Part shown: positions 1 through 64,000 of the stretch, piece after piece
Layout of the letters: every line of letters begins with the position of its first letter
How positions within the stretch are numbered: the first letter of the stretch is position 1
DNA from: Phycicoccus endophyticus
GTDB taxonomy: Bacteria; Actinomycetota; Actinomycetes; Actinomycetales; Dermatophilaceae
DNA: 64,000 nucleotides
Assembly (NCBI RefSeq): GCF_011326735.1
Contig: NZ_JAANCN010000012.1
Coordinates: 1 to 64,000, forward strand
Reading direction: 5' to 3'
Made by a program: the position numbers and the translations under genes
Notes under the pieces: generated by a model
What the model saw: only the letters and a program-made list of their open reading frames with translations
Told to the model about the DNA's origin: nothing
The model's database searches: none

Positions 1-1872
1 GGCACGCCCGAGGCGGAGGGCGCGGGGCGGGTCACCCTGACCTTCGCCCCCTCCGGCCGGTCCGTGCGCGTGCCCCCGGGGGTCTCGGTGTTCGACGCGG
101 CGTCGTGGAACGGCATCGCGGTCGACTCCACGTGCGGGGGCCACGGGACCTGCCGCAAGTGCCGTGTGCGGCTCACCGGGCCCGCCCCGGTCACCGCCCA
201 CGACGAACGGACCTTCACCGCAGAGGAGCTCGGATCCGGCTGGCGGCTGGCCTGCCTCGTCCGGGCGACCGAGGACGTCGAGGTCGAGGTGCCACCGCTC
301 GTCACCCGGCCGAAGGCCTCGACGGTCGGCGTCGGCCGGCAGGTCATCCTGCACCCGGCGGTGCAGAAGCGCTACGTCGAGCTGACCGAGCCGAGCCTCG
401 CCGACCAGCGCACCGACCTCGCGCGGCTGCGCGACGCCGTCGACGACCTCGTCCTCGAACCCGACCTGTACGCGCTGCGCCGGCTTCCGGTCGTGCTGCG
501 GCACAGCGACTTCAAGGTGACCGCCGTGGTCGTGGACGAGGCCCTCGTCGATGTCGAGCCGGGGGACACCACGGGCCGTCGGCACGCCGTCGCCGTCGAC
601 CTCGGCACGACGACCGTCGTCGCCACGCTGCTCGACCTCGGCACCGGCACTCCCGTCGCCGTCGCGTCGATGCTCAACCGGCAGCAGCCGCTCGGCGCCG
701 ACGTGATCACCCGGATCAGCGCGACGATGCTCGACCGGCGGGCCCTGGCGCGGCTCACCGAGCTCGCCCAGGAGACGCTCGTGGCGCTCGTCGAGGAGGT
801 GTGCGCCGAGGGCGGCGTCGAGCCGGCCGAGGTCTACGAGGTGGCGCTCGCGGGCAACGCGACGATGACCGCGCTCGCGCTCGGGGTCGACCCCGAGCCC
901 CTCGGTGTGGCCCCCTTCGTCCAGGCGAGCGCGGACTGGCCGGTCCTGCGGGCAGCCGACCTCGGCCTCGCCCTGCACCCGGGGGCCCGCGTCGTCGTCC
1001 TGCCGGCCCTCGGGGCCTACGTCGGCGGGGACATCGTCGCCGGCATGCTCGCGAGCGGCATGGACCGCGACAGCCGGGTGCGGCTCTTCGTCGACGTCGG
1101 CACCAACTGCGAGATCGCGCTGAGCGACGGCGAGCGGATCGTCACCACGGCGGCACCGGCGGGGCCGGCGTTCGAGGGTGGTGCGATCCGCTGCGGGATG
1201 CGGGCCGCCGACGGGGCGGTCGAGGTCGTCCGGCTCGACGCGACCGGCCCGGACCCGGCCACGGCGGTCTCCCTCGGGGTCATCGGCGACGTCGAGCCCC
1301 GTGGGCTGTGCGGCTCGGGCCTCGTCGACGCGGTCTCCGAGCTCGTGCGGGTCGGGCTGCTCGACGCCTCCGGGCGCTTCGTGCCCGACGAGGTCGCGGC
1401 CTCGGTCGCCCCGGCGCTCGCGGACCGGATGGCGCGGGTCGGGGACGGCGAGCGGGTCTTCGTCCTCCATCGTCCGTCCGCCGACGCGCCGGCGGCGGCG
1501 TGTGTCCACCTCTCCCAGCGCGACGTGCGCGAGCTGCAGTTCGCCAAGGCGGCCATCTCGACGGGGTGGAGCCTGTTGCTCGAGGAGCTCGGCCTGGTGG
1601 CCTCGCAGGTCCAGCAGGTGCTGCTCGCCGGGTCCTTCGGCTCCTACCTGTCACCGGCGTCGGCCGTGCGCATCGGGCTGGTGCCCGCGTTGCCCGTGCT
1701 GCGGATCGTCTCGGCGGGCAACGTCGCGGGGGAGGGCGCGAAGATGGTCCTGCTCTCGCAGCGGGAGCGCACCGGGGCCCGGGCGCTGCTCGAGGAGGTG
1801 ACCTATGTCGAGCTCTCCGACCGCGCGGACTTCAACGACCGCTTCGTCGACCAGCTCGCCTTCCCCCCGTGA
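1..1872 (+). CDS. RACo-type corrinoid-protein reductive activator (2Fe-2S + ASKHA ATPase), 5' end outside window
   Basis: The frame is open through base 1, so only the last 623 codons are seen. Proteins of this class (RACo, DUF4445) use ATP and a low-potential 2Fe-2S cluster to return oxidised Co(II) corrinoid to Co(I) in cytosolic B12-dependent methyl-transfer systems. Counting codons from base 1, the ferredoxin-like domain has ligands C45, C51, C54 and C85. An actin-like ATPase region starts near codon 197 with the phosphate loop VDLGTTTVVATLLD, and DVGTNCEIALSDG lies near codon 365. A DUF1638 gene follows within 5 bp, and an MTHFR-family gene lies 1.9 kb on. The corrinoid protein and methyltransferase would be expected upstream of the window. 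The family call is firm; the substrate is not known. Confidence 0.88.
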   Translation, partial: GTPEAEGAGRVTLTFAPSGRSVRVPPGVSVFDAASWNGIAVDSTCGGHGTCRKCRVRLTGPAPVTAHDERTFTAEELGSGWRLACLVRATEDVEVEVPPLVTRPKASTVGVGRQVILHPAVQKRYVELTEPSLADQRTDLARLRDAVDDLVLEPDLYALRRLPVVLRHSDFKVTAVVVDEALVDVEPGDTTGRRHAVAVDLGTTTVVATLLDLGTGTPVAVASMLNRQQPLGADVITRISATMLDRRALARLTELAQETLVALVEEVCAEGGVEPAEVYEVALAGNATMTALALGVDPEPLGVAPFVQASADWPVLRAADLGLALHPGARVVVLPALGAYVGGDIVAGMLASGMDRDSRVRLFVDVGTNCEIALSDGERIVTTAAPAGPAFEGGAIRCGMRAADGAVEVVRLDATGPDPATAVSLGVIGDVEPRGLCGSGLVDAVSELVRVGLLDASGRFVPDEVAASVAPALADRMARVGDGERVFVLHRPSADAPAAACVHLSQRDVRELQFAKAAISTGWSLLLEELGLVASQVQQVLLAGSFGSYLSPASAVRIGLVPALPVLRIVSAGNVAGEGAKMVLLSQRERTGARALLEEVTYVELSDRADFNDRFVDQLAFPP

Positions 1873-1876
1873 CGCC

Positions 1877-2509
1877 GTGGCCCTCGGTGGGCGGGGCGCG
1901 CGTGAGCGGGTCGGGCTCGTCGCGTGCGGGGCGCTGGCGCAGCCGGCCGCGCAGGTCGCGGCCCGGCGGGGATGGCCGGTGGACGTCCACCCCCTGCCGC
2001 CGCTGCTGCACAACCGCCCGGAGCGGATCGCCGACGAGGTCGCGCGTCTCGTGAGCACGCTGCGCGACCGGGGTTACCGGGAGGTCGTCGTCGGGTACGC
2101 CGACTGCGGTACCTACGGTGCCCTCGACGCCGTGTGCGCGCGGCTCGGGGTGGCGCGGCTGCCGGGCCTGCACTGCTACGACCTGTACGCCGGGGCCGCC
2201 GCGGTGGAGACGCTCGCGGCGCAGGAGCCGGGCACCTACCTGCTCACGGACTTCCTCGTGCGTTCCTTCGAGCGCACCGTGGTCCACGAGCTCGGGCTCG
2301 ACCGGTACCCGCAGCTGCGTGCGGACTACTTCGGCCACTACACGCGGGTGCTCTGGCTGGCCCAGGCGCAGGACCCGGTGGAACTGGCCGAGCTGCGCGT
2401 GCTGGCGCAGCGTGCCGCCGAGCGCACCGGCCTCCCGCTGCAGGTCAGGGTGACGGGCACCGGAGGGCTCGAGCGGGCCCTCGGGGCCCTGGTCGGCGCT
2501 GCCCGCTGA
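1877..2509 (+). CDS. DUF1638 domain protein, partner of the corrinoid activator
   Basis: About 210 residues. The biochemical role of DUF1638 is not established; the family recurs beside corrinoid methyltransferases and RACo-type activators. The domain begins immediately after the proposed GTG start (RVGLVACGALAQ). Conserved-looking cysteines lie in YADCGTYGALDAVCARLG and LHCYDLYAG and could bind a metal or cofactor. The frame stays open upstream inside the RACo gene, but GTG 1877, 5 bp after that gene's stop, fits the domain boundary. The gene is almost certainly co-transcribed and translationally coupled with the activator. It ends 3 bp before the convergent MarR gene, with no terminator hairpin visible between them. 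Confidence 0.75.
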   Translation: MALGGRGARERVGLVACGALAQPAAQVAARRGWPVDVHPLPPLLHNRPERIADEVARLVSTLRDRGYREVVVGYADCGTYGALDAVCARLGVARLPGLHCYDLYAGAAAVETLAAQEPGTYLLTDFLVRSFERTVVHELGLDRYPQLRADYFGHYTRVLWLAQAQDPVELAELRVLAQRAAERTGLPLQVRVTGTGGLERALGALVGAAR

Positions 2510-2512
2510 GGG

Positions 2513-3040
2513 TCAGCAGGGCGTGCCCGGACAGCCGGGAGGCGTCTGTCCGGACTCGAGGTCGATGCCCGCGGCCCGGGCGACCTGGCGGGCCGCCGAC
2601 CCGAGGGCGCGCAGCTCCTCGGCGTCGAGGACGTCGACGACGAGCCGCCGAGCCTCGGCGACGTGGCCGGGCGCTGTCTCGCGCAGCTTGGCCATCCCGG
2701 CGTCGGTGAGCCGCGCCTCCACCCGGCGGCCCTGCCCACCAGGGCACGGGGAACGGGTGAGCCAGCCGTCGCGCTCGAGGCGGGTGACGGCGTGGGAGAG
2801 CCGGGAGAGTGAGCCGCGCGAGAGGTGGGCGAGCTCGCTGAGGGCGAGGGTGTGGCCGGGGGCCTCGGAGAGCGCCGCGAGCACGTGGTACTCGAAGGAG
2901 TTCATCCCGGCGTCCCGCTTGAGCTGGGCGTCCAGCGCCGTGGGGAGGGCCACGACGAGGGACATCAGCGAGCGCCAGTCGCGCAGCTGGTCCTGCTCGA
3001 GCCAGCGGACCTCGCCGGCGGTGGCCTCTCGTGGTGACAT
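2513..3040 (-). CDS. MarR-family transcriptional regulator
   Basis: A 175-residue winged-helix regulator. The helix-turn-helix (residues ~60-90) includes LALSELAHLSRGSLSRLSHAVT, followed by the wing region LERDGWLTRSPCPGGQGRRV; flanking helices form the dimer interface typical of MarR. ATG 3040 was preferred over an in-frame ATG 36 bp upstream, because the upstream choice would read through the operator region. The C-terminal tail holds one Cys in CPGTPC and one in the wing, so thiol sensing is possible but unproven. It is divergent from an FMN azoreductase gene across an 86-bp gap holding two near-identical palindromes, as in MarR systems that repress a neighbouring quinone or azo reductase. 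It is therefore the likely repressor of that gene and of itself. Confidence 0.85.
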   Translation of the reverse strand: MSPREATAGEVRWLEQDQLRDWRSLMSLVVALPTALDAQLKRDAGMNSFEYHVLAALSEAPGHTLALSELAHLSRGSLSRLSHAVTRLERDGWLTRSPCPGGQGRRVEARLTDAGMAKLRETAPGHVAEARRLVVDVLDAEELRALGSAARQVARAAGIDLESGQTPPGCPGTPC

Positions 3041-3059
3041 CGGCCCAGGGTAACGCCAA

Positions 3060-3101
3060 CTTGAACATTCAAGCAAGATCGCCTACGGTCGTGAACGTTC
3101 A
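3060..3101. promoter_or_regulatory. Azoreductase promoter with two MarR-type palindromic operators
   Basis: Two inverted repeats with the same core: CTTGAACATTCAAG at 3060-3073 (6-bp arms, 2-bp spacer) and TGAACGTTCA at 3092-3101 (perfect). Their centres are 30 bp apart, about three helical turns. A sigma-70-like promoter sits exactly between and within them: -35 TTGAAC at 3061-3066, a 17-bp spacer, and -10 TACGGT at 3084-3089. Operator 1 covers the -35 box and operator 2 the expected transcription start. This is an arrangement for tight repression by the divergently encoded MarR protein (inference). Confidence 0.75.
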
Positions 3102-3126
3102 ACCCCACGTCTCCGAAGGAGCCCCC

Positions 3127-3765
3127 ATGTCCGTCCTCCGCATCGACGCCTCCATCCAGGGCGAGCGGTCCGCGAGCAGCGCGCTCGCCGACCTCGTCCT
3201 CGAGGAGCTGACGAGCCACCGCCCCGGCACCGACGTCGTCCGCCGGCACCTGGGTGCCGAGCCGCTGCCCGCGGACGCCTGGCCGCTCGCGGTCGGCGGC
3301 TCGTTCACCCCGGAGGCCGACCGAACGCCGCAGCAGCAGGAGGCCGTGGAGCTCGCCGGGACCGTCGCCGAGGAGCTGCGCAGCGCCGAGGCCGCGGTCC
3401 TCGCGCTCCCGCTGTACAACTGGGGGGTCTCCCAGCACGTCAAGGCGTGGGTCGACCTGGCCATCGCCGGCGCCGAGCCCGGCGCCCGCCTGCTCGACGG
3501 CACGCCCGTGGTCGCCCTCGTCACCCGCGGTGGCTCGTACGCGCCCGGAACCCCGAAGGAGGGCTGGGACCACAGCACCGACTACCTGCGCCGCATCCTC
3601 GTCGACGTCTGGGGTGGCGAGCTGACCCTCATCGAGCGCGAGCTGACCCTGGCGGGCGTCAACCCGGCCATGGAGGGGCTCGTCGACCTCGGCACCGACC
3701 TGCGCCGCACCGCCGAGGAGGCAGCCGTGCTCGCCGGCGCCGAGCTCGCCCGCCGGGCGGCCTGA
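3127..3765 (+). CDS. FMN-dependent NADH-azoreductase / NAD(P)H-quinone reductase family
   Basis: A 212-residue flavodoxin-like-fold enzyme of the AzoR/NQO family, a cytosolic reductase of azo dyes and quinones using FMN and NAD(P)H. The N-terminus VLRIDASIQGERSASSAL matches the phosphate-binding loop of AzoR-type proteins. PLYNWGVSQHVKAWVD near residue 97 and VTRGGSYAPG near residue 137 correspond to the FMN isoalloxazine-contacting segments. The start ATG has a good ribosome site (GAAGGAG, 5-nt spacing). The divergent MarR gene and twin operators indicate inducible detoxification of electrophiles or quinones. The true substrate cannot be read from sequence. Confidence 0.85.
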   Translation: MSVLRIDASIQGERSASSALADLVLEELTSHRPGTDVVRRHLGAEPLPADAWPLAVGGSFTPEADRTPQQQEAVELAGTVAEELRSAEAAVLALPLYNWGVSQHVKAWVDLAIAGAEPGARLLDGTPVVALVTRGGSYAPGTPKEGWDHSTDYLRRILVDVWGGELTLIERELTLAGVNPAMEGLVDLGTDLRRTAEEAAVLAGAELARRAA

Positions 3766-3784
3766 GCCCGGGGCGCGGGGGCGC

Positions 3785-4672
3785 TCAGCCGTCCTGGTGC
3801 CCGCCGCGGCCCGTGGGGTGCACCCGCTCCTCACGGGCCCGGGCGAGCATGCCCTGGCGCCAGGTCTCGACGACGCCGACCTGGTTGAACGTGAAGACGT
3901 GCAGGCCGGCGATGCCCAGGGCCGGGTTGGCCGACAGTGCCGCCACCCGGCTGACGAACCGGTCGCTCGAGAACCCGGGGGCCGCGATCCGGGCGAACAC
4001 CGACTTCTGCTTGCGCAGGAAGCGCAGCGACTCGCCGACCCCGATCTTCGTGGCCATCCCGAGCAGCTTCGTGCGCTCGACCGGGCCGGGTACGCCGACG
4101 AGCAGGGGCAGCTCGACGCGGCGTCGCCGCACCCGTTCGCACCACGTGCCCAGGTGCTCGGCGTCGAAGGTCATGTTGGACACGATGTGGGTCGCGTAGG
4201 CGCGCTTGTCCCACATCGCCTGCACCGTGACGTCGTCGTCGATGGTGGGGTGCGACTCGGGGTAGCCGGTGATGCCGACCTGGGTGAACGGGTGCTCCAT
4301 CGTCGCCAGGTCCCGCAGCAGGTCGAGGGCGCAGTCGTAGTCCCCGGCCGGCGGGTCGGCGTCACCGCCGGGGACGAACGCCGCCGTGACCCCGGCCTCG
4401 GCCAGCCGGGCGACCACCTCCTGGAGCTCGCCGCGGCCGGTGAGCATCCGGGCCGCGAGGTGCGGCACGACCGGCCAGCCGGCTCGCGCGAGCGTGGTGG
4501 CGGTCGAGAGCGTGGCCTCCAGGCCCTTGCCCGGGGCGGCGGTGACGGTGACGGTGACCGAGGGCGGCACGTGCTCGCCGACGGCGTCGACGACGGAGGC
4601 GGTCGGCATCACCTCGTAGCGCGCCCCCTCGAGGAGCCGCACGAGCGCCACCGTGGGAAGTTCGTTGCTCAT
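3785..4672 (-). CDS. Methylenetetrahydrofolate reductase-family protein
   Basis: A 295-residue (beta/alpha)8 flavoprotein of the MetF/MTHFR superfamily, which interconverts 5,10-methylene- and 5-methyl-tetrahydrofolate. The N-terminus FSxE-like region is replaced by YEVMPTASVVDAVGEHVPP, typical of the divergent MTHFR paralogues that accompany corrinoid demethylation genes. Further family segments are ITGYPESHPTI, AYATHIVSNMTFDAEHLG and LHVFTFNQVGVVETW near the C-terminus. ATG 4672 is chosen because the longer frame upstream has no similarity. With RACo and DUF1638 nearby it probably oxidises methyl-THF produced from methylated amines or betaine (inference). It is not obviously the biosynthetic MetF. 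An alternative is a distinct C1-flavoprotein. Confidence 0.8.
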   Translation of the reverse strand: MSNELPTVALVRLLEGARYEVMPTASVVDAVGEHVPPSVTVTVTAAPGKGLEATLSTATTLARAGWPVVPHLAARMLTGRGELQEVVARLAEAGVTAAFVPGGDADPPAGDYDCALDLLRDLATMEHPFTQVGITGYPESHPTIDDDVTVQAMWDKRAYATHIVSNMTFDAEHLGTWCERVRRRRVELPLLVGVPGPVERTKLLGMATKIGVGESLRFLRKQKSVFARIAAPGFSSDRFVSRVAALSANPALGIAGLHVFTFNQVGVVETWRQGMLARAREERVHPTGRGGHQDG

Positions 4673-4781
4673 CGCGCAACCCGTCTCGTCATGCGCACCG
4701 ACCGGCCCAGCGTAGGGGGCGGGCGGGGGTTGCACCAGAGGCGTCCGCCCCCTGTCCGGAGGGGGTGGCACGCTGGCCGAC

Positions 4782-4976
4782 ATGGACCAGCGCATCTCGT
4801 TCGTCACCCCGGCCGCTGCCGCGGGGGCGACGGTCGGCGCGGCGACCGACCGTGAGTGGGGCGGCTACACCGGCTACTTCGCCGACCCCGACGGCGTGCG
4901 GTGGGAGGTGGCCTGGAACCCCGGCCCGGTCGGCCGGCGGGTGGTCCCGGGCACGGTCACCGCCCCACGCCGCTGA
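4782..4976 (+). pseudogene. VOC/glyoxalase-family protein relic with internal deletion
   Basis: A 64-codon frame that joins the usual N-terminal beta strand of a VOC protein (MDQRISFVT) directly to the usual C-terminal half (REWGGYTGYFADPDGVRWE and VAWNPGP). Intact relatives are about 130-140 residues, so roughly 70 central residues holding the first metal-binding strand and the helices are missing in frame. The remnant cannot form the paired beta-alpha-beta-beta-beta modules needed for metal binding. It has no obvious ribosome site. Probably a decaying gene; a functional micro-protein is much less likely. Confidence 0.65.
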
Positions 4977-4986
4977 GTGCCGGGCC

Positions 4987-5250
4987 TCAGAGGCCGGCGG
5001 CGCGCTGCGGGGTGGCGTGGCGGGCGTAGTAGGCGCGCAGGTTCTCCAGGAGCACGGCGCGGATGACGAGGGCCTCGGCGCTGCTCTCGCCGCTGGCCTC
5101 CTGGGTGTCGACGGCGACGAGGAGGTCCTCGATCTCCGCCGGGGTCTGGTAGTGCGCGAGGTCCTCGCGCAGGCGGCGGGTGACGGCGCGGCGCTCGCGG
5201 CGCTCGCGCAGCTCGTCCCGGACGGTGCTGATCAGGGTGGTGGTCGCCAT
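4987..5250 (-). CDS. Small hypothetical protein (87 aa)
   Basis: An 87-residue, highly charged, predicted all-helical protein. Its N-terminal half is rich in Arg/Glu (RDELRERRERRAVTRRLRED) and could form a short coiled coil. The middle (TPAEIEDLLVAVDTQE) and the C-terminal YYARHATPQRAAGL are less charged. No signal peptide, cysteine motif or membrane segment. It is divergent from the LysR gene over a 76-bp A+T-richer intergenic region, so the LysR protein might control it. I do not recognise the family. Codon use is like its neighbours, which supports a real gene. Confidence 0.6.
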   Translation of the reverse strand: MATTTLISTVRDELRERRERRAVTRRLREDLAHYQTPAEIEDLLVAVDTQEASGESSAEALVIRAVLLENLRAYYARHATPQRAAGL

Positions 5251-5300
5251 GCCTCCAGTGTCCGCGCGGCCTTAACCATGCGTCCAATGAAATCCGGATA

Positions 5301-5320
5301 TAGACAACATGTCCTAGAGT
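5301..5320 (+). promoter_or_regulatory. LysR-gene promoter with candidate autoregulatory half-palindrome
   Basis: The -10-like hexamer TAGAGT (5315-5320) lies 6 nt before the ATG of the LysR gene, implying a leaderless transcript. Just upstream, GACA-ACA-TGTC (5303-5313) is an interrupted inverted repeat inside the most A+T-rich patch of the region. It could be the LysR binding site controlling both divergent genes. No convincing -35 box was found. Confidence 0.45.
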
Positions 5321-5326
5321 TATGGA

Positions 5327-6232
5327 ATGGACACGGATGCGCTGCGCTGGTTCCAGCTCGTCGCCGACGGCTACACGGTCACCGAGGTCGGCGCGATCTT
5401 CGGGGTGAGCCAGCCGGGGGTCTCCCGCGCGCTGGCCCGGCTCGAGGGCGAGGTCGGCACCGCGCTGCTGCACCGGCACGGCCGCGTCCTGCGCATGACG
5501 CACGCCGGGACGGCGTTCAAGCGGCACGTCGACCCGCTCGTCAACCACCTCGACGACGGGCTCGCCGCGGTCGGCGAGATCGTCGACCCGGAGAGCGGCG
5601 TGGTCACCCTCGCCTACCCGCTGAGCCTCGGCAGCTGGCTCGTGCCGGCGCTCGTCGGGGCGTTCCGCCGGGAGCACCCCCGGGTCCGGGTCGCCCTGGA
5701 GCGGACCGCGGCCGGCGAGGACGGGCGGATCTCCGCGCAGCTCGCGACCCGCAGGGCCGACCTGGAGCTCACGGCGGCACGGGTCGTCGGCCAGGGCGTG
5801 GCCTGGCAGCGGATCCTGCTCGAGCCGCTGGTCCTCGCCGTCGGCACGAACCACCCGCTGGCGGGGCGGGAGAGCGTCTCCGTCGCCGAGGTCGCGGGCG
5901 AGCCGTTCGTCCTGCGGGCCCCGCCCTCGGGCATGCGCGAGCAGACCCTCGCCCTGTGCCGGGCCGCCGGGTTCGAGCCCGAGGTCGGCACCGAGGCCGA
6001 GGACCTGCCGACCATCCGGGGGTTCGTCGCCGCCGGGCTCGGCGTCTCCGTCGTGCCCGCGCAGGGCCTGCGGGTGCCGACGACCTTCGCCCGGACCCGC
6101 CTGCTCCCGCTCACCGACGACGGCGCCCACCGCGAGGTCGGTCTGGCCTGGGTGCAGGGTCGGCCGCTCCTGCCGTCGGCGGAGGCCTTCCGCCGGTTCG
6201 TCCTGCGCTCGGGGACCGACGCCCTGGAGTGA
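5327..6232 (+). CDS. LysR-family transcriptional regulator
   Basis: A 301-residue LysR-type regulator. The N-terminal winged HTH (residues ~3-62) includes VTEVGAIFGVSQPGVSRALA followed by LEGEVGTALLHRHGR. A linker helix then leads to a periplasmic-binding-like effector domain (~90-295) with VVTLAYPLSLGSWLVPALV at its start and the LysR-typical segment RGFVAAGLGVSVVP near residue 238. The architecture resembles the regulators of multidrug or amino-acid transporter genes (YybE-like), but no target is certain. The start is fixed by the -10 hexamer 6 nt upstream (leaderless). The divergent 87-aa gene is the first candidate target. ParA lies 40 bp downstream on the same strand, so read-through is possible. 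Confidence 0.88.
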   Translation: MDTDALRWFQLVADGYTVTEVGAIFGVSQPGVSRALARLEGEVGTALLHRHGRVLRMTHAGTAFKRHVDPLVNHLDDGLAAVGEIVDPESGVVTLAYPLSLGSWLVPALVGAFRREHPRVRVALERTAAGEDGRISAQLATRRADLELTAARVVGQGVAWQRILLEPLVLAVGTNHPLAGRESVSVAEVAGEPFVLRAPPSGMREQTLALCRAAGFEPEVGTEAEDLPTIRGFVAAGLGVSVVPAQGLRVPTTFARTRLLPLTDDGAHREVGLAWVQGRPLLPSAEAFRRFVLRSGTDALE

Positions 6233-6272
6233 GAGAATCGTCGCAACCCCCACCCACCGGAAGGGACGCGGC

Positions 6273-7046
6273 ATGCCGACGCAGCGCAAGGCCCGGATCC
6301 TCGCCCTGGCCAACCAGAAGGGCGGCGTCGCCAAGACGACGTCGGTCGCCTCGCTCGGCGCCGCGTTCGCCGAGGCCGGTCGCCGGGTGCTGCTGGTCGA
6401 CCTCGACCCCCAGGCGTGCCTGACCTTCAGCCTGGGCGTGGACCCCGACACGGTCGAGGCCTCGGTCCACGACGTGCTCGTCGGGGGTCGCGACCTCACC
6501 GAGGTCCTCCACCGGTGCGACGACGGCGTCGACCTCGTGCCCAGCTCGATCGAGCTCGCCGGGGCCGAGGCCGTCCTGCTCGGCCGCCCGGCTCGCGAGT
6601 ACGTCCTGCAGACCGCCCTGGAGCCGGTGCGGCGCGACTACGACGTCATCCTGCTCGACTGCTCCCCGAGCCTCGGGGTGCTCACCCTCAACGCCCTGAC
6701 CGCGGCCCAGGGGGTGGTCGTGCCGATGCCGTGCGAGATGCTCGGCCACCGCGGTGTCGGGCAGCTGCTCGACACGGTCACCGACGTGCGCCGGATCCTC
6801 AACAGGCGGCTGCGGGTGCTCGGCATCCTCCCGACGCTCTACGACGGCCGCAGCACGCACGCCCGTGAGGTTCTCGAGGACGTCGGCGAGCGGTACGGCG
6901 TCCCCGTCCTCTCGCCGCCGATCCCGCGGACAGTCCGCTTCGCCGAGGCCCCGGCGGTGGGGCGCTCCATCCTCGCCACCTCGCGCTCGAGCAAGGGGGC
7001 CCGGGCCTACCGGGAGGTCGCGGCCGGGATGCTCGAGCAGCTCTGA
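6273..7046 (+). CDS. Orphan ParA-family ATPase
   Basis: A 257-residue ParA/Soj/MinD-type ATPase. It has the deviant Walker A KGGVAKTT with signature Lys16 and P-loop Lys21, switch I/II segments VDLDPQACLTF and ILLDCSPSLGVLTLNAL, and a C-terminal nucleoid-binding-like basic patch. No ParB gene is adjacent, so it is not the chromosomal parAB pair. A Soj/ParA-like gene stands near the rhlE helicase in mycobacteria too (Rv3213c, from memory), suggesting an ancient neighbourhood. Likely roles are positioning of a cytoplasmic or membrane cargo. The start is the ATG with an upstream GGAAGGGAC ribosome site. It converges on the permease gene, ending 6 bp from it. Confidence 0.88.
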   Translation: MPTQRKARILALANQKGGVAKTTSVASLGAAFAEAGRRVLLVDLDPQACLTFSLGVDPDTVEASVHDVLVGGRDLTEVLHRCDDGVDLVPSSIELAGAEAVLLGRPAREYVLQTALEPVRRDYDVILLDCSPSLGVLTLNALTAAQGVVVPMPCEMLGHRGVGQLLDTVTDVRRILNRRLRVLGILPTLYDGRSTHAREVLEDVGERYGVPVLSPPIPRTVRFAEAPAVGRSILATSRSSKGARAYREVAAGMLEQL

Positions 7047-7052
7047 GCCGCC

Positions 7053-8717
7053 TCAGCCCGGGACGACCGCCTCGTCCTCGGCCTCGGCCTCGGCGCGGGT
7101 CTGCTCGGCGTTGTGCTCGACGGCCTCGGTGCCGAGGCGGACGTGCTCGGCGAGCCAGTAGACCGCGGCGCTGAAGACGAGCGTCACCGGGATGGCGGTG
7201 TCGAAGTGGAGCACGCCGACGCCGCCGTCGTAGTCGCCGAGCCAGGAGATGAGCGCGAGGCCGCCCAGCCACGGCAGGTACCACGACCCGGCCCGCCAGG
7301 CCCAGTCGTAGGGCTCCTCACGGCGCTGGTGCACCACGTAGGTGATGCCGAGGATGACCACCCCGATGAGCACCGCGACGAACAGCTTGGAGTTCGTGGC
7401 CCATCCGGTCCAGTAGACGATGAGGTTGCTCGACCAGAACGCGAGGAACGGGATGACGTGCCCGCCCGGCACCCGGAAGGGCCGCTCGTGGTCGGGCAGC
7501 TGGCGACGCATGGCCGCGAGGACCAGCGGGCCCGAGCCGAAGGACAGGACGGTCGCCGAGGTGATGAACCCGACCAGCTGCTGCCAGCTCGGGAAGGGCA
7601 GGAAGAGGAAGAGACCCACGACGAACGCCACGAGCATGCTCACCAGGGGCACCCCGCGGTTCGTCGTGCGGCTCAGGGCCTGGGGGGCGTTGCCGTTGCG
7701 GGACATGGCGTAGGAGATCCGCGCGGTGACCGTGATGTAGATCAGCCCGGTGTCGGCGGGGGAGACCACGGCGTCGATGTAGAGCAGCACCGCGAGCCAG
7801 GTCAGGCCGAGGAAGGTGGCGATCGCGGCGAGCGGGCCGAAGTCGTCGGTGAAGCTGACCTTGGCCCACCCGTCGGCGAAGTCCTGGGGGCGCATGGCGC
7901 CGATGAAGGCCACCTGGAGCAGCACGTAGATGACGCCGGTCGCGACGACCGAGCCGATGACGGCGATCGGGACGTTGCGACGCGGGTTGTCGGTCTCGCC
8001 GGCGAGCTCGATGCCCTGGCGGAACCCGAGATAGCTGAAGACGATCCCGGAGGTCGCGATCGCCGTGAAGACCCCGTGCCAGCCCTGCGGCTTGAAGCCC
8101 GCCGAGGTGAAGTTGCCGGCGTGGAAGGAGGTGAGCAGGAAGGCGATGATGACGATGGTGATGATCGCGATCTTCCACCAGACCAGGACGGTGTTGATCC
8201 GCGCGAACCAGCGCACGCCGACGTAGTTGATGACGACGAAGACCGCCATGAGGACGACGGCGACGACGAGCCCCAGGCCGGTGAGGGTGTGGACCGAGGC
8301 GCCGTCGGCCACGGTGTGCTTCTCGGTGAACGGCGCGTACTTCGTCGCGTACTGCAGGGCACCCTCGACCTCGATCGGGGCCACGCTCATGCACGCCACC
8401 CAGGTGATCCACCCGGTGACGAAGCTCGCCGTGGACCCGAACGCGATGTGCGGGAAGCGGACCACCCCGCCGGAGAGCGGGAACATCGTGCCGAGCTCGG
8501 CGTAGCACAGCCCGATGAGCAGGATCATCACCCCGCCGAGCGCCCAGGAGATGATGGCGGCCGGGCCGGCGGTCTGGGCCGCGTTCATCGCCCCGAAGAG
8601 CCAGCCCGAGCCGATGATCGAGCCGACGCTCGCGAAGAGCAGCCCGACGCTGCCGACGTGCCGCTTGAGCTCGTGCGCGTCCTGGCCGGCCTCGCGGCTC
8701 GTCGCGGGTGCTGCCAT
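7053..8717 (-). CDS. APC-superfamily amino acid permease
   Basis: A 554-residue integral membrane transporter with about 12 hydrophobic helices. It begins with a short cytosolic N-terminus and helix 1 containing the APC unwound-helix signature GSIIGSGWLFG (residues ~32-42). Later segments LGFRQGIELAGETDNPRRNVP and TARISYAMSRNGNAP are loops conserved in the aspartate/proton symporter and YdaO-like branch of the family. The C-terminal 35 residues are soluble and acidic (TRAEAEAEDEAVVPG). Substrate is not predictable beyond amino acid or amine. The ATG is preceded by GGGAGG. No partner gene is evident, and the reverse-strand helicase gene upstream is separated by 95 bp, so it is probably monocistronic. 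Confidence 0.87.
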   Translation of the reverse strand: MAAPATSREAGQDAHELKRHVGSVGLLFASVGSIIGSGWLFGAMNAAQTAGPAAIISWALGGVMILLIGLCYAELGTMFPLSGGVVRFPHIAFGSTASFVTGWITWVACMSVAPIEVEGALQYATKYAPFTEKHTVADGASVHTLTGLGLVVAVVLMAVFVVINYVGVRWFARINTVLVWWKIAIITIVIIAFLLTSFHAGNFTSAGFKPQGWHGVFTAIATSGIVFSYLGFRQGIELAGETDNPRRNVPIAVIGSVVATGVIYVLLQVAFIGAMRPQDFADGWAKVSFTDDFGPLAAIATFLGLTWLAVLLYIDAVVSPADTGLIYITVTARISYAMSRNGNAPQALSRTTNRGVPLVSMLVAFVVGLFLFLPFPSWQQLVGFITSATVLSFGSGPLVLAAMRRQLPDHERPFRVPGGHVIPFLAFWSSNLIVYWTGWATNSKLFVAVLIGVVILGITYVVHQRREEPYDWAWRAGSWYLPWLGGLALISWLGDYDGGVGVLHFDTAIPVTLVFSAAVYWLAEHVRLGTEAVEHNAEQTRAEAEAEDEAVVPG

Positions 8718-8812
8718 GGGGGACCTCCCGGGTCGTTCGAGGAGGTACTAGTCAGTCACTCCCCAGGAGGTGGGACGCATGACATCCGTCATGGCCCTGA
8801 CCTGCACGGACG

Positions 8813-10336
8813 TCAGCCGGCAGTGCCCTCGCCGGCGGGTCGGCCGCCCCGGGTGCGCCGGCGGTTGCGGCGCCGGCGCGGCTGGCCCGAACCCTCGCCG
8901 GAGCGCTCGGAGCGCTCGGCGCGCTCGGGGCGCCCGCCGCGCTCACCCTGCCCGCCGCGGGAGGGGCGCCCGCCCCGCCCGCCGCGCCCGGGGGACCGTC
9001 CGGTCTCACCGAGGTCCTCGAGCTCCTCGGCGGCCAGGCCCGCGCGCGTGCGCTGCGAGCGCGGCAGCCGGCCCTTGGCGCCCTCGGGGATGCCGAGCTC
9101 GGTGAACAGGTGAGGGGAGGAGGAGTAGGTCTCCTGCGGCTCGGGGATGCCGAGGTCGAGCGCCTTGTTGATCAGGGCCCAGCGGTGCAGGTCGTCCCAG
9201 TCGACGAAGGTGACCGCGACGCCGGTGTGGCCGGCCCGCCCGGTCCGCCCGGTGCGGTGCAGGTAGGTCTTCTCGTCCTCGGGGCACTGGTAGTTGACGA
9301 CGTGCGTGACGTTCTCGACGTCGATGCCGCGCGCCGCGACGTCGGTGGCGACGAGGACGTCGACCTTGCCGTTGCGGAAGGCCCGCAGGGCCTGCTCGCG
9401 CGCGCCCTGGCCGAGGTCGCCGTGCAGGGGCGCCGCGGCGAAGCCCCGGTCGGCGAGGTCGTCGGCGACCTTGGCGGCCGTGCGCTTGGTGCGGGTGAAG
9501 ATGATGGTCAGCCCCCGGCCCTCGGCCTGGAGCATCCGGGCGAGCATCTCGGTCTTGTCCATGGCGTGCGCGCGGTAGACGAACTGCTCGATCGCCTTGA
9601 CGGTGGCGCGGTCCTCGCCGTCGTCGTCGGACATCGCCCGGATGTGCGTGGGGCGGTCCATGTACCGGCGCGCGAGGGTGACCACCGCGCCGGGCATGGT
9701 CGCCGAGAAGAGCATCGTCTGGCGCCCGGCGGGGGTCATCGCGAGGATCTTCTCGACGTCGGGCAGGAAGCCGAGGTCGAGCATCTCGTCGGCCTCGTCG
9801 AGCACGACGGCGCGGGCGTGGCCGAGGTCGAGGTGGCCCTGCTGGGCGAGGTCGATCAGCCGGCCCGGCGTACCGACGACGACCTCGACACCCCGGCGGA
9901 GCGCCTCGATCTGGGGCTCGTAGGCACGGCCGCCGTAGACGGTGAGGACGCGGATGCCCCGGCGGCGGCCGGCGCGCTCGAGGTCGCCGGAGACCTGGAC
10001 GGCCAGCTCACGGGTCGGCGCGACGGCGAGCGCCTGCGGCTTGCCGGGGGCGGGGAGCCCCTCGAAACCCGGGTCGCCGGGGGCGGTGACCCGGTTGAGC
10101 ACCGGAACCCCGAAACCGAGGGTCTTGCCGGTGCCGGTCTTGGCCTGGCCGATGATGTCGTGGCCGGCGAGCGCGACGGGCATCGTCATCGACTGGATGG
10201 GGAAGGGGGTGACGATACCGGCGTCGGCGAGCGCGGCGACGATGTCGGGGTGGACGGGGTAGTCGGCGAAGGTCTGCTCCGCCGGGGCCGGGGCGCTCTC
10301 GGGCGCCTCGGGGGCGGCGTCGGTGACGTCGGTCAT
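8813..10336 (-). CDS. DEAD-box RNA helicase (RhlE-like)
   Basis: A 507-residue ATP-dependent RNA helicase. All core motifs are visible: Q-motif region FPIQSMTMPVALAGHD, motif I AKTGTGKT, Ia PTRELA, Ib TPGRL, II DEADEM, III SAT, V ATDVAARGID and VI HRTGRTGRAG. The last ~75 residues are an Arg/Gly-rich RNA-binding tail (RGGRGGRPSRGGQGERGGR), as in cold-shock helicases. The start is ATG 10336; a longer frame upstream is unlike the family. The nearest promoter signal on this strand (TAGGAT, 10497-10492) would leave a leader of about 150 nt, room for cold or autoregulatory control (inference). The likely role is mRNA/rRNA unwinding and ribosome assembly. Confidence 0.92.
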   Translation of the reverse strand: MTDVTDAAPEAPESAPAPAEQTFADYPVHPDIVAALADAGIVTPFPIQSMTMPVALAGHDIIGQAKTGTGKTLGFGVPVLNRVTAPGDPGFEGLPAPGKPQALAVAPTRELAVQVSGDLERAGRRRGIRVLTVYGGRAYEPQIEALRRGVEVVVGTPGRLIDLAQQGHLDLGHARAVVLDEADEMLDLGFLPDVEKILAMTPAGRQTMLFSATMPGAVVTLARRYMDRPTHIRAMSDDDGEDRATVKAIEQFVYRAHAMDKTEMLARMLQAEGRGLTIIFTRTKRTAAKVADDLADRGFAAAPLHGDLGQGAREQALRAFRNGKVDVLVATDVAARGIDVENVTHVVNYQCPEDEKTYLHRTGRTGRAGHTGVAVTFVDWDDLHRWALINKALDLGIPEPQETYSSSPHLFTELGIPEGAKGRLPRSQRTRAGLAAEELEDLGETGRSPGRGGRGGRPSRGGQGERGGRPERAERSERSGEGSGQPRRRRNRRRTRGGRPAGEGTAG

Positions 10337-10491
10337 GGGCTCTCTTCCGGTCGGCGGGCGCACCGGAGGGCGCCAGCGCGGGCTGCGGGCCGATCGGAGG
10401 TCATCAGGGGCGGACGCGGCGCGGACACCGGGCGGCCACCCGTCATACGTCACTTCACGTTGCGTGCCGACCGGGCACCGTGGACAGGCAC

Positions 10492-10507
10492 ATCCTACCG
10501 TTAGGCT
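10492..10507. promoter_or_regulatory. Back-to-back -10 elements for the helicase and ferritin-like genes
   Basis: ATCCTA at 10492-10497 reads TAGGAT on the minus strand, towards the helicase. TAGGCT at 10502-10507 reads towards the ferritin-like gene, whose ATG follows 8 nt later (leaderless). The two hexamers are only 4 bp apart, so two polymerases could not open both promoters at once. The signal is visual only; -35 boxes are weak. Confidence 0.45.
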
Positions 10508-10515
10508 CGCTCGCC

Positions 10516-11184
10516 ATGGACCAGGACCCGGCCGGGGCCCCCGGCTACGACGCCGCGGTCGTCGACCTGCTCGGGGTGCTCGCCTACGGTGAGCTGACCG
10601 CGTTCATCCGGATGGCCGGCGACTGCGACCTCGCCCCGACCCTCGCGCTCAAGACCCGGATGGGCCACCTCGCGACGGTCGACTTCCAGCACTACGAGCA
10701 GCTCCTCGAGCACATGCGCGAGCGCGGGATCGACCCCGACGCGGCGATGGCCCCGTTCGTCGCGCCGTTCTCGGCCTTCCACGAGCGCACCCGGCCGCGG
10801 GGCTGGCTCGAGGGCCTGGTCAAGGCGTACGTCGGCGACGGGATCGCCAAGGACTTCTACAAGGAGATGTCGGCGCTCGTCGACGAGGAGACCCGCGCGG
10901 TGATGTCGGCGGCGCTCGAGGACGCCGGCCAGGCCGACTTCGTCGTCGAGATCGTCCGGGACACCATCCGCAGCGACGCGGCGGCCGCGGGGAGGCTCGC
11001 GCTGTGGGGGCGGCGGCTGCTCGGGGAGGCGCTCTCCCAGGCCCAGGTCGTCGCCGTCGAGCGGGACGCGATGTCCGCGCTGCTCGTCGGCGGGGGGCTC
11101 GACCTCGGGGAGGTGGGGCGGATGTTCAGCCGGCTCACCGAGAACCACCAGCGGCGGATGACCCGGATGGGCCTGGACGCCTGA
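10516..11184 (+). CDS. Ferritin-like-fold protein (Rv3210c-type)
   Basis: A 222-residue mostly helical protein matching the ferritin-like-fold family found next to rhlE, DUF3107 and TetR genes across actinobacteria. Candidate di-iron ligands are the Glu of LAYGELTAF (helix 1) and the Glu/His of DFQHYEQL about 40 residues on, then the EE of VDEETRAV and the Glu/His of LTENHQRRM in the later helices. The relative MiaE is a tRNA hydroxylase, but no substrate is known here. ATG 10516 is supported by a -10 hexamer TAGGCT 8 nt upstream. Function is inferred from fold only. Confidence 0.7.
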   Translation: MDQDPAGAPGYDAAVVDLLGVLAYGELTAFIRMAGDCDLAPTLALKTRMGHLATVDFQHYEQLLEHMRERGIDPDAAMAPFVAPFSAFHERTRPRGWLEGLVKAYVGDGIAKDFYKEMSALVDEETRAVMSAALEDAGQADFVVEIVRDTIRSDAAAAGRLALWGRRLLGEALSQAQVVAVERDAMSALLVGGGLDLGEVGRMFSRLTENHQRRMTRMGLDA

Positions 11185-11195
11185 GCACGCACGCA

Positions 11196-11229
11196 CACCG
11201 GCCCCCCGCCGCTCGGCGGGGGGCCGGTG
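11196..11229. terminator. Bidirectional hairpin terminator
   Basis: A perfect 15-bp inverted repeat (CACCGGCCCCCCGCC and its complement) with loop GCTC between the convergent ferritin-like and GlsB genes. There is no T-tract on either side, as is usual for high-G+C actinobacterial terminators. Confidence 0.75.
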
Positions 11230-11243
11230 GGTGAGAGCGGGTC

Positions 11244-11510
11244 TCAGGCGGCGGTGGAGCGGCCTGCCGTGATGCGCTCGTAGCCGACGATGAGGACCGC
11301 GGCGACGATGACCGAGATGATCCAGCGCAGCCAGTCCACCCCGTCGGTGGTCTGCACTCCCAGCCAGCCGGCGATGAGCCAGCCGAGGATGGCGCCGACG
11401 ATGCCGAGGACGATCGTCATGATCCACCCGATGGCCTGGCGGCCGGGGAGGACGAGTCGGGCGAGGATGCCGACGATGATGCCGGCGATGATCGAACCGA
11501 TGATGGACAC
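11244..11510 (-). CDS. GlsB/YeaQ/YmgE-family stress-response membrane protein
   Basis: An 88-residue protein of three hydrophobic segments: SIIGSIIAGIIVGILARLV, then WIMTIVLGIVGAILGWLIAG, then WIISVIVAAVLIVGY. The GlsB/transglycosylase-associated family is glycine-zipper-rich and linked to general stress and envelope homeostasis; no enzymatic activity is established. GTG 11510 is selected because it precedes the first helix and has the ribosome site AAGGAGAA. An in-frame upstream ATG would add a non-conserved Pro/Arg-rich stretch. The C-terminus ends ERITAGRSTAA. It is probably monocistronic, between a strong hairpin downstream and a 180-bp gap upstream. Confidence 0.85.
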   Translation of the reverse strand: MSIIGSIIAGIIVGILARLVLPGRQAIGWIMTIVLGIVGAILGWLIAGWLGVQTTDGVDWLRWIISVIVAAVLIVGYERITAGRSTAA

Positions 11511-11689
11511 GGGTTCTCCTTCCCGAGGTGGGGGCACCCCGAGCGTGGTCCGTCCACGCCCCGCGCAGCGGGACGCGGGCGCCGGATGGCCCGGCACTGC
11601 TGCTGACGCTAGACCGTGTGGCAAGCCTGGTCAAACCTTCGACACGCGCGCGCCGGCCGCGTGTCGGTGCAGGTCAGCGCCGGTGAGGG

Positions 11690-11917
11690 TCAGATGGCCC
11701 CGAAGCCGACCTTGCCCTTCTCGGACTCACCGACCTGGACCCAGCCGAGGGCCCGCCCGGGGACGAGCACCGTGCGGCCCTTGGTGTCGGTGAGCCGCAG
11801 GACCCCGTCGGGCGAGGCGAGCGCGGCGTCGACCGCCGAGGAGACCTCGGCGGCGGGGGCGTCGGTCTCGACGGTCAGCTCGCGGGAGACGTTCTGGACA
11901 CCGATGGTGACCTCCAC
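11690..11917 (-). CDS. DUF3107 protein (TB9.4/Rv3208A-like)
   Basis: A 75-residue actinobacterial protein of unknown biochemical role. The family begins MEVxIGVQNVxRELxVET and ends with VGFG, both of which are seen here. Sequence character suggests a small alpha/beta domain: strand, helix (AAEVSSAVDAALA), then strands LRLTDTKGRTVLVP and LGWVQVGE. It lies 121 bp downstream of the TetR gene on the same strand, the same pairing as in mycobacteria, so the two are probably functionally linked. The ribosome site GAAAGGTG precedes the ATG. No metal motif or membrane segment is seen. Confidence 0.88.
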   Translation of the reverse strand: MEVTIGVQNVSRELTVETDAPAAEVSSAVDAALASPDGVLRLTDTKGRTVLVPGRALGWVQVGESEKGKVGFGAI

Positions 11918-12038
11918 GGGGCACGCACCTTTCGTTCTCGCGCGCGGGCAGCTGCCCGCGGCTGGATGGGTTCTCGGTCCAGGCTAACGGGGGCGGTGGC
12001 CGCCCTGTTCCGCCCGCCGGGGGCTGTTCGCCCAGGGC

Positions 12039-12662
12039 TCAGCCGGCGACCTTGGGGAACGAGCCGAGCCCCCGCCAGGCGAGCATGCTGATCGTCGCGG
12101 CGGCGTCCGCCTCGGGCAGCTCGCCGTCCTGGGCCAGCCAGTGCCGGGCGGCGACCTGGGCCATGCCGGCGAGGGCCGAGCCGAGCAGCAGGGCGCGCTC
12201 CTCGTCGACGCCGGTGTCGAGGGCGATGACCTCGGAGATCGCCTCGGCGCACGCCATCTCGACGGCGTCGAGCCGGCCGCGCACCTGCGGCACGCTCGTG
12301 AGGTCGGACTCGAAGACCATCCGGAAGGCGGCGTCCTCGCGGGTCACGAAGTCGAAGTAGGCGGCGACGGTCGCGCGGACGCGGACCTCGTTGTCGCCCT
12401 CGGTGCGCTCGAGGGCATGGCGCACGAGCTGCTCGAGGGTCTCGCAGTGCGTGTCGAGCAGCGCGAGGTACAGGTCGAGCTTGCCGGGGAAGTGCTGGTA
12501 GAGCACCGGCTTGGAGACCCCGGCCCGCTCGGCGATCTCGTCCATCGCGGCGGCGTGGTAGCCGGACTGGACGAAGACCGCCTGGGCGGCCTCGAGCAAC
12601 TGGGCGCGACGCTCGCTGCGCGGCAGCCGCGTGCTGCGTGGGGTCGTCGTGCTGCTGCTCAT
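12039..12662 (-). CDS. TetR-family transcriptional regulator (Rv3208-like)
   Basis: A 207-residue TetR regulator. The HTH occupies residues ~15-60 (MDEIAERAGVSKPVLYQHFP, a near-consensus TetR recognition helix). The ligand-binding helical domain follows, and a LLLGSALAGMAQVAARHWL segment near residue 165 is typical of the C-terminal dimer helices. It has an upstream ribosome site GGAGGAG and a -10-like TAGGAT about 27 nt before the ATG, so unlike its neighbours it is leadered. It is divergent from moeZ and upstream of DUF3107. This arrangement is conserved in actinobacteria; the effector and regulon are unknown. Confidence 0.88.
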   Translation of the reverse strand: MSSSTTTPRSTRLPRSERRAQLLEAAQAVFVQSGYHAAAMDEIAERAGVSKPVLYQHFPGKLDLYLALLDTHCETLEQLVRHALERTEGDNEVRVRATVAAYFDFVTREDAAFRMVFESDLTSVPQVRGRLDAVEMACAEAISEVIALDTGVDEERALLLGSALAGMAQVAARHWLAQDGELPEADAAATISMLAWRGLGSFPKVAG

Positions 12663-12752
12663 CGCTCCTCCGGCGGGTGGGGTCCCGTCATCCTACGGAC
12701 GGTGCGGCCGCGCGCGGCGAGCGAGCCGTCGCCCGGTGTTAGGTTCCCCGAC

Positions 12753-13937
12753 ATGGCGCGACCACCCCTGGTGCCGCCCGGGCCCGAGCTCACCCCCGCC
12801 GAGCGGACGAGGTTCGCCCGCCACCTCCTGCTGCCCGACCTCGGGCTCGAGGGGCAGCGGCGGCTGCGCAACGCCCGCGTGCTCGTCGTCGGTGCCGGCG
12901 GCCTGGGCTCGCCGGCCCTGCTCTACCTCGGGGCCGCCGGCGTCGGGACTATCGGCGTCGTCGACGACGACGTCGTCGAGACGACCAACCTCCAGCGTCA
13001 GGTGGTCCACGGCGTCGCGGACGTGGGGCGCCCCAAGGTGGACTCCGCGGCCGACGCGGTGACGGCCATCGCCCCGGACGCCACGCTCGTGCGCCACGCC
13101 GAACGGCTCGACGCGCTGACGGCGATGGAGCTGCTGGCCGACTACGACCTCGTCCTCGACGGCGCGGACAACTTCCCCACTCGCTACCTGATCGGCGACG
13201 CCTGCGCCCGCCTCGGCATCCCGCACGTCTGGGGTTCGGTGTTCCGCTTCGACGGCCAGGTGTCGGTGTGGTGGGCGGGGGAGGGGCCGTGCTACGCGTG
13301 CGTGTTCCCGCGGCAGCCGGCTCCGGAGGCCGTCCCCTCGTGCGCGGTCGGAGGCGTCCTCGGCGCGGTGTGCGCCTCGGTGGGCTCGGTCATGGCGACC
13401 GAGGCCGTCAAGCTCGTCACCGGGGTCGGCGAGCCGCTCGTCGGCCGGCTCCTGGTCCACGACGCCCTGGCCCAGACGTGGGACACCGTGCCGGTCCGGC
13501 CGGACCCGTCGTGTGCGGTCTGTGGCGCCTCGGCCGACCTCGCGCGCCCCCTCGGCTGGGCGACCGCCCGGGAGGAGGAGCGGCCTGTGCCCGCGGGTAC
13601 CGGGGAGGCGCGCCCGGCGGTGGGCGTGGCCGAGCTGGCCCGGTTGCTGCGGGCCCGCCGCGAGGGCCGGGAGACGTTCGACCTCCTCGACGTCCGCGAG
13701 CCGGGCGAGCGCGACGTCGCTGCCATCCCCGGCTCGGTGCCGGGCCCCATCGCCGCGGTGCGTGCCGGCGCCCCGCTGCCGGTGGCCGCCGACCGGGTGT
13801 ACGTGTACTGCAAGTCCGGGGGCCGCTCCGCCGAGGCGGTCGACGTGCTCCGCTCCCGGGGGGTGGACGCGGTGGACGTCCTCGGTGGGGTGCTCGCCTG
13901 GGCCCGAGAGGTCGACCCGTCGGTGCCGACCTACTGA
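12753..13937 (+). CDS. moeZ: Adenylyltransferase/sulfurtransferase MoeZ (ThiF-rhodanese fusion)
   Basis: A 394-residue E1-like protein that adenylates the C-terminal glycine of sulfur-carrier proteins (MoaD, CysO, ThiS types) and sulfurates them, supplying sulfur to molybdopterin, cysteine and thiamin-type pathways. The N-terminal ThiF domain has the nucleotide loop VGAGGLGSPAL (residues ~46-56), the Arg/Asp segment DDDVVETTNLQRQ, DGADNFPTRYLI, and Zn ligands CYAC and CAVC. A C-terminal rhodanese domain (~295-394) has active-site CKSGGRS with Cys ~353. The start is fixed by TAGGTT 7 nt before the ATG (leaderless). MoaE is also encoded in this window at 34.3 kb. Confidence 0.92.
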   Translation: MARPPLVPPGPELTPAERTRFARHLLLPDLGLEGQRRLRNARVLVVGAGGLGSPALLYLGAAGVGTIGVVDDDVVETTNLQRQVVHGVADVGRPKVDSAADAVTAIAPDATLVRHAERLDALTAMELLADYDLVLDGADNFPTRYLIGDACARLGIPHVWGSVFRFDGQVSVWWAGEGPCYACVFPRQPAPEAVPSCAVGGVLGAVCASVGSVMATEAVKLVTGVGEPLVGRLLVHDALAQTWDTVPVRPDPSCAVCGASADLARPLGWATAREEERPVPAGTGEARPAVGVAELARLLRARREGRETFDLLDVREPGERDVAAIPGSVPGPIAAVRAGAPLPVAADRVYVYCKSGGRSAEAVDVLRSRGVDAVDVLGGVLAWAREVDPSVPTY

Positions 13938-13949
13938 CGGAGGGAGACC

Positions 13950-14393
13950 GTGGTGGACCAGGACGTCTCGCGGTTCGTGGCGGCCCAGGACGCCGGCGGC
14001 ACCTACGCCCAGGCGCTCTCCGAGCTGCGTGCGGGGCACAAGCGCTCGCACTGGATGTGGTTCGTGCTCCCACAGCTCGCCGGCCTCGGACGCAGCCCGA
14101 CGGCCCGGTACTACGGGGTCGGCGGGCTCGTGGAGGCCCGCGCCTACCTGGCCCACCCCGTCCTCGGTCCACGGCTGGTCGAGTGCTGCGAGGCGTTGCT
14201 CGCCCTGGACGGCGACGACCCGGTGGCCGTCCTCGGCGGCATCGACGCGGTGAAGCTGCGCTCGTCGATGACGTTGTTCGCGCGGGCGGCCGAGGGGGTG
14301 GAGGGGGGTGACGCAGGGCCGTTCCGCCGGGTGCTCGAGCAGTACTTCGGCGGCGAGGAGGACCCGGCGACCCTGGTGCGCCTGTCGGGGTGA
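13950..14393 (+). CDS. DUF1810 family protein
   Basis: A 147-residue cytosolic protein. The DUF1810 signature is clear: FVAAQ near the start, KRSHWMWFVLPQLAGLGRSP, YYGVGGLVEARAYLAHPVLG, and a C-terminal VLEQYFGGEEDPATLVRL. DUF1810 domains are related to the NADAR superfamily and thought to act on ADP-ribose-like metabolites, but no reaction has been shown for this branch. Either GTG 13950 or GTG 13953 may be the start; GGAGGGAGA lies just upstream. It follows moeZ by 12 bp and is probably in the same transcript. Confidence 0.85.
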   Translation: MVDQDVSRFVAAQDAGGTYAQALSELRAGHKRSHWMWFVLPQLAGLGRSPTARYYGVGGLVEARAYLAHPVLGPRLVECCEALLALDGDDPVAVLGGIDAVKLRSSMTLFARAAEGVEGGDAGPFRRVLEQYFGGEEDPATLVRLSG

Positions 14394-14472
14394 CCCTGGC
14401 GGCGGTGTCGCCGAGCTCCTTGTGTATCGGCGGAAAAATACTGTGCAGCAGCGAAGTCCCTGTGGATTGACC

Positions 14473-14501
14473 TTGCGTTTCGAACGCGCGTTCGATAGGA
14501 T
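14473..14501 (+). promoter_or_regulatory. LexA-controlled (SOS) leaderless promoter of the HNH nuclease gene
   Basis: TCGAACGCGCGTTCGA at 14480-14495 is a perfect 16-bp palindrome and an exact match to the actinobacterial SOS box TCGAAC-N4-GTTCGA. It lies inside the 17-bp spacer between -35 TTGCGT (14473-14478) and -10 TAGGAT (14496-14501). The ATG begins 5 nt after the -10, so the mRNA should be leaderless. LexA bound here would block polymerase completely. Confidence 0.88.
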
Positions 14502-14506
14502 GGGGT

Positions 14507-15955
14507 ATGGACGCAGGGGCTCTCACCGACCGCATCGCGGTTCTGCGTTCGCAGGTCGCGGAGCTGGGTCGTGAGCTAGCCGATCGGGGCCACACGCTGT
14601 CGGTGTCGGAGGCGTTCCAGGTCGCGGGCGCGTTGCAGGGGGTGGTCAACGCGGCCGAGGGTGCGCAGGCGGTGGCGGCGGCGTGGGGAGCGCGCACGGA
14701 GACGACGATGTGGGAGTCGGGTGCGTGGGAGCGGGTGCACCCGATCGGGTTCGTCGACCCGATGGCTGCGTCGGAGACGAGCCTGGCGACCGGGGTGAGC
14801 GAGGGGTTGGCGGCGCGGACGGTGCGCCTGGGGGCCGAGACGTCCGAGCGCTTCCCGGTACTGCGCGACCTCATCCTCGACGGGTCGGTGGCGTCCTCGA
14901 CGGGGCACAAGGTCCTCGACGGGTGTGTGGGGCTGGACCTTCAGGCGTGTCTGCGGGTGGATGCGCAGCTGTGCGCGCGTCTGCCGGGCATGGACCCGGC
15001 CCGGGTGACGGGCGAGACCCGCAAGGTCGCGGCTCGGGTGGCGGGCGAGCAGGTCGCCGCGCACGCCGCGAAGACCCGCACGACGCGCTGCGTGGAGATC
15101 TCCCCCGGTGAGGACGGGCTCACCGACTGGTTCGCCTGCCTGCCCACCGCGACCAGCGCGGCGATGTACGCGGCCGTGAACGAGCTCGCGGGCGAGTACC
15201 GGACGGTTGACGACACGTTGTCGGTCCCGGAGTCGCGCGCGGACGCCCTCGCCGACCTCGTGCTGCGCAACGTCACCGTGTCGGCCCAGGTCACGTTGGG
15301 CGTGCCGGTCGTCACCGACCGCCCCGCCCCCCAGCCGCAGCCGGTCCCGGTGGAGCGCTTCCGCATCGACCGGGACGACGAGGAGACCGTCATCGACGCC
15401 TACACCGGCCAGGTCACCCGCCTGGCCGACCTCGACCCCGCCTCCCGTGAGGAGCTCTGCTGGGTGGTGGAGCCCGCCGCGCCGGGTGGGGAGGTGGCCG
15501 AGGCGATGTCCCCGGCATGGTCGGGCGCCGCGGTCTCGGGCACCCAGCTGCCCCGCCTGGGGTGGGTCGATGCCGCGACCATGGCCAACCTGCTGGCAAC
15601 CCTCCCCCTCGAGGTCGCCCGGGCCGTCATCGACGCGGACACCGGCACCCTCGCCTCCCACACCTCCACCGCCTACCGGCCACCGAGAGCGATCGCCGAC
15701 TTCGTCACGACCCGCGACGGCACCTGCCGCATGTGGGGCTGTTCAAGACCCGCCGAGGACTGCGACCTCGACCACGTCACCCCCTGGCCCCACGGGGCCA
15801 CCACCCCCACCGGGCTCGAGGCCCTCTGCCGGCGCCACCACCGCCTCAAGCACCGCGCCCGCTGGCGCCCCGTCCTCCACCCCGACGGCACCATCACCTG
15901 GCACGGCCCGCACGGCGCCACCCGCACCACCGAACCCCACCACCGCACCCGCTGA
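14507..15955 (+). CDS. DUF222 / HNH endonuclease (13E12-repeat family)
   Basis: A 482-residue protein. Its first ~300 residues are the helical DUF222 domain (segments FQVAGALQGVVNAAEGAQAV and GHKVLDGCVGLD). The C-terminal HNH nuclease domain carries CDLDHVTPWPHG and LCRRHHRLKH with flanking cysteines (GTCRMWGC) that bind structural zinc. These proteins are multicopy in actinobacteria (REP13E12 in M. tuberculosis), and several mycobacterial members are known LexA targets (recalled). Biological function is unsettled: DNA processing, mobile-element remnant or self-limiting nuclease. The promoter holds a perfect SOS box. The last 62 bp overlap the convergent P-loop kinase frame, which may be artefactually extended. 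Confidence 0.9.
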   Translation: MDAGALTDRIAVLRSQVAELGRELADRGHTLSVSEAFQVAGALQGVVNAAEGAQAVAAAWGARTETTMWESGAWERVHPIGFVDPMAASETSLATGVSEGLAARTVRLGAETSERFPVLRDLILDGSVASSTGHKVLDGCVGLDLQACLRVDAQLCARLPGMDPARVTGETRKVAARVAGEQVAAHAAKTRTTRCVEISPGEDGLTDWFACLPTATSAAMYAAVNELAGEYRTVDDTLSVPESRADALADLVLRNVTVSAQVTLGVPVVTDRPAPQPQPVPVERFRIDRDDEETVIDAYTGQVTRLADLDPASREELCWVVEPAAPGGEVAEAMSPAWSGAAVSGTQLPRLGWVDAATMANLLATLPLEVARAVIDADTGTLASHTSTAYRPPRAIADFVTTRDGTCRMWGCSRPAEDCDLDHVTPWPHGATTPTGLEALCRRHHRLKHRARWRPVLHPDGTITWHGPHGATRTTEPHHRTR

Positions 15956-16526
15956 CGGGTACCCGACGCGGCACCCTGCGCGCCCGGCTGCCGGGCGTCA
16001 GCCGGGCGCGCCCCCCCCAGATCCGCCGGACGGCGCGGACTTGTTCCTCGACGCCGAGCGTGGTCACGTCGAGCTCGTGGTCGACCGCCAGCGGCTCCCG
16101 CTGGTCCCGGTGCAGCCAAGCGAACTCTCGGGGGGTGAGCAGCAGCGGGCGCCCGGCCGCGCGGCGGCGTGCCTCGGTCTCGGTGACCACGAGGCGGACC
16201 ACGGCGATGCCGGGGAGGATCCGCCGGTACAGCTCGAGCGTCCGTCGGGTGACCACGTCGGTGACGACGACGGCGAAGCCGGCCTGGTCGAACCGCTGGG
16301 CGAGCAGCGCCGCGTTCTCGGCTCCGAGCGCCTGCCGTGCACGCCCCTCGGAGCCCTCCCACGGTGCCGCCGCGCCGGAACGAACCAGCTGCCGGAGGTC
16401 GTCGACCTCGATGCAGGCGGCCCGGGGCAGGCCGTCCGCGAGGGCGCGTGCGGTCGTCGTCTTGCCCGCCGCCGGGCCTCCGGTCAGCAGCAGCGGGTGA
16501 GGCGGCACGGCCCCTCCGGTGCCCAT
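15894..16526 (-). CDS. Small P-loop NTPase / kinase, 3' end possibly frameshifted
   Basis: A 210-residue nucleotide kinase-like protein. The Walker A is LLTGGPAAGKTT (Lys22), and VVVTDVVTRRTLELYRRIL with a distal Arg-rich LID-like segment (ARRRAAGRPLLLTPREFAW) suggests a gluconate/adenylylsulfate/zeta-toxin-type small-molecule kinase. Conserved character ends at about residue 165 (RRIWGG); the last ~45 residues are Arg/Gly-rich and antisense to the HNH gene. At this point there is a run of eight C (16011-16018, G8 on the coding strand). Removing one base would end the protein at a TGA at 16000-15998, clear of the HNH gene. No substrate is assigned. Confidence 0.7.
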   Translation of the reverse strand: MGTGGAVPPHPLLLTGGPAAGKTTTARALADGLPRAACIEVDDLRQLVRSGAAAPWEGSEGRARQALGAENAALLAQRFDQAGFAVVVTDVVTRRTLELYRRILPGIAVVRLVVTETEARRRAAGRPLLLTPREFAWLHRDQREPLAVDHELDVTTLGVEEQVRAVRRIWGGRARLTPGSRARRVPRRVPVSGCGGGVRWCGWRRAGRAR

Positions 16527-16527
16527 C

Positions 16528-16887
16528 TCAGCGCGCCGGGTGGACGCTCAGCTCGGTGCCGTCCGGGTCGGCGAGGACGACGTGCCCTTCCTGCGGCGTC
16601 TGTCCGACGTCGAGGTGCTCGCCCCCGAGCTCGAGCACGTGCGCGACGGTCGCCGCCATGTCCTCGGCAGAGGTGGTCGTGACGTGCAGGTGGTAGCGGT
16701 TCGGGCCGGTCCTGGGTGCGTCCGAGTGGCGGAAGCGCAGAGGGACGCAGCGCGGGTCCTCGGGGACGAGGGTCACCGCCCCCGGGCGGTCGTGGGCCAC
16801 CTGCCCACCGATGACCCCGGCCCAGAACCGGGCAAGCGCCTGCGGGTCGGCCGCATCGGTGCACAGCGCCTCGAGCAGCACGGTCAT
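16528..16887 (-). CDS. VOC/glyoxalase-like protein (119 aa)
   Basis: A complete single-unit VOC protein: N-terminal LLEALCTDAADPQALARFWA, central VPLRFRHSDAPRTGPNRYHLHV, and C-terminal GHVVLADPDGTELSVHPAR. It belongs to the actinobacterial glyoxalase-like subgroup (PF18029 type) of unknown substrate; His of YHLHV and Glu of TELSV are the likely metal ligands. The start is ATG 16887; longer reading in this frame is antisense to adnA and discarded. It ends 1 bp before the kinase start, on the same strand, so the two form a short operon. Confidence 0.82.
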   Translation of the reverse strand: MTVLLEALCTDAADPQALARFWAGVIGGQVAHDRPGAVTLVPEDPRCVPLRFRHSDAPRTGPNRYHLHVTTTSAEDMAATVAHVLELGGEHLDVGQTPQEGHVVLADPDGTELSVHPAR

Positions 16888-17019
16888 CCCTGCGCCTCCC
16901 ACCGTCGGTGCCACGTCGACGCTAAGGGGGGCGCGGTGCCCCGGCAACGGGGTTTGCGTGACCGGCGGGTGGTCCCCTCCGGTCGCGCCGGTGTCGGCCG
17001 GGCGTGGTGGAATCGCGGC

Positions 17020-20000
17020 GTGCTCGTGCTGCGTCGCCCCTCCCGCGCGGACGAGGGCCCGCCGGCCCTCGACCCGGCGCAGCGAGCCGCCGTCACGGCC
17101 AGCGCGCCCGTCGTGCGGGTCGTCGGCGCCCCGGGCACGGGGACGAGCACGGTGGCGGTCGAGCGGGTCGTGCGCGCCGTGCAGGAGGGCCACCCGGCCG
17201 ACGCCTGCCTGCTGCTGGCACCCACCCGTCGGGCCGCGGCGCGGCTGCGCGACGTCGTCACCGCCCGTGTCGGCGGGACGAGCACGACCCCCCTCGCCCG
17301 CACCCACCAGTCCTTCGGTTTCGGCCTGCTGCGCGAGGCCGCGGCCCTGGCCGGAGAGCCGGCGCCCCGCCTGCTCAGCGGCCCGGAGCAGGACGTCATC
17401 CTCCGTGAGCTGCTCGCCGGGCACGAGAGCGGGCTGACACCGGCACCGCCCTGGCCCGCGTCGGTGCGGCTGGCGCTGCCGACCCGCGGCTTCCGGGCCG
17501 AGCTGCGCGACCTGCTCATGCGCGCCCTCGAGCTCGGCCTGCGCCCGGAGGACCTCGAGGAGCTCGCCAGCACCCAGGGCCGGCCCGAGTGGGCCGCCGG
17601 GGCGGCCGTGCTGCGCGAGTACGAGGACGTCACGGCGCTCGCCACCCCCGGGGCGTGGGACCCGGCGACGATCCTCACCGCCGCCGCCGACCTCCTCGAG
17701 GAGGACGCGAGCGCGCTCGACCGGCTGCGATCGCGGCTGCGGCTCGTCGTCGTCGACGACGCCCAGGAGCTCACCCCCGCTGCGCTGCGCCTGCTGCGCG
17801 TCGTCACCGGTCCGCCGGGGCCGCCCCTCGTCCTCACCGGCGACCCCGACGCGGCGACCCAGACCTTCCGGGGCGCCGACCCGCGGCTGTTCGTCACCGC
17901 CTGGCCCGCTGCGGACGACCACCGGCTGGGCACCGGGCACCGGTGCACCGCACCGGTGGCCGCGGTCGCCGAGAGGGTCGCTGCGCACATCGGGGTCGTC
18001 GGCGACATCCGTCACCGCCGGCCCACGCCGGCCACGGGCGAGGGCGTCGTCGAGGCGCACCTGCTGCGGACGGGGGCACAGGAGTCGGCCTTCGTCGCCG
18101 GGCTGCTGCGCGAGGCGCATCTGCTCGGGCACCTGCCGTGGTCACGGATGGCGGTCGTCGTGCGCGGCGGCACCCGCACCGCCGGCCTGCGCCGTGCGCT
18201 GCGGTCCGCCGGTGTCCCCGTCGACACCTCCGCCGCCGAGCTGCCCGTCCGCGACGAGCCCGCGGTCCGGCCGTTCCTGGCACTCCTGCGCTGCGCGGTC
18301 GAGGTGCTCGACGACGTCCCCGCGCTCGACCCCGACGTCGTCGTCGACGTCCTCGGCTCACCGCTCGGCGGTGCCGACGCGGTGGGGCTGCGCCGTCTAC
18401 GGCGGTCGCTGCGGCGGCTCGAGCTCGACAGCGGGGGGAGCCGCACGAGCGACGTACTGCTCGCCGAGGCCGTCCGCACGCCGGCGGCGCTCGAGCGCGT
18501 CGGCCCCGAGGCCCGGCCGGCGTGGCGCGTGCACCGCGTGCTCGCGGCGGGGGTCGAGGCGCTGCGGGACGGCCGGGGGGTCGAGGAGGTCCTGTGGGCG
18601 ATGTGGAGCGCCAGCGGGCTCGCCGGGCCCTGGCGCGAGAGCGCCCTCGCCGGGGGGCCCGCGGGCCAGCGCGCCGACCGCGACCTGGACGCCGTCCTCG
18701 CCCTCTTCGACGCCGCCGCACGCTACGTCGACCGGCTTCCCGGGTCCCGGCCCGTCGACTTCCTCGACCACCTGCTCGGCCAGGAGGTCGCCGGCGACAC
18801 CCTCGCCGCGCGGGGGAGCACCGAGGAGGTGGTGGCCCTGCTCACCCCGGCCGCCGCTGCCGGGCTGGAGTGGGACCTCGTCGTCGTCGCCGGGGTCCAG
18901 GACGGGGTCTGGCCCGACGTGCGGCTGCGCGGGTCGCTCCTGCACTCCACCGACCTCGTCGACGTCGTCACCGACCGCGCGGGGGGCGCGCGCGCCGCGC
19001 GTGCGCAGGTCACCCACGACGAGACCCGGCTCTTCCACGTCGCGGCGACCCGGGCTCGTCGTCGGCTCGTCGTCACCGCGGTCCGCAGCGAGGACGAGCA
19101 GCCCTCGCCCTACCTCGACGTCGTCGACCCCCGGCCCGACGCCCGGCCGTTCACCGACGTCCCGCGGCCGATGACCCTCCCCGGCCTCGTCGGCGAGCTG
19201 CGCCGGACTCTCCTCGGGCCCGACCCCGCCGCTCGGGGCGGCGCGGTCACCACGCTCGGGCGGCTCGCCCGCGCGGGGGTCCCGGGCGCCGACCCGGCCG
19301 CCTGGTGGGCGCTGCGCGCCGTCAGCGACGAGCGGCCCCGGCGCGCTCCCGACGTACCCGTGCGGGTCTCGCCCTCCACCGTCGACCGCTTCGGCCAGTG
19401 CGGTCTCCAGTGGCTCCTGCGCGCGAGCGGCGGCGACGGCCCCTCGATGGGCGCCCAGGACATCGGCACCCTGGTCCACGAGGTCGCGCACGACCTCGGC
19501 GACGTCGGCGCGGCCGAGTACGCCGCCGAGCTCGAGCGCCGGTGGGGCCGCCTGGGGCTGCCCCCGGGGTGGCTCTCCCGCCGCGACCTGGCCCGCGCGA
19601 CCGCGATGACCGAGCGCCTCGCCACCTACCATCGCGAGGCCGCCGCCGCCGGTTGGCGTCGGGTGGCCTCGGAGGAGGCGATGCGCGTCGCCCTCGGCCG
19701 TGCGGTGGTCAGCGGCACCGTCGACCGGATCGAGGTCGGGCCCGACGGCGCGGTGCGCGTGGTCGACCTCAAGACCGGCACGCGCAAGCCCACCAAGGCC
19801 GAGCTGGCGCGGCACGGCCAGCTCGGCGCCTACCAGCTCGCGGTGGAGGCGGGCGCCTTCGCGGCCTACGGCTCCTCCTCCGGTGGCGCCGCCCTCCTCC
19901 AGCTCGGGCGGGCCGCCACCTCGAGCACGACGCTGCAGGTCCAGGTGCCGCTGGCGGAGGACCCCGAGGACCCGGCGTGGGCGGGCGAGCTGCTCGCCCG

Positions 20001-20115
20001 GACCGCGGAGGGGATGGCGGCCGCCTCCGTCCTCGCCACCCCCTCCCGGGACGTCTGCGGCACGTGCCCGGTGAAGGACTCCTGCCCGGCGCGACCCGAG
20101 GGGAGGCGCGTGTGA
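17020..20115 (+). CDS. adnA: AdnA subunit of the AdnAB helicase-nuclease, degenerate motor motifs
   Basis: A 1031-residue UvrD-like helicase fused to a C-terminal PD-(D/E)XK nuclease, half of the AdnAB complex that resects double-strand DNA breaks. The helicase P-loop reads GAPGTGTST (residues 36-44), with Thr42 where the catalytic Lys should be. Motif II reads DDAQE (246-250), with Asp in place of the catalytic Glu, so this subunit's ATPase looks inactive. The nuclease domain is intact: GTLVHEVAH, VVDLKTG with D916/K918, and QLGAYQLA. A 4Fe-4S-type cysteine set is present (FGQC, then CGTCPVKDSC). GTG 17020 or 17026 may be the start. It overlaps adnB by 4 bp (GTGA), implying coupled synthesis. 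Confidence 0.9.
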   Translation: MLVLRRPSRADEGPPALDPAQRAAVTASAPVVRVVGAPGTGTSTVAVERVVRAVQEGHPADACLLLAPTRRAAARLRDVVTARVGGTSTTPLARTHQSFGFGLLREAAALAGEPAPRLLSGPEQDVILRELLAGHESGLTPAPPWPASVRLALPTRGFRAELRDLLMRALELGLRPEDLEELASTQGRPEWAAGAAVLREYEDVTALATPGAWDPATILTAAADLLEEDASALDRLRSRLRLVVVDDAQELTPAALRLLRVVTGPPGPPLVLTGDPDAATQTFRGADPRLFVTAWPAADDHRLGTGHRCTAPVAAVAERVAAHIGVVGDIRHRRPTPATGEGVVEAHLLRTGAQESAFVAGLLREAHLLGHLPWSRMAVVVRGGTRTAGLRRALRSAGVPVDTSAAELPVRDEPAVRPFLALLRCAVEVLDDVPALDPDVVVDVLGSPLGGADAVGLRRLRRSLRRLELDSGGSRTSDVLLAEAVRTPAALERVGPEARPAWRVHRVLAAGVEALRDGRGVEEVLWAMWSASGLAGPWRESALAGGPAGQRADRDLDAVLALFDAAARYVDRLPGSRPVDFLDHLLGQEVAGDTLAARGSTEEVVALLTPAAAAGLEWDLVVVAGVQDGVWPDVRLRGSLLHSTDLVDVVTDRAGGARAARAQVTHDETRLFHVAATRARRRLVVTAVRSEDEQPSPYLDVVDPRPDARPFTDVPRPMTLPGLVGELRRTLLGPDPAARGGAVTTLGRLARAGVPGADPAAWWALRAVSDERPRRAPDVPVRVSPSTVDRFGQCGLQWLLRASGGDGPSMGAQDIGTLVHEVAHDLGDVGAAEYAAELERRWGRLGLPPGWLSRRDLARATAMTERLATYHREAAAAGWRRVASEEAMRVALGRAVVSGTVDRIEVGPDGAVRVVDLKTGTRKPTKAELARHGQLGAYQLAVEAGAFAAYGSSSGGAALLQLGRAATSSTTLQVQVPLAEDPEDPAWAGELLARTAEGMAAASVLATPSRDVCGTCPVKDSCPARPEGRRV

Positions 20116-23100
20116 GCACGTCCGTCCCGCCGCCCCGGTGGTCGGCCGCCGAGCTGGCCCGGGCGCTCGGCCAGCCCCACGCGCCGACCCCGGAGCAGGC
20201 GGCCGTCATCGAGGCCCCGCTGCGGCCGCTCCTCGTCGTCGCCGGTGCCGGGTCGGGCAAGACCGAGACGATGGCCGCACGGGTCGTGTGGCTCGTGGCC
20301 AACGACCTCGTGAGCCCCGAGGAGGTCCTCGGGCTGACCTTCACCCGCAAGGCCGCCGGCGAGCTGTCCGAGCGACTGGCGGCACGGCTCGCCACGCTGC
20401 GCGAGGCGGGGTTGTGGTCCCCGCCCGCGGGGCCGGACGGTGCCGTGGTGCTCGGCGACACCCCCACGGTCTCCACCTACCACGCCTACGCCGGGCGCAT
20501 CGTGCGCGAGCACGGGCTGCGCCTCGGGGTCGAGCCGGAGAGCCGGCTGCTCACCGAGGCGGCGGCCTGGCAGTTCGCGCACGAGGCGGTGGTCGCCTGG
20601 GACGGGCCGATGGACGGGGTCGACAAGGCGGAGTCGACGGTGACGACCGCCGTCGTCGACCTCGCCGCGGAGATGGCCGAGCACCTGGTCACCCCGGACG
20701 AGCTCGCCGAGCACCTCGCGGCGGTCGTCGCCGCACTCGAGGCCCTCACCGCTCCCGAGGGATCCCGCAAGCGGGCCAACCCGATGCGCGCGAGCGTCGA
20801 CGCCCTCCGCCAGCGGGCCGCGGTCGTCCCGCTCGTCGAGGCCTACCACGCGCTCAAGCGCTCCCGAGACGCGATGGACTTCGCCGACCAGGTCGCGCTC
20901 GCCGCCCGGCTCGCCGCCGAGGTGCCGCAGGTGGGGGCGGCCGAGCGGCACCGGTTCCGGGCGGTCTTCCTCGACGAGTTCCAGGACACCTCCGAGGCGC
21001 AGCTGCAGCTGCTGCGCGCGCTCTTCGCCGCGCCGGGGGAGCCGGTGCCGGTGACCGCGGTCGGCGACCCGCACCAGTCGATCTACGGCTGGCGCGGCGC
21101 CTCCTCGACGACGCTCGACCGGTTCCGCTCCGACTTCGGCGACCCCCACCCGGCACCGGTGCTGCCCCTGTCGACGAGCTGGCGCAACGACCGTGCGGTC
21201 CTCACGGCCGCCAACACCCTCGCCGCCCCGCTCGCCGCCCGGGCCCGCGTCCCCGTCACACCCCTGCGCGAGCGGCCGGGTGCCGGGCCGGGGCACGTCG
21301 CGACCGCGCGGCTGGAGACCCTCGAGGACGAGGCGCGTCACGTCGTCGAGTGGGTCCGCACCCGGATGGGCCGCCCCGGGCGCCGCACGGCCGCGGTGCT
21401 GTGCCGCAAGCGCTCCCAGTTCGAGCCGGTCGTCGACGCGCTCGAGGCTGCCGGGACGCCCTACGAGGTCGTCGGCCTCGGCGGCCTGCTGCACACCCCG
21501 GAGGTGGCCGACCTCCTCGCCCTCCTGCACGTCGTGGCCGACCCCACCCGCGGCGACCGCCTCATGCGGCTGCTCACCGGCCCCGCGTGCCGGCTCGGCG
21601 CTGCCGACCTCGACGGGCTCGGCGCCTGGGCCCGCCACCGTCAGGGCGAGCGACGGCGTGGCGCCGACCTCGCACGCGACGCGAGCGAGGAGGCGAGCAT
21701 CGTCGAGGCGCTCGACGAGCTGCCGCCGCCGACCTGGGCCGGCAGCGAGGGACAGCGGGTCTCCCCGCCCGCCCTCACCCGGCTCGCCGGGCTCGGTGCC
21801 ACCGTGCGCCGGTTGCGGGCGGTCGGGGGCATCGGCCTGCCCGAGCTCGTCCACGAGGCCGAGGTCGCGCTCGGCCTGGACATCGAGGTCCTCGCCCGGC
21901 CCGGGTACACCCCCGGTGCCGCCCGGGCCCACCTCGACGCGTTCGCCGACGTCGCCGCCACCTTCGCCGCGAGCGCGGACCGCCCCGGCCTCGGGGGGTT
22001 CCTCGCGTGGCTCGAGGCCGCGGTCGACGAGGAGCGGGGTCTCGACCTCGGCTGGGTCGAGGCCCGCCCGGACGCCGTGCAGGTGATGACCGTGCACGCC
22101 GCCAAGGGCCTGGAGTGGGACGTCGTCGCGGTTCCCGGTCTCGTGGAGTCGGCCTTCCCCGCCCACTCGGGCTCGACGAGCCGGCCGGCCGGCCCGACGT
22201 GGACCCACTCCACGCCCACCGACCGTGCCTGGCTGAGCGGGCTGGCCGGGCTGCCGTACGACCTGCGCGGCGACCGCGCCGGGCTGCCCCGGTTCGGGTG
22301 GGCCGACCCGCTCGACTGGGAGAGCGCCGCCGGCGCCCTCGAGGCGTTCACGAGCGCGGCCGCCGAGCACGGCTTGGCCGAGGAGCGCCGGCTGGCCTAC
22401 GTCGCGACCACCCGGGCCCGGCTCGACCTCCTGCTCACGGCGCACGTGTGGGGCAGCGCCGCCACCCCCCGGGTGACCTCCCGGTTCCTCGAGGAGGTGA
22501 CCTCCTCCGCCGGGCCGGGTGCGGCCCCGGGCCCCTGGGTCGACCTGCCCGCCACGGACCCGCCACCGAGCAACCCCCGCACCGCCCAGGCCACCGCGGT
22601 GGCCTGGCCGACCCCGGACCACCTCGCCCGCCGCGAACGGCTCCTCGGCCCGGCCCGTGCGGTGCACGAGGCCGCGCAGGCCGGCCCCGACGACGCCTGC
22701 GGTGACGCGCCGTGGGACGCCGAGGTGGCGATGCTCCTGACGGAGCGGCAGGCGGGCACCGGCCCGGCCGACGTCCTCCTCCCGGCGCACCTGTCGACCT
22801 CGGCGCTCGTCGCCCTCGCCGAGGACGCGGAGGGCTTCACGAACGCCCTGCGGCGCCCGATGCCCCAGCCCCCGGCGCTGGCCGCCCGCCGCGGGACGGC
22901 CTTCCACGCCTGGGTCGAGCAGCACTACGCGAGCGCCGCGATCGTCGACGTCGACGCCCTGCCCGGCTCGGCCGACGAGGACGCCGGCGAGGACCTCGAG
23001 GCGCTGCGCTGCGCCTTCCTCGGCTCGGAGTGGGCCGACCGCACGCCGGTCGAGGTCGAGACGAGCGTCGAGACCGTCCTCGACGGCGTCGCCGTCCGGG

Positions 23101-23372
23101 GCCGCATCGACGCGGTGTTCGAGCAGCCGGGGGAGGACGGCGAGCCGGTCTGGACCGTGGTCGACTGGAAGACCGGCGCCCCGCCGAGCGGGGCCCGGGC
23201 GGCGGCTCGAGCGGTCCAGCTCGGGGCCTACCGGCTGGCCTGGGCACGGCTGCGCGGCGTGGACCCGGCTCGGGTGCGCGGGGCGTTCTTCCACGCCGCG
23301 ACCGGCGAGACCAGCTGGCCGCCTCTGCCGGACGAGGCCGAGCTCAGCCGAGTCCTCGGCGCGGCTCGCTGA
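20112..23372 (+). CDS. adnB: AdnB subunit of the AdnAB helicase-nuclease (active motor)
   Basis: A 1086-residue UvrD-family 3'-5' translocase with a C-terminal RecB-like nuclease. Motor motifs are canonical: Walker A AGAGSGKTE (Lys50), TFTRKAAGEL, DEFQDTSE (D288/E289), GDPHQSIYGWRGA, and motif V/VI region VMTVHAAKGLEWD and AYVATTRAR. The nuclease domain (~890-1086) shows RRGTAFHAWVE, RGRIDAVFE, VDWKTGAPPSG and QLGAYRLAW. GTG 20112 overlaps the adnA stop as GTGA. Since AdnA looks motor-dead here, AdnB must drive unwinding. No SOS box is seen upstream of the pair. The 3' end overlaps the convergent phosphotransferase gene by 29 bp. Confidence 0.93.
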   Translation: MSTSVPPPRWSAAELARALGQPHAPTPEQAAVIEAPLRPLLVVAGAGSGKTETMAARVVWLVANDLVSPEEVLGLTFTRKAAGELSERLAARLATLREAGLWSPPAGPDGAVVLGDTPTVSTYHAYAGRIVREHGLRLGVEPESRLLTEAAAWQFAHEAVVAWDGPMDGVDKAESTVTTAVVDLAAEMAEHLVTPDELAEHLAAVVAALEALTAPEGSRKRANPMRASVDALRQRAAVVPLVEAYHALKRSRDAMDFADQVALAARLAAEVPQVGAAERHRFRAVFLDEFQDTSEAQLQLLRALFAAPGEPVPVTAVGDPHQSIYGWRGASSTTLDRFRSDFGDPHPAPVLPLSTSWRNDRAVLTAANTLAAPLAARARVPVTPLRERPGAGPGHVATARLETLEDEARHVVEWVRTRMGRPGRRTAAVLCRKRSQFEPVVDALEAAGTPYEVVGLGGLLHTPEVADLLALLHVVADPTRGDRLMRLLTGPACRLGAADLDGLGAWARHRQGERRRGADLARDASEEASIVEALDELPPPTWAGSEGQRVSPPALTRLAGLGATVRRLRAVGGIGLPELVHEAEVALGLDIEVLARPGYTPGAARAHLDAFADVAATFAASADRPGLGGFLAWLEAAVDEERGLDLGWVEARPDAVQVMTVHAAKGLEWDVVAVPGLVESAFPAHSGSTSRPAGPTWTHSTPTDRAWLSGLAGLPYDLRGDRAGLPRFGWADPLDWESAAGALEAFTSAAAEHGLAEERRLAYVATTRARLDLLLTAHVWGSAATPRVTSRFLEEVTSSAGPGAAPGPWVDLPATDPPPSNPRTAQATAVAWPTPDHLARRERLLGPARAVHEAAQAGPDDACGDAPWDAEVAMLLTERQAGTGPADVLLPAHLSTSALVALAEDAEGFTNALRRPMPQPPALAARRGTAFHAWVEQHYASAAIVDVDALPGSADEDAGEDLEALRCAFLGSEWADRTPVEVETSVETVLDGVAVRGRIDAVFEQPGEDGEPVWTVVDWKTGAPPSGARAAARAVQLGAYRLAWARLRGVDPARVRGAFFHAATGETSWPPLPDEAELSRVLGAAR

Positions 23373-24414
23373 CGTCCGGCAGCTCCTCCTCGTCGTCGTC
23401 GTCGACGACGAGCGCCGGGGGCGGGGTCGGGCGGGTCCGCACCGCGACGGGAGCGAGCGACGTGCGCCGGTAGTCGTCCTCGGCCTCGGCCGCGTGCACC
23501 GCGTCGTCGAGTCGCCGCAGCTGGGTCGAGAGCACCTCCACCGCGGGGACGTCCTTGCGGCCCAGGGCGTCCATGAGCCGGGCCAGCAGCGCGAGCTCGC
23601 TGCCGAGCCGGGCACGGACGAGCAGGTTGGGGTCCGGGCGCTCCACCCGCACGTGCGCATAGGCCTCGAGGACGGTCTCCACCGCGTCGGGGGAGGCCTC
23701 CGCGACGAGGGCGGCGAAGTCGTCGGCCGGGTCGGCCACCTTGGCGTCCTCCCACCCGGTCATCGCCTTGACCCGGCCGCTCGCGGAGTCGCGCTCGTCG
23801 CCGAACACGGCGAGGACCTCCTCACCGGTGAGGTCGCCGTGGGTCGGGGTCGCGGCGAACCGCCACAGCGCGACGTCCTCCAGGGCGCCCTCCCACCGGG
23901 TGAGCAGCGCGGTCGGCACCCGGCCGGTCTCCGCCGCCCGGTCGAGCTCGGCGAGCCGGCGGGTGCGGTAGGCGTCGGCGTCGTAGGTCGGCAGGCCGGC
24001 CTCCTCGAAGAGGGCCGGGTCGAGGTTGTGGACGGCGCCGAGGGCCCGGCCGAGCTCGGCGGCGAGCCCCGGGCCGGCGGGCAGCGACGCGAGCTCGAGC
24101 GGGTGCCCCGGCAGGTAGGGGTAGACGGCGGCCCGCCCGCAGCCCTCGACCGCGACGAACCCCTTGGGTGCCGGGACCGCGAAGGGCAGCCGCCTCGCGA
24201 GGAGGGCCAGGAGGGCGACGCTGCGGTCCATCTCGGCGCCGGCCATCTCGGTGCGCGGCGCCCGGACCACCCAGCGGCGGTGCTCGTCGTCCTCGACGAA
24301 CGCGATGTCGAAGGACTGCCCCGGCAGGCTGGGCGGCGCCTCCACGCTCACCGGGTCCAGGCCAGGGACGGCCGCGCTGGCCAGGGCGGCGAGGAAGGAG
24401 GGGCTGCGGTCCAC
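23344..24414 (-). CDS. Aminoglycoside-phosphotransferase-fold protein, probable pseudokinase
   Basis: A 356-residue APH/ChoK-fold protein with the N-lobe strands around FDIAFVEDDEHRRWVVRAPR and the catalytic-loop region THGDLTGEEVLAVF. Two catalytic positions are off: the Asn five residues after the catalytic Asp is Glu, and the metal-binding Asp of the usual IDWxDA motif is Gly (MTGWEDAKVADPADDF). The last ~60 residues are a Pro/Asp/Glu-rich tail (VVDDDDEEELPDV). GTG 24414 sits 6 nt after a TACCGT -10 on this strand (leaderless). The gene is divergent from nudC and convergent onto adnB. It may bind nucleotide or act as a regulator; true kinase activity is doubtful. Confidence 0.72.
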   Translation of the reverse strand: MDRSPSFLAALASAAVPGLDPVSVEAPPSLPGQSFDIAFVEDDEHRRWVVRAPRTEMAGAEMDRSVALLALLARRLPFAVPAPKGFVAVEGCGRAAVYPYLPGHPLELASLPAGPGLAAELGRALGAVHNLDPALFEEAGLPTYDADAYRTRRLAELDRAAETGRVPTALLTRWEGALEDVALWRFAATPTHGDLTGEEVLAVFGDERDSASGRVKAMTGWEDAKVADPADDFAALVAEASPDAVETVLEAYAHVRVERPDPNLLVRARLGSELALLARLMDALGRKDVPAVEVLSTQLRRLDDAVHAAEAEDDYRRTSLAPVAVRTRPTPPPALVVDDDDEEELPDVSEPRRGLG

Positions 24415-24420
24415 GCCCCC

Positions 24421-24448
24421 ACGGTAGGCGCTCGGGGCGGCCTAGGCT
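24421..24448. promoter_or_regulatory. Divergent leaderless promoters for the phosphotransferase-like gene and nudC
   Basis: ACGGTA at 24421-24426 reads TACCGT on the minus strand, 6 nt before GTG 24414. TAGGCT at 24443-24448 lies 7 nt before GTG 24456 of nudC. The two -10 hexamers are 16 bp apart in a 41-bp intergenic gap, so the two genes probably compete for or share polymerase. Confidence 0.6.
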
Positions 24449-24455
24449 GGGAGCC

Positions 24456-25391
24456 GTGGCCCGAGCCGACCATTCTCTTGCCCCGGTCGCCCTGACCCGG
24501 CGCCCCCTCGACCGACACGGTGAGCTGCGCGGCGACCCCGCCCTCCTCACCGACCGGCTCGCCGACCCCGCGACCCGGGTTCTCCACCTGCGGGGCGACA
24601 CCGCGCCGGTGACCGAGGGGCCCGAGGGGACGACACGGGTGCGCCTGCGGGCGCCGACGGCGACCGACGCCGACCATCTCGTGGTCTACCTCGGTGAGGC
24701 CGACGGGACCCACTACCTCGGCGTCGTCGAGGACCTGCCCGAGGGCGCCGAGCCCGCACCCGAGGAGCGCACCCTGCGCCAGGTCGGTGCCAGCCTCGAC
24801 GACGTCGGCGCGGCCCTGTTCGTCACGACCCTCGCCCTGGCCAACTGGCACCGCACGCACCGGTTCTGCCCGCGGTGCGGGGGGCGGACGGTGCCCGTGC
24901 TCGCCGGCTGGGTCCGCCGCTGCCCGGCCGACGGCAGCGACCACTACCCACGCACCGACGTCGCGGTCATCATGGCCGTCGTCGACGACGACGACCGCCT
25001 GCTCCTGGCCCGCGGTCGCGGGTTCCGCAGCGGTGGGATGTCGGTGCTCGCCGGGTTCGTCGAGCCGGGGGAGACGCTCGCGGCGGCCGTGGTGCGCGAG
25101 GTGGGGGAGGAGGTCGGGGTGGAGGTCGAGGAGGTGACCTACCTCGGCGACCAGCCCTGGCCGTTCCCGTCCTCGCTCATGGTGGGCTTCCGTGCCCGGG
25201 CACGCTCGACGGCGCTGCGCCTGCAGGAGGACGAGATCGCGGCGGCACGGTGGTTCACCCGGGACGAGCTGGCGGCGGCGGTCGCCGACGGCTCGCTCGT
25301 CATACCGGGCCGGGTCTCCATCGCCCGCCGGCTGCTCGAGCACTGGTACGGCGGGCGGCTGCAGGCCCCGGACGTCTCGACGATGCGCTGA
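24456..25391 (+). CDS. nudC: NAD+ diphosphatase NudC
   Basis: A 311-residue NUDIX enzyme that hydrolyses NAD(H) to NMN and AMP and removes NAD caps from RNA. It has the N-terminal NudC domain; a zinc ribbon starting FCPRCGG and RRCPADGSDHYPR, in which only three Cys are seen so the fourth ligand must differ; the Nudix box GFVEPGETLAAAVVREVGEE; and the NudC-specific PWPFPSSLM following it. Relatives usually have Ser-Gln before PWPFP; here it is Asp-Gln. The start GTG is given by a -10 TAGGCT 7 nt upstream (leaderless). Neighbours adnB and mrx1 match the mycobacterial order, but no potassium-channel gene lies between adnB and nudC. Confidence 0.92.
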   Translation: MARADHSLAPVALTRRPLDRHGELRGDPALLTDRLADPATRVLHLRGDTAPVTEGPEGTTRVRLRAPTATDADHLVVYLGEADGTHYLGVVEDLPEGAEPAPEERTLRQVGASLDDVGAALFVTTLALANWHRTHRFCPRCGGRTVPVLAGWVRRCPADGSDHYPRTDVAVIMAVVDDDDRLLLARGRGFRSGGMSVLAGFVEPGETLAAAVVREVGEEVGVEVEEVTYLGDQPWPFPSSLMVGFRARARSTALRLQEDEIAAARWFTRDELAAAVADGSLVIPGRVSIARRLLEHWYGGRLQAPDVSTMR

Positions 25392-25398
25392 GCGCCGC

Positions 25399-25659
25399 TC
25401 AGCCCAGCCGCTCGCGCACCTCGGCGAGCGAGGGGTTGGTGGCGTGCGTGCCGTCGGGGAAGAGGACGGTGGGAACCGTGCGGTCGCCGCGGTTGGCGAG
25501 CACGACGAAGTCCGCGCCGTCGGGCCGGCGGTCGATGTCGACCTCGGTGAACGGGATGCCGGCGCGCTCCAGGCCCGACCTGAGCCGGGCGCAGAACCCG
25601 CACCACGAGGTGGAGAACATCGTCACCGAACCGGCCGGGGGTGGGGTGGGGTCGCTCAT
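25399..25659 (-). CDS. mrx1: Mycoredoxin (glutaredoxin-like, CGFC)
   Basis: An 86-residue thioredoxin-fold oxidoreductase that reduces mixed disulfides formed with mycothiol. The active site is TSWCGFCARL (Cys20, Cys23), followed by the conserved TVPTVLFPDG cis-proline loop (~61-70) and C-terminal NPSLAEVRERLG. CGFC replaces the more common CGYC of mycobacterial Mrx1. ATG 25659 is used; longer frames are antisense to uvrD2. The upstream sequence fits a SigR-type promoter. It lies between nudC and uvrD2, convergent with nudC (7-bp gap). The cell presumably makes mycothiol, consistent with the sigR-rsrA pair at 55.6 kb. Confidence 0.9.
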   Translation of the reverse strand: MSDPTPPPAGSVTMFSTSWCGFCARLRSGLERAGIPFTEVDIDRRPDGADFVVLANRGDRTVPTVLFPDGTHATNPSLAEVRERLG

Positions 25660-25668
25660 ACCGGGACC

Positions 25669-25694
25669 AACAGCGCGTGGGCGCCCGGCCTTCC
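25669..25694 (-). promoter_or_regulatory. SigR/SigH-type promoter for mycoredoxin
   Basis: On the minus strand GGAAG (25694-25690), an exact 18-nt spacer and GTT (25671-25669) match the actinobacterial SigR/SigH consensus GGAAT/C-N18-GTT, with one -35 deviation. The ATG begins 9 nt after GTT, so the transcript would have almost no leader. Mycoredoxin belongs to the thiol-stress regulon in other actinobacteria (recalled), which makes the match credible. Confidence 0.6.
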
Positions 25695-25744
25695 CACCCG
25701 GGCGGGCGAGCCGTCGTCGGGGTCTCGACCTAGGATCGGGGGCG

Positions 25745-27862
25745 ATGTCGACCCTCCCCGTCCACCCCGGCGCCGACGACGTCCTCGGAGCGCTCGACCC
25801 CGAGCAGCGCGAGGTGGCCGCCCACCCGCTCGGCCCGATGTGCGTGCTCGCCGGCGCCGGCACCGGCAAGACCCGGGCGATCACCCACCGGGTCGCCTAC
25901 GGGGTGCTCTCGGGGGCCTACCAGCCCCAGCGGGTGCTCGCCGTCACGTTCACCGCCCGGGCTGCGGGAGAGATGCGCACCCGGCTGCGGGACCTGGGTG
26001 TCGGCGGGGTGCAGGCCCGCACCTTCCACGCCGCCGCCCTGCGCCAGCTGCACTACTTCTGGCCCCAGGCCATCGGGGGTCCGGCGCCGGAGGTCATGCC
26101 GCACAAGGCCGGTGCCGTCGCCGAGGCCGGAGGCCGGCTGCGGCTGCGGCTGGACTCGGCCGCGGTGCGCGACCTCGCTGCCGAGATCGAGTGGGCCAAG
26201 GTCTCGATGCTCACCGCCGACGGCTACCCGGCGGCCGTCGCCCGGGCGCGCCGCGAGCCACCGGCCGGCCTCGACGCGACGGCGATGGCCCGCCTGCTCG
26301 CGACGTACGAGGAGGTCAAGGGGGACCGCGGCGTCATCGACTTCGAGGACGTCCTGCTCCTCATGGCCGGCATCCTCGGCGAGCACGAGCAGGTGGCGCG
26401 GGCGGTCCGGGCGCAGTACCGGCACTTCGTCGTCGACGAGTACCAGGACGTCAACCGGCTCCAGCAGACCCTGCTCGAGCTCTGGCTCGGCGAGCGCGAG
26501 GACGTCTGCGTCGTCGGTGACCCCGCCCAGACGATCTACTCCTTCACCGGGGCCTCTCCGGAGCACCTGCTCGGCTTCCGGGCCCGCCACCCCGCGGCCC
26601 GTGTCGTGGAGCTCGTCCGCAACTACCGCTCCAGCCCCCAGGTCGTCGGGCTGGCCAACCTCGTCCTGCGCAGCCCGGGAGGGGGGCGGCGCTCGGGCTC
26701 GGTCGAGCTGCGGGCCCAGCGCGCGGACGGCGTCGGCCCCGAGCTCCTCGTCGCCGACGACGACCCCGCCGAGGCCGACCAGGTGGCCGAGCGCATCCGT
26801 CGTCACCTCGACGACGGGCACCCCGCGGCCCAGGTCGCGGTGCTCTTCCGCACCAACGGCCAGAGCGAGCTGTTCGAGTCCGCCCTCGCCGAGCGCGGCA
26901 TCCCCTACCTCGTCCGGGGCGGGGAGCGCTTCTTCTCCCGCAAGGAGGTCCGCGACGCCCTCGTGCTGCTGCGCGGCGCGGCCCGCAGCGACGACGGTGA
27001 GGTCGCCCTGCCCGACCTCGTCCGCGACGTCCTCGTCGGGGCGGGGTGGACCCGCGAGCCCCCCGCCGCCGGGGGTGCCGCCCGCGAGCGCTGGGAGTCG
27101 CTGGCCGCCCTCGCCGGGCTCGCCGACGACCTGTCCGCCGCCGACACCACGGCCCGCCTCCCCGCGTTCGTCCGCGAGCTCGACGAGCGCGCGGCCGCCC
27201 AGCACGCTCCGACCGTGCAGGGGGTCACCCTCGCCTCGCTGCACGCCGCCAAGGGGCTGGAGTGGGACACCGTCTTCCTCGTCGGGTGCTCCGACGGGCT
27301 GCTGCCGATCACCATGGCCGACACGCCCGAGGAGGTCGAGGAGGAGCGTCGGCTGCTCTACGTCGGTGTGACCCGTGCCCGCGAGCGGCTCGTCCTCAGC
27401 TACGCGCGAGCCCGCACGCCGGGCGCCAAGGCGACCCGGCGACCCTCGCGCTTCCTCGACGGGACCGAGCCGGTGCTCGGCGCCGCGGCGCGCAGCCAGC
27501 CCCGGCGCCGCAGGGGCTCGACGCGCGAGCGCTCCGCCGCGCCCTCCGTGTGCCGGGTGTGCGGCGGAGGGCTCGCCACGGCCAAGGAGCGCACCATCGG
27601 CCGGTGCGCGGGCTGCCCGCCGACGATGGACGAGCAGCTCTTCGAGCAGCTGCGACAGTGGCGCCTCGAGACCGCCCGGGAGCTCGACGTCCCCGCGTAC
27701 GTCGTGTTCACCGACGCCACCCTGACCGCCATCGCCGAGCGCACCCCCGGCGACACGAGCGAGCTCTCTCGGATCGCCGGGGTCGGCCCGGCCAAGCTGG
27801 AGCGCTTCGGCGCGTCGGTCCTGGCCATTCTCGAGGAGTTCACCGAGGGGCAGAAGGCCTGA
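25745..27862 (+). CDS. uvrD2: UvrD2-type ATP-dependent DNA helicase with zinc tetracysteine and HRDC domains
   Basis: A 705-residue superfamily 1A 3'-5' helicase. Motor motifs: AGAGTGKTRAI (Lys42), TFTARAAGEMRTRL, DEYQDVNRL (D231), GDPAQTIYSFTGA, SLHAAKGLEWD and LYVGVTRAR. Downstream are the UvrD2-specific tetracysteine zinc site CRVCGG ... CAGC (C603, C606, C621, C624) and an HRDC domain (~630-705: LFEQLRQWRLETARELDVPA). In M. tuberculosis UvrD2 is essential and its tetracysteine motif matters for unwinding (recalled). ATG 25745 lies 8 nt after TAGGAT (leaderless). It is followed by the whiB7 leader on the same strand. Confidence 0.94.
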   Translation: MSTLPVHPGADDVLGALDPEQREVAAHPLGPMCVLAGAGTGKTRAITHRVAYGVLSGAYQPQRVLAVTFTARAAGEMRTRLRDLGVGGVQARTFHAAALRQLHYFWPQAIGGPAPEVMPHKAGAVAEAGGRLRLRLDSAAVRDLAAEIEWAKVSMLTADGYPAAVARARREPPAGLDATAMARLLATYEEVKGDRGVIDFEDVLLLMAGILGEHEQVARAVRAQYRHFVVDEYQDVNRLQQTLLELWLGEREDVCVVGDPAQTIYSFTGASPEHLLGFRARHPAARVVELVRNYRSSPQVVGLANLVLRSPGGGRRSGSVELRAQRADGVGPELLVADDDPAEADQVAERIRRHLDDGHPAAQVAVLFRTNGQSELFESALAERGIPYLVRGGERFFSRKEVRDALVLLRGAARSDDGEVALPDLVRDVLVGAGWTREPPAAGGAARERWESLAALAGLADDLSAADTTARLPAFVRELDERAAAQHAPTVQGVTLASLHAAKGLEWDTVFLVGCSDGLLPITMADTPEEVEEERRLLYVGVTRARERLVLSYARARTPGAKATRRPSRFLDGTEPVLGAAARSQPRRRRGSTRERSAAPSVCRVCGGGLATAKERTIGRCAGCPPTMDEQLFEQLRQWRLETARELDVPAYVVFTDATLTAIAERTPGDTSELSRIAGVGPAKLERFGASVLAILEEFTEGQKA

Positions 27863-27911
27863 GCGGCAGCGTTACTCGTCCACCCGGCCGCCCGCGCCCG
27901 CCCGCTCGCGC

Positions 27912-27951
27912 AATAAACCCGTTGCCGCCGCTCGCGCGGCGGTCCTACAGT
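27912..27951 (+). promoter_or_regulatory. whiB7 promoter with AT-rich WhiB7-binding element
   Basis: AATAAA (27912-27917) lies 4 bp upstream of -35 TTGCCG (27922-27927), then an 18-bp spacer and -10 TACAGT (27946-27951). An A/T patch immediately upstream of the -35 is the known WhiB7 target, where the C-terminal AT-hook contacts DNA while WhiB7 binds SigA, so the gene should be autoactivated. It stands out as the only A/T stretch in about 100 bp of G+C-rich sequence. Confidence 0.72.
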
Positions 27952-28020
27952 GGCGGGCAGCACCTCGCGTGCCCGCCCGGGGACACGAGCAGACCGAGAC
28001 CGCGAAGGAGGGTTGGAGAG

Positions 28021-28260
28021 ATGGAGAAGACGATGTCGACCACCGGTATGACGGCGACCGCCGCTGCCCGTGCCCAGGACGCCGTCTGGTTCGGCTCCAA
28101 CACCGCCCACGCGGTCGACCTGGGTCGCTTCCAGGGGCGCAGTGTCTCCGCCACCGGTCTCGGCGCGCGTGATCGCGTGGCCGCCGACCGCGCCGGCTTC
28201 GGCATCGCCGTCCCGACCACCGGATCCGTGGACCCCTGCCTCGACGGGCCACCTGTGTAG
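28021..28260 (+). CDS. whiB7 leader ORF (uORF, 79 aa)
   Basis: A 79-codon leader ORF with ribosome signals (AAGGAGGG at 28005-28012 and GGAGAG just before ATG), starting about 65 nt after the predicted whiB7 transcription start. The peptide has no recognisable domain (Thr/Ala-rich N-terminus, one WFGSN stretch). Its role is more likely as a translation sensor. Codons near its end contain GGATCCGTGG (28222-28231), fully able to pair with the 5' arm of the downstream terminator. Ribosome stalling by antibiotics would therefore favour read-through. A shorter start at ATG 28033 is possible. Another frame in this region (28070-28273) lacks a ribosome site. Confidence 0.7.
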   Translation: MEKTMSTTGMTATAAARAQDAVWFGSNTAHAVDLGRFQGRSVSATGLGARDRVAADRAGFGIAVPTTGSVDPCLDGPPV

Positions 28261-28313
28261 AGCCACAGGCTGACCCTCGAGGCCGCGGATCCCACCCGGG
28301 ATCCGCGGCCTTT
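28222..28313 (+). promoter_or_regulatory. whiB7 transcription attenuator: antiterminator / terminator switch
   Basis: Terminator: GGCCGCGGATCCC (28281-28293), loop ACCC, complementary arm 28298-28310, then TTTGT, a 13-bp stem (14 with the A28280-T28311 pair) and a short T-tract. Antiterminator: GGATCCGTGG (28222-28231) pairs at all 10 positions (one G-U) with CCGCGGATCC (28283-28292), the core of the terminator's 5' arm. A small hairpin CCTGTG/CACAGG (28252-28269) straddles the uORF stop codon. Free translation of the uORF should disrupt the antiterminator and end transcription before whiB7. Confidence 0.8.
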
Positions 28314-28481
28314 GTCATGCAGCCACCCCGGCACCCCACCACCCACCGAAGACGCGAGGACCAGATGAGCACCCACGAGCGCGACGAGCGCGACCACCCA
28401 CCCCATCCCGAGCGCGCCGGCCCGTGCGCGCGCACCGACCAGCGCCACACCCGGCGCGCCCACTGCGGAGGTGAGGCCCCG

Positions 28482-28772
28482 ATGCAGCTGACCGACCTGC
28501 TCGACCTGCACGAGAGGGCCGTCGCCGACGGCGGGGGCGTGCCGTGCCGCGAGCACGACGCCGAGCTGTGGTTCGCGGACACCCCCGAGGGCGTCGAGCT
28601 CGCCAAGGGCCTGTGCCGGGCCTGCCCGGTGCGTGCGACCTGCCTCGCCGGTGCCCTCGAGCGGCGAGAGCCCTGGGGCGTCTGGGGCGGCGAGCTGTTC
28701 GTCCAGGGAGCCACCGTCGCCCGCAAGCGGCCCCGGGGGCGCCCGCGCAAGGCGGACGTCGCGGCCGCCTGA
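28482..28772 (+). CDS. whiB7: WhiB7 transcriptional activator (Fe-S, AT-hook)
   Basis: A 96-residue WhiB-family protein controlling intrinsic antibiotic resistance. It coordinates a 4Fe-4S cluster with C22, C45, C48 and C54 (CRACPVRATC) and has the WhiB turn EPWGVWGGE (63-71), which contacts SigA region 4. The C-terminal AT-hook RGRPRK (85-90) distinguishes WhiB7 from other WhiB proteins. ATG 28482 is preferred for its ribosome site GGAGGTGAGG; an in-frame ATG at 28365 would add 39 hydrophilic residues. Expression should be governed by autoactivation and by the leader attenuator. Neighbours uvrD2 (upstream) and UbiB (downstream) match mycobacteria. Confidence 0.93.
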   Translation: MQLTDLLDLHERAVADGGGVPCREHDAELWFADTPEGVELAKGLCRACPVRATCLAGALERREPWGVWGGELFVQGATVARKRPRGRPRKADVAAA

Positions 28773-28811
28773 CCCCCCCACGTAGACCACGACCCACGAC
28801 AGGAGAACGCC

Positions 28812-28943
28812 ATGTACCACCGACGGATGCAGCAGGTCCGTCGCGTCGTGCACCGACGCCGTGTCCACGAGATGCAGCGCCGGGAGCGCGAGGCGGCGAA
28901 CCGGCAGGAGATGCAGTCGCTCGTCCACGCCGTCGTCCGGTGA
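28812..28943 (+). CDS. 43-residue basic small protein downstream of whiB7
   Basis: A short ORF with a strong ribosome site (AGGAGAA, spacing ~5) 39 bp after whiB7 and just before a perfect terminator hairpin, so it is probably the last cistron of the whiB7 transcript. The peptide is strongly cationic (about 12 Arg of 43) with regular Met/Gln/Arg/Glu spacing (VHEMQRREREAANRQEMQ), consistent with one amphipathic helix that could contact RNA, the ribosome or membrane. I do not recognise it. Context suggests a role in the antibiotic-stress response. Confidence 0.6.
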   Translation: MYHRRMQQVRRVVHRRRVHEMQRREREAANRQEMQSLVHAVVR

Positions 28944-28957
28944 GGCCGGCACCGACC

Positions 28958-28990
28958 CCGCTGCCCCCGGCGCCGTGCCGGGGGCAGCGG
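28958..28990 (+). terminator. Terminator of the whiB7 transcript
   Basis: A perfect 14-bp stem (CCGCTGCCCCCGGC and complement) with a 5-nt loop, 15 bp after the 43-codon ORF. No T-tract. The remaining sequence to about 29.1 kb holds no gene I can support. Confidence 0.7.
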
Positions 28991-29108
28991 CCGTCCACGG
29001 CAGCGGGCCGAGGACCGTGACCGCAGATGCGCGGCCGGTCGTGCCCGTGGTGCGAGAGCGTGACGTGTGGCGCGCCCTGGCCGGCTGCCTGCTGGCTACC
29101 CTGAGGAC

Positions 29109-29383
29109 ATGGCCGCACCCGATCTCCTCCCGCAGCGCGTCGCGCCGAGGCCGCCGGCGGCGGAGTGGGGCTGAGGGTGGCATCCGAGGCCGGAGCCGAG
29201 GGGCCGCCCGGCCCGGTCTGCGCGACGTGCGGTGCGAGGGCCTCCGGAGCCGAGGAGGCCGCCCTCGCGCGGCTGACGTGGACGCGCGGCAGCGAGGGGG
29301 GCCGGGAGGTCTGGACGTGCGGCGCGTGCAGCCGTCGCCACCTGCGCAGCATCGAGGGCAAGCTCGACTCCGCGTGGTGGTGA
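29109..29383 (+). CDS. Small zinc-ribbon-like protein, apparent 1-nt frameshift
   Basis: The C-terminal part (from GTG 29165 or 29177) has two CxxC pairs (PVCATCGARA and WTCGACSRRHLR) and ends EGKLDSAWW, so a ~90-residue zinc-ribbon protein is likely. A better start exists: ATG 29109 follows a -10-like TACCCT by 6 nt, but that frame ends after 21 codons (...PPAAEWG stop at 29174). One extra G in the GGGG run at 29167-29170 would join it smoothly to GLRVASEAG. Either the gene is frameshifted (or the sequence has a homopolymer error), or it starts at the internal GTG. Convergent with the UbiB gene. Function unknown. Confidence 0.55.
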
Positions 29384-29395
29384 GCCCGGGCGGGC

Positions 29396-30742
29396 TCAGC
29401 GTGCGGGCGGCAGCCGCGGCTCGTCGATGCCGGGCAGGTAGGCGCAGACCATCTCGCGCAGGGGCACCGTGCCGCCGACCTGGCTGAGCACCCCGATCCC
29501 GCCCAACCACACCCGGTGGATCAGGAGGTACTCCGGCGGCAGGTTGAGCTTGAGGCCGACGAGGAACTGTGGCCGCCGGGGGTCCTGGATCTGGGCTGCC
29601 GCTGCGCGCAGCCAGCCGCGGCTGAAGGTGAACTCCTCGTGGAGGACCGGCTCGACGAGCGGCGCGAGGTACTCGAGCAGCCCCTCCGGGTCGATGTCGA
29701 TGCCGGAGCGGATGAAGCCCTCGGTGCGCAGGCCCTGCTCGAGGGTGTCGGCGTCCCCGGCGAGGGCGGCCGTGAGCAGCCGGCCCATCGCCGGGGGCAG
29801 GCCGTCGGGCAGCCGGTTGACGGCGCCGAAGTCGAGCACCCCGAGGCGGCCGTCCGGGGTCACCCGGAAGTTGCCCGGGTGCGGGTCGGCGTGCAGGAGC
29901 CGGGCCCGGTTCGGGGCGCGCAGATGGAACTCGAGGTAGAGCGAGGCCGCCTCGTCCCGCTCCTGCGGGCTCCCGTCGGCGATGACCCGGGCCAGCGGGG
30001 TCCCCTCGACCCACTCGGTGACGAGCACCTGCGGCGACTCGACGAGGACGTCGGGGACAAGGACGTCCTCGTCGTCGCGGAAGGCCCGCGCGAAGTGACG
30101 CTGGTGGCGGGCCTCGAGGGAGTAGTCCAGCTCCTCGCGCATCCGGGCGCGCAGCTCGTCCATGATCGGCTTGATGTCGACGCCCGGCACCCACGAGCCC
30201 GCGACCCGGGCGACCCGGGAGATCTGGTTGAGGTCGGACAGCAGCGCCTTGCCCGCGCCCGGGTACTGGATCTTCACCGCGACCTCACGCCCGTCGCGCC
30301 ACACCGCCCGGTGGACCTGGCCGATCGACGCCGACGCCGCGGGGACGTCGTCGAACTCGACGAGCTTGGTGCTGGCCCAGCGCGGCCCGAGCTCCTCGGC
30401 GAGGATGGCGTGCACTCGGGCGGCACCCATCGGCGGGCCGGACTCCTGCAGCCGGGTCAGTGTCGCCCGGTAGGGGGCGACGACCTCCTCGGGCATCGCG
30501 GCCTCCATGACCGACAGCGCCTGGCCGAACTTCATCGCGCCGCCCTTGAGCTGGCCGAGGACGGAGAAGAGCTGCTCGGCCGTGCGGGCCTGCATCTCGG
30601 CGGCCACGGCCTCCGCGGGGCGCCCACCGACCCGCTTGCCGACGCCCAGGGCGACCCGCCCGGCGTGCCCGAGCGGCAGCCCGGCGAGCCGGGCGGCACG
30701 CGCGATCGAGGACCCCGGGATCTCGCGCTCTCGCTCGCTCAC
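29396..30742 (-). CDS. UbiB/ABC1/AarF-family atypical kinase
   Basis: A 448-residue UbiB-type protein-kinase-like ATPase. It has the family's inhibitory KxGQ motif (LKGGAMKFGQALS), Ala-rich nucleotide loop (PAASASIGQVHRA), VAVKIQYPG lysine, EELDYSLEA, catalytic HADPHPGNF and metal-binding VLDFGAVNRLP. UbiB proteins support quinone/isoprenoid lipid metabolism; this is the soluble actinobacterial branch (Rv3197-like), recently tied to antibiotic tolerance in mycobacteria (recalled, uncertain). GTG 30742 overlaps the upstream stop as GTGA, so translation is coupled to the E1-like protein. Being next to whiB7 is conserved. Confidence 0.92.
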   Translation of the reverse strand: MSEREREIPGSSIARAARLAGLPLGHAGRVALGVGKRVGGRPAEAVAAEMQARTAEQLFSVLGQLKGGAMKFGQALSVMEAAMPEEVVAPYRATLTRLQESGPPMGAARVHAILAEELGPRWASTKLVEFDDVPAASASIGQVHRAVWRDGREVAVKIQYPGAGKALLSDLNQISRVARVAGSWVPGVDIKPIMDELRARMREELDYSLEARHQRHFARAFRDDEDVLVPDVLVESPQVLVTEWVEGTPLARVIADGSPQERDEAASLYLEFHLRAPNRARLLHADPHPGNFRVTPDGRLGVLDFGAVNRLPDGLPPAMGRLLTAALAGDADTLEQGLRTEGFIRSGIDIDPEGLLEYLAPLVEPVLHEEFTFSRGWLRAAAAQIQDPRRPQFLVGLKLNLPPEYLLIHRVWLGGIGVLSQVGGTVPLREMVCAYLPGIDEPRLPPAR

Positions 30743-31284
30743 CCGGCCATTGTCGCCGACGTGCACCGACAACCGGGCCAGGAGGTCCACACCCGGTGCA
30801 CGACGTCCCCGCCGCCGGCGCCGAGCTCGGTCGAGATGCCGCCGAGGGCGAGGTCACCGGCGAGCACCGCGAGCGCCGTCACCGTGGCGACGGCGGCACC
30901 GAGCACAACGGCGGCCGTGGGCACCGGCCCGGGTCCGGGTGCCGGGACGCTGGCCCGCACGCAGGTGAGGCACGCCGTGCGTCCCGGGACGACCAGCGGG
31001 CCGACGACGAGGACCCCCCCGCGGCCGGTCACCGGCAGGAGGGGGACCCCACGGACCTGCCACGGCGCCCCGAGGGAGGGCGCGCGCAGCCACTCGGGCT
31101 CGAGGTCCTCGACGGCGAGCAGGACGAGTGCCGGTGCGGGCCCGCCCGCCGCGACGTCGAGCTCGGCCGCGTCCGCCGCGTGGGCTCCGGCCCGCACGGG
31201 CACCCGGCAGCGCCGCAGCTGGGCGGTGGTCTCCTCGGCCACCCGACCCCAGCCGTCGACGACGACCTGCCCGACCGCGTCCAT
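30739..31284 (-). CDS. E1-like / TOMM cyclodehydratase-related protein (181 aa)
   Basis: A 181-residue protein resembling the C-terminal part of ThiF-like proteins that assist azole-peptide (TOMM) cyclodehydratases. It has a Rossmann-like start (VVVDGWGRVAEETTAQL), then VVGPLVVPGRTACLTCVRA, and a terminal cysteine pair WTSWPGCRC corresponding to the usual HPxCxC. Those four cysteines likely bind a structural zinc. Full-length TOMM partner proteins are 300 residues or more and no precursor peptide or YcaO gene is nearby, so this looks like a repurposed actinobacterial housekeeping member (Rv3196-like by position). It is translationally coupled to the UbiB kinase, suggesting a common complex. 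Confidence 0.6.
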   Translation of the reverse strand: MDAVGQVVVDGWGRVAEETTAQLRRCRVPVRAGAHAADAAELDVAAGGPAPALVLLAVEDLEPEWLRAPSLGAPWQVRGVPLLPVTGRGGVLVVGPLVVPGRTACLTCVRASVPAPGPGPVPTAAVVLGAAVATVTALAVLAGDLALGGISTELGAGGGDVVHRVWTSWPGCRCTSATMAG

Positions 31285-31373
31285 CGACCACCCTCCCTGC
31301 GCGAGGCCCTTGCGGGCATCCTGCCGCGCGAGGCCGGCGGCCCGCTGGGCTCGTCCACAGGCCCCCGGAGACG

Positions 31374-31411
31374 CACGGGCGCCCCGGACCGCCGGGTCCG
31401 GGGCGCCCGTG
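31374..31411. terminator. Terminator between DUF5679 and the E1-like gene
   Basis: A perfect 17-bp stem (CACGGGCGCCCCGGACC and complement) with loop GCCG, starting 9 bp past the DUF5679 stop. It is the longest perfect inverted repeat in this part of the window and separates DUF5679 from the downstream E1-like/UbiB operon. Confidence 0.8.
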
Positions 31412-31420
31412 GCGTCGCGG

Positions 31421-31582
31421 TCAGGCCTTGCCGAGGATCCGGTTGAGGTTGGTGCCGCACACCGGGCACTGTCCCTTGGCCATCCGTCGGCCGTTGTCGG
31501 AGACGACGACCTTCCCCTCGGCCTCGCGCTTCTCCTTGCACTTCACGCAGTAGAACTCGCCCTTGTAGGTCTCGTCGGACAT
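31421..31582 (-). CDS. DUF5679 zinc-ribbon protein (53 aa)
   Basis: A 53-residue protein with two CxxC knuckles (FYCVKCKEKRE and GQCPVCGTNLNRIL) and a basic linker, an archetypal small zinc ribbon. DUF5679 is actinobacterial, short and highly conserved; no function is established, although its chemistry (Lys-rich, zinc ribbon) fits a ribosome- or RNA-associated protein. It has a good ribosome site (AAGGAGGACG) before ATG 31582. It lies upstream of the E1-like/UbiB pair but is separated from them by a strong hairpin, so it is probably expressed at a much higher level than they are. Confidence 0.85.
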   Translation of the reverse strand: MSDETYKGEFYCVKCKEKREAEGKVVVSDNGRRMAKGQCPVCGTNLNRILGKA

Positions 31583-31778
31583 CGACGTCCTCCTTGGTCA
31601 CCGGCGGGGGAGGCCCCGGCGGGTGGCGCCGTCCGCGGACGGCCTGGACCCGCTCACCCTAGCGACGGCGAGGCCCCTGCTCGCGGTGAGACGGGCTCAC
31701 CGGGCCGGGCCGGCGCAGGCGGGTGTCACCGCGCGTATCACCGGCCCCACCAGCCCCGGGAGTCGTATGGTCGTCCTC

Positions 31779-32327
31779 ATGGCCGGGCCCGAGGTGGAGG
31801 TCCGCCGCAGCAGGCGGCGGCGCCGCACCGTGAGCGCCTACCGCGACGGCGGACGCACCGTCGTGCTCATCCCGGCCTCCTTCTCGGCCGCGGAGGAGGC
31901 CACCTGGGTGGAGCGCATGCTCACCCGGCTGGCCCGCGGCGAGCGGCGCCGCCCGGTCGGCGACGAGGCGCTCGCGGCGCGGGCCTCCCGGCTCTCCGAG
32001 CGCTACCTCGGTGGGCATGCCCGGCCGACGAGCGTGCGCTGGGTCTCGACGATGGACAAGCGCTGGGCGTCCTGCACGCCGGCCGACGGCACCATCCGGG
32101 TCTCGGACCGCCTCCAGGACGTGCCGGCGCACGTCCTCGACTACGTCGTGCTCCACGAGCTCGCCCACCTGCTCGTCGCCGGTCACGGCCCGGCGTTCTG
32201 GCGCCTGCTGGCCTCCTACCCGCGCCTCGAGCGCGCCCGGGGCTTCCTCGACGGCCTGGCCCACGCCTCCGGCATGCCCGCGTCAGAGGAGCCCGAGGGC
32301 GACGCGGGCGGCGGCGACGAGGGGTGA
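31779..32327 (+). CDS. YgjP/SprT-like zinc metallopeptidase
   Basis: A 182-residue YgjP-like (PF01863) metallopeptidase. The zinc site is VVLHELAHLLVAGHGPAFW (HELAH with the third His downstream), preceded by the family block WVSTMDKRWASCTPADGTIRVS. Substrates are unknown for this family; the fold resembles SprT. The start is taken at ATG 31779 because TATGGT (31766-31771) lies 7 nt upstream (leaderless); an ATG 12 bp further up overlaps that hexamer. The last 45 bp overlap the convergent NUDIX gene, and the final ~20 residues are Glu/Gly-rich and dispensable-looking. Confidence 0.85.
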   Translation: MAGPEVEVRRSRRRRRTVSAYRDGGRTVVLIPASFSAAEEATWVERMLTRLARGERRRPVGDEALAARASRLSERYLGGHARPTSVRWVSTMDKRWASCTPADGTIRVSDRLQDVPAHVLDYVVLHELAHLLVAGHGPAFWRLLASYPRLERARGFLDGLAHASGMPASEEPEGDAGGGDEG

Positions 32328-32864
32328 CAGCTCGGTCCGGGTGTCCTCGGGTAGGTCGGCCACCGGCCACCAGCGCACCTCGAGGGACTCCTCGCTGACC
32401 CGGGGCGTGGCGCCCGCGGGTGCCACCGCCGCATACCGCACGTCGAGGTGCTCGCGGCACCGGCCGAAGTCCCCCTCGAGGGTGTGGCGGTCCAGCTGCA
32501 CCGGGTCGGGCAGGGGCGTGAGCCCCGGGATGCCCGACTCCTCGCGGGCCTCCCGGGCGGCGGCCGCCCACAGCGTGCCGTCCCCCGGCTCGAGGTGACC
32601 CCCGAGCTGGAACCACCGTCCGGCCCGGCGGTGGTGGGTGAGCAGCGCCCTGGTGCCCGTCGCGTCGAGGACGAGGCAGGAGGCCGTCAGGTGGGCCGGG
32701 GGGCCGCCGCGGGCGACCCCGTCCGGGTGCGCCGCGAGGTGGTCGAGGTAGGCCAGGCGCAGCGCCTCCTGGGCGGCGTCGGGGGCCAGCCAGTCGCGCA
32801 GGACCCGCCGGGCGTCGGCGTGCAGGTGGGCGAACGTCGGGCCGGAGTCGGCCCCGGGGCTCAC
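32283..32864 (-). CDS. NUDIX hydrolase
   Basis: A 193-residue NUDIX protein. The Nudix box is LEPGDGTLWAAAAREAREES (Gly ... REAREES for metal binding), preceded by GRWFQLGGHLEP. An extended N-terminal helix region (HLHADARRVLRDWLAPD) and a C-terminal RWWPVADLPEDTRTELSPL match the actinobacterial branch usually annotated only as NUDIX. The pyrophosphate substrate is unknown. GTG 32864 overlaps the zincin-like stop as GTGA, so the two are one operon. The 3' end overlaps the peptidase gene on the other strand. Confidence 0.87.
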   Translation of the reverse strand: MSPGADSGPTFAHLHADARRVLRDWLAPDAAQEALRLAYLDHLAAHPDGVARGGPPAHLTASCLVLDATGTRALLTHHRRAGRWFQLGGHLEPGDGTLWAAAAREAREESGIPGLTPLPDPVQLDRHTLEGDFGRCREHLDVRYAAVAPAGATPRVSEESLEVRWWPVADLPEDTRTELSPLVAAARVALGLL

Positions 32865-34225
32865 CCCTCGCCCTCGCCGCGCAGCAGCGCGTCGAGCTCG
32901 GCGTCGAGGTCGTCGGACGCGGGGCGGCGGGTGCGCTCGACGTAGCCCAGCGGGTCGTCGAGGTCGTCGGGGGAGGGGGCGAGGTCGGGGTGGCGCCACG
33001 CGGCGTCACGGGCCTGCGGGCCCCCGGAGTCCTCGAGGGCGCGGAAGAGGTTGGCCGCGTCGCGCAGCCGGCGAGGGCGCAGCTCGAGACCGACGAGAGC
33101 ACCGAAGGCCTTCTCGGCGGGGCCGCCCGTGGCCCGCCGGCGGCGCACCGCCTCCCCGAGGGCGTCGGCTGCCGGCAGGTGGCCGGCGACCGCCCGCTCG
33201 GCGACGACGTCGACCCACCCCTCGACGAGGGCGAGCAGCGTCTCGAGCCGGCCGAGGGCGGCGACCTGGGCCGGTGAGTGCTGCGGGGCGAACATCCGCC
33301 CCTGGAGCGCCTCCTGCACCGCCTGCGGGTCGGACGGGTCGATCGAGGCGACCGCCTGCTCGATGCCCTCGGTGTCGATGGTGATGTCACCCGCGTAGTC
33401 GCGCACGGCGGCGCGCAGACCCGCCGCGAGCCACGGGACGTCGGCGAAGAGTCGGACCCGTGCCAGCTCGCGCACCGCGAGGTAGAGACGGGTCTGCGGC
33501 TCGTCGACCTCGAGGCCCTGCGCCAGCTCGCGGACGGCGGCGGGCATGAGGACGACGTCCGGGGTCGCCACGAGCGGGAGGTTGACCTCGCAGCCGGTGA
33601 GCACCTCGCCCGCGAGGGTGCCGACCCCCTGGCCGAGCTGGAGGGCGAACATCGAGCCGTGCATCCGGCGCAGCATCGGGCCGGCCTGGTCGAGCATGCC
33701 CGCGAGACCTGGGGGCATGGCCTCCTCGGGCAGCGTCCCCAGCTGGCGGGTCATCGCCTCGCCGACCGCCCCGGAGACCCCCTCGGCCACCGGCTCGACG
33801 AGGTCGGTCCACACCGGCATCGTCGCCTCCACCCACTCGGCCCGGCTCCACGCGGTGCCGTGCGCCGCGGGGGCGGTCAGGTCGGTGACGGTGTCGAGCC
33901 ACAGGCCGGCGACGTGCACCGCCTCGGCGGCCTCGCGGCGCTCGGTGTCGCTCGCCAGCGCGTCACCGGCGGCGGCGACGGTCTTGCGGGCGGTGTCGGT
34001 GGCCAGCGAGACGTCGACGGGGTCCTCGCTCGGCGGGCCGGAGAACATCGCCCGGACCTGGCCCATGACCATCTGCAGCATCTGGGGGTCGACCCGGTCC
34101 AGCCCCATCCCACGGACCATCGCGGCGAGCTGCGGGTCCAGCTCGCCGCCGGTGAGCCCGCGCAGGGCCTGCTCCAGCTCGGGGGGCAGGTCGGGGGTCT
34201 CGTCGTCGTCGGCGTCGTCGGTCAC
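32861..34225 (-). CDS. Zincin-2 (DUF2342) family protein, no recognisable HExxH
   Basis: A 454-residue protein of the actinobacterial zincin-like family (Rv3195-type, sometimes described as F420-associated or putative hydrolase). Family blocks are present: LTDLTAPAAHGTAWSRAEW, GMLDQAGPMLRRMHGSMFALQLGQG, and LYLAVRELARVRLFADVPW. The last block is where relatives carry a Glu-x-x-His-like element; here it reads RELARVR, and no HExxH occurs anywhere, so proteolysis is doubtful. GTG 34225 has AGGAGA upstream; the longer frame is antisense to moaE. Its position beside the PDZ protease, UPF0182 and UbiB genes is conserved. Function unknown. Confidence 0.78.
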   Translation of the reverse strand: MTDDADDDETPDLPPELEQALRGLTGGELDPQLAAMVRGMGLDRVDPQMLQMVMGQVRAMFSGPPSEDPVDVSLATDTARKTVAAAGDALASDTERREAAEAVHVAGLWLDTVTDLTAPAAHGTAWSRAEWVEATMPVWTDLVEPVAEGVSGAVGEAMTRQLGTLPEEAMPPGLAGMLDQAGPMLRRMHGSMFALQLGQGVGTLAGEVLTGCEVNLPLVATPDVVLMPAAVRELAQGLEVDEPQTRLYLAVRELARVRLFADVPWLAAGLRAAVRDYAGDITIDTEGIEQAVASIDPSDPQAVQEALQGRMFAPQHSPAQVAALGRLETLLALVEGWVDVVAERAVAGHLPAADALGEAVRRRRATGGPAEKAFGALVGLELRPRRLRDAANLFRALEDSGGPQARDAAWRHPDLAPSPDDLDDPLGYVERTRRPASDDLDAELDALLRGEGEG

Positions 34226-34324
34226 GGCCGGTCTCCTGCAGCTCGGATGAGAGGATGTCGTTCCTGACCTACCCAACCACCGTGGCCGGAGAATCGTTCC
34301 GGACGCCGCCCCGCGAGGAGCCCC

Positions 34325-34759
34325 ATGCCCACCGATGACGCCGCGGTCGCGCTCGTCGCCGTCCGCGACGCACCGCTGTCGGTCGACGAGGTGCTCGCCG
34401 CCGTCCGCCACCCGGGGTGTGGCGGCGTCGCGCTGTTCGTCGGCGTGGTCCGCGACCACGACCACGGCGAGAGCGTCACCGGCCTCGGCTACTCCGCCCA
34501 CCCGAGCGCCGAGGCGACCATGGCGGACGTGTGCGCCGAGGTCCTCGCCTCGAGCGAGGCGGTCAGGGTGGCGGCGGTGCACCGCCGCGGTGACCTCGCC
34601 GTCGGCGACCTCGCGGTCGTCGTCGCGGCCTCGGCCGCCCACCGCGGCCCGGCGTTCGCCGCCTGTCGCACGCTCATCGACACCCTCAAGGAGCGCACCC
34701 CCATCTGGAAGCACCAGGCCCTCGCCGACGGCTCGAGCGAGTGGGTGGGGATGCCGTGA
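34325..34759 (+). CDS. moaE: Molybdopterin synthase catalytic subunit MoaE
   Basis: A 144-residue MoaE, which transfers sulfur from the MoaD thiocarboxylate to precursor Z to make molybdopterin. Signatures: LFVGVVRDHDHGESVTGLGY, VAAVHRRGDLAVGDLAVVVA, HRGPAFAACRTLIDTLKERT, and the catalytic-lysine block PIWKHQALADGSSEWVG. MoaD is not adjacent, but the MoeZ enzyme that sulfurates it is encoded at 12.8 kb. The next gene starts at the GTGA overlap, which is unusual since that product is a membrane protease with no molybdenum link. Confidence 0.9.
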   Translation: MPTDDAAVALVAVRDAPLSVDEVLAAVRHPGCGGVALFVGVVRDHDHGESVTGLGYSAHPSAEATMADVCAEVLASSEAVRVAAVHRRGDLAVGDLAVVVAASAAHRGPAFAACRTLIDTLKERTPIWKHQALADGSSEWVGMP

Positions 34760-35871
34760 GCGACCCCGCCGACGGGCTGCGGCTCGCCGACTCGCCGGTG
34801 GCGCAGGTGCCGCCGCCCGCGCGCCACGCGAGCCGTTCGGCCGCCGTCGCGCTCATCGCGACGTTCGTCCTCGTCGTCGTCGCCGCCGGGCTGACCTTCG
34901 TCGGCCTCCCGTACGTCGTCCTCTCGCCCGGTCCGGCCACCAACGTCCTCGGTGACGTCGACGGCACGCCGGTGCTCTCGGTGTCCGGGGCGCGGACCTA
35001 CCCCACCTCGGGAGCGCTCGACTTCACGACGGTGGCCTTCGACGGCGGCCCCGGCCGGACGGTCACCGTCTACGACCTGCTCGAGGCGTGGCTGCGCGAC
35101 GACGTCGACACCGCGCCCGAGAGCGACTACTTCCCCGACGACGCCACCGCCGACGAGGTCGAGGCGGAGAACGCGGAGATGATGACCGAGTCCCAGGTCG
35201 TCGCCGCGGCGACCGCGCTGCGCGCGCTGGGGCGCACCGTGACGACCCACGTCGCCGTGGCGAGCGTCCCCGCCGGCGGGCCGGCCTCGGGAACGGTGCA
35301 GGAGGGGGACGTCCTCGTGAGCGTCGACGGCGTCGAGGCCAGCGACACCGCGTCGGTCAGGGCCGCCGTCCAGGCCCGTGAGCCCGGTGACGAGGTCACC
35401 CTCGTCGTCCGGCGCGACGGGGACGAACGCACCCTCACGGTGCGCACGGGCTCCGCCGAGGACGGCACGACGGTCATCGGCGTGCTCCTGCGCACCGACT
35501 ACGACCTGCCGGTCGACGTCACGCTCAACACCGGTCAGGTCGGCGGGCCCTCGGCGGGGCTGATGTTCTCCCTCGCGATCTACGACGCCCTCACCCCGGG
35601 GGCGCTCACCGGTGGTCAGCGGATCGCCGGCACCGGCACGATCGACGACGACGGCACGGTGGGCCCGATCAGCGGGATCCGGCAGAAGATGGTCGGCGCG
35701 CGGGCCGCCGGCGCCCGGTGGTTCCTCGCGCCGGCCGACGACTGCGCGGACGCCGTCGGCCACGTGCCCGACGGCATGACGCTGCTGCGGGTCACCGACT
35801 TCGACGACGCCCGGGTCGCGGTCGAGGGCATCGCGGCGGACACCACCGACGACCTGCCCCGCTGCGGGTAG
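34756..35871 (+). CDS. Membrane-anchored PDZ / Lon-like serine protease (YlbL family)
   Basis: A 371-residue protein with one N-terminal transmembrane helix (residues ~29-52: AVALIATFVLVVVAAGLTFV), an extracytoplasmic PDZ domain (~170-230, SVPAGGPASGTVQEGDVLVS) and a C-terminal S16/Lon-type protease domain. The catalytic dyad is visible: Ser266 in GGPSAGLMF and Lys311 in GIRQKMVGA. It is the homologue of Rv3194c and B. subtilis YlbL, which degrade membrane or secreted proteins. GTG 34756 overlaps the moaE stop. UPF0182 and PPA1309 genes follow, as in other actinobacteria. Confidence 0.9.
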   Translation: MSDPADGLRLADSPVAQVPPPARHASRSAAVALIATFVLVVVAAGLTFVGLPYVVLSPGPATNVLGDVDGTPVLSVSGARTYPTSGALDFTTVAFDGGPGRTVTVYDLLEAWLRDDVDTAPESDYFPDDATADEVEAENAEMMTESQVVAAATALRALGRTVTTHVAVASVPAGGPASGTVQEGDVLVSVDGVEASDTASVRAAVQAREPGDEVTLVVRRDGDERTLTVRTGSAEDGTTVIGVLLRTDYDLPVDVTLNTGQVGGPSAGLMFSLAIYDALTPGALTGGQRIAGTGTIDDDGTVGPISGIRQKMVGARAAGARWFLAPADDCADAVGHVPDGMTLLRVTDFDDARVAVEGIAADTTDDLPRCG

Positions 35872-35898
35872 GGCGCGGCGCGCGGGCCGCCCGTCGCG

Positions 35899-36441
35899 CT
35901 AGTCGAAGGTCGCGCGCAGGGCGTGGACCACGCCGGGGGCGATGTCCTCGCCGAGTGCCACCCGGTCGTCGCGGTCGTGGGCGCGCTGGCGCAGGAGACA
36001 GCGGGCCTGGCCGGCGCGGGTGACCGCCACGAGGAGGCGGACGTCGGCCCGGTCGGGATGCTCGGCCACTGCGGCCACCGCCTGGTCGGGGTCGCTCGGC
36101 AGGTCGCGCTCGGCACCCGGCGGCAGGACCACCCGCTCGAGGGCCAGTGCCGCGCCGACGACCTCCTGCGGCCAGGCGATCCGCGCGAGCAGGTCCTCGA
36201 CGCCGTCGGCCTCGGGCAGCTCGTTCTGCTCGACCGCCGAGAGGGCGCCGTCGACGGTGTCGTGGCCCGCGAGCCCGGCCGCGAGCTGCGGCTCACGCCC
36301 GACGAGGTCGGCGGTGGGGACCAGGGCGAACAGCCGCAGGGGCTGGTCCCAGCCGGAGCGCGCCACGTGCCGCTCGGTGTCGAGTGCTGCCAGGGTCAGC
36401 GGGTCGGTCACGGGGCGGGCGCTGTCGGTCACGACGTCCAT
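35899..36441 (-). CDS. PPA1309-family protein
   Basis: A 180-residue cytosolic protein of the actinobacterial PPA1309 family, which has no assigned function. Recognisable blocks are TLAALDTERHVARSGWDQPL at residues ~15-36, VPTADLVGREP, and the terminal GEDIAPGVVHALRATF. The middle of the protein (LARIAWPQEVVGAALALERV) is typical too. It sits between the PDZ protease and UPF0182 genes, but on the opposite strand. No catalytic motif is seen. The ATG is preceded by a weak ribosome site. Confidence 0.78.
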   Translation of the reverse strand: MDVVTDSARPVTDPLTLAALDTERHVARSGWDQPLRLFALVPTADLVGREPQLAAGLAGHDTVDGALSAVEQNELPEADGVEDLLARIAWPQEVVGAALALERVVLPPGAERDLPSDPDQAVAAVAEHPDRADVRLLVAVTRAGQARCLLRQRAHDRDDRVALGEDIAPGVVHALRATFD

Positions 36442-36560
36442 GGTGCCCGACCCGGCCCCGGCCCGGACTCGGCCCCGCGCCCGCGAGCACGCTCAGCATC
36501 GCGAGGTAGGTTGGCCCCCGCTGTCGCACGACGACCCCGGGACACGGGACGAGGAGAGCT

Positions 36561-39500
36561 GTGAGTCGCTCGGACTGGTTCGACGGACCGACCGACCCCG
36601 ACGAGGGCGGACGCCCCGCGGGGGACGGCGGGGCGGGTGCCCCGCCCCGCCCGGTGCTGGCGCGCAGGCGCGGCCCGCTGCTGCCCACGGTGCTCGTGCT
36701 CATCGTCCTCGCCGTCCTCGCGGGCATCGGCGCCGACCTGCTCACCGACGTCTGGTGGTACGACTCGGTCGGGTACCGCGACGTCTTCGTCACCGAGCTG
36801 ACGACCAAGGTGGTCATCTTCGCGGTGGCCGCGCTGGTCACCGCCGGGGCGGTCGCCGCCTCGCTCGTCGTGGCCTTCCGCACCCGTCCGGTCTACGTCC
36901 CCGTCACCCAGGCCCAGCAGGTGCTCGAGCAGTACCGCCAGGCCATCGAGCCGCTGCGCCGCATCGCGCTCGTCGCCATCCCTGCGGTGCTCGGCCTGCT
37001 CGCCGGCTCCGGGTCGATGGGTGCCTGGAAGACCTACCTGCTGTGGGCCAACGCCGTGCCCTTCGGCGTCGAGGACCCGCAGTTCCACCTCGACGTCGGC
37101 TTCTTCGTCTTCACCCTCCCGTGGCTGCGCTTCCTCGTCGGCTTCGTCACCGTCGTGCTCGTCCTGGCCTTCCTCGCGGGGGCGTTCACGCACTACGTCT
37201 ACGGCGGTCTGCAGCTGCCCGGTCGTGGCCCCTCGACCCGTGCGGCGTACGTCCACCTCGGGGTGCTCGGCGCGCTCACCGCCCTGACCCGGGCGGCCTC
37301 GTACTGGCTGGACCGCTACTCGCGCTCCACCGAGAAGGGCTCGCTGCTCACCGGGATCACCTACACCGACGCCAACGCCGTGCTGCCGACGAAGGCCATC
37401 CTCGCGGTCGCGGCCGTGATGACCGCCGGCTTCTTCCTCGCGGCCATCTGGAGCCGCAGCTGGCGGCTGCCCGTCATCGGCGTCGCGCTGCTCGTCGTCA
37501 CCGCGGTAGTCGCGGGGACGATCTACCCGGCCCTCATCCAGTCCCTGCGGGTCCGTCCCTCGGAGAAGTCCCTCGAGGCCACCTACATCGAGCGCAACAT
37601 CACGGCCACGAGTGCCGCCTTCGGCCTCGACCGGGTCGAGCGCATCCAGAACGAGGTCCCCGAGGAGGAGCCCTCGGACGCGTCGCTGCGCACGGACGCC
37701 GAGGAGATCCCCGGGGTGCGGATCATCGACCCCAACGTCGTCGCACCCACGTTCCGCCAGCTCGAGGGCGAGCGGGACTTCTACGCCTTCCCCGACACCC
37801 TCGACGTGGACCGGTACACGATCGACGGCACGGTGAGCGACGCCGTCGTCGCGGTCCGCGAGATGAGCCTGGACGGGCTGCCGGACAGCCAGCGCAACTG
37901 GATCAACGACCACACCGTCTACACGCACGGCTACGGCTTCTACGCCGCCTACGGCAACCAGCGCACCGCCGAGGGCGACCCCGTCTTCTTCGAGGGCGGC
38001 GGGCGCAACAACCTCGGCGACTACGAGCCCCGGATCTACTTCGGCGAGCTGTCGCCGCAGTACTCGGTCGTCGGCCAGCCCGAGGGCGCCGACGACCGCG
38101 AGTTCGACTACCCGGCGGGCACCGAGGGCGAGGTCGCCGTCCAGAACACCTACACCGGCGGCGGCGGTGTCGGGATCGGCTCGATGCTGCGACGGGTCGC
38201 CTACGCGGTGAAGTACCGCGAGGCGAACTTCCTGCTCTCCGACGCGGTCAACGGCAGCTCGCGCATCCTCGACCACCGCACCCCGCAGGAGCGCGTCGAG
38301 CGGGTGGCGCCGTGGCTGCAGCTCGACGGGAACGTCTACCCGGCCGTGGTCGACGGGCGCGTGCAGTGGATCGTCGACGGCTTCACGACCTCGGCGGACT
38401 ACCCGAACAGCCGGCTGCTCGACCTCGCCGACGCCACGTCGGACTCGGTGGCCGAGCGCTCCAACGTGGTCCAGGTGCGCACCGGGGAGGTGAACTACGT
38501 CCGCAACGCGGTCAAGGCCACGGTCGACGCCTACGACGGCTCGGTGACGCTGTACGGCTGGGACACGAGCGATCCGCTGCTCCAGGCGTGGAGCAAGGCC
38601 TTTCCGGGGTCGGTGCGCCCGCTGTCGGAGATCTCCGGCGACCTGATGTCGCACATCCGCTACCCGCAGGACCTGCTCAAGGTGCAGCGCGACCTGCTCA
38701 CCGAGTACCACGTGACCAACCCCGGTGACTTCTTCAGCGGTTCGGACCGCTGGCGCGTCCCGCGCGACCCCTCGCAGTCGGCCCAGGACCAGCCCGTGGT
38801 CTTCCAGTCCATCAAGCTGCCCGGCGAGGACAGCGCGTCGTTCTCGATCACCTCGCCGTTCGTGCCGGCGAGCAACACCGAGGGAGGCCGCGAGATCCTG
38901 CGGGGGCTGCTGGCCGTCGACGCCGAGGCGGGCAGCACCGCCGGCAAGCCCGCGGAGGACTTCGGCAAGCTGCGGCTCGTCGAGTACTCCTCGAACCAGG
39001 CGCCGTCCGGGCCCGGGCAGATCCGCAACCAGATCCAGAACTCGACGACCCGCTCGCAGAACCCGGCCGAGCCGCTCAACCTCGCGCAGTACATCACGAA
39101 CAACTCCGGCCAGGGCAAGACGCTGACCTTCGGCAACCTGCTGACCTTCCCGCTCGCGGGACGCACCTTCTACGTGCAGCCGATCTACGTCCAGGCCTCC
39201 AGCGGCTCGGGCTCCTTCCCCCAGAACAAGGTGACCGTCGCCGTCTACGGGACGAACGTGGCGTGGGGCGACACCCTGGAGCAGGCGGTCACCGGGCTGT
39301 TCGGGGAGAGCGTCGGCGGGTCGGGTGGCGGATCCGGCGGGGACACCGGCGACTCCGGCGGTGGCGGGCCGGACCAGCCGAGCCCCGACAGCTCCCTCGA
39401 GCAGCAGCTGGCCGCGGCGATCGGCGAGATCCAGCAGGCCTACGCCGACGGGCAGGAGGCGCTCAGCCAGAGCGACTTCGCCGCCTACGGGGAGGCTCAG

Positions 39501-39626
39501 GACCGGCTGGACGCCGCGATCGAGAAGGCCCAGGGCCTCGCCGACCAGCTCGGCGTCGCGGCGCCGTCCTCGAGCGCGTCGCCCAGCCCCTCCGCCTCGG
39601 CATCCGCGGGCTCGGACTCGGGGTAG
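36561..39626 (+). CDS. UPF0182 membrane protein (1021 aa)
   Basis: A 1021-residue protein with about seven transmembrane helices in its first ~320 residues (for example PTVLVLIVLAVLAGIGADLL near residue 40 and FLVGFVTVVLVLAFLAGAF near 200) and a very large extracytoplasmic domain containing the family segments VWWYDSVGY, RNITATSAAFGL and GDLMSHIRYPQDLLKVQRDL. After residue ~910 there is a Gly/Ser linker, then a helical coiled segment (AAAIGEIQQAYADGQEALSQ) and a Ser/Pro-rich tail. Function is unknown (Rv3193c homologue). The GTG start has GAGGAGAG 5 nt upstream. Confidence 0.9.
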   Translation: MSRSDWFDGPTDPDEGGRPAGDGGAGAPPRPVLARRRGPLLPTVLVLIVLAVLAGIGADLLTDVWWYDSVGYRDVFVTELTTKVVIFAVAALVTAGAVAASLVVAFRTRPVYVPVTQAQQVLEQYRQAIEPLRRIALVAIPAVLGLLAGSGSMGAWKTYLLWANAVPFGVEDPQFHLDVGFFVFTLPWLRFLVGFVTVVLVLAFLAGAFTHYVYGGLQLPGRGPSTRAAYVHLGVLGALTALTRAASYWLDRYSRSTEKGSLLTGITYTDANAVLPTKAILAVAAVMTAGFFLAAIWSRSWRLPVIGVALLVVTAVVAGTIYPALIQSLRVRPSEKSLEATYIERNITATSAAFGLDRVERIQNEVPEEEPSDASLRTDAEEIPGVRIIDPNVVAPTFRQLEGERDFYAFPDTLDVDRYTIDGTVSDAVVAVREMSLDGLPDSQRNWINDHTVYTHGYGFYAAYGNQRTAEGDPVFFEGGGRNNLGDYEPRIYFGELSPQYSVVGQPEGADDREFDYPAGTEGEVAVQNTYTGGGGVGIGSMLRRVAYAVKYREANFLLSDAVNGSSRILDHRTPQERVERVAPWLQLDGNVYPAVVDGRVQWIVDGFTTSADYPNSRLLDLADATSDSVAERSNVVQVRTGEVNYVRNAVKATVDAYDGSVTLYGWDTSDPLLQAWSKAFPGSVRPLSEISGDLMSHIRYPQDLLKVQRDLLTEYHVTNPGDFFSGSDRWRVPRDPSQSAQDQPVVFQSIKLPGEDSASFSITSPFVPASNTEGGREILRGLLAVDAEAGSTAGKPAEDFGKLRLVEYSSNQAPSGPGQIRNQIQNSTTRSQNPAEPLNLAQYITNNSGQGKTLTFGNLLTFPLAGRTFYVQPIYVQASSGSGSFPQNKVTVAVYGTNVAWGDTLEQAVTGLFGESVGGSGGGSGGDTGDSGGGGPDQPSPDSSLEQQLAAAIGEIQQAYADGQEALSQSDFAAYGEAQDRLDAAIEKAQGLADQLGVAAPSSSASPSPSASASAGSDSG

Positions 39627-39631
39627 CCGAT

Positions 39632-39661
39632 TTGAGTCCGGCGGCCCTCGTCGCGTAACCT
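39632..39661 (+). promoter_or_regulatory. Promoter of the initiator tRNA gene
   Basis: -35 TTGAGT (39632-39637), an 18-bp spacer and -10 TAACCT (39656-39661) give a sigma-70 promoter beginning 5 bp after the UPF0182 stop. The predicted transcript would carry about 35 nt of 5' leader before the tRNA, to be removed by RNase P. Confidence 0.6.
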
Positions 39662-39704
39662 CGTGGACATACCGAGCACGACCTACGGGACGTGACTCAC
39701 TCGA

Positions 39705-39778
39705 CGCGGGGTGGAGCAGCTCGGTAGCTCGCCGGGCTCATAACCCGGAGGTCGCAGGTTCAAATCCTGCCCCCGCTA
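39705..39778 (+). tRNA. tRNA-fMet (initiator), anticodon CAT
   Basis: A 74-nt cloverleaf. The acceptor 5' strand is CGCGGGG and the 3' strand ends CCCCGCTA. The D-arm is GGAGCAGCTCGGTAGCTC. The anticodon stem CCGGG/CCCGG flanks loop CTCATAA (CAT), and the T-loop is GGTTCAAATCC. Initiator hallmarks are visible: three consecutive G-C pairs closing the anticodon stem, and an unpaired first position (C1 opposite U72). CCA is not encoded. A strong terminator follows at 39803-39833. Confidence 0.95.
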
Positions 39779-39802
39779 CGGTGTGATGTCTCAGGACATC
39801 GA

Positions 39803-39833
39803 CAAGGCCCGAACCCGCAGGGTTCGGGCCTTG
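39803..39833 (+). terminator. Terminator of the tRNA-fMet transcript
   Basis: A perfect 14-bp stem (CAAGGCCCGAACCC and complement) with a 3-nt loop, 24 bp after the tRNA, followed by TGCTGT. Confidence 0.8.
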
Positions 39834-39953
39834 TGCTGTCCCGGGGGCGGGCTCGGCAGGTGCTGGCCGGCTGGGCGTCGAGCCGCCGCCGGACGCTGCG
39901 GGATCGCCGAGACACGGCGGATTACCGGCGGGCCGCTCCCCGTTGGACAGGAC

Positions 39954-41294
39954 GTGACCACCGAGAACCGCCGCCCGCACCGCGTCGTCGTCGTCGGCTC
40001 CGGCTTCGGAGGGCTCTTCGGCACCCAGGCCCTCAAGGGACGCGACGACGTCGCCGTCACCCTCGTCGCCGAGACCGCCCACCACCTCTTCCAGCCGCTG
40101 CTGTACCAGGTCGCGACCGGCATCCTCTCCGAGGGCGAGGTCGCGCCGAGCACTCGCGAGGTCCTCGCCCGCCAGCGCAACGCCCGCGTCGTCCTCGGCG
40201 AGGTGACCCGCATCGACCTGGGCACACGCACCGTCACCTCCGAGCTGCTCGGGGCCGAGACCGTGACGGAGTACGACACCCTCCTCGTCGCGGCCGGCTC
40301 CGGGCAGTCCTGGTTCGGGCACGACGAGTTCGCCCGCTACGCGCCGGGGATGAAGTCGATCGACGACGCGCTCGAGCTGCGCGGGCGGATCTTCGGCGCC
40401 TTCGAGCTGGCCGAGCTCGCCACCACCGAGGAGGACGCCCGGCGCGCGCTGACCTTCGTCGTCGTCGGGGCGGGCGCGACCGGGGTGGAGATGGCCGGGC
40501 AGATCGCCGAGCTGGCCGGGCGCACGCTGGCCCACGACTTCCGTCGCATCGACCCGACGACCGCGCACGTCATCCTCCTCGACGCCGCCGAGACGATCCT
40601 GCCGAGCTTCGGTGAGCGGCTCGGCGGGGCGGCCCGCCGTCGCCTCGAGGAGATGGGCGTCGACGTGCGGACCGGGGCGATGGTCACCGGCGTCGACGAG
40701 ACCGGGCTGACCTACCGCGACGGCGACGGCCACGAGGTGCGGGTCGAGGCGCTGACCAAGATGTGGGCGGCCGGGGTGCAGGCCAGCCCGCTGGGCACGC
40801 AGCTCGCCGAGCAGTCCGGTGCCGAGACCGACAAGGCCGGGCGCGTCCGCGTCGAGCCCGACCTCACCCTCCCGGGGCACCCCGAGGTCTTCGTCGTCGG
40901 CGACATGATCGCCCTCAAGGACCTGCCGGGGGTCGCCCAGGTCGCCATCCAGGGCGCCCGGTTCGCGGCCGCGGAAATCACCCGGCGGCTGGACGGCCGG
41001 CCGTCCCAGGGCGAGTTCGAGTACCGCGACAAGGGCTCGATGGCCACGGTCTCGCGGTTCAGCGCGGTGGCCTCGATCGGCCGGCTGCGCTTCCACGGCT
41101 TCCTCGCCTGGCTGCTGTGGCTCGGTGTGCACCTCGTCTACATCATCGGCTTCAAGCACCGGGTGACGACGCTGCTGCACTGGGCGGTCAGCTTCGTCGG
41201 GCGGGGCCGGGCCGAGCGGGTCGCCACCCACCAGCAGGTGTTCGCGCGGCAGGCCATGCGCCGCGTCGGGGAGGACCTGCGCGACCGCCCGTGA
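39954..41294 (+). CDS. ndh: Type II NADH dehydrogenase (NDH-2)
   Basis: A 446-residue non-proton-pumping NADH:quinone oxidoreductase. It has two dinucleotide folds, FAD-binding VVVGSGFGGLFGTQAL at the N-terminus and NADH-binding VVVGAGATGVEMAGQIAE near residue 168. The second FAD block is PEVFVVGDMIALKDLPGVAQ, and the Q-site region AQVAIQGARFAA follows. The C-terminal ~90 residues contain the membrane-attaching helices FHGFLAWLLWLGVHLVYIIG and LLHWAVSFVGRG. It feeds electrons from NADH to menaquinone. GTG 39954 with ACAGGAC upstream is preferred to an ATG 171 bp earlier, which lies in the tRNA terminator. Confidence 0.92.
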   Translation: MTTENRRPHRVVVVGSGFGGLFGTQALKGRDDVAVTLVAETAHHLFQPLLYQVATGILSEGEVAPSTREVLARQRNARVVLGEVTRIDLGTRTVTSELLGAETVTEYDTLLVAAGSGQSWFGHDEFARYAPGMKSIDDALELRGRIFGAFELAELATTEEDARRALTFVVVGAGATGVEMAGQIAELAGRTLAHDFRRIDPTTAHVILLDAAETILPSFGERLGGAARRRLEEMGVDVRTGAMVTGVDETGLTYRDGDGHEVRVEALTKMWAAGVQASPLGTQLAEQSGAETDKAGRVRVEPDLTLPGHPEVFVVGDMIALKDLPGVAQVAIQGARFAAAEITRRLDGRPSQGEFEYRDKGSMATVSRFSAVASIGRLRFHGFLAWLLWLGVHLVYIIGFKHRVTTLLHWAVSFVGRGRAERVATHQQVFARQAMRRVGEDLRDRP

Positions 41295-41340
41295 CCCCGG
41301 GGCCGGGGTCAGGCACGGGCCGGACCGTAGGGTGGCGCCC

Positions 41341-42630
41341 ATGCCGCTCGACTACCCGGTGCACCGGCGCACGCTGCCCAACGGGCTGCGTGTCGTCGTC
41401 TCACCGGACCACACGGTGCCGAACGTCACGGTCAACCTCTGGGTCGGCGTCGGCTCCCGGCACGAGCAGCCGGGAGGCACCGGCTTCGCCCACCTCTTCG
41501 AGCACCTGATGTTCCAGGGGTCCCGGTCGGTCCGCAGCGGCGAGCACTTCGAGGCGCTCATGGCCGTGGGCGGGCGTGCCAACGCGACGACGTGGTTCGA
41601 CCGCACGAACTACTTCGAGACCGTCCCGACCGGAGCCCTGGAGCTCGCGCTGTGGCTCGAAGCGGACCGGCACGGACACCTGCTCGACGCGGTGACCCAG
41701 GCCAACCTGGACAACCAGCGGGACGTCGTCAAGGAGGAGAAGCGTCAGCGGTACGACAACCAGCCCTACGGCACGGCGCTGGCCGACCTCTACGCCGCCG
41801 TGTTCCCGGCCGACCACCCCTACCACCACCCGACGATCGGCTCGATGGAGGATCTCGACGCGGCGGCGCTCGAGGACGTGCACGCCTTCTTCCGCCGGTA
41901 CTACGCGCCGGACAACACCGTGCTCACGCTCTGCGGCGACGTCGAGCCGGAGCAGGGCTTCGACCTCGTCGGTCGCTACCTCGGCCCGCTGTCCGCCACG
42001 GCGCGCTCCCAGCGGCCCCCGCTGCCTCAGCTGGGGCCGCTCACCGAGCCGGTGCGGGTCGAGCGCACCGAGGCGGTGCCCAACGACCGGCTGCACGTCG
42101 GCTTCCGTCTGCCGGTCGACGAGAGTGCCGAGCTCTTCGCGGCGACCGTCGCCCTGGACTGCCTGGCGGGGCTCACCAGCTCGCGGCTGGCACGGCGCAC
42201 GGTCCGGCGGGAGCAGACGGCGACCGCCGTGCACGCGAGCGCCTGGGGTCTCCTCGACGGTGTCTCCCTCGGGTTCGTCGTCCTCGACGCCGCGCCCGGG
42301 ACCGATCCGGCCGACCTGGAGAGCGCCCTGGTCCAGGAGCTCGAGCGGCTCGCCGAGAGCGGCCCGACGGACGCCGAGCTCGAGGCCTCCCTCGCCCAGT
42401 CCGAGCGGGCGTGGCTGTCGGCCCTGGCCTCGCAGGAGGAGCGGGCCGACCTGCTGAGCCGTTACACGCTGCTGCACGACGACCCCGGCCTGGTCAACAC
42501 CCACCTCGACCGGGTCCGGGCCGTCCGCCCGGACGACGTCCGCGCCGCGACCCGCCGCTGGCTCGCCCCCGACAGCCGCGCGGTCGTCGCCTACCTCGCG
42601 GCCCGTTCCGATGCGGAGGCCGTCGCGTGA
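41341..42630 (+). CDS. M16 zinc peptidase, catalytic subunit
   Basis: A 429-residue M16 (pitrilysin-like) metallopeptidase. The inverted zinc motif HLFEH is in FAHLFEHLMFQGS (residues ~54-66), with the third ligand Glu about 76 residues later (LDNQRDVVKEEKRQRYDNQ). The second half is the structural inactive-like lobe. Such half-size subunits pair with a non-catalytic partner, here the next gene. ATG 41341 is placed by the -10 hexamer TAGGGT 7 nt upstream (leaderless). Substrates are probably peptides or small processing intermediates; localisation seems cytosolic (no signal peptide). Confidence 0.92.
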   Translation: MPLDYPVHRRTLPNGLRVVVSPDHTVPNVTVNLWVGVGSRHEQPGGTGFAHLFEHLMFQGSRSVRSGEHFEALMAVGGRANATTWFDRTNYFETVPTGALELALWLEADRHGHLLDAVTQANLDNQRDVVKEEKRQRYDNQPYGTALADLYAAVFPADHPYHHPTIGSMEDLDAAALEDVHAFFRRYYAPDNTVLTLCGDVEPEQGFDLVGRYLGPLSATARSQRPPLPQLGPLTEPVRVERTEAVPNDRLHVGFRLPVDESAELFAATVALDCLAGLTSSRLARRTVRREQTATAVHASAWGLLDGVSLGFVVLDAAPGTDPADLESALVQELERLAESGPTDAELEASLAQSERAWLSALASQEERADLLSRYTLLHDDPGLVNTHLDRVRAVRPDDVRAATRRWLAPDSRAVVAYLAARSDAEAVA

Positions 42631-43973
42631 CCGCCCGCCCGAGCGTCGCGCCGCCTCGACCGTGGAGCTACCCGCCGGTCCGGGAGCACCTGCTGCCGGG
42701 CGGGGTCCGGCTGCTCCTGCACGACCTGCCGGGCCAGTACGTGCTCTCGATGCGGGTCGTCGTCCCCTCCCGGCTCGCGGACGAGCCCGCGGGGCTGGAG
42801 GGGCTGTCGGCGATGACCGCCCGGCTGCTCGACGAGGGCACCACGCAGCACGAGCCGGAGGAGCTCGCCGAGCTCATGGAGCGACACGGGATGGCCCTGG
42901 GCGCCGGGGTGTCCGACGGCGGGCTGCTCGTCGACGTCGACGTCCCGCAGCACCACCTCGGCCCGGCGGCCCGGCTCGTCGCGGAGGCCCTCGGCCAGCC
43001 CTCCTTCCCCGAGCCGGAGGTGCGCCGCATCCTGCGCAGCCGGCTGGCCGAGATCGAGCAGGAGCGTGCCTCGGCGCCCCACCGGGCCGCGCGCGAGCTC
43101 GCGCGGACGCTGTGGGCCGACGGCGACCGGGCCTCCCGGCCGAGCGCCGGTACCCCGGAGTCGGTGCGGGCGTTGACCCGCGAGGACATCGTCGCCCACC
43201 ACGCCCGCCGGGTCGGCCCCCGGGGCGCGACGGTCGTGCTCGCCGGCGACCTCACCGGGCTCGACGCCCTCGGCGAGCTCGAGGCCGGCCTCGGCAGCTG
43301 GGCGGCGCCGCACCACGAGGCCTCGGCCGCCCCGGTTCCCCCGGTCCCTGCGGCCGACCGTGCCCGGGTCGTCCTCGTCGACCGCCCCGGCTCGGTGCAG
43401 ACCGAGCTCGTCGTCGCCTGCCCCGGCCCGGACCGCTCGACCCCGACCGGGTGGGCGCCGCACCCGGTCGCCGCGTTCGTCCTCGGCGGCTCGCCGGGCG
43501 CGCGCATCGACGCCGTGCTGCGCGAGGAGAAGGGCTACACCTACGGCATCCGCTCGTCCTTCCGCCCCCGGGTGGCCGGTGGGTCGTTCGTCACCGCCGG
43601 TTCCGTCCGGGCCGAGGTGACTGCCGACGCCCTCGAGATCCTCCTCGGCATCCTCGACGCCGCGCGCGACGGGTTCACCCCCGCCGAGCTGCGCGCGGGG
43701 GTCGACTACGTCGCCCGGACCGCCCCGGGGAGGTACGCGACCGCGGACGCCGTCGCCGACGAGACCGCCGCGCTCGCGCTCGAGGGTCTGCCGACGGACT
43801 TCACGACCGGCCATCTCGCGGCGGTCGCCGCGCTCACCCTCGAGGACCTCGACGCCGCCTACCGCCGCACGGTGACGGGGGAGTGGAGCGTCGTCCTCGT
43901 CGGGGACGCCGAGAGCATCCTGCCCCGGCTCGAAGGGCGGGTCCCGGGGCCGCTGTCGGTCGTCGAGCTCTGA
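42627..43973 (+). CDS. M16 family peptidase, non-catalytic subunit
   Basis: A 448-residue M16 protein in which the zinc motif is lost: the equivalent position reads GLSAMTARLLDEGT, with no HxxEH. The later R/Y substrate-binding pair typical of non-catalytic subunits is present (EEKGYTYGIRSSFRPRVAGG). With the previous gene it should form the M16B heterodimer. Translation is coupled through a GTGA overlap at 42627. No signal peptide or membrane segment. Confidence 0.9.
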   Translation: MTARPSVAPPRPWSYPPVREHLLPGGVRLLLHDLPGQYVLSMRVVVPSRLADEPAGLEGLSAMTARLLDEGTTQHEPEELAELMERHGMALGAGVSDGGLLVDVDVPQHHLGPAARLVAEALGQPSFPEPEVRRILRSRLAEIEQERASAPHRAARELARTLWADGDRASRPSAGTPESVRALTREDIVAHHARRVGPRGATVVLAGDLTGLDALGELEAGLGSWAAPHHEASAAPVPPVPAADRARVVLVDRPGSVQTELVVACPGPDRSTPTGWAPHPVAAFVLGGSPGARIDAVLREEKGYTYGIRSSFRPRVAGGSFVTAGSVRAEVTADALEILLGILDAARDGFTPAELRAGVDYVARTAPGRYATADAVADETAALALEGLPTDFTTGHLAAVAALTLEDLDAAYRRTVTGEWSVVLVGDAESILPRLEGRVPGPLSVVEL

Positions 43974-43997
43974 GCCGCCGGCCGGGTCCTGCGGGGC

Positions 43998-44813
43998 CTA
44001 GGGACGGTCGGGGACGAGCGCCGGCTGGCCGCCCGCGGCGAGCCGGGCCAGCACCTCGTCGTGCAGCAGCCCGTTGGTCGCGACGGCGTTGCCGCCGAAG
44101 GGTCCCTCGACCCCGTCGAGGGAGGTGAACCGCCCGCCGGCCTCGGTGACGACGGGGACGAGGGCGGCCATGTCGTGCAGGGACAGCTCGGGCTCGGCCG
44201 CGATGTCGACCGCACCGTCGGCGACGAGCATGTAGGACCAGAAGTCGCCGTAGGCCCGCTCCCGCCAGCACGAGCGCGCGAGCGCGAGCACGTTGTCGAG
44301 GCGGCCGACGTCGGCCCACGAGGTCGTGCTCGAGAGCGACAGGGAGGCGTCGGCGAGCCGCGAGACCGCCGACACGTGCAGGCGCCGTGCGCTCGTCAGG
44401 CTCCGCCCGGACCAGGCGCCCGAGCCGGTCGCCGCCCACCAGCGCCGCCCGAGCGCCGGCGCCGCCACGAGCCCGAGGACCGGCCGGCCGTTGTCGACGA
44501 GGGCGATGAGGGTGGCCCACACCGGCACCCCCCGCACGAAGCTGTGCGTGCCGTCGATGGGGTCGATGACCCACTGCCGGGCGCTGGAGCCGGTGGCCGG
44601 CAGCTCCTCGCCGATGACGGCGTCGCGCGGCCGGGTGCGCCGCAGCTGGGATCGCACGAGCTCCTCGGCGTCCCGGTCGGCGTCGCTGACGAGGGTGAGG
44701 TCGGGCTTGGTCTCGACGTGGAGGTCCTCGGCACGGAACCGCTCGATGGTGACCCGCTCGACCGCGTCGGCGAGGACGTGGGCGAGGCGGAGGTCGTCGT
44801 CGTAGGCCGGCAC
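43998..44813 (-). CDS. hisN: Histidinol-phosphatase HisN (inositol-monophosphatase family)
   Basis: A 271-residue member of the IMPase superfamily. Metal-binding motifs: VSDADRDAEELV, IGEELPATGS, WVIDPIDGTHSFVRG (DPIDGT) and the distal AAEPELSLHDMAALVPVV (W/L-D). The HisN branch dephosphorylates L-histidinol phosphate in actinobacterial histidine biosynthesis; a plain inositol monophosphatase cannot be excluded. GTG 44813 is the start, because TACGGT on this strand (44825-44820) ends 6 nt upstream (leaderless). In several actinobacteria hisN lies next to rsgA and aroA; here the peptide ABC operon separates them. Confidence 0.85.
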   Translation of the reverse strand: MPAYDDDLRLAHVLADAVERVTIERFRAEDLHVETKPDLTLVSDADRDAEELVRSQLRRTRPRDAVIGEELPATGSSARQWVIDPIDGTHSFVRGVPVWATLIALVDNGRPVLGLVAAPALGRRWWAATGSGAWSGRSLTSARRLHVSAVSRLADASLSLSSTTSWADVGRLDNVLALARSCWRERAYGDFWSYMLVADGAVDIAAEPELSLHDMAALVPVVTEAGGRFTSLDGVEGPFGGNAVATNGLLHDEVLARLAAGGQPALVPDRP

Positions 44814-45050
44814 GGCCACACCGTACCGGCTCGTGCCGAAGATCTTTCGGCGCACACCGCGGGTGGGTCGCACTTCGGTCACAATCGGGTCTCGACGTGC
44901 CCCGGAACTTCCCTCCGCGGCGGTCGGTGGTCTTTAGTGGTGCCGGCACGCCGCAGGGCGATGCCCACCGCTGGCGCTCCCGACCGGGGGCCCGGCGCAG
45001 AAGACCACCCAGTACCGGGTGGCAGGACCACGTCACGTAGGAGGACACCC

Positions 45051-46709
45051 ATGCGAGGAACGACTCGCACGGTCGCCGTTGCGGCCATGTCCGCCGTTGC
45101 GCTGCTGGCTGCCGGCTGTGGCAGCGGCGACAGCGACGGCGACCAGAGCTCGGCGGGGGGTGGCGCCGAGGGCGGCGAGATCACCGTCTACGGCTGCAAC
45201 CCGCAGAACCCGCTCGTCCCGCAGAACACGGGGGAGACCTGTGGCGGTGACGTTCTCGACCAGGTCTTCTCCAAGCTCGTCCACTACGACGCCGACACGG
45301 CGGCGCCCGAGAACGACCAGGCCGAGTCGATCGACACCGACGACAACCAGAACTTCACCATCAAGATCAAGCAGGGCCTGAAGTTCCACGACGGCACCGA
45401 GATCAAGGCCAAGAACTTCGTCGACGCGTGGAACTACGCCGCGTACGCGCCCAACGGGCAGTACAACGGCTACTTCTTCGAGCCGATCGAGGGCTTCGGC
45501 GACCTCCAGTGCACCGGCGACGGCGACGACCCGTGCGCCAAGGCCGGCAAGCCGAAGGCCGAGGAGATGACCGGCCTGCAGGTCGTCGACGACTACACCT
45601 TCACGATCAAGACCACCGAGAAGGTCTCGAACCTCCCGGTGCGCCTCGGCTACTCCGCGTTCGCCGCGCTGCCGGACGTCTTCTTCGACGACCCGGAGGC
45701 CTTCGGGAACAAGCCCGTCGGCTCCGGCCCGTACAAGCTCGACGCCTGGAACAAGGAGCAGTCGATCGTCCTGTCCAAGAACGCCGACTACACGGGCGAC
45801 TGGCCGGGCAAGGTCGACAAGATCACCTTCAAGATCTACCAGGACGTCGACCCGGCCTACAACGACGTCCTCGCCGACAACCTGGACATCGTCACCTCGA
45901 TCCCGGCGAGCGCGCTCATCGACGACAAGTACAAGTCGGACCTGCCGGACCGGAACGCGCAGAAGGAGACCGGGCGCATCGACGTCCTCGACTTCGCGCC
46001 GTCCTCGGTGGACCCGAACTACGACAGCGTCGAGGTCCGCAAGGCCATCTCGATGGCCATCGACCGCGACACGATCATCCAGCAGATCTTCAACGGCACG
46101 CGGACCCCGGCCACCGGCTGGGTCTCCCCGGTCGTCGACGGGTACAAGGCCGACCAGTGCGGTGAGGCCTGCACCTACGACGCGGAGAAGGCCAAGTCGA
46201 CCCTCGAGGCCGCCGGCGGCTTCCCGGGCGACAAGATCACGCTGTCCTACAACGCCGACGGCGGCCACAAGGAGTGGACGGAGGCGACCTGCAACAGCAT
46301 CAAGCAGGCGCTCGGCGTCGACTGCGTCGCCCAGGGTGTCGTCGACTTCGCGACCTTCCGGTCCCAGATCGGCGACCGCAAGATGAAGGGCATGTTCCGC
46401 GCCGGGTGGCAGATGGACTACCCGTCGATCGAGAACTTCCTCGCCCCGCTGTACAAGACGGGTGCGTCCTCGAACGACGGCGACTACTCCAACCCGGAGT
46501 TCGACGACCTCATCGACCAGGCGGCCGCCGCCACCGACGAGGCCGAGGCCAACAGCCTGTACCAGCAGGCCGAGGCGCTCCTCGCCGAGGACATGGCCTC
46601 CATCCCGATGTGGTACGGCAAGACCACCATGGGCTGGTCGAACAACGTGACCGGTGTGAAGATCACCGCCTTCGGGACGGTCGACTACACGCAGGTCTCC
46701 GTCCAGTGA
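45051..46709 (+). CDS. Oligopeptide ABC transporter, substrate-binding lipoprotein
   Basis: A 552-residue family-5 extracellular solute-binding protein. The signal sequence ends in the lipobox LLAAGC (Cys23), so it is lipid-anchored outside the membrane. The SBP_bac_5 domain is obvious from LDQVFSKLVHYD and IKIKQGLKFHDGTEIKAKNF through SFGSGPYKLDAW-like segment VGSGPYKLDAW to the C-terminal VRKAISMAIDRDTIIQQIF and MWYGKTTMGWSNNVTG. A strong Shine-Dalgarno (AGGAGG, spacing 6) is consistent with high expression. Two hairpins after the stop likely favour its production over the permeases. Substrate probably oligopeptides; the exact one is unknown. Confidence 0.93.
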   Translation: MRGTTRTVAVAAMSAVALLAAGCGSGDSDGDQSSAGGGAEGGEITVYGCNPQNPLVPQNTGETCGGDVLDQVFSKLVHYDADTAAPENDQAESIDTDDNQNFTIKIKQGLKFHDGTEIKAKNFVDAWNYAAYAPNGQYNGYFFEPIEGFGDLQCTGDGDDPCAKAGKPKAEEMTGLQVVDDYTFTIKTTEKVSNLPVRLGYSAFAALPDVFFDDPEAFGNKPVGSGPYKLDAWNKEQSIVLSKNADYTGDWPGKVDKITFKIYQDVDPAYNDVLADNLDIVTSIPASALIDDKYKSDLPDRNAQKETGRIDVLDFAPSSVDPNYDSVEVRKAISMAIDRDTIIQQIFNGTRTPATGWVSPVVDGYKADQCGEACTYDAEKAKSTLEAAGGFPGDKITLSYNADGGHKEWTEATCNSIKQALGVDCVAQGVVDFATFRSQIGDRKMKGMFRAGWQMDYPSIENFLAPLYKTGASSNDGDYSNPEFDDLIDQAAAATDEAEANSLYQQAEALLAEDMASIPMWYGKTTMGWSNNVTGVKITAFGTVDYTQVSVQ

Positions 46710-46714
46710 GCTGA

Positions 46715-46789
46715 GGGGACCGACAGGTCCCCACAACGCAACGACGCGGCCGTCGGCCTGTCAGCCACCCGCTGGCAGGCCGACGGCCG
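46715..46789 (+). terminator. Tandem hairpins between the binding-protein and permease genes
   Basis: Hairpin 1: GGGGACC / GGTCCCC (46715-46732), 6 bp after the stop. Hairpin 2: a 19-bp stem (46747-46765 with 46771-46789, one U-G wobble, 5-nt loop). No T-tract. This is the pattern of a partial terminator or 3'-end stabiliser that gives the lipoprotein mRNA excess over the permease/ATPase genes. A -10-like TAGGTT at 46853-46858 could restart transcription downstream. Confidence 0.65.
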
Positions 46790-46924
46790 TGTCGGGACCG
46801 GTGTGCGGCGTTTCGCCGGGGGCGCCCCTGCACCACAGGTCCCCCCATGGTCTAGGTTCGTCCCGGTACATCCCGCCCCCCGCCGTCGCCCACCCCCAGA
46901 CGGCCCGAGATCCCAGGAGGTGAC

Positions 46925-47854
46925 GTGGGCACCTACATCGTCAGACGGCTGCTGCAGATGATCCCGGTCCTCATCGGTGCGACGTTCCTCATCTTCGCCA
47001 TGGTCTTCGCCCTGCCGGGCGACCCGCTCGACGGCAAGTGCGGGGAGCGGGCCTGCCCGCCGGCCTACGCGGCGGCGTTCGAGGAGAAGTACAACCTCAA
47101 CGACCCCCTGCCGGTCCAGTACTTCAAGTACGTGGGCAACCTCGCGCACGGCGACTTCGGCGAGACGTACAACGGCATCAAGGTCTCGGACCAGCTCAAG
47201 GAGCGCTACCCGGTCACCGTCAAGCTCGGCACCATGGCGGTCGTGATCGAGGCGATCCTGGGGATCCTCGCGGGCGTCCTCACGGGAATCCGCAAGGGCG
47301 GGTTCCTCGACAACCTCGTCCTCATCGCCACGCTCGTCGTGATCTCCATCCCCATCTTCGTCATCGGCGGGCTCGCCCAGTACTTCCTGGCGGTCAAGTG
47401 GGGGCTCTTCCCGGTGACCGTGACGTCGGGCGAGGCGACGTTCTACCAGCTGCTGCTGCCGGCCATCGTGCTCGGCTCGCTCTCGGTCGCCTACGTGGCC
47501 CGGCTGACCCGGACCAACCTCGCCGAGAACCTCCGCTCCGACTACGTCCGCACGGCGATCTCCAAGGGCCTGACCAAGCGTCGGGCCTACGGGCTGCACG
47601 CGCTGCGCAACTCGCTCATCCCGGTGGTCACCTTCATCGGGTTCGACTTCGGGGCGCTGCTCGGCGGTGCGATCGTCACCGAGAGCATCTTCAACATCCC
47701 CGGCGTCGGCAACTACATCTTCCGGTCGATCAAGTCCCGGGACGGAGCGTCGGTCGTCGGGGCGGTGACGGTCCTCGTGCTCGTCTACCTCGTCGTCAAC
47801 CTCATCGTCGACCTCTTGTACGGCCTCCTGGACCCGAGGATCAGCCATGACTGA
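46925..47854 (+). CDS. Peptide ABC transporter permease (DppB/OppB type)
   Basis: A 309-residue inner-membrane permease with six helices. The N-terminal helix begins YIVRRLLQMIPVLIGATFLI, and the EAA loop-containing region (residues ~200-225) is VRTAISKGLTKRRAYGLHAL. The C-terminal GALLGGAIVTESIFNIPGVG is the OppB signature. The ribosome site AGGAGGTGA is nearly perfect. It forms the channel with the following OppC-type protein, overlapping it by 8 bp. Confidence 0.94.
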   Translation: MGTYIVRRLLQMIPVLIGATFLIFAMVFALPGDPLDGKCGERACPPAYAAAFEEKYNLNDPLPVQYFKYVGNLAHGDFGETYNGIKVSDQLKERYPVTVKLGTMAVVIEAILGILAGVLTGIRKGGFLDNLVLIATLVVISIPIFVIGGLAQYFLAVKWGLFPVTVTSGEATFYQLLLPAIVLGSLSVAYVARLTRTNLAENLRSDYVRTAISKGLTKRRAYGLHALRNSLIPVVTFIGFDFGALLGGAIVTESIFNIPGVGNYIFRSIKSRDGASVVGAVTVLVLVYLVVNLIVDLLYGLLDPRISHD

Positions 47855-48779
47855 GCAGTCCATCGTCGAAGCGCCTCCCACCGTGGACCCGCACGACGCC
47901 GGCGAGGTCGGCGAGGAGCGCTCGCTCGCCTCGGACGCCTGGCGGGCGATGCGGCGCAACCCGCTGTTCTGGGTGTCCGCGGTCATGATCGCCGTGTTCG
48001 TCGTCATGGCGGCCTTCCCGGGTCTGTTCACCCGCACCGACCCCACGGTCCCCGTGCTCGCCGAGGCCCGCTCACGTCCCGGGGACGGGACGTGGTTCGG
48101 CCGTGACATCCAGGGCTACGACATCTACGCCCGGTGCATCTACGGGGCGCGCGCCTCCATCCTCGTCGGCCTGTTCACCTCGATCGGGACGGTGCTGCTC
48201 GGCGGCACGGTCGGCGTGATCGCCGGCTACGTCGGGGGATGGGTCGACTCGCTGCTCTCGCGCATCGGGGACGTGTTCTTCGCCATCCCGCTGCTGCTCG
48301 GCGCGATCATCTTCCTCGTCTCGCTGCCGGACTTCTTCAACAACAACTACCTGCTCATCGTCCTCAAGGTCGTTCTCGCCCTCGTCGTCCTCGGCTGGCC
48401 GAGCCTGGCCCGGCTGATGCGCAGCAGCGTCATCCAGGTCAAGCCGAACGACTACGTCCAGGCGGCCCGAGCGCTCGGCGCGAGCCCCGGGCGGATCATC
48501 CGCTCGCACGTCCTGCCCAACGCCCTGGCCCCGATGATCGTCGTCGCGACGATCAACCTCGGCGCCTACATCGCGGCCGAGGCGACGCTGTCCTTCCTCG
48601 GGATCGGCCTGCAGTACCCGGCCATCTCCTGGGGCATCGACATCAGCTCGGCGATCGTCGGCCTGCGGACCACCCCGCACATGCTCTTCTTCCCGGGCAT
48701 GTTCCTCTCCCTCGCAGTCCTCGCGTTCATCATGCTCGGTGACGCCGTACGCGACGCCCTCGACCCGAAGAGCAGGTGA
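47847..48779 (+). CDS. Peptide ABC transporter permease (DppC/OppC type)
   Basis: A 310-residue permease. The ~45-residue cytosolic N-terminus (TEQSIVEAPPTVDPHDAGEV) precedes MRRNPLFWVSAVMIAVFVVM. The C subunit hallmark FGRDIQGYDIYARCIYGARA is at ~85-105, and the EAA loop is VQAARALGASPGRIIRSHVL (~212-231). Its end, LGDAVRDALDPKSR, is the classical OppC terminus. Overlaps the previous gene by 8 bp. Confidence 0.94.
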   Translation: MTEQSIVEAPPTVDPHDAGEVGEERSLASDAWRAMRRNPLFWVSAVMIAVFVVMAAFPGLFTRTDPTVPVLAEARSRPGDGTWFGRDIQGYDIYARCIYGARASILVGLFTSIGTVLLGGTVGVIAGYVGGWVDSLLSRIGDVFFAIPLLLGAIIFLVSLPDFFNNNYLLIVLKVVLALVVLGWPSLARLMRSSVIQVKPNDYVQAARALGASPGRIIRSHVLPNALAPMIVVATINLGAYIAAEATLSFLGIGLQYPAISWGIDISSAIVGLRTTPHMLFFPGMFLSLAVLAFIMLGDAVRDALDPKSR

Positions 48780-48785
48780 CCTGAG

Positions 48786-49823
48786 ATGACGACGGAGACC
48801 AGCACCCGGTCCGCGAACGGGGAGGTCACCTACACCCCACAGGACGGAAGGCTGCTCGAGGTCGAGGACCTCCACGTCGAGTTCCACACCCCCGACGGCA
48901 TCGCCCGGGCGATCAACGGGGTCTCGTTCGACCTCCACGAGGGCGAGTCCCTGGCCATCCTCGGCGAGTCCGGGTCCGGCAAGTCCGTGACCGCACAGGC
49001 GATCATGGGGATCCTCGACATGCCACCCGCGGTCATCCCGCACGGGTACATCCGCTACTGCGGCCATGACCTGCTGACGATGCCCGAGGAGCAGCGGCGC
49101 AAGACGCGCGGCCCCGAGGTCTCGATGATCTTCCAGGACGCGCTCTCCTCGCTCAACCCCGTCTTCCCCGTCGGGTGGCAGATCGCCGAGATGTTCCGGA
49201 TCCATCGCGGGATGAACAAGTCCGACGCGCTGGAGCAGGCGGTGCGGCTCATGGAGCGGGTGCAGATCCCGGCCGCTCGCGACCGGGTCAAGGCCTACCC
49301 GCACCAGTTCTCCGGCGGGATGCGCCAGCGCATCATGATCGCCATGGCCATCGCCCTCGACCCGGCGGTGCTCATTGCCGACGAGCCGACGACGGCACTC
49401 GACGTCACCGTGCAGGCGCAGATCATGAGCCTGCTCCAGGAGCTCCAGCAGGAACGCCAGATGGGGTTGATCCTCATCACCCACGACCTCGGGGTCGTCG
49501 CCGACGTGGCCGACCGGATCGTCGTGATGTACGCCGGGCGGCTCGTGGAGAAGGCCGACGTCCACGACCTCTACCGCAACCCCGCACACCCCTACACCCG
49601 CGGCCTGCTGGAGTCGATCCCGCGGCTGGACCAGAAGGGCCAGACCCTCGCCGCGATCGGCGGCCTGCCGCCGAACCTCATGCGGATCCCGCCGGGCTGC
49701 GCCTTCAACCCCCGGTGCCGGATGGCCCAGGACGTCTGCCGCACCGAGCTGCCCCCGCTGCGGGAGGTCGCCCCCGGCCGGCTGTCGGCCTGCCACTTCG
49801 CCGAGGAGGTCATCGATGCCTGA
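48786..49823 (+). CDS. Peptide ABC transporter ATPase (OppD type)
   Basis: A 345-residue ABC ATPase. Walker [10 protein letters not shown]-loop [17 protein letters not shown], signature [19 protein letters not shown], Walker [10 protein letters not shown]-like segment [14 protein letters not shown], and switch His in [14 protein letters not shown]. The C-terminal oligopeptide-type region carries four cysteines of the kind that bind a 4Fe-4S cluster in OppD/DppD proteins ([17 protein letters not shown] and CHF). The gene follows the permease by 6 bp and overlaps the next ATPase gene by 8 bp. Confidence 0.94.
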
Positions 49824-51042
49824 GGTCGTCCTCAGCGCCCACGATCTGGTCAAGCACTACCCGATCAAGAAGGGCGTCCTGCGCCGGACCGTCGGCCACG
49901 TCAAGGCGGTCGACGGCGTCAGCTTCGACCTGCACAAGGGCGAGACCCTCGGCATCGTCGGCGAGTCCGGGTGCGGCAAGTCCACCCTCGGCCGGTTGCT
50001 CATGCGGCTCGAGGAGCCGACGGCGGGCTCGGTCGTCTTCGAGGGCCAGGACTGGTCCGGTGCCTCCGCCCGGGACACCCGCCGGCTGCGCCGCGACATC
50101 CAGATCGTCTTCCAGGACCCGTACACCTCGCTCAACCCGCGAATGACCGTCGGGGACATCATCGGCGAGCCGTTCGAGATCCACCCCGACGTCGTCCCCC
50201 GTGCCGGGCGCCGCAAGCGCGTCCAGGAGCTGCTCGACCTCGTCGGGCTCAACCCCGAGCACATCAACCGCTACCCCCACCAGTTCTCCGGCGGCCAGCG
50301 TCAGCGGATCGGCATCGCCCGGGGGATCGCGCTCAACCCCAAGGTGCTCGTCTGCGACGAGCCGGTCTCGGCGCTCGACGTCTCGGTGCAGGCCCAGGTC
50401 GTCAACCTCATGGAGCAGCTCCAGGACGAGCTCGGGCTCGCCTACGTCTTCATCGCCCACGACCTGTCCGTCGTCCGGCACATCTCGGACCGGGTCGGGG
50501 TCATGTACCTCGGCAAGCTCGCCGAGATCGGCGAGGAGGACGAGGTCTACGCCCGCCCGACCCACCCCTACACCCAGGCGCTGCTCTCGGCGGTGCCCGT
50601 CCCCGACCCGACCCTGCGCGGGAAGCGCGAGCAGATCGTCCTCGTCGGCGACGTCCCCTCGCCGGCCAACCCGCCCTCGGGGTGCCGCTTCCACACCCGC
50701 TGCTGGAAGGCCCAGGACGTCTGCTCCACCGACGAGCCCGAGCTGGTCCAGCGTCCGGACGGGCGCGGGTCGCACCTGTCGGCGTGCCACTTCGCGGAGG
50801 TCCGCAGGGTGGTCGAGACCACCGACGTCAGCGGGGAGAACCCGGACGACCGGTTCGCGAGCCCGGACGTCTCCGAGCTCTCCGACGCCGGCGCCGGGCT
50901 CGGCCCTGCCGGCGGCGGTGAGAGCCTCGGCTCCGCGCAGGCCGGCTCGACCGCGCGGCGGGCCGAGGCGACCAACCCGGCTCCCGAGGGTGCGGACCCG
51001 GCGCGGCTGGCCACCGACGACCACCAGGACCCCACCCGCTGA
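49816..51042 (+). CDS. Peptide ABC transporter ATPase (OppF type) with long acidic tail
   Basis: A 408-residue ABC ATPase: Walker A GESGCGKS, signature [19 protein letters not shown], Walker [18 protein letters not shown]-loop [13 protein letters not shown]. The Opp/Dpp C-terminal zone has [16 protein letters not shown] and SACHF. The last ~70 residues (from about [13 protein letters not shown]) are Gly/Ala/Asp-rich, disordered-looking, and absent from ordinary OppF. It pairs with the preceding ATPase to power uptake. Confidence 0.93.
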
Positions 51043-51061
51043 CCGCCGGGGCGAGGGCGCC

Positions 51062-52090
51062 TCAGTCCTCGCTGGCGGCCGTGCGGGTCCGCAGCAGGCG
51101 TCGCAGCGACTCCAGCCGGGAGGGCCCGGCGGGTCCGGCGCCTCCGCCGGCCACCCACGCGTCGAGGGCGCACTCCTCCTCGTCGTGGGTGCAGCCGCGG
51201 GGGCACTCGGCCGTCCCCGGCTCGAGGTCGGGGAAGTGGTGGACGATGCGGGTCGGGTCCACGTGGGCCAGGCCGAACGAGCGCACCCCCGGGGTGTCGA
51301 CCACCCACCCGTCCTCCCCGGGCAGCGGGAGCGCGACCGCCGAGGTCGAGGTGTGCCGCCCGCGGCCGGTCACCGTGTTGACCACCCCGGTGGCCCGCTC
51401 GGCCTCCGGCACGAGGGCGTTGACCAGCGTGGACTTGCCGACCCCGGAGTGCCCGACGAGCACGCTGACCCGCCCGGCGAGCGCGGCCCGGACCTCCTCG
51501 AGCCCGGCGAGCCCCCCGTCGGCGCCGCGCCGGGTGACGACGTGGGGCACGGACAGCGGCGCGTACTGCGCGAGGAAGGGCCCGGGGTCGGCGAGGTCGG
51601 CCTTGGTGAGGACGAGCAGCGGCTCCATGCCGGCGTCGTAGGCCGCGACGAGGCACCGGTCGATGAGCCGCGGTCGCGGCTCGGGGTCGGCCAGGGCGGA
51701 GACGACGACGAGCTGGTCGGCGTTGGCGACGAGCACCCGCTCGACCGGGTCGGTGTCGTCGGCGGTCCGCCGCAGGACGGTCTCGCGCTCGCCGAGGCGC
51801 ACGATGCGGGCGAGGGTGCCCTCCGCGCCGGAAGTGTCCCCGACGAGGTAGACCTCGTCGCCGACGACGATGCCCTTGCGGCCGAGCTCGCGGGCCCGCA
51901 TCGCCGAGACCTCGTGGTGGCCGTGGTCGCCGGGCACCCGTACCCGGTAGCGGCCACGGTCGACGGCGAGGACCCGGCCCGGCACGGCGTCCTCGTGCTT
52001 GGGGCGCTCCTTGGTCCGGGGGCGGGACCCCCGCCGGTTGGGTCGGATGCGGACGTCGGACTCGTCGTAGTCCCGCACCGGTCTCGCCAT
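51062..52090 (-). CDS. rsgA: Ribosome biogenesis GTPase RsgA
   Basis: A 342-residue circularly permuted GTPase that checks 30S subunit maturation. It has an N-terminal OB fold (~35-95), then G4 TKAD (162-165), G1 GHSGVGKS (213-220) and G3 DTPGVRSFG in permuted order. The zinc domain at the C-terminus is CPRGCTHDEEEC. ATG 52090 overlaps the aroA stop as TGATG, so it is coupled to aroA. The pairing aroA-rsgA is standard in actinobacteria. The N-terminal 30 residues are Arg/Lys-rich, likely contacting rRNA. Confidence 0.93.
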   Translation of the reverse strand: MARPVRDYDESDVRIRPNRRGSRPRTKERPKHEDAVPGRVLAVDRGRYRVRVPGDHGHHEVSAMRARELGRKGIVVGDEVYLVGDTSGAEGTLARIVRLGERETVLRRTADDTDPVERVLVANADQLVVVSALADPEPRPRLIDRCLVAAYDAGMEPLLVLTKADLADPGPFLAQYAPLSVPHVVTRRGADGGLAGLEEVRAALAGRVSVLVGHSGVGKSTLVNALVPEAERATGVVNTVTGRGRHTSTSAVALPLPGEDGWVVDTPGVRSFGLAHVDPTRIVHHFPDLEPGTAECPRGCTHDEEECALDAWVAGGGAGPAGPSRLESLRRLLRTRTAASED

Positions 52091-53382
52091 CAGACGTCCG
52101 TCGGGACCCGCTCGGCGAGCATGCGCTCCCACAGGGCGGTGAACTCCGGCATCGTCTTGGACACGGTTCCGACGTCCTCGACGACGACGCCGGGCACCGC
52201 GAGCCCGAGGACGGCGGCCGCCATGACCATCCGGTGGTCGCCGTAGGTGTGGAACCGGTTGCCGTGCAACGGTCTCGGGACTACTCGCAGACCGTCCTCG
52301 GTTTCGTGGACCTCGGCCCCGAGGCCCGTGAGCTCGGCCCGCAGCGCGGTGAGCCGGTCGGTCTCGTGACCGCGGATGTGCGCCACGCCGCGGATGACGC
52401 TCGGCCCCTCGGCGAGGGCGGCGAGGGAGGCGACGACGGGCGTGAGCTCGCTCGAGTCGTGCAGGTCGATGTCGACGCCGAGGATGTCGTCGGTGCCGGT
52501 GACCGTCAGCCCCGATCGGTCGAGGACGACCTCGGCGCCCATCATGTCGAGGACCTCGCGGACGGCGTCGCCGCCCTGGGTCGTGTACTGCGGCCAGCCG
52601 GGCACGTGGACCCGGCCGCCGGTGACGAGCGCCGCGGCGAGGAACTGGGCGGCGTTGGACAGGTCCGGCTCGACCTGGACGTCGAGGGCGTTGACCTCGC
52701 TCGGCTCGACCCGCCAGGTGTGCACGTCCCCGTCGTCGACGACGACGCCGGCGTCGCGCAGCGTCTCGACGGTCATCTCGATGTGCGGCAGGCTCGGCAC
52801 CGCCTTGCCGTCGTGGTGGACGGTGACCCCCTCGTCGAACCGGGCCGCGGAGAGCAGCAGCCCCGAGACGAACTGGGAGGAGGCCGAGGCGTCGATGGTC
52901 ACGTCACCCCCGCGCACGTGCCCGGCGCCGTGGACGGTGAACGGCAGGGCGCCGGCCCCGTCGTCCTCGATGCGGACCCCCAGGGTGCGCAGGGCGCCGA
53001 GGACCGGACCCATCGGCCGCCGGCGGGCGCCGGCGTCACCGTCGAACCGGGTGGCTCCGGTGGCCAGGCCGGCGAGCGGGGGGACGAAGCGCATGACGTT
53101 GCCGGCCAGCCCGCAGTCGACGCTGCCGGCGCCGGCCAGCGGGCCGGGGGTGACCAGCCAGTCGCCGCCGGGGACGTCCTCGACGTCGACGCCGAGGGCC
53201 CGCAGGGCGGCCACCATCAGGTGGGTGTCGCGGGCGTGCAGCGGAGCGCGCAGTCGCGAGACGTCGCCCGCGAGCGCCGCGAGGACGAGGTAGCGGTTGG
53301 TCAGCGACTTGCTGCCGGGCAGGACGACCCGGGCGTCGACCGGGCCGTCGGCGGACGGGGCGCTCCAGTCAGGAGAAGGCAT
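52090..53382 (-). CDS. aroA: 3-phosphoshikimate 1-carboxyvinyltransferase (EPSP synthase)
   Basis: A 430-residue shikimate-pathway enzyme joining shikimate-3-phosphate and PEP. Motifs: the substrate-binding [16 protein letters not shown] (residues ~22-37), [16 protein letters not shown] (~95-110; PEP/glyphosate loop of the actinobacterial type), [14 protein letters not shown], and the C-terminal [17 protein letters not shown]. The N-terminus overlaps the DoxX-like gene by 14 bp; rsgA follows. The variant loop is the usual actinobacterial form, so glyphosate sensitivity cannot be inferred. Confidence 0.94.
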
Positions 53383-53911
53383 GCTGGGCCTGGGCCGCCT
53401 TGAGCCTCGCCTCCGTCGACGCCGAGTGGGCCATGTGGCGGGCCTCGCGCCGGGTGGTCCGGGCGGCGCGCTGGACGCTCTCGCTCGCCAGGTGCGCGCG
53501 GTAGGCCAGCCCCGGCTTGCCCTCGGTGTCGACCGCCGCGAGCAGCAGACCGCCGAGCAGCCCGAGGTTCTTCAGCAGCTGGATCCGCTGGAGGGCCCGG
53601 GTGTCCGGGTCCTCCTCCTTCCAGTACTGGTGCGCGGCAACGGTGGTCGGGACGAGGGTGGCGGCCAGGGCCACGGCGGCGACCCGGGGGAAGCGACCGA
53701 GGGCGAGCATCGTGCCCGCGCCGACCATGACGAGGCCGTTGGCCCGCACGAGCAGCTCGGTGTCCTCGGGCAGCCGCAGCAGCGGCGCGACCTTCTCGAC
53801 GACCGGCCCCGCGGCCTCGGCCTTGGCCGAGGGGTGCTTGAGCTGGTCGGTGCCACCCACGACGAACATCGACGCGAGGAGCGGTCGGGCGATGCGGCGC
53901 ACGAGGGACAT
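53369..53911 (-). CDS. DoxX-family membrane protein
   Basis: A 180-residue protein with about four transmembrane segments and the DoxX start [20 protein letters not shown]. Further hydrophobic segments are [33 protein letters not shown] and [15 protein letters not shown]. The C-terminal ~45 residues are charged and cytosolic. In mycobacteria DoxX-like proteins take part in an oxidative-stress membrane complex; this one's role is unknown. Its end overlaps aroA. Confidence 0.87.
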
Positions 53912-53997
53912 CGGTACCTCCGGGTCGGGGTCGCTGCCGGTCAGGACCTCGCCGCCTACGGTAGTTGGTCGGGGGGACGCTGCGTAGCCTGAGGCAC

Positions 53998-54837
53998 ATG
54001 TGTGGGCGCTACGCGGCGACGGCGACCCCGGACGAGCTCGTGCTCGAGTTCGAGGTCGAGCAGGACCGGACGGCCGAACCGGGCCGCAGCGTGCTCGCGA
54101 GCCCCCAGGACCCGCCGCCGGGGCGGCCCGACTACAACATGGCGCCGACGAAGCAGGCGCCGGTGGTCCTCGCCCGGTCCCCTCGTGAGGACCGCACGGC
54201 CCCCCCGCGTCGACAGCTGCGGCTGCTGACGTGGGGACTCGTCCCGAGCTGGTCGAAGGACACTAAGGGCGGGGTGCGGATGATCAACGCGCGCGTCGAG
54301 AGCGTCGCCGACCGCCCCGCCTTCGCCCGCGCGCTCGCTGCCCGGCGCTGCCTCGTCCCCGCCCGGGGGTGGTACGAGTGGCAGGCGTCGCCGAGCGCCG
54401 TCGACTCCTCCGGCCGCCCACGCAAGCAGCCCTTCTTCACCAGCCGGGCCGACGGCTCGAGCGTCGCCCTCGCCGGGCTCTACGAGCTGTGGCGCGACCC
54501 GGCGGTCGAGGACCCGGGCGACCCCATGGCGTGGCTGGCGACCTTCACGGTGCTCACGGGTGCGGCCGAGCCGGGCCTGGACCGGATCCACGAGCGGCAG
54601 CCGGTCGTCCTCGAGGCGGGGGAGTGGGAGCGCTGGCTGGACCCGGAGGCAGGTGCCGAGACGGTCGCCGACCTGCTCTCGCCCCGGCCGCCGGGCCGCT
54701 TCGTCGCCCACCCCGTCTCGCGCTCCGTCGGCAGCAGCCGGGCCAACGGGCCCCAGCTGCTGGAGCCGACGCCGGTCGAGGAGCTCGAGGGGGTCGTCGA
54801 CCCGATGACGGGCGAGGTGCTCGGGGGTGCCGGGTGA
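53998..54837 (+). CDS. SRAP / HMCES-family abasic-site DNA crosslinking protein (YedK)
   Basis: A 279-residue SOS-response-associated peptidase family protein. The catalytic Cys2 (start MCGRYAATA) is exposed after Met removal and would form a thiazolidine with abasic sites in single-stranded DNA. Other active-site elements are [11 protein letters not shown] (Asn), RGWYEWQ (Glu) and the terminal His in [10 protein letters not shown] (usually HDRMP). ATG 53998 is certain because Cys2 must follow; TAGCCT lies 7 nt upstream (leaderless). No SOS box is seen. It is coupled to the hydrolase gene by GTGA. Confidence 0.92.
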
Positions 54838-55448
54838 GCGAGGTGCTCGTCCCGACGAGCCTCGGGGACGCCCGGGCCACGACGAGCGAGCCGGTGGGGG
54901 CCGCCCGGGGGACCCTCGTCCTCGGGCACGGCGCGGGCGGCCTGCGGTGGACGACCGACGTCACCGCGGTGCGGGACGGCGCCGTCCGGGCCGGCTGGCG
55001 GGTCGTCCTTGTCGACCAGCCGTGGCGGGTCGCGGGGAAGCGGGTGGGCCCCGGACCGGCCTCCCTGGACCGGGCCTGGACGGCGGTCCTGGGGACCGTC
55101 CCGCGGGACGGCCCGCTCGTCGTCGGGGGCCGGAGCGCGGGGGCCCGGGTGGCCTGCCGCACGGCCGCCGGGCTCGGTGCCGCGGCCGTGCTCGCGCTCT
55201 CCTTCCCGCTGCATCCACCCGGCCGCCCCGAGCGCACCCGTGCGGCCGAGCTGGCCGCACCCTCCGCGGCCGGGGTCCCGGTCCACGTCGTCCAGGGCCG
55301 CAGCGACCCGTTCGGGACCCCGGAGGAGGTCGCGGCGGTCCTCCCGGCGGGGTGCCGTCTCACGCCCGTGGACGGGCCGCACGCCCTCGAGCGGTCGGCT
55401 CCGGCGGTCACCGCGGCGGCGCTCGCGGCGCTGGCGTCGGTGCCCTGA
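54834..55448 (+). CDS. Small alpha/beta hydrolase (Tex30/KANL3-like)
   Basis: A 204-residue alpha/beta hydrolase. Nucleophile elbow [13 protein letters not shown] (GRSAG), oxyanion-loop [10 protein letters not shown] near the N-terminus, Asp in [14 protein letters not shown], and His in VDGPHALER complete the triad. This type (TEX30-like, dienelactone-hydrolase related) has unknown substrate. Start GTG 54834 overlaps the SRAP gene stop. It ends 12 bp before the sigR promoter. Confidence 0.85.
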
Positions 55449-55460
55449 GGCGCCGGGCGC

Positions 55461-55486
55461 GGAATGCCCGCGCCCGGCGCAGCGTT
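55461..55486 (+). promoter_or_regulatory. SigR/SigH-type autoregulatory promoter
   Basis: GGAAT (55461-55465), an exact 18-nt spacer, then GTT (55484-55486): a full match to the SigR consensus GGAAT-N18-GTT. Predicted start about 55492, giving a long-leader mRNA (~88 nt before ATG 55580). It is autoregulatory because the downstream gene is sigR itself. Confidence 0.82.
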
Positions 55487-55565
55487 CCCTCGACCGTCAT
55501 CCGTCCCCGACCGAAGGCGCGTGCCGTGTTCGTCCTCGACACCTCGACCCCTCCACGGGCCCGGA

Positions 55566-55571
55566 TAGGCT
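55566..55571 (+). promoter_or_regulatory. Housekeeping -10 for the short SigR isoform
   Basis: TAGGCT lies 8 nt before ATG 55580, the spacing of other leaderless starts here, and would give basal SigA-dependent expression of the short SigR form. Confidence 0.6.
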
Positions 55572-55579
55572 GGGAGGTG

Positions 55580-56212
55580 ATGAGCACCCCCCAGACGCCG
55601 CTCGAGGAGACCCCCACCGAGGTCGACCTCGCCACCGAGACCACCGCGCAGCGCCAGGCGCGCTTCGAGCGCGAGGCCCTGCCCCTGCTCGACCAGCTGT
55701 ACGCCGCGGCGATGCGCACGACGCGCAACCCGGCCGATGCCGAGGACCTCCTGCAGGAGACCTACGCCAAGGCGTACGCCGCCTTCCACCAGTACAAGCC
55801 GGGGACCAACCTCAAGGCCTGGATGTACCGCATCCTCACGAACACCTACATCAACAGCTACCGCAAGAAGCAGCGCGAGCCCCAGCAGTCGGACGCCTCG
55901 GACGTCGAGGACTACCAGCTGGCGCGGGCCGAGTCGCACACCTCGGCGGGCCTGAAGTCGGCCGAGGCGCAGGCCCTGGAGCACCTGCCCGACACGGAGG
56001 TGACCCGGGCCCTGCGCGAGCTGCCGGAGGACTTCCGGATGGCGGTCTACCTCGCTGACGTCGAGGGCTTCGCCTACAAGGAGATCGCCGAGATCATGGG
56101 TACCCCGATCGGCACGGTGATGTCCCGGCTGCACCGTGGGCGGCGGCAGCTGCGCGCGCTGCTCACCGGCTACGCCCGCGAGCGCGGCCTCGTCGGGGCG
56201 GAGGAGGCGTGA
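55580..56212 (+). CDS. sigR: ECF sigma factor SigR/SigH (thiol-oxidative stress)
   Basis: A 210-residue ECF sigma factor. Sigma-2 (~30-100) shows [39 protein letters not shown] and [20 protein letters not shown]. Sigma-4 (~145-200) shows [20 protein letters not shown] and [18 protein letters not shown]. It directs transcription of thioredoxin, mycoredoxin and mycothiol genes when RsrA is oxidised. A GTG at 55526 with GAAGG upstream could start a form with an 18-residue N-terminal extension, as in the Streptomyces SigR' isoform. The stop overlaps the anti-sigma gene by one base (TGATG). Confidence 0.94.
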
Positions 56213-56481
56213 TGGGGCACAGCGAGCACGAAGGTCACAGCGACTGTTCCGAGGTCCTCACCCACATCTACGAGTACCTCGACGGCGAGATGAGCCCCGA
56301 GGACGTCGCTCGGGTGGCCAGCCACCTCGCCGACTGCCGGCCGTGCCTGGCCGAGCACGACCTCGACGCCGCCGTCAAGGAGGTCGTCCGCCGCTCGTGC
56401 ACCGAGGAGCGGGCCCCGGCGGCGCTGCGGATGCAGGTCGTCCAGCGGCTGACGACGGTACGGGTGGAGCGCGAGCGCTGA
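56212..56481 (+). CDS. rsrA: Zinc anti-sigma factor RsrA
   Basis: An 89-residue ZAS-domain redox sensor. Cysteine/histidine ligands: C12, H38, C42 and C45 (HLADCRPC), with an additional C63 near RRSCTEE. Zinc release on disulfide formation frees SigR. Start ATG 56212 immediately follows the sigR stop (GAGGAGGCG ribosome site); GTG 56209 is an alternative. The C-terminal helix MQVVQRLTTVRVERER is the sigma-contact region. Confidence 0.92.
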   Translation: MGHSEHEGHSDCSEVLTHIYEYLDGEMSPEDVARVASHLADCRPCLAEHDLDAAVKEVVRRSCTEERAPAALRMQVVQRLTTVRVERER

Positions 56482-56502
56482 GGCGCCACCGGTAGGACGC
56501 GA

Positions 56503-56536
56503 ACGGGCCCGGAGTGCAGGTGCACTCCGGGCCCGT
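56503..56536. terminator. Bidirectional terminator after sigR-rsrA
   Basis: A perfect 16-bp inverted repeat (ACGGGCCCGGAGTGCA and complement) with only 2 nt between arms; realistically a 14-bp stem with a 6-nt loop. It serves the convergent rsrA and bL37 genes. Confidence 0.8.
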
Positions 56537-56554
56537 CGGCGTCTGGGGGTGCGC

Positions 56555-56629
56555 TCAGGCGTTGGGGCGACGGCCGTGGTTGGCCTTGTTGCCCTTGCGC
56601 GAGCGACGCTTGCGGGCGCGCTTGCTCAT
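56555..56629 (-). CDS. Ribosomal protein bL37 (24 aa)
   Basis: A 24-residue highly basic peptide (MSKRARKRRSRKGNKANHGR, then RPNA) that matches bL37, the tiny 50S protein described in actinobacterial ribosomes. ATG 56629 has the ribosome site GAGGAG. Such genes are often missed for their size; here its own codons, basic composition and the terminator 18 bp downstream support a real gene. In mycobacteria it also lies next to sigH (recalled). Confidence 0.85.
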   Translation of the reverse strand: MSKRARKRRSRKGNKANHGRRPNA

Positions 56630-56697
56630 CGTGGCTCCTCGGTCGGGACTCAGCCCACGGTCCTTCGCCGCCGCTGCGGCACGTGGGGTCGCTGTGA

Positions 56698-56726
56698 TTG
56701 TCGCACATGCCCGCTCGTGGGAGAAT
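56698..56726 (+). promoter_or_regulatory. Promoter of the small secreted peptide gene
   Basis: -35 TTGTCG (56698-56703), 17-bp spacer, -10 GAGAAT (56721-56726), giving a start near 56733 and a ~60-nt leader for the ORF at 56795. This is one of the few recognisable two-box promoters in the window. Confidence 0.55.
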
Positions 56727-56794
56727 TTGCCCGTCCCCGGCCGCCCCGGAGAGCCATGGGCCGGGGTGAAACCCACCGTGGAAGGACACACATC

Positions 56795-56935
56795 ATGCGC
56801 ACGATCCGTACTCTCGCCGCTGCCGCTCTGCTCGCCGCCCTGGCCACCGTCGGGGTGTCCAGCTCCGCATCGGCGGCGCCGGTCGACGTCAAGGCCGGCA
56901 CCATGGCCTCGTTCAGCTGGGGCTGGGGCAACTGA
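56795..56935 (+). CDS. 46-residue secreted peptide precursor
   Basis: A short ORF with ribosome site GGAAGGAC and its own promoter. The N-terminal ~27 residues are a textbook Sec signal peptide (basic MRTIR, hydrophobic LAAAALLAALATVGV, SSSASA cleavage box). The predicted mature peptide is only about 19 residues, APVDVKAGTMASFSWGWGN, with aromatic-glycine C-terminus. No homologue is recognised. Ends 23 bp before the HD-domain gene. A secreted signalling or surface-active peptide is possible (inference). Confidence 0.62.
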   Translation: MRTIRTLAAAALLAALATVGVSSSASAAPVDVKAGTMASFSWGWGN

Positions 56936-56957
56936 CCCTGGCCTCCGTGCGTCACCC

Positions 56958-58223
56958 GTGACGTCGAGGACCTCGACGCACGACCCGCGCTGGGTCGCGA
57001 CGGCCGCGTACATCGCGGTCGTCGCGACCCTGGCGGTCGTGCTCGCCGTCGTCGCCTTCGTCCGGGACGGGGTTCCCGATCTCGCGGCCCTCGCGGTCTT
57101 CCTCGTCCTGTCCGTCCTCCATGTCGTGCTGCCCGAGGCGGCCGTGGAGGGTCGGGTCCGGGTCTCGCTCTCCAGCGTGCTGCTGCTCGCCGGTCTGGCT
57201 CTGCTCGGGCCGGCGGGCGCGAGCGTCGTCGGCGCCCTCCTGGGGCTCTCCCAGGGCCGGCGGCTCCCGGCGCGCTACCGCGCCTTCAACTCCGCCCAGT
57301 TCTCACTGCACGCGACCGTGGGTGGCCTGGCCTTCCTCTGGGCCGGGGGAACGGCCGAGGCCTCGCGGCTCACCGACGCGGGCGGCATCCTCCTCGGTCT
57401 CGCCGTGCCGCTGCTCGTCGCCGACATCACCCAGGCGGCGGTGAACCTCGTCACCCTCGCGGGGGTGCTCCGGGTGGCGCAGGGCGTCCCGATGCGCCAC
57501 CAGATCCTCCTCATCCTGCGTGGCACCGGCCTGGCGTACGTCGGCTACGGGGTCATCGCGTTCATCATGGTCATCCTGTGGAGCCCGGCGGGGCTCGGCC
57601 CGATGGCCGCGGTCATCGTCCTGGCACCCCTCGTCGTCGCCCAGTGGGCCTACCGCCAGCACGCCGAGGAGCTGCGCGGGCAGGAGCGTGCGCTCGAGGT
57701 GCTCGTCTCGGCGCTCGAGGCCAAGGCCCCCCGCCTGGCGGGCCACAGCGCCCGGGTCGCCGAGCTGAGCGAGCGGATGGCCGAGCACCTCGGGCTCGGC
57801 CCCCAGCAGGTGGCGGACACCCGCATGGCGGGCATGCTCCACGACATCGGGCAGACCAGCCTGCCCACCCGCCTCGTGCGGGGGCTCGACCTGCTCGACC
57901 CGGAGGGCTGCCGGGAGTACGCCCGCAGCGGCGCCACGCTCCTCGGCGACCTCACCATCCTGCGCGGCGCGCTCGAGCCGATCCGCCGCCACCGGGACGA
58001 CGGGGACGTCGACGGTGAGGGTGCGGCCTCCCTGCCCGCCCGGATCGTCGGCCTCGCCGACGCCTACGACCTGCTGACGCAGGTCGGCTCCCCCGACGGC
58101 CCGCTCCACGCCCCCAGCCAGGCGCGTGACCTCCTCGCGGCCCGCGTGGTCGACGACCCCGCCCTGGTCCGTGCCCTCGACCACGCGCTCGCCCGCGGCG
58201 CCGAGGTGGGCCGCGCGACATGA
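56958..58223 (+). CDS. Membrane HD-domain phosphohydrolase (first of pair)
   Basis: A 421-residue protein: about 7-8 transmembrane helices in residues ~15-240 (MASE-like sensor, e.g. VAVVATLAVVLAVVAFV-type stretch and LVADITQAAVNLVTLAGVLR), then a cytosolic HD domain. HD motifs: LAGHSARVAELSERMAEHL, MLHDIGQTSLPTRLV and RIVGLADAYDLLTQ. The HD-GYP signature triplet is not evident, so c-di-GMP specificity is unproven. GTG 56958 is the start. It overlaps the second HD gene by 4 bp (ATGA), so the two are made together. The signal sensed is unknown. Confidence 0.85.
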   Translation: MTSRTSTHDPRWVATAAYIAVVATLAVVLAVVAFVRDGVPDLAALAVFLVLSVLHVVLPEAAVEGRVRVSLSSVLLLAGLALLGPAGASVVGALLGLSQGRRLPARYRAFNSAQFSLHATVGGLAFLWAGGTAEASRLTDAGGILLGLAVPLLVADITQAAVNLVTLAGVLRVAQGVPMRHQILLILRGTGLAYVGYGVIAFIMVILWSPAGLGPMAAVIVLAPLVVAQWAYRQHAEELRGQERALEVLVSALEAKAPRLAGHSARVAELSERMAEHLGLGPQQVADTRMAGMLHDIGQTSLPTRLVRGLDLLDPEGCREYARSGATLLGDLTILRGALEPIRRHRDDGDVDGEGAASLPARIVGLADAYDLLTQVGSPDGPLHAPSQARDLLAARVVDDPALVRALDHALARGAEVGRAT

Positions 58224-59539
58224 CCCCTCTCTTCCGACGGCCGGCACGGCTCGTCGCCGCGCTGGTGCTCGCCCTCGGGGTCGCCGCGCTGGTGCCCGGT
58301 CTCCTCCAGATCGGGGACCTCGCCGACCTGGTCGGCCGGCACGGCCGGACCCTCGCCGTCGTCGTCGGCCTCGTCGTCCTCGGCGAGCTCGTCCGGGTGC
58401 GCATGCCCAGCGGCCGGGAGATCTCGCCGCTGTCCTCGGCCTCGGCGATGGCCGCCGTCTTCCTCGGCCCGGTCGCCGGCGAGCCGACCTTCGACCCTCC
58501 CGCCGGCCTCGTCGTCGTCGTCGTGGCCGCCGGGCTGCTCATCGCCGCCGTCGTGCGCCGCGCGCGCCACCAGCCCGCCGGCCTGTCACCGTTGGCGGCG
58601 CGCCTGACCGGCGTCGGTGTCGCGGTGGAGCTGACCCGCGGGTGGGGGTCGCCGAGCCTGTGGGCGGCCCTGGCCGACCCGGGCTTCTCCCGGGGGGCGG
58701 TGGCGGTCGAGATGATGCTCGTGGCCGTCACCGGGCTGCTCGTCGAGCTCGTGCTCGTCGCCGCAGTGCGCGCCGAGCGCCAGAGAAGCCCGTGGTCGGC
58801 CGCCGTGCGCGACGAGGTCGGCGAGGCCGCGCCGCTGACGGCCGCCGTCGTCGTCACGGGTCCGATGGTCGCCCTCATGGCCCCGGTCCTCGGCCTGCTC
58901 TCGCTGCCGGTGGCGCTCGTGCCGCTGGCCACGGCGTACGCGGCCGTGCACCAGTACGCCCGCAACCGGGCGACCAACCGGGAGCTCATCGCGACCCTGG
59001 CCCACCTCACCGAGCACGGGGGCTACACCCCCGAGCACCACGCCGAGCGGGTCGCCCAGCTCTCGGTGCGCATCGGCCGCGTCATGGGTCTCGGCGAACG
59101 CCAGCTGCGCGACCTCGAGTACGCGGCGCTCCTGCACGACCTCGGCCAGATCTCCCTGCTGGACCCCATCCCGGACGGCGCCACGGTGCTCGCGGCGCCC
59201 GCCGACCAGCGGGACATCGCCGCCGAGGGGGGCCGGATCATCCGGCGTGCGGAGATTCTCGACGACGTCGCGCGGTACGTCGAGGGCCAGACCACGCCGT
59301 ACCGGATGGTGCGCGAGCTCGGTGAGGACGTGCCGATGGCCAGCCGGATCATCAAGTGCACGAACGCGTTCGACGACATCACCGGTGGCTCGATGGATCC
59401 CGTTCGGGTGGAGGCCGCGATGGAGCGCATCCATCTCGGGCTCGGCTACGAGTACGACCCCGAGGTCGTCGACGCGCTGGCGAAGGTCCTCGAGGACGTT
59501 CGCGTGGGACGCGTGGAGGAGCAGCCGGTGCCGGGCTAG
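58220..59539 (+). CDS. Membrane HD-domain phosphohydrolase (second of pair)
   Basis: A 439-residue paralogue of the previous gene: transmembrane N-terminal half (LVAALVLALGVAALVPGLL, VVVVVAAGLLIAAVV, LTAAVVVTGPMVALMAPVLG), then the HD domain with GYTPEHHAERVAQLSVRIG, LLHDLGQISLLDPI and ASRIIKCTNAFDDITGGS. The GYT and HHxER features are closer to HD-GYP than in its partner, although the complete GYP is absent. Overlap by 4 bp suggests a heterodimer or sequential action. Downstream manA starts 36 bp later. Confidence 0.85.
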   Translation: MTPLFRRPARLVAALVLALGVAALVPGLLQIGDLADLVGRHGRTLAVVVGLVVLGELVRVRMPSGREISPLSSASAMAAVFLGPVAGEPTFDPPAGLVVVVVAAGLLIAAVVRRARHQPAGLSPLAARLTGVGVAVELTRGWGSPSLWAALADPGFSRGAVAVEMMLVAVTGLLVELVLVAAVRAERQRSPWSAAVRDEVGEAAPLTAAVVVTGPMVALMAPVLGLLSLPVALVPLATAYAAVHQYARNRATNRELIATLAHLTEHGGYTPEHHAERVAQLSVRIGRVMGLGERQLRDLEYAALLHDLGQISLLDPIPDGATVLAAPADQRDIAAEGGRIIRRAEILDDVARYVEGQTTPYRMVRELGEDVPMASRIIKCTNAFDDITGGSMDPVRVEAAMERIHLGLGYEYDPEVVDALAKVLEDVRVGRVEEQPVPG

Positions 59540-59575
59540 AGTCACATCGCCCGACCCCCGACCCCGAGGACCTGC

Positions 59576-60730
59576 GTGGACCGCCTGCGACCCGTCGTCT
59601 TCAACGACGCGTGGGGCTCCTACGTCGCCATCGCGAGCCTGCAGGGGCGCGCCATCCCCACGGCGCTGCCGGAGTCGGAGCTGTGGATGGGGGCGCACGA
59701 GAGCGGCCCGGCCGGGACCAGCCGCCCGGGGCACCCGGACCTGGCCCGGGTCGTCGCCGAGGACCCCGAGCGCGAGCTCGGTGCGGCCTGCGTCGCCCGG
59801 CACGGCTCCCGCCTGCCCTTCCTGCTCAAGGTGCTCGCGCCGGGGCGGGCGATCTCGATCCAGGCGCACCCGACGGCCGAGCAGGCAGCCCGGCTGCGGG
59901 CCCTGACCGGCGATGCGGTCTACGTCGACGACTCCGCCAAGCCCGAGCTGCTCCTCGCGATCACCCGCTTCGAGGTGTTCGTCGGGATGCGCACCGTGCA
60001 GGAGGTCGCCGGCATCGCCGCCCGTCTCGGGGTCGCGGGCGTCGACCGCGCGCTCGACGCGGCGCGTGGGGCCGAGGACCCCGAGCACGCGCTGCTGCGG
60101 GCGGTCCTCGAGACGCCCCCGGCGCAGGTGCCGGGCCTGGTACGCCAGGTCGTCGCGGCCTGCGTCCGGCTCGCCGAGGACGCCGACGAGGTGGGGGAGG
60201 CCGCGGCCGCCGTCGTCGAGGTCGCCGAGACCCATCCCGACGACATCGGCCTGGTCGTCCTGCTGCTCATGCACCACCGGGTGCTCCGGCCGGGTGAGTA
60301 CGTCGACGTCGCCGCCGGGGTCCTGCACTCCTACGTCCACGGCCTCGGGCTCGAGGTGCTCGCCAACTCCGACAACGTCGTGCGCGCCGGGTTGACCTCC
60401 AAGGAGGTCAACGTCGAGGAGCTGCTGCGGATCGTCGACCCCACCGCGGGCGCCGTCGTCGGCCGCGGGGTCGAGCTCGAGCCCGGTGTCGAGGTCTTCC
60501 CCAGCGCGACCGACTGCTTCCTGCTGCACCGGGTCGCCCCGGGGCGGCAGCTGCCCGGCACCACGGGCCCCCGCCTGGTGTTCTGCCTGCGCGGCCGCGT
60601 CGGCCTCACCTCGGCCACCGGGCAGGTGACCCTGGGCGACGTCGAGTCGGTCTTCCTGCCCGCCGGGGAGGGCGACGTCGTGCTCGAAGGGGCCGGCGAG
60701 GTCTACCTCGTGACGGTGCCGGGCCTGTAG
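59576..60730 (+). CDS. manA: Mannose-6-phosphate isomerase, class I
   Basis: A 384-residue zinc enzyme that interconverts mannose-6-P and fructose-6-P, feeding GDP-mannose. Zn ligands: Q and H of AISIQAHPT (~96-104), Glu of AKPELLLAI, His of AGVLHSYVHGLGLEVL. The active-site region ANSDNVVRAGLTSKEVNV is present. GTG 59576 has GAGGA upstream, with TAGAGT (59537-59542) as possible -10. Converges with sodN through a hairpin at 60786. Confidence 0.93.
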   Translation: MDRLRPVVFNDAWGSYVAIASLQGRAIPTALPESELWMGAHESGPAGTSRPGHPDLARVVAEDPERELGAACVARHGSRLPFLLKVLAPGRAISIQAHPTAEQAARLRALTGDAVYVDDSAKPELLLAITRFEVFVGMRTVQEVAGIAARLGVAGVDRALDAARGAEDPEHALLRAVLETPPAQVPGLVRQVVAACVRLAEDADEVGEAAAAVVEVAETHPDDIGLVVLLLMHHRVLRPGEYVDVAAGVLHSYVHGLGLEVLANSDNVVRAGLTSKEVNVEELLRIVDPTAGAVVGRGVELEPGVEVFPSATDCFLLHRVAPGRQLPGTTGPRLVFCLRGRVGLTSATGQVTLGDVESVFLPAGEGDVVLEGAGEVYLVTVPGL

Positions 60731-60785
60731 AGCGCCCGGCCGGGCCCGCGTCGGTCACCGGACGCGCGGCGGGGCGGCGACAGCG

Positions 60786-60819
60786 CGGTGGCCGCCCCCC
60801 GAGCGGGGAGCGGCCACCG
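60786..60819. terminator. Terminator between convergent manA and sodN
   Basis: Stem CGGTGGCCGC (60786-60795) with GCGGCCACCG (60810-60819), extended inside by CCCC/GGGG around a GAGC loop with one C-A mismatch. No T-tract. Confidence 0.65.
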
Positions 60820-60843
60820 GACGCCGCGGAGAGGGAGCGGGGC

Positions 60844-61239
60844 TCAGCCCTGCTTGGTCTCCCAGAAGATCGTCGAGATCTCCTCGATCTTGGCCAGCAG
60901 CTCGTCGGCCGTGGCCTCGTCGAACTCGCCCTTGGTGCCGGAGGCACCCGCGAGCTTGGTCGCCTCGTTGAAGAGGGTGTGCAGCTGCGGGTACTTCTCG
61001 AAGTGCGGCGGCTTGAAGTAGTCGGTCCACAGCACCCACAGGTGGTGCTTGACGAGCTCGGAGCGCTGCTCCTTGATGATCGTCGCGCGGACACGGAAGT
61101 CGGGGTCGTCGTTGTCGGCGACCTTCTGGCAGATCATCTTCACCGACTCGGCCTCGATGCGTGCCTGGGCGGGGTCGTAGACGCCGCAGGGGAGGTCGCA
61201 GTGGGCCGAGACGTCGGTGATACGGAACAGGGACAGCAT
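60844..61239 (-). CDS. sodN: Nickel superoxide dismutase
   Basis: A 131-residue Ni-SOD precursor. A 13-residue leader is removed to expose the nickel hook HCDLPCGVYDP (His14, Cys15, Cys19), which ligates nickel. The rest is the four-helix bundle (KEQRSELVKHHLWVLWTDYF). It protects against superoxide. It lies 41 bp downstream of its maturation protease on the same strand, with an excellent ribosome site (AGAAGGAGC). Confidence 0.95.
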   Translation of the reverse strand: MLSLFRITDVSAHCDLPCGVYDPAQARIEAESVKMICQKVADNDDPDFRVRATIIKEQRSELVKHHLWVLWTDYFKPPHFEKYPQLHTLFNEATKLAGASGTKGEFDEATADELLAKIEEISTIFWETKQG

Positions 61240-61280
61240 GTGTCGCTCCTTCTTCCCGGGGACGTGCGGTCTCGATCAAC

Positions 61281-61682
61281 CTACCCCAGCGACCGCCAGA
61301 CCAACCCGGCGACCACCCCCGCGATGTCCTCCTCGGCGAGGGTGCCGACGTCGAAGGAGGTGACCCCCTCGGCCGGGTTGTCGCTGTCCACCCACCACCG
61401 GTGCGGGTCGTCCGGGTCAGTACCGGTGAGCCGCTTCACCGACAGCGGCCGCGGCCGGCCCCACCGGTCCGGGGGGAGGTGGACGACGTGTGCCCGTCCC
61501 GGCCGGGGACGGGCGCCGCGCAGGACGAGGAGCACGTCGCCCTCCCGGTAGGTCGGGAGCATCGAGCGGCCGCGGACCCGCACGAGGGCGGGCAGGACGG
61601 GGCGGAGGCGCACGGTTGGATCCTGCCAGGCGCGACGGGCGTCACATCCGCAGCCGTCGGCAGGCGCCGGTGGCTGTGCCAT
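61281..61682 (-). CDS. sodX: Ni-SOD maturation protease SodX (S24/S26 type)
   Basis: A 133-residue LexA/signal-peptidase-like serine protease that cleaves the SodN leader. Catalytic Ser is in RVRGRSMLPTYREGD and Lys in PLSVKRLTG; WWVDSDNPAEGVTS is the third conserved block. A shorter start at GTG 61613 (110 aa) is possible because residues 1-23 include a CGC run not typical of the family. Order here is sodX-sodN; in Streptomyces sodX follows sodN (recalled). Stop TAG overlaps a TAGGTT that could be the sodN promoter. Confidence 0.85.
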   Translation of the reverse strand: MAQPPAPADGCGCDARRAWQDPTVRLRPVLPALVRVRGRSMLPTYREGDVLLVLRGARPRPGRAHVVHLPPDRWGRPRPLSVKRLTGTDPDDPHRWWVDSDNPAEGVTSFDVGTLAEEDIAGVVAGLVWRSLG

Positions 61683-61808
61683 GATGAGGGCCCCTCGGCG
61701 GACACCCCCGCCCGCGCCGACCCGGACGCACCCGTTCCTTGGCGCCGCACCCCCCCCGCACCCGTGCCCGCCCGTGGCGGGTCTGTCGTCCGTCCCCGAG
61801 GAGCCGAC

Positions 61809-62999
61809 GTGTCAGCGTTCCCCGTCCCCCCACCGTTCGAGCCGGACAGTGCCGTCTTCCGCGCGCACGAGGGCGGCAAGCTGGGCGTGCACGCGACCCA
61901 GCCGCTGCGCGGCCGCGAGGACCTGGCGCTGCTCTACACGCCGGGGGTGGCCGAGGTCTCGCTGGCGGTCGCCGCGGACCCGACGCTGGCGATGCGCTAC
62001 ACCGCCCGCGGCAACACCGTGGCCGTGGTCAGCGACGGCAGCGCCGTGCTCGGGCTCGGGGACATCGGCCCGCTCGGGGCGCTGCCGGTCATGGAGGGCA
62101 AGGCCGTCCTCTTCAAGCACTTCGCCGGGGTGGACGCCGTCCCGCTCGTCATGGAGACCGGGTCGGTCGACGAGCTCGTCGAGGCGGTCGCGCGGGTGGC
62201 GCCCTCCTACGGCGGGATCAACCTCGAGGACATCTCCGCACCGCGCTGCTTCGAGATCGAGGAGCGGCTCGTCGAGCGGCTCGACATCCCCGTCTTCCAC
62301 GACGACCAGCACGGCACGGCCATCGTCGTCCTCGCGGGCCTGCTCAACGCCGTCCAGGTCCTCGGCCGGCGGCTCGAGGACCTGCGGGTCGTCGTCGCCG
62401 GTGCCGGTGCGGCCGGCGTCGCGGTGACCCGCCTGCTCCAGCGCGCCGGGGTCCGCGACGTCGTCGTCTGCGACTCCCGCGGCATCATCCACCCCTCGCG
62501 CCAGGACCTCGGGGAGCACAAGCGCCGGCTCGCGGTCTCGACCAACCCGCGGGGGCTCACCGGGCCGCTCGCCACCGCACTGCTCGGCGCGGACTGCTAC
62601 GTCGGGGTCTCCGGTGGCACGGTGCCCGAGGAGCAGGTCGCGACGATGGCGCCCGAGGGCATCGTCTTCGCCCTGGCCAACCCGACGCCCGAGGTGCACC
62701 CCGAGGTCGCCCGGCGGCACGCCGCGGTCGTCGCGACCGGGCGCTCGGACTTCCCCAACCAGATCAACAACGTCCTGGCCTTCCCCGGCATCTTCCGGGG
62801 CGCGCTCGACGCGGGCGCCACCCGGATCACCGAGGCGATGAAGCTGGCGGCGGCGCGGGCGATCGCCGAGGCGGTCGACGCGCCGAGCCCGGAGCGGATC
62901 GTGCCCTCGGTCTTCCAGGAGGGTGTGGCCGACGCGGTCGCCGAGGCCGTGCGGACCCTCGCGCCCGTCGCCTTGCACCGAACCGACCCCGTCCGGTGA
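61809..62999 (+). CDS. NAD(P)-dependent malic enzyme
   Basis: A 396-residue malate oxidative decarboxylase giving pyruvate and CO2. Blocks: LALLYTPGVAEVSLAVAADP at the N-terminus (with catalytic Tyr), GKAVLFKHFAGVDAVPLVM with the catalytic Lys, ISAPRCFEIEERLVERLDIP and FHDDQHGTAIVVLAGLLNA (metal-binding Asp cluster), NAD loop VVVAGAGAAGVAVTRLL. The short bacterial form. GTG 61809 has GAGGAGCCGAC upstream. Confidence 0.93.
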   Translation: MSAFPVPPPFEPDSAVFRAHEGGKLGVHATQPLRGREDLALLYTPGVAEVSLAVAADPTLAMRYTARGNTVAVVSDGSAVLGLGDIGPLGALPVMEGKAVLFKHFAGVDAVPLVMETGSVDELVEAVARVAPSYGGINLEDISAPRCFEIEERLVERLDIPVFHDDQHGTAIVVLAGLLNAVQVLGRRLEDLRVVVAGAGAAGVAVTRLLQRAGVRDVVVCDSRGIIHPSRQDLGEHKRRLAVSTNPRGLTGPLATALLGADCYVGVSGGTVPEEQVATMAPEGIVFALANPTPEVHPEVARRHAAVVATGRSDFPNQINNVLAFPGIFRGALDAGATRITEAMKLAAARAIAEAVDAPSPERIVPSVFQEGVADAVAEAVRTLAPVALHRTDPVR

Positions 63000-63017
63000 G
63001 CTAGGCAGACGGTCGCC

Positions 63018-63280
63018 ATGACGAGGGCCGCGAGCCCGTCCGCCTGCTCACGGTGTGTACGGGCAACATCTCCCGGTCCCCGTACGCTCCGGCCCTGCTC
63101 GCCGACGGTGTCGCCGGCGCCCGGCCGGGCGCTGACGGAGGTGCTGATAGCGGACGGCGCGGCGCCGGCGTGTGTCACCGAGGTCGAGGACCCGGCGGGT
63201 CGGGACGACGACGCGTTCGCCCGAATGGCGCGCCAGGTCGACGCGGCGGCGCGGACCACCGTCCGCTGGGGGGGGGGGGG
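63018..63280 (+). pseudogene. Low-molecular-weight protein tyrosine phosphatase gene, frameshifted and truncated
   Basis: Frame 2 encodes REPVRLLTVCTGNISRSPYA, the P-loop (CX5R: Cys-Thr-Gly-Asn-Ile-Ser-Arg) of an LMW-PTP, but no start codon lies in that frame before a stop at 63002; the only ATG (63018) is in frame 0. The C-terminal-like piece (EVEDPAGRDDDAFARMARQV) is in frame 0 as well. The whole is ~260 bp instead of ~500-600, so the middle is deleted and at least one frame change separates the parts. Next to rml genes this would have been an exopolysaccharide (Wzb-like) phosphatase. It runs into a G12 tract. Confidence 0.7.
63269..63280 (+). repeat. Mononucleotide run of 12 G
   Basis: G12 immediately downstream of the rmlC stop (63282), by far the longest homopolymer seen here. 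Could be a contingency tract or a sequencing/assembly weak point at the pseudogene 3' end. Confidence 0.85.
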
Positions 63281-63281
63281 C

Positions 63282-63890
63282 TCAGTTCCCGCGCTGAGCG
63301 AGCTGCGCGCCGTACGCGCGGCAGGCGTCCCACGTGGGCAGCCGGCCGGCCTTGAGGGCCTCGGCGAGCGTCGGCGCGTCGGCGTCCTTGGGCGACAGCA
63401 GCGGGGTGGCCCCGAGCGGCCAGTCGATGCCCACGTCTGGGTCCAGCGGCGTGATGCCGCGCTCGGCCGAGGGGGAGTAGGCCGCGGTGCACAGGTACAG
63501 GGCGGTCGTGTTGTCCTCGAGGGCGCAGAAGGCGTGCCCGAGGCCCTCGGCGAGGTACACGGCCTGGCGCTCGGTGGTGTCGAGCAGCACGGAGTCCCAC
63601 TGCCCGAAGGTCGGTGAGCCGGTGCGCAGGTCGACGACGACGTCGAGCAGCGAGCCGGCGAGGCAGGTGACATACTTCGCCTGGCCCGGGGGGACGTCGG
63701 TGAGATGGATCCCGCGGACGGTGCCGCGCGAGGACACCGAGACGTTCGTCTGCACGACGTCGGGCCGGTAGCCGAGGTGCTTGGCCAGCAGGTCGCCCCG
63801 GAAGGACTCCAGGAAGACGCCGCGGTCGTCGCGGTGCTGGCGCGGGGTGACGACGTAGGCGCCCTCGATGGCGAGCGGCGTGACCTCCAT
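63282..63890 (-). CDS. rmlC: dTDP-4-dehydrorhamnose 3,5-epimerase (RmlC family)
   Basis: A 202-residue cupin epimerase in dTDP-L-rhamnose synthesis. Catalytic His lies in SRGTVRGIHLTDVPPGQAKY, the catalytic Tyr region in LYLCTAAYSPSAERGI, and LDPDVGIDWPLGATPLLSPK is the C-terminal signature. ATG 63890 overlaps the rmlA stop (TGATG). Supplies rhamnose for surface polysaccharide or cell-wall linkers. Confidence 0.9.
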   Translation of the reverse strand: MEVTPLAIEGAYVVTPRQHRDDRGVFLESFRGDLLAKHLGYRPDVVQTNVSVSSRGTVRGIHLTDVPPGQAKYVTCLAGSLLDVVVDLRTGSPTFGQWDSVLLDTTERQAVYLAEGLGHAFCALEDNTTALYLCTAAYSPSAERGITPLDPDVGIDWPLGATPLLSPKDADAPTLAEALKAGRLPTWDACRAYGAQLAQRGN

Positions 63891-64000
63891 CAGCGATCAC
63901 CTCGTCCGCGGGCGAGGCAGGTGTGCAGGTAGTCACCGTAGCCGGACTTGGCCAGGGCGTCCCCGAGGGAACGGAACTCGTCGTCACCGACCCATCCGGC
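63890..64000 (-). CDS. rmlA: Glucose-1-phosphate thymidylyltransferase RmlA, C-terminal fragment
   Basis: The last 36 codons of a gene that continues past base 64000. The segment GWVGDDEFRSLGDALAKSGY followed by GDYLHTCLARGRGDR is the RmlA C-terminal helix set (KSGYGxYL). It starts the dTDP-rhamnose pathway and is translationally coupled to rmlC by TGATG. Confidence 0.85.
   Translation of the reverse strand, partial: AGWVGDDEFRSLGDALAKSGYGDYLHTCLARGRGDR

Follow-up and report, generated by a model that had tools for sequence, protein, structure and literature searches.

Comparative analysis supports a proposed ribosome-controlled transcription attenuator in the whiB7 leader of Phycicoccus endophyticus

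Lee, Lee and Roe (2022) reportedly described a uORF-mediated transcription attenuator of whiB7/wblC in Streptomyces and Mycobacterium. Attenuation in the mycobacterial whiB7 leader involves a uORF and a hairpin, according to the passages compared from one report (PMC4128351). In excerpts from three further papers, translation of the whiB7/wblC uORF favours a terminator, and antibiotics or starvation favour an antiterminator (PMC11550727, PMC9618640, PMC13236596); another paper states, in the part compared, that stalling within the whiB7 uORF was not tested (PMC12121999). The vmlR attenuator of Bacillus subtilis, as far as the compared sections describe it, likewise has an antibiotic-sensing uORF and a choice between antiterminator and terminator; it differs in its three-codon uORF, its anti-antiterminator hairpin and its T-rich NusG motif, and an RNA-polymerase pause in the leader (NusG, TTNTTT) tunes the attenuator (PMC9226507). 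Ribosome position also chooses between exclusive hairpins in the trp/ilv leader-peptide attenuators, e.g. M. tuberculosis ilvB1 (PMC13236596, in the excerpts compared); these, however, sense particular amino acids via regulatory codons, whereas the gene controlled here is a general translation-stress regulator.

The leader analyzed here lies on the + strand of a 64,000-nucleotide stretch (the window) of the 3.18-Mb Phycicoccus endophyticus genome, and all features given below are on that strand. A UvrD-type helicase gene (with HRDC domain) ends at 27862. Downstream of it come promoter-like sequence and a uORF, then a hairpin whose T-tract is short, and after these whiB7 and a small Arg-rich ORF. 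The gene downstream of the leader is whiB7 (28482-28772, 96 aa; Shine-Dalgarno site GGAGG, 28467-28471). Its product has a WhiB domain (PF02467, E 6.4e-15) and a C-terminal AT hook (PF02178, E 0.0045, 17.1 bits, just below the cut-off of 17.4). It was the weakest of the five WhiB-domain matches in the genome, and no NCBIfam match to it was found. Phycicoccus and Ornithinibacter were the nearest named relatives among the best 80 of 533 named matches, from which the genome's own record is perhaps absent. An Rfam search of 24000-32000 gave no family at gathering score, the only hit being Mu-gpT-DE (28767-28814, 27.1 bits; cut-off 49), and Rfam gave no match in 9 relatives.

In the order, 177 of 396 genomes had a WhiB7 homologue (E≤1e-15); the corresponding figures were 137 of 149 in the family (E≤1e-25) and 318 of 394 in the class (E≤1e-12), and the best 80 of 533 named WhiB7 loci were added. 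The order, family and named loci gave 155 leaders with distinct upstream sequence. In 147 of these a hairpin matched GGCCGCGG[AT][AT]CCC...GGG[AT]TCCGCGGCC with at most three edits; the eight without one (L029, L041, L050, L052, L058, L065, L082 and L098) were left out. A set of 174 leaders comprises the 147 and 27 of 30 loci from a looser hairpin pattern. "Near" denotes loci that came from the order or the family search, together with close named matches, and "mycobacterium-like" is a label inferred from the leaders themselves; all counts are of sequences, not of evolutionary events. The interval ending at 28943 covers whiB7 plus the small downstream Arg-rich ORF (28812-28943, 43 aa), for which Pfam and NCBIfam gave no match and which is possibly co-transcribed with whiB7; an ORF of 30-60 aa with an SD-like sequence was present downstream of whiB7 in 40 of the 51 near loci examined.

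Under a uORF-finding rule in which a Shine-Dalgarno site was mandatory, 135 of the 147 leaders had a uORF with its stop just upstream of the hairpin. The shared terminator and this uORF indicate that the leader is homologous to the described whiB7/wblC leaders. In the passages compared, those leaders are like the present one in the gene controlled, a uORF with SD, a hairpin predicted here to be of Rho-independent type, and an antiterminator expected when uORF translation fails. Terminator letters here are almost identical to those of Streptomyces loci; the element is common, near letter for letter, to Streptomyces, Kitasatospora, Nocardioides and near loci, and homologues of the uORF are present through near relatives. 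The neighbour here is a UvrD-type helicase, as in M. tuberculosis. An earlier note, made from the sequence of the window alone, had regarded these sequences and this uORF as apparently different from known ones; this view was contradicted by the shared terminator and the uORF homologues. The attenuator circuit is already known, and the present leader is a further whiB7/wblC case. It differs in that its own terminator stem is without the usual single mismatch, the uORF strand having changed to match, and in that its uORF is longer than the 42-74 codons of eight mycobacterium-like genomes and contains an internal motif.

A WhiB7-activated promoter is defined by an AT element near the -35. Such an element, noticed previously in this leader, is present as AATAAA (27912-27917), 4 nt upstream of the -35-like TTGCCG (27922-27927), which is followed by an 18-nt spacer and the -10-like TACAGT (27946-27951). 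We presume that this WhiB7-type layout (27912-27951) is WhiB7-dependent. A pattern of A/T run, GTTG, spacer and TANNNT, drawn up after sight of the sequence, occurred upstream of 82 of the 135 related uORFs compared with 0.4% of shuffles; a generic sigma-70 scan detected no promoter at the leader. The 79-codon uORF with its ribosome site was likewise recovered: it runs from ATG at 28021 to TAG at 28258-28260, with AAGGAGGG as the Shine-Dalgarno site (28005-28012). Related uORFs had 52-135 codons among the 135. Ala accounts for 14 of the 79 residues here, with a longest run of three, and the uORF may sense Ala starvation.

The terminator hairpin and its short T-tract (28279-28313) comprise 13 bp plus two weak outer pairs, the stem being formed by GGCCGCGGATCCC (28281-28293) and GGGATCCGCGGCC (28298-28310) around a loop of 4. 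The fold of 28262-28316 had a z of -5.87, with 0 of 200 shuffles as good, and the stem was kept across orders. The T-tract TTTGTCAT is weak, so that a generic terminator scan, which needs 5 T in 8, detected none in 27850-28500. Of the 13-bp terminator with T-tract proposed in the earlier note at 28281-28313, the stem was thus upheld and the T-tract proved weak. We regard this segment as a predicted Rho-independent-type terminator, strongly supported in its stem and weak in its T-tract.

RNA ending before the 3' arm (28205-28296) was predicted to fold into three nested helices (z -4.29, 0 of 200 shuffles as good). The outer helix pairs 28222-28230 with 28284-28292, the middle helix pairs 28238-28244 with 28277-28283, and the inner core is a hairpin (28246-28276) that carries the uORF stop codon (28258-28260) in its loop. 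The stop-hairpin stretch alone (28240-28296) had a z of -1.60, with 13 of 200 shuffles as good. The earlier note had counted 10 of 10 pairs between 28222-28231 and 28283-28292; there are nine Watson-Crick pairs and one G-U, so the count holds when the latter is included. Its reading of this pairing as the antiterminator was correct in that the pairing is well supported, but the 10 bp are only the outer layer of three helices spanning 28222-28292. Similarly, the hairpin it placed across the uORF stop exists, not as a separate element but as the inner core of the same structure.

Ribosome footprints were modelled by masking parts of the leader in folding. With a ribosome near codon 60 the antiterminator was intact (-43.6 kcal/mol), and with one near codon 70 it was lost. 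A ribosome on the stop changed the antiterminator from -47.9 to -28.0 kcal/mol, at which value the outer and middle helices were still allowed; longer RNA then formed the terminator. Because a ribosome at the stop only weakens the pairing in this model, repression would have to lean on sterics or timing. Full-length leader RNA folded preferentially into the terminator; the antiterminator would thus have to win kinetically. In the ribosome-free nascent leader of P. endophyticus, the pairing of the terminator 5' arm with the uORF strand had a mean probability of 0.91. Across full leaders the mean was 0.51 (84 near) and 0.54 (51 other), and the value exceeded 0.5 in 83 of 135.

At least 7 arm bases were paired with upstream uORF sequence in 136 of the 147 leaders. 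The mean number of paired arm bases was 9.3 in native leaders compared with 6.4 when uORF ends were shuffled, and shuffling weakened the fold, with a mean z of -1.80 over the 147 (below -2 in 61 and below -1 in 104). Uorf ends and arms were then exchanged among 98 dissimilar leaders (6-mer overlap <0.30, at which shared ancestry remains; L186, with a wrongly placed hairpin, is included). In this swap test the native whole fold was better by 4.24 kcal/mol beyond additive (z -15.5, 0 of 5000 permutations), and the native outer helix alone was better by 1.29 kcal/mol (z -8.0, 0 of 5000 permutations). Compared row by row, 84 of 98 native whole folds were better than the row median, but only 30 of 98 native outer helices were, because many arms are identical. 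Covariation in an alignment of the genus only gave no signal (0.032, shuffled 0.032). The check in relatives that the earlier note had called for turned out positive in the swap test and in the matched changes described below, and negative within the genus alone. A covariance-model search was rejected as a basis for pair counts, its alignments being too ragged. In 84 sources the model matched 42 times (E≤0.1), and owing to the near-palindromic form of the element at least 7 of these matches lay on the other strand; in 50 sources it matched 39 times (E≤0.5).

Matched changes were found in several lineages. In thirteen near leaders CGCGAAC replaces CGCGGAAC as the arm, and each of the 13 carries one of GTTCGC, GCTCGC and ATTCGC at the end of its uORF. 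GTTCGC was present there in 7 of these 13 compared with 0 of the 71 other near leaders, and the 3' arm GGGTCCGCGGCC was retained in 10 of the 13. In nine mycobacterium-like leaders the arm reads GGAC and the uORF GTCC, so that the base corresponding to 28290 is C with a uORF G; their 3' arm still has A. Outer-helix mismatches occurred as U-U in L008 and C-A in L122. In these comparisons the terminator 5' arm evidently tracks the uORF strand more closely than it does the 3' arm of its own stem. Folding and comparison together support a mutually exclusive antiterminator in which the 3' end of the uORF pairs with the 5' arm of the terminator.

Base 28290, the tenth of the 5' arm, is T in P. endophyticus and pairs both with A28224 of the uORF strand and with the 3' arm. 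Across the 174 leaders this base is A, C, T or G by lineage, mostly A opposite a uORF U. The fold gave it a uORF partner in 132 leaders and none in 42; against the 3' arm it was mismatched in 125 and paired in 49. It is T with a uORF A in 12 of the 15 leaders of the P. endophyticus clade; the same pair turns up separately in Nocardioides allogilvus (L056) and in Sphaerisporangium rufum (L046). Three clade members depart from it: L008, where the base is unpaired; L125, where T is with G; and L126, which retains A with U. Terminator stems had exactly one internal mismatch in 143 of the 174 leaders, none in 20 and two or more in 11, at least one of the 11 (L186) having a wrongly placed hairpin. 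At the tenth stem position the mismatch was A-A in 94, A-G in 15 and C-A in 12; it was A-C at the eighth position in 11 and A-A at the ninth in 9. Shared descent accounts for much of the A-A class. Two genomes, both of one family, had ninth-position A-A together with a 3' arm altered to GGGAACC. Because its kinds and places vary, the mismatch itself is apparently kept, which suggests that a single terminator-stem mismatch is maintained. It could act as a brake that hinders the 3' arm from displacing the uORF strand, so that an antiterminator once formed would survive. In the P. endophyticus clade, 14 of 15 stems are perfect: the mismatch has been lost, and the uORF strand has changed to match.

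Within the uORF, codons 38-43 contain a motif, CAGGGGCGCAGTGTCTCC (28132-28149). A (Q)G(T/R)x(V/L)(S/P) region was scored in 110 of the 135 uORFs, a descriptive figure since the score was trained on the same uORFs; shuffled peptides passed in 1.6%. The mean motif position is close to codon 35 among 73 near uORFs and to codon 28 among 37 others. Among 53 dissimilar uORFs (3-mer overlap <0.15, shared ancestry remaining), the sixth motif codon ended in T in 45, compared with 7.5 expected from the amino acids. This T occurred across six amino acids, with GGT, AGT, ACT, GCT, CGT and GTT all used. The seventh codon ended in G in 44 of the 53 (17.8 expected). The motif Gly codon was GGG in 31 of 39 near uORFs (4.1 expected) and GGC in 34 of 37 outside the near group. 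These codon tests indicate that the nucleotides of the motif are themselves conserved, more than codon choice would explain. CAGGGGMNCNNTSTSTCC has one exact copy in the P. endophyticus genome (28132-28149) and three more places with one mismatch. Among 19 genomes, this one included, it occurred once each in five and was absent from 14, same-genus members being among the latter; it was placed in the whiB7 leader for four of the five, the fifth being G865. The motif was not seen by eye in mycobacterium-like leaders, which have shorter uORFs, and four other class members (L176, L183, L188 and L194) had a similar peptide.

The elemental RNA-polymerase pause consensus includes G-10, Y-1 and G+1, according to the excerpt compared (PMC12288461). 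Several of the most constant motif bases coincide with positions -11, -10, -3, -1 and +1 of that consensus, a reading made after sight of the motif; others, e.g. two C at +3 and +4, lie outside it. The consensus also has G-11 and T-3, and these are the bases matched at the first and third of those positions. G-10, Y-1 and G+1 occurred jointly in 95 of the 110 motif-bearing uORFs compared with 2.9% at the same codon register elsewhere, and G at +1 in 100 of the 110 (67 of 73 near, 33 of 37 other). In P. endophyticus, with the register taken from relatives, G-10 (28136) and Y-1 (T, 28145) are present; this motif is among 15 that are off consensus, having C at +1 (28146). The distance from the motif to the uORF start was steadier than that to the arm (s.d. 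14.5 and 28.4 nt, respectively, in 73 near leaders; 12.6 and 38.9 nt in 37 others). We rejected a hairpin-stabilised pause: the fold upstream of the motif was slightly worse than shuffled in the 73 near uORFs (-9.38 vs -9.98 kcal/mol), and the values in the 37 others were -7.43 vs -8.03 kcal/mol. A local GGAC:GTCC hairpin inside the motif was also rejected, since its would-be pairing positions vary independently; in near motifs codon 5 position 2 was C in 43 of 73 and codon 7 position 3 was G in 67 of 73, and in the other group codon 4 ended in C in 34 of 37. No steady pairing partner for the motif was detected: no share exceeded 0.18, a value reached both inside the motif and further downstream in the uORF. 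A putative pause at the motif may let the first ribosome catch up, which would fit an attenuator; the motif may instead be a factor-binding site or reflect a peptide effect.

We consider it very probable that the leader acts on whiB7 as a transcription attenuator under ribosome control. The analysis shows the parts, how they are conserved, and that the uORF strand and the 5' arm coevolve; ribosome occupancy, termination, drug induction and autoregulation we infer. Transcription would start just after 27951. During free translation of the uORF, a ribosome at its final codons and stop would cover or melt the antiterminator strands, the 5' arm (28281-28293) would pair with its own 3' arm, and polymerase would stop near 28313. 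If translation were slowed or blocked at or before approximately codon 60, or never begun, 28222-28244 and the stop-codon hairpin would be free to capture the emerging 5' arm through the outer and middle helices, and polymerase would read on into whiB7. WhiB7 would then presumably activate its own promoter. The earlier proposal that a ribosome held early in the uORF frees a strand for the terminator 5' arm is thus well supported by the comparison, through the swap test and the matched changes.

Other explanations were judged less likely. Complementarity arising by chance in a G+C-rich leader, with a switch unused in this organism, might be considered because GC-rich sequence pairs easily: shuffled uORF ends of P. 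endophyticus still paired 8.5 arm bases on average. The native leader, however, paired 12 (z -3.45, 1 of 100 shuffles as good), the swap test favours native halves, and matched changes occurred in separate lineages, so we give this explanation hardly any credence. Control of whiB7 mainly via Rho or translation, in which a translated uORF would bar Rho and the hairpin would be only a processing or pausing site, would suit the weak T-tract. Its sign is opposite, however: whiB7 should rise when translation fails, the situation in which Rho would terminate. Coevolution of the 5' arm with the uORF strand and conservation of the stem across orders also argue against it, and we regard it as very unlikely.

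A functional or arrest peptide encoded by the uORF, stalling the ribosome at a set place, deserves somewhat more weight but is still improbable. In such a case QG(T/R)x(V/L)S and the C-terminal Pro-Pro-Val would serve peptide function, consistent with the residue motif in 110 uORFs and with Pro-Pro-Val before the stop both here and in 61 of 84 near uORFs, though in only 4 of 51 others. Third positions of the motif are nevertheless fixed beyond amino-acid need, as seen in the T of codon 6 and in GGG; the C-terminal codons sit in the stop-codon hairpin; and the 84 near uORFs range in length over 57-113 codons.

The stem mismatch and the internal motif are candidate new features: the passages compared, from papers other than Lee, Lee and Roe (2022), describe neither, and among the whiB7/wblC literature titles listed none pointed to either. 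A tentative reading, which we find doubtful, is that whiB7 attenuators share a signal within the uORF (~125 nt in) at which polymerase waits for the first ribosome, and a kept stem mismatch that blocks displacement of the antiterminator. The P. endophyticus clade would be without the second, and the P. endophyticus leader without the first in its best form.

In Actinobacteria, WhiB7 determines how resistant cells intrinsically are to drugs that target the ribosome. For its leader, the comparison assigns a partner to each paired base, brings out matched evolutionary changes, and points to two conserved features, the terminator mismatch and the internal uORF motif. If the idea of the mismatch as a brake is right, the switch of the P. 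endophyticus clade would lean more to termination; if both parts of the shared reading are true, the P. endophyticus switch would have been re-set towards termination.

The whiB7 reading frame is open upstream as far as 28317 (stretch 28317-28481), and a longer WhiB7 initiated at the ATG at 28365 is therefore possible. Judged by sequence comparison, the start at 28482 agrees better with the relatives than does this ATG. The window's own genome carries four WhiB-domain genes (L001-L004) in addition to whiB7. Upstream, the window has a 7-bp inverted repeat between the -35 and -10 elements (27928-27945); the repeat at this position is 5-6 bp in some relatives and only 2-4 bp in many (among the matches listed, 70 of the 82 related uORFs with the same promoter layout).

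After whiB7, on the + strand, lies a small Arg-rich ORF of 43 aa (28812-28943), preceded by an SD-like sequence. Related sequences are present in the window's clade, and the product had no match in Pfam or NCBIfam. Among the loci examined, an ORF of 30-60 aa was found 3′ of whiB7 in 40 of 51 near loci (family and order searches and close named matches) vs. 10 of the 68 others. In the Rfam scan, positions 28767-28814, which lie between the end of whiB7 and this ORF, matched Mu-gpT-DE RNA at 27.1 bits, below the cut-off of 49; the match is probably due to chance.

A rule-based search of 147 leaders for a second uORF gave 17 candidates; the window's leader was not among them. Eight leaders of relatives (L009, L012, L014, L015, L017, L021, L040 and L130) have a second uORF of 41-59 codons between the terminator and whiB7. 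It reaches the whiB7 start and its stop codon overlaps whiB7, an arrangement that suggests translational coupling of this uORF to whiB7.
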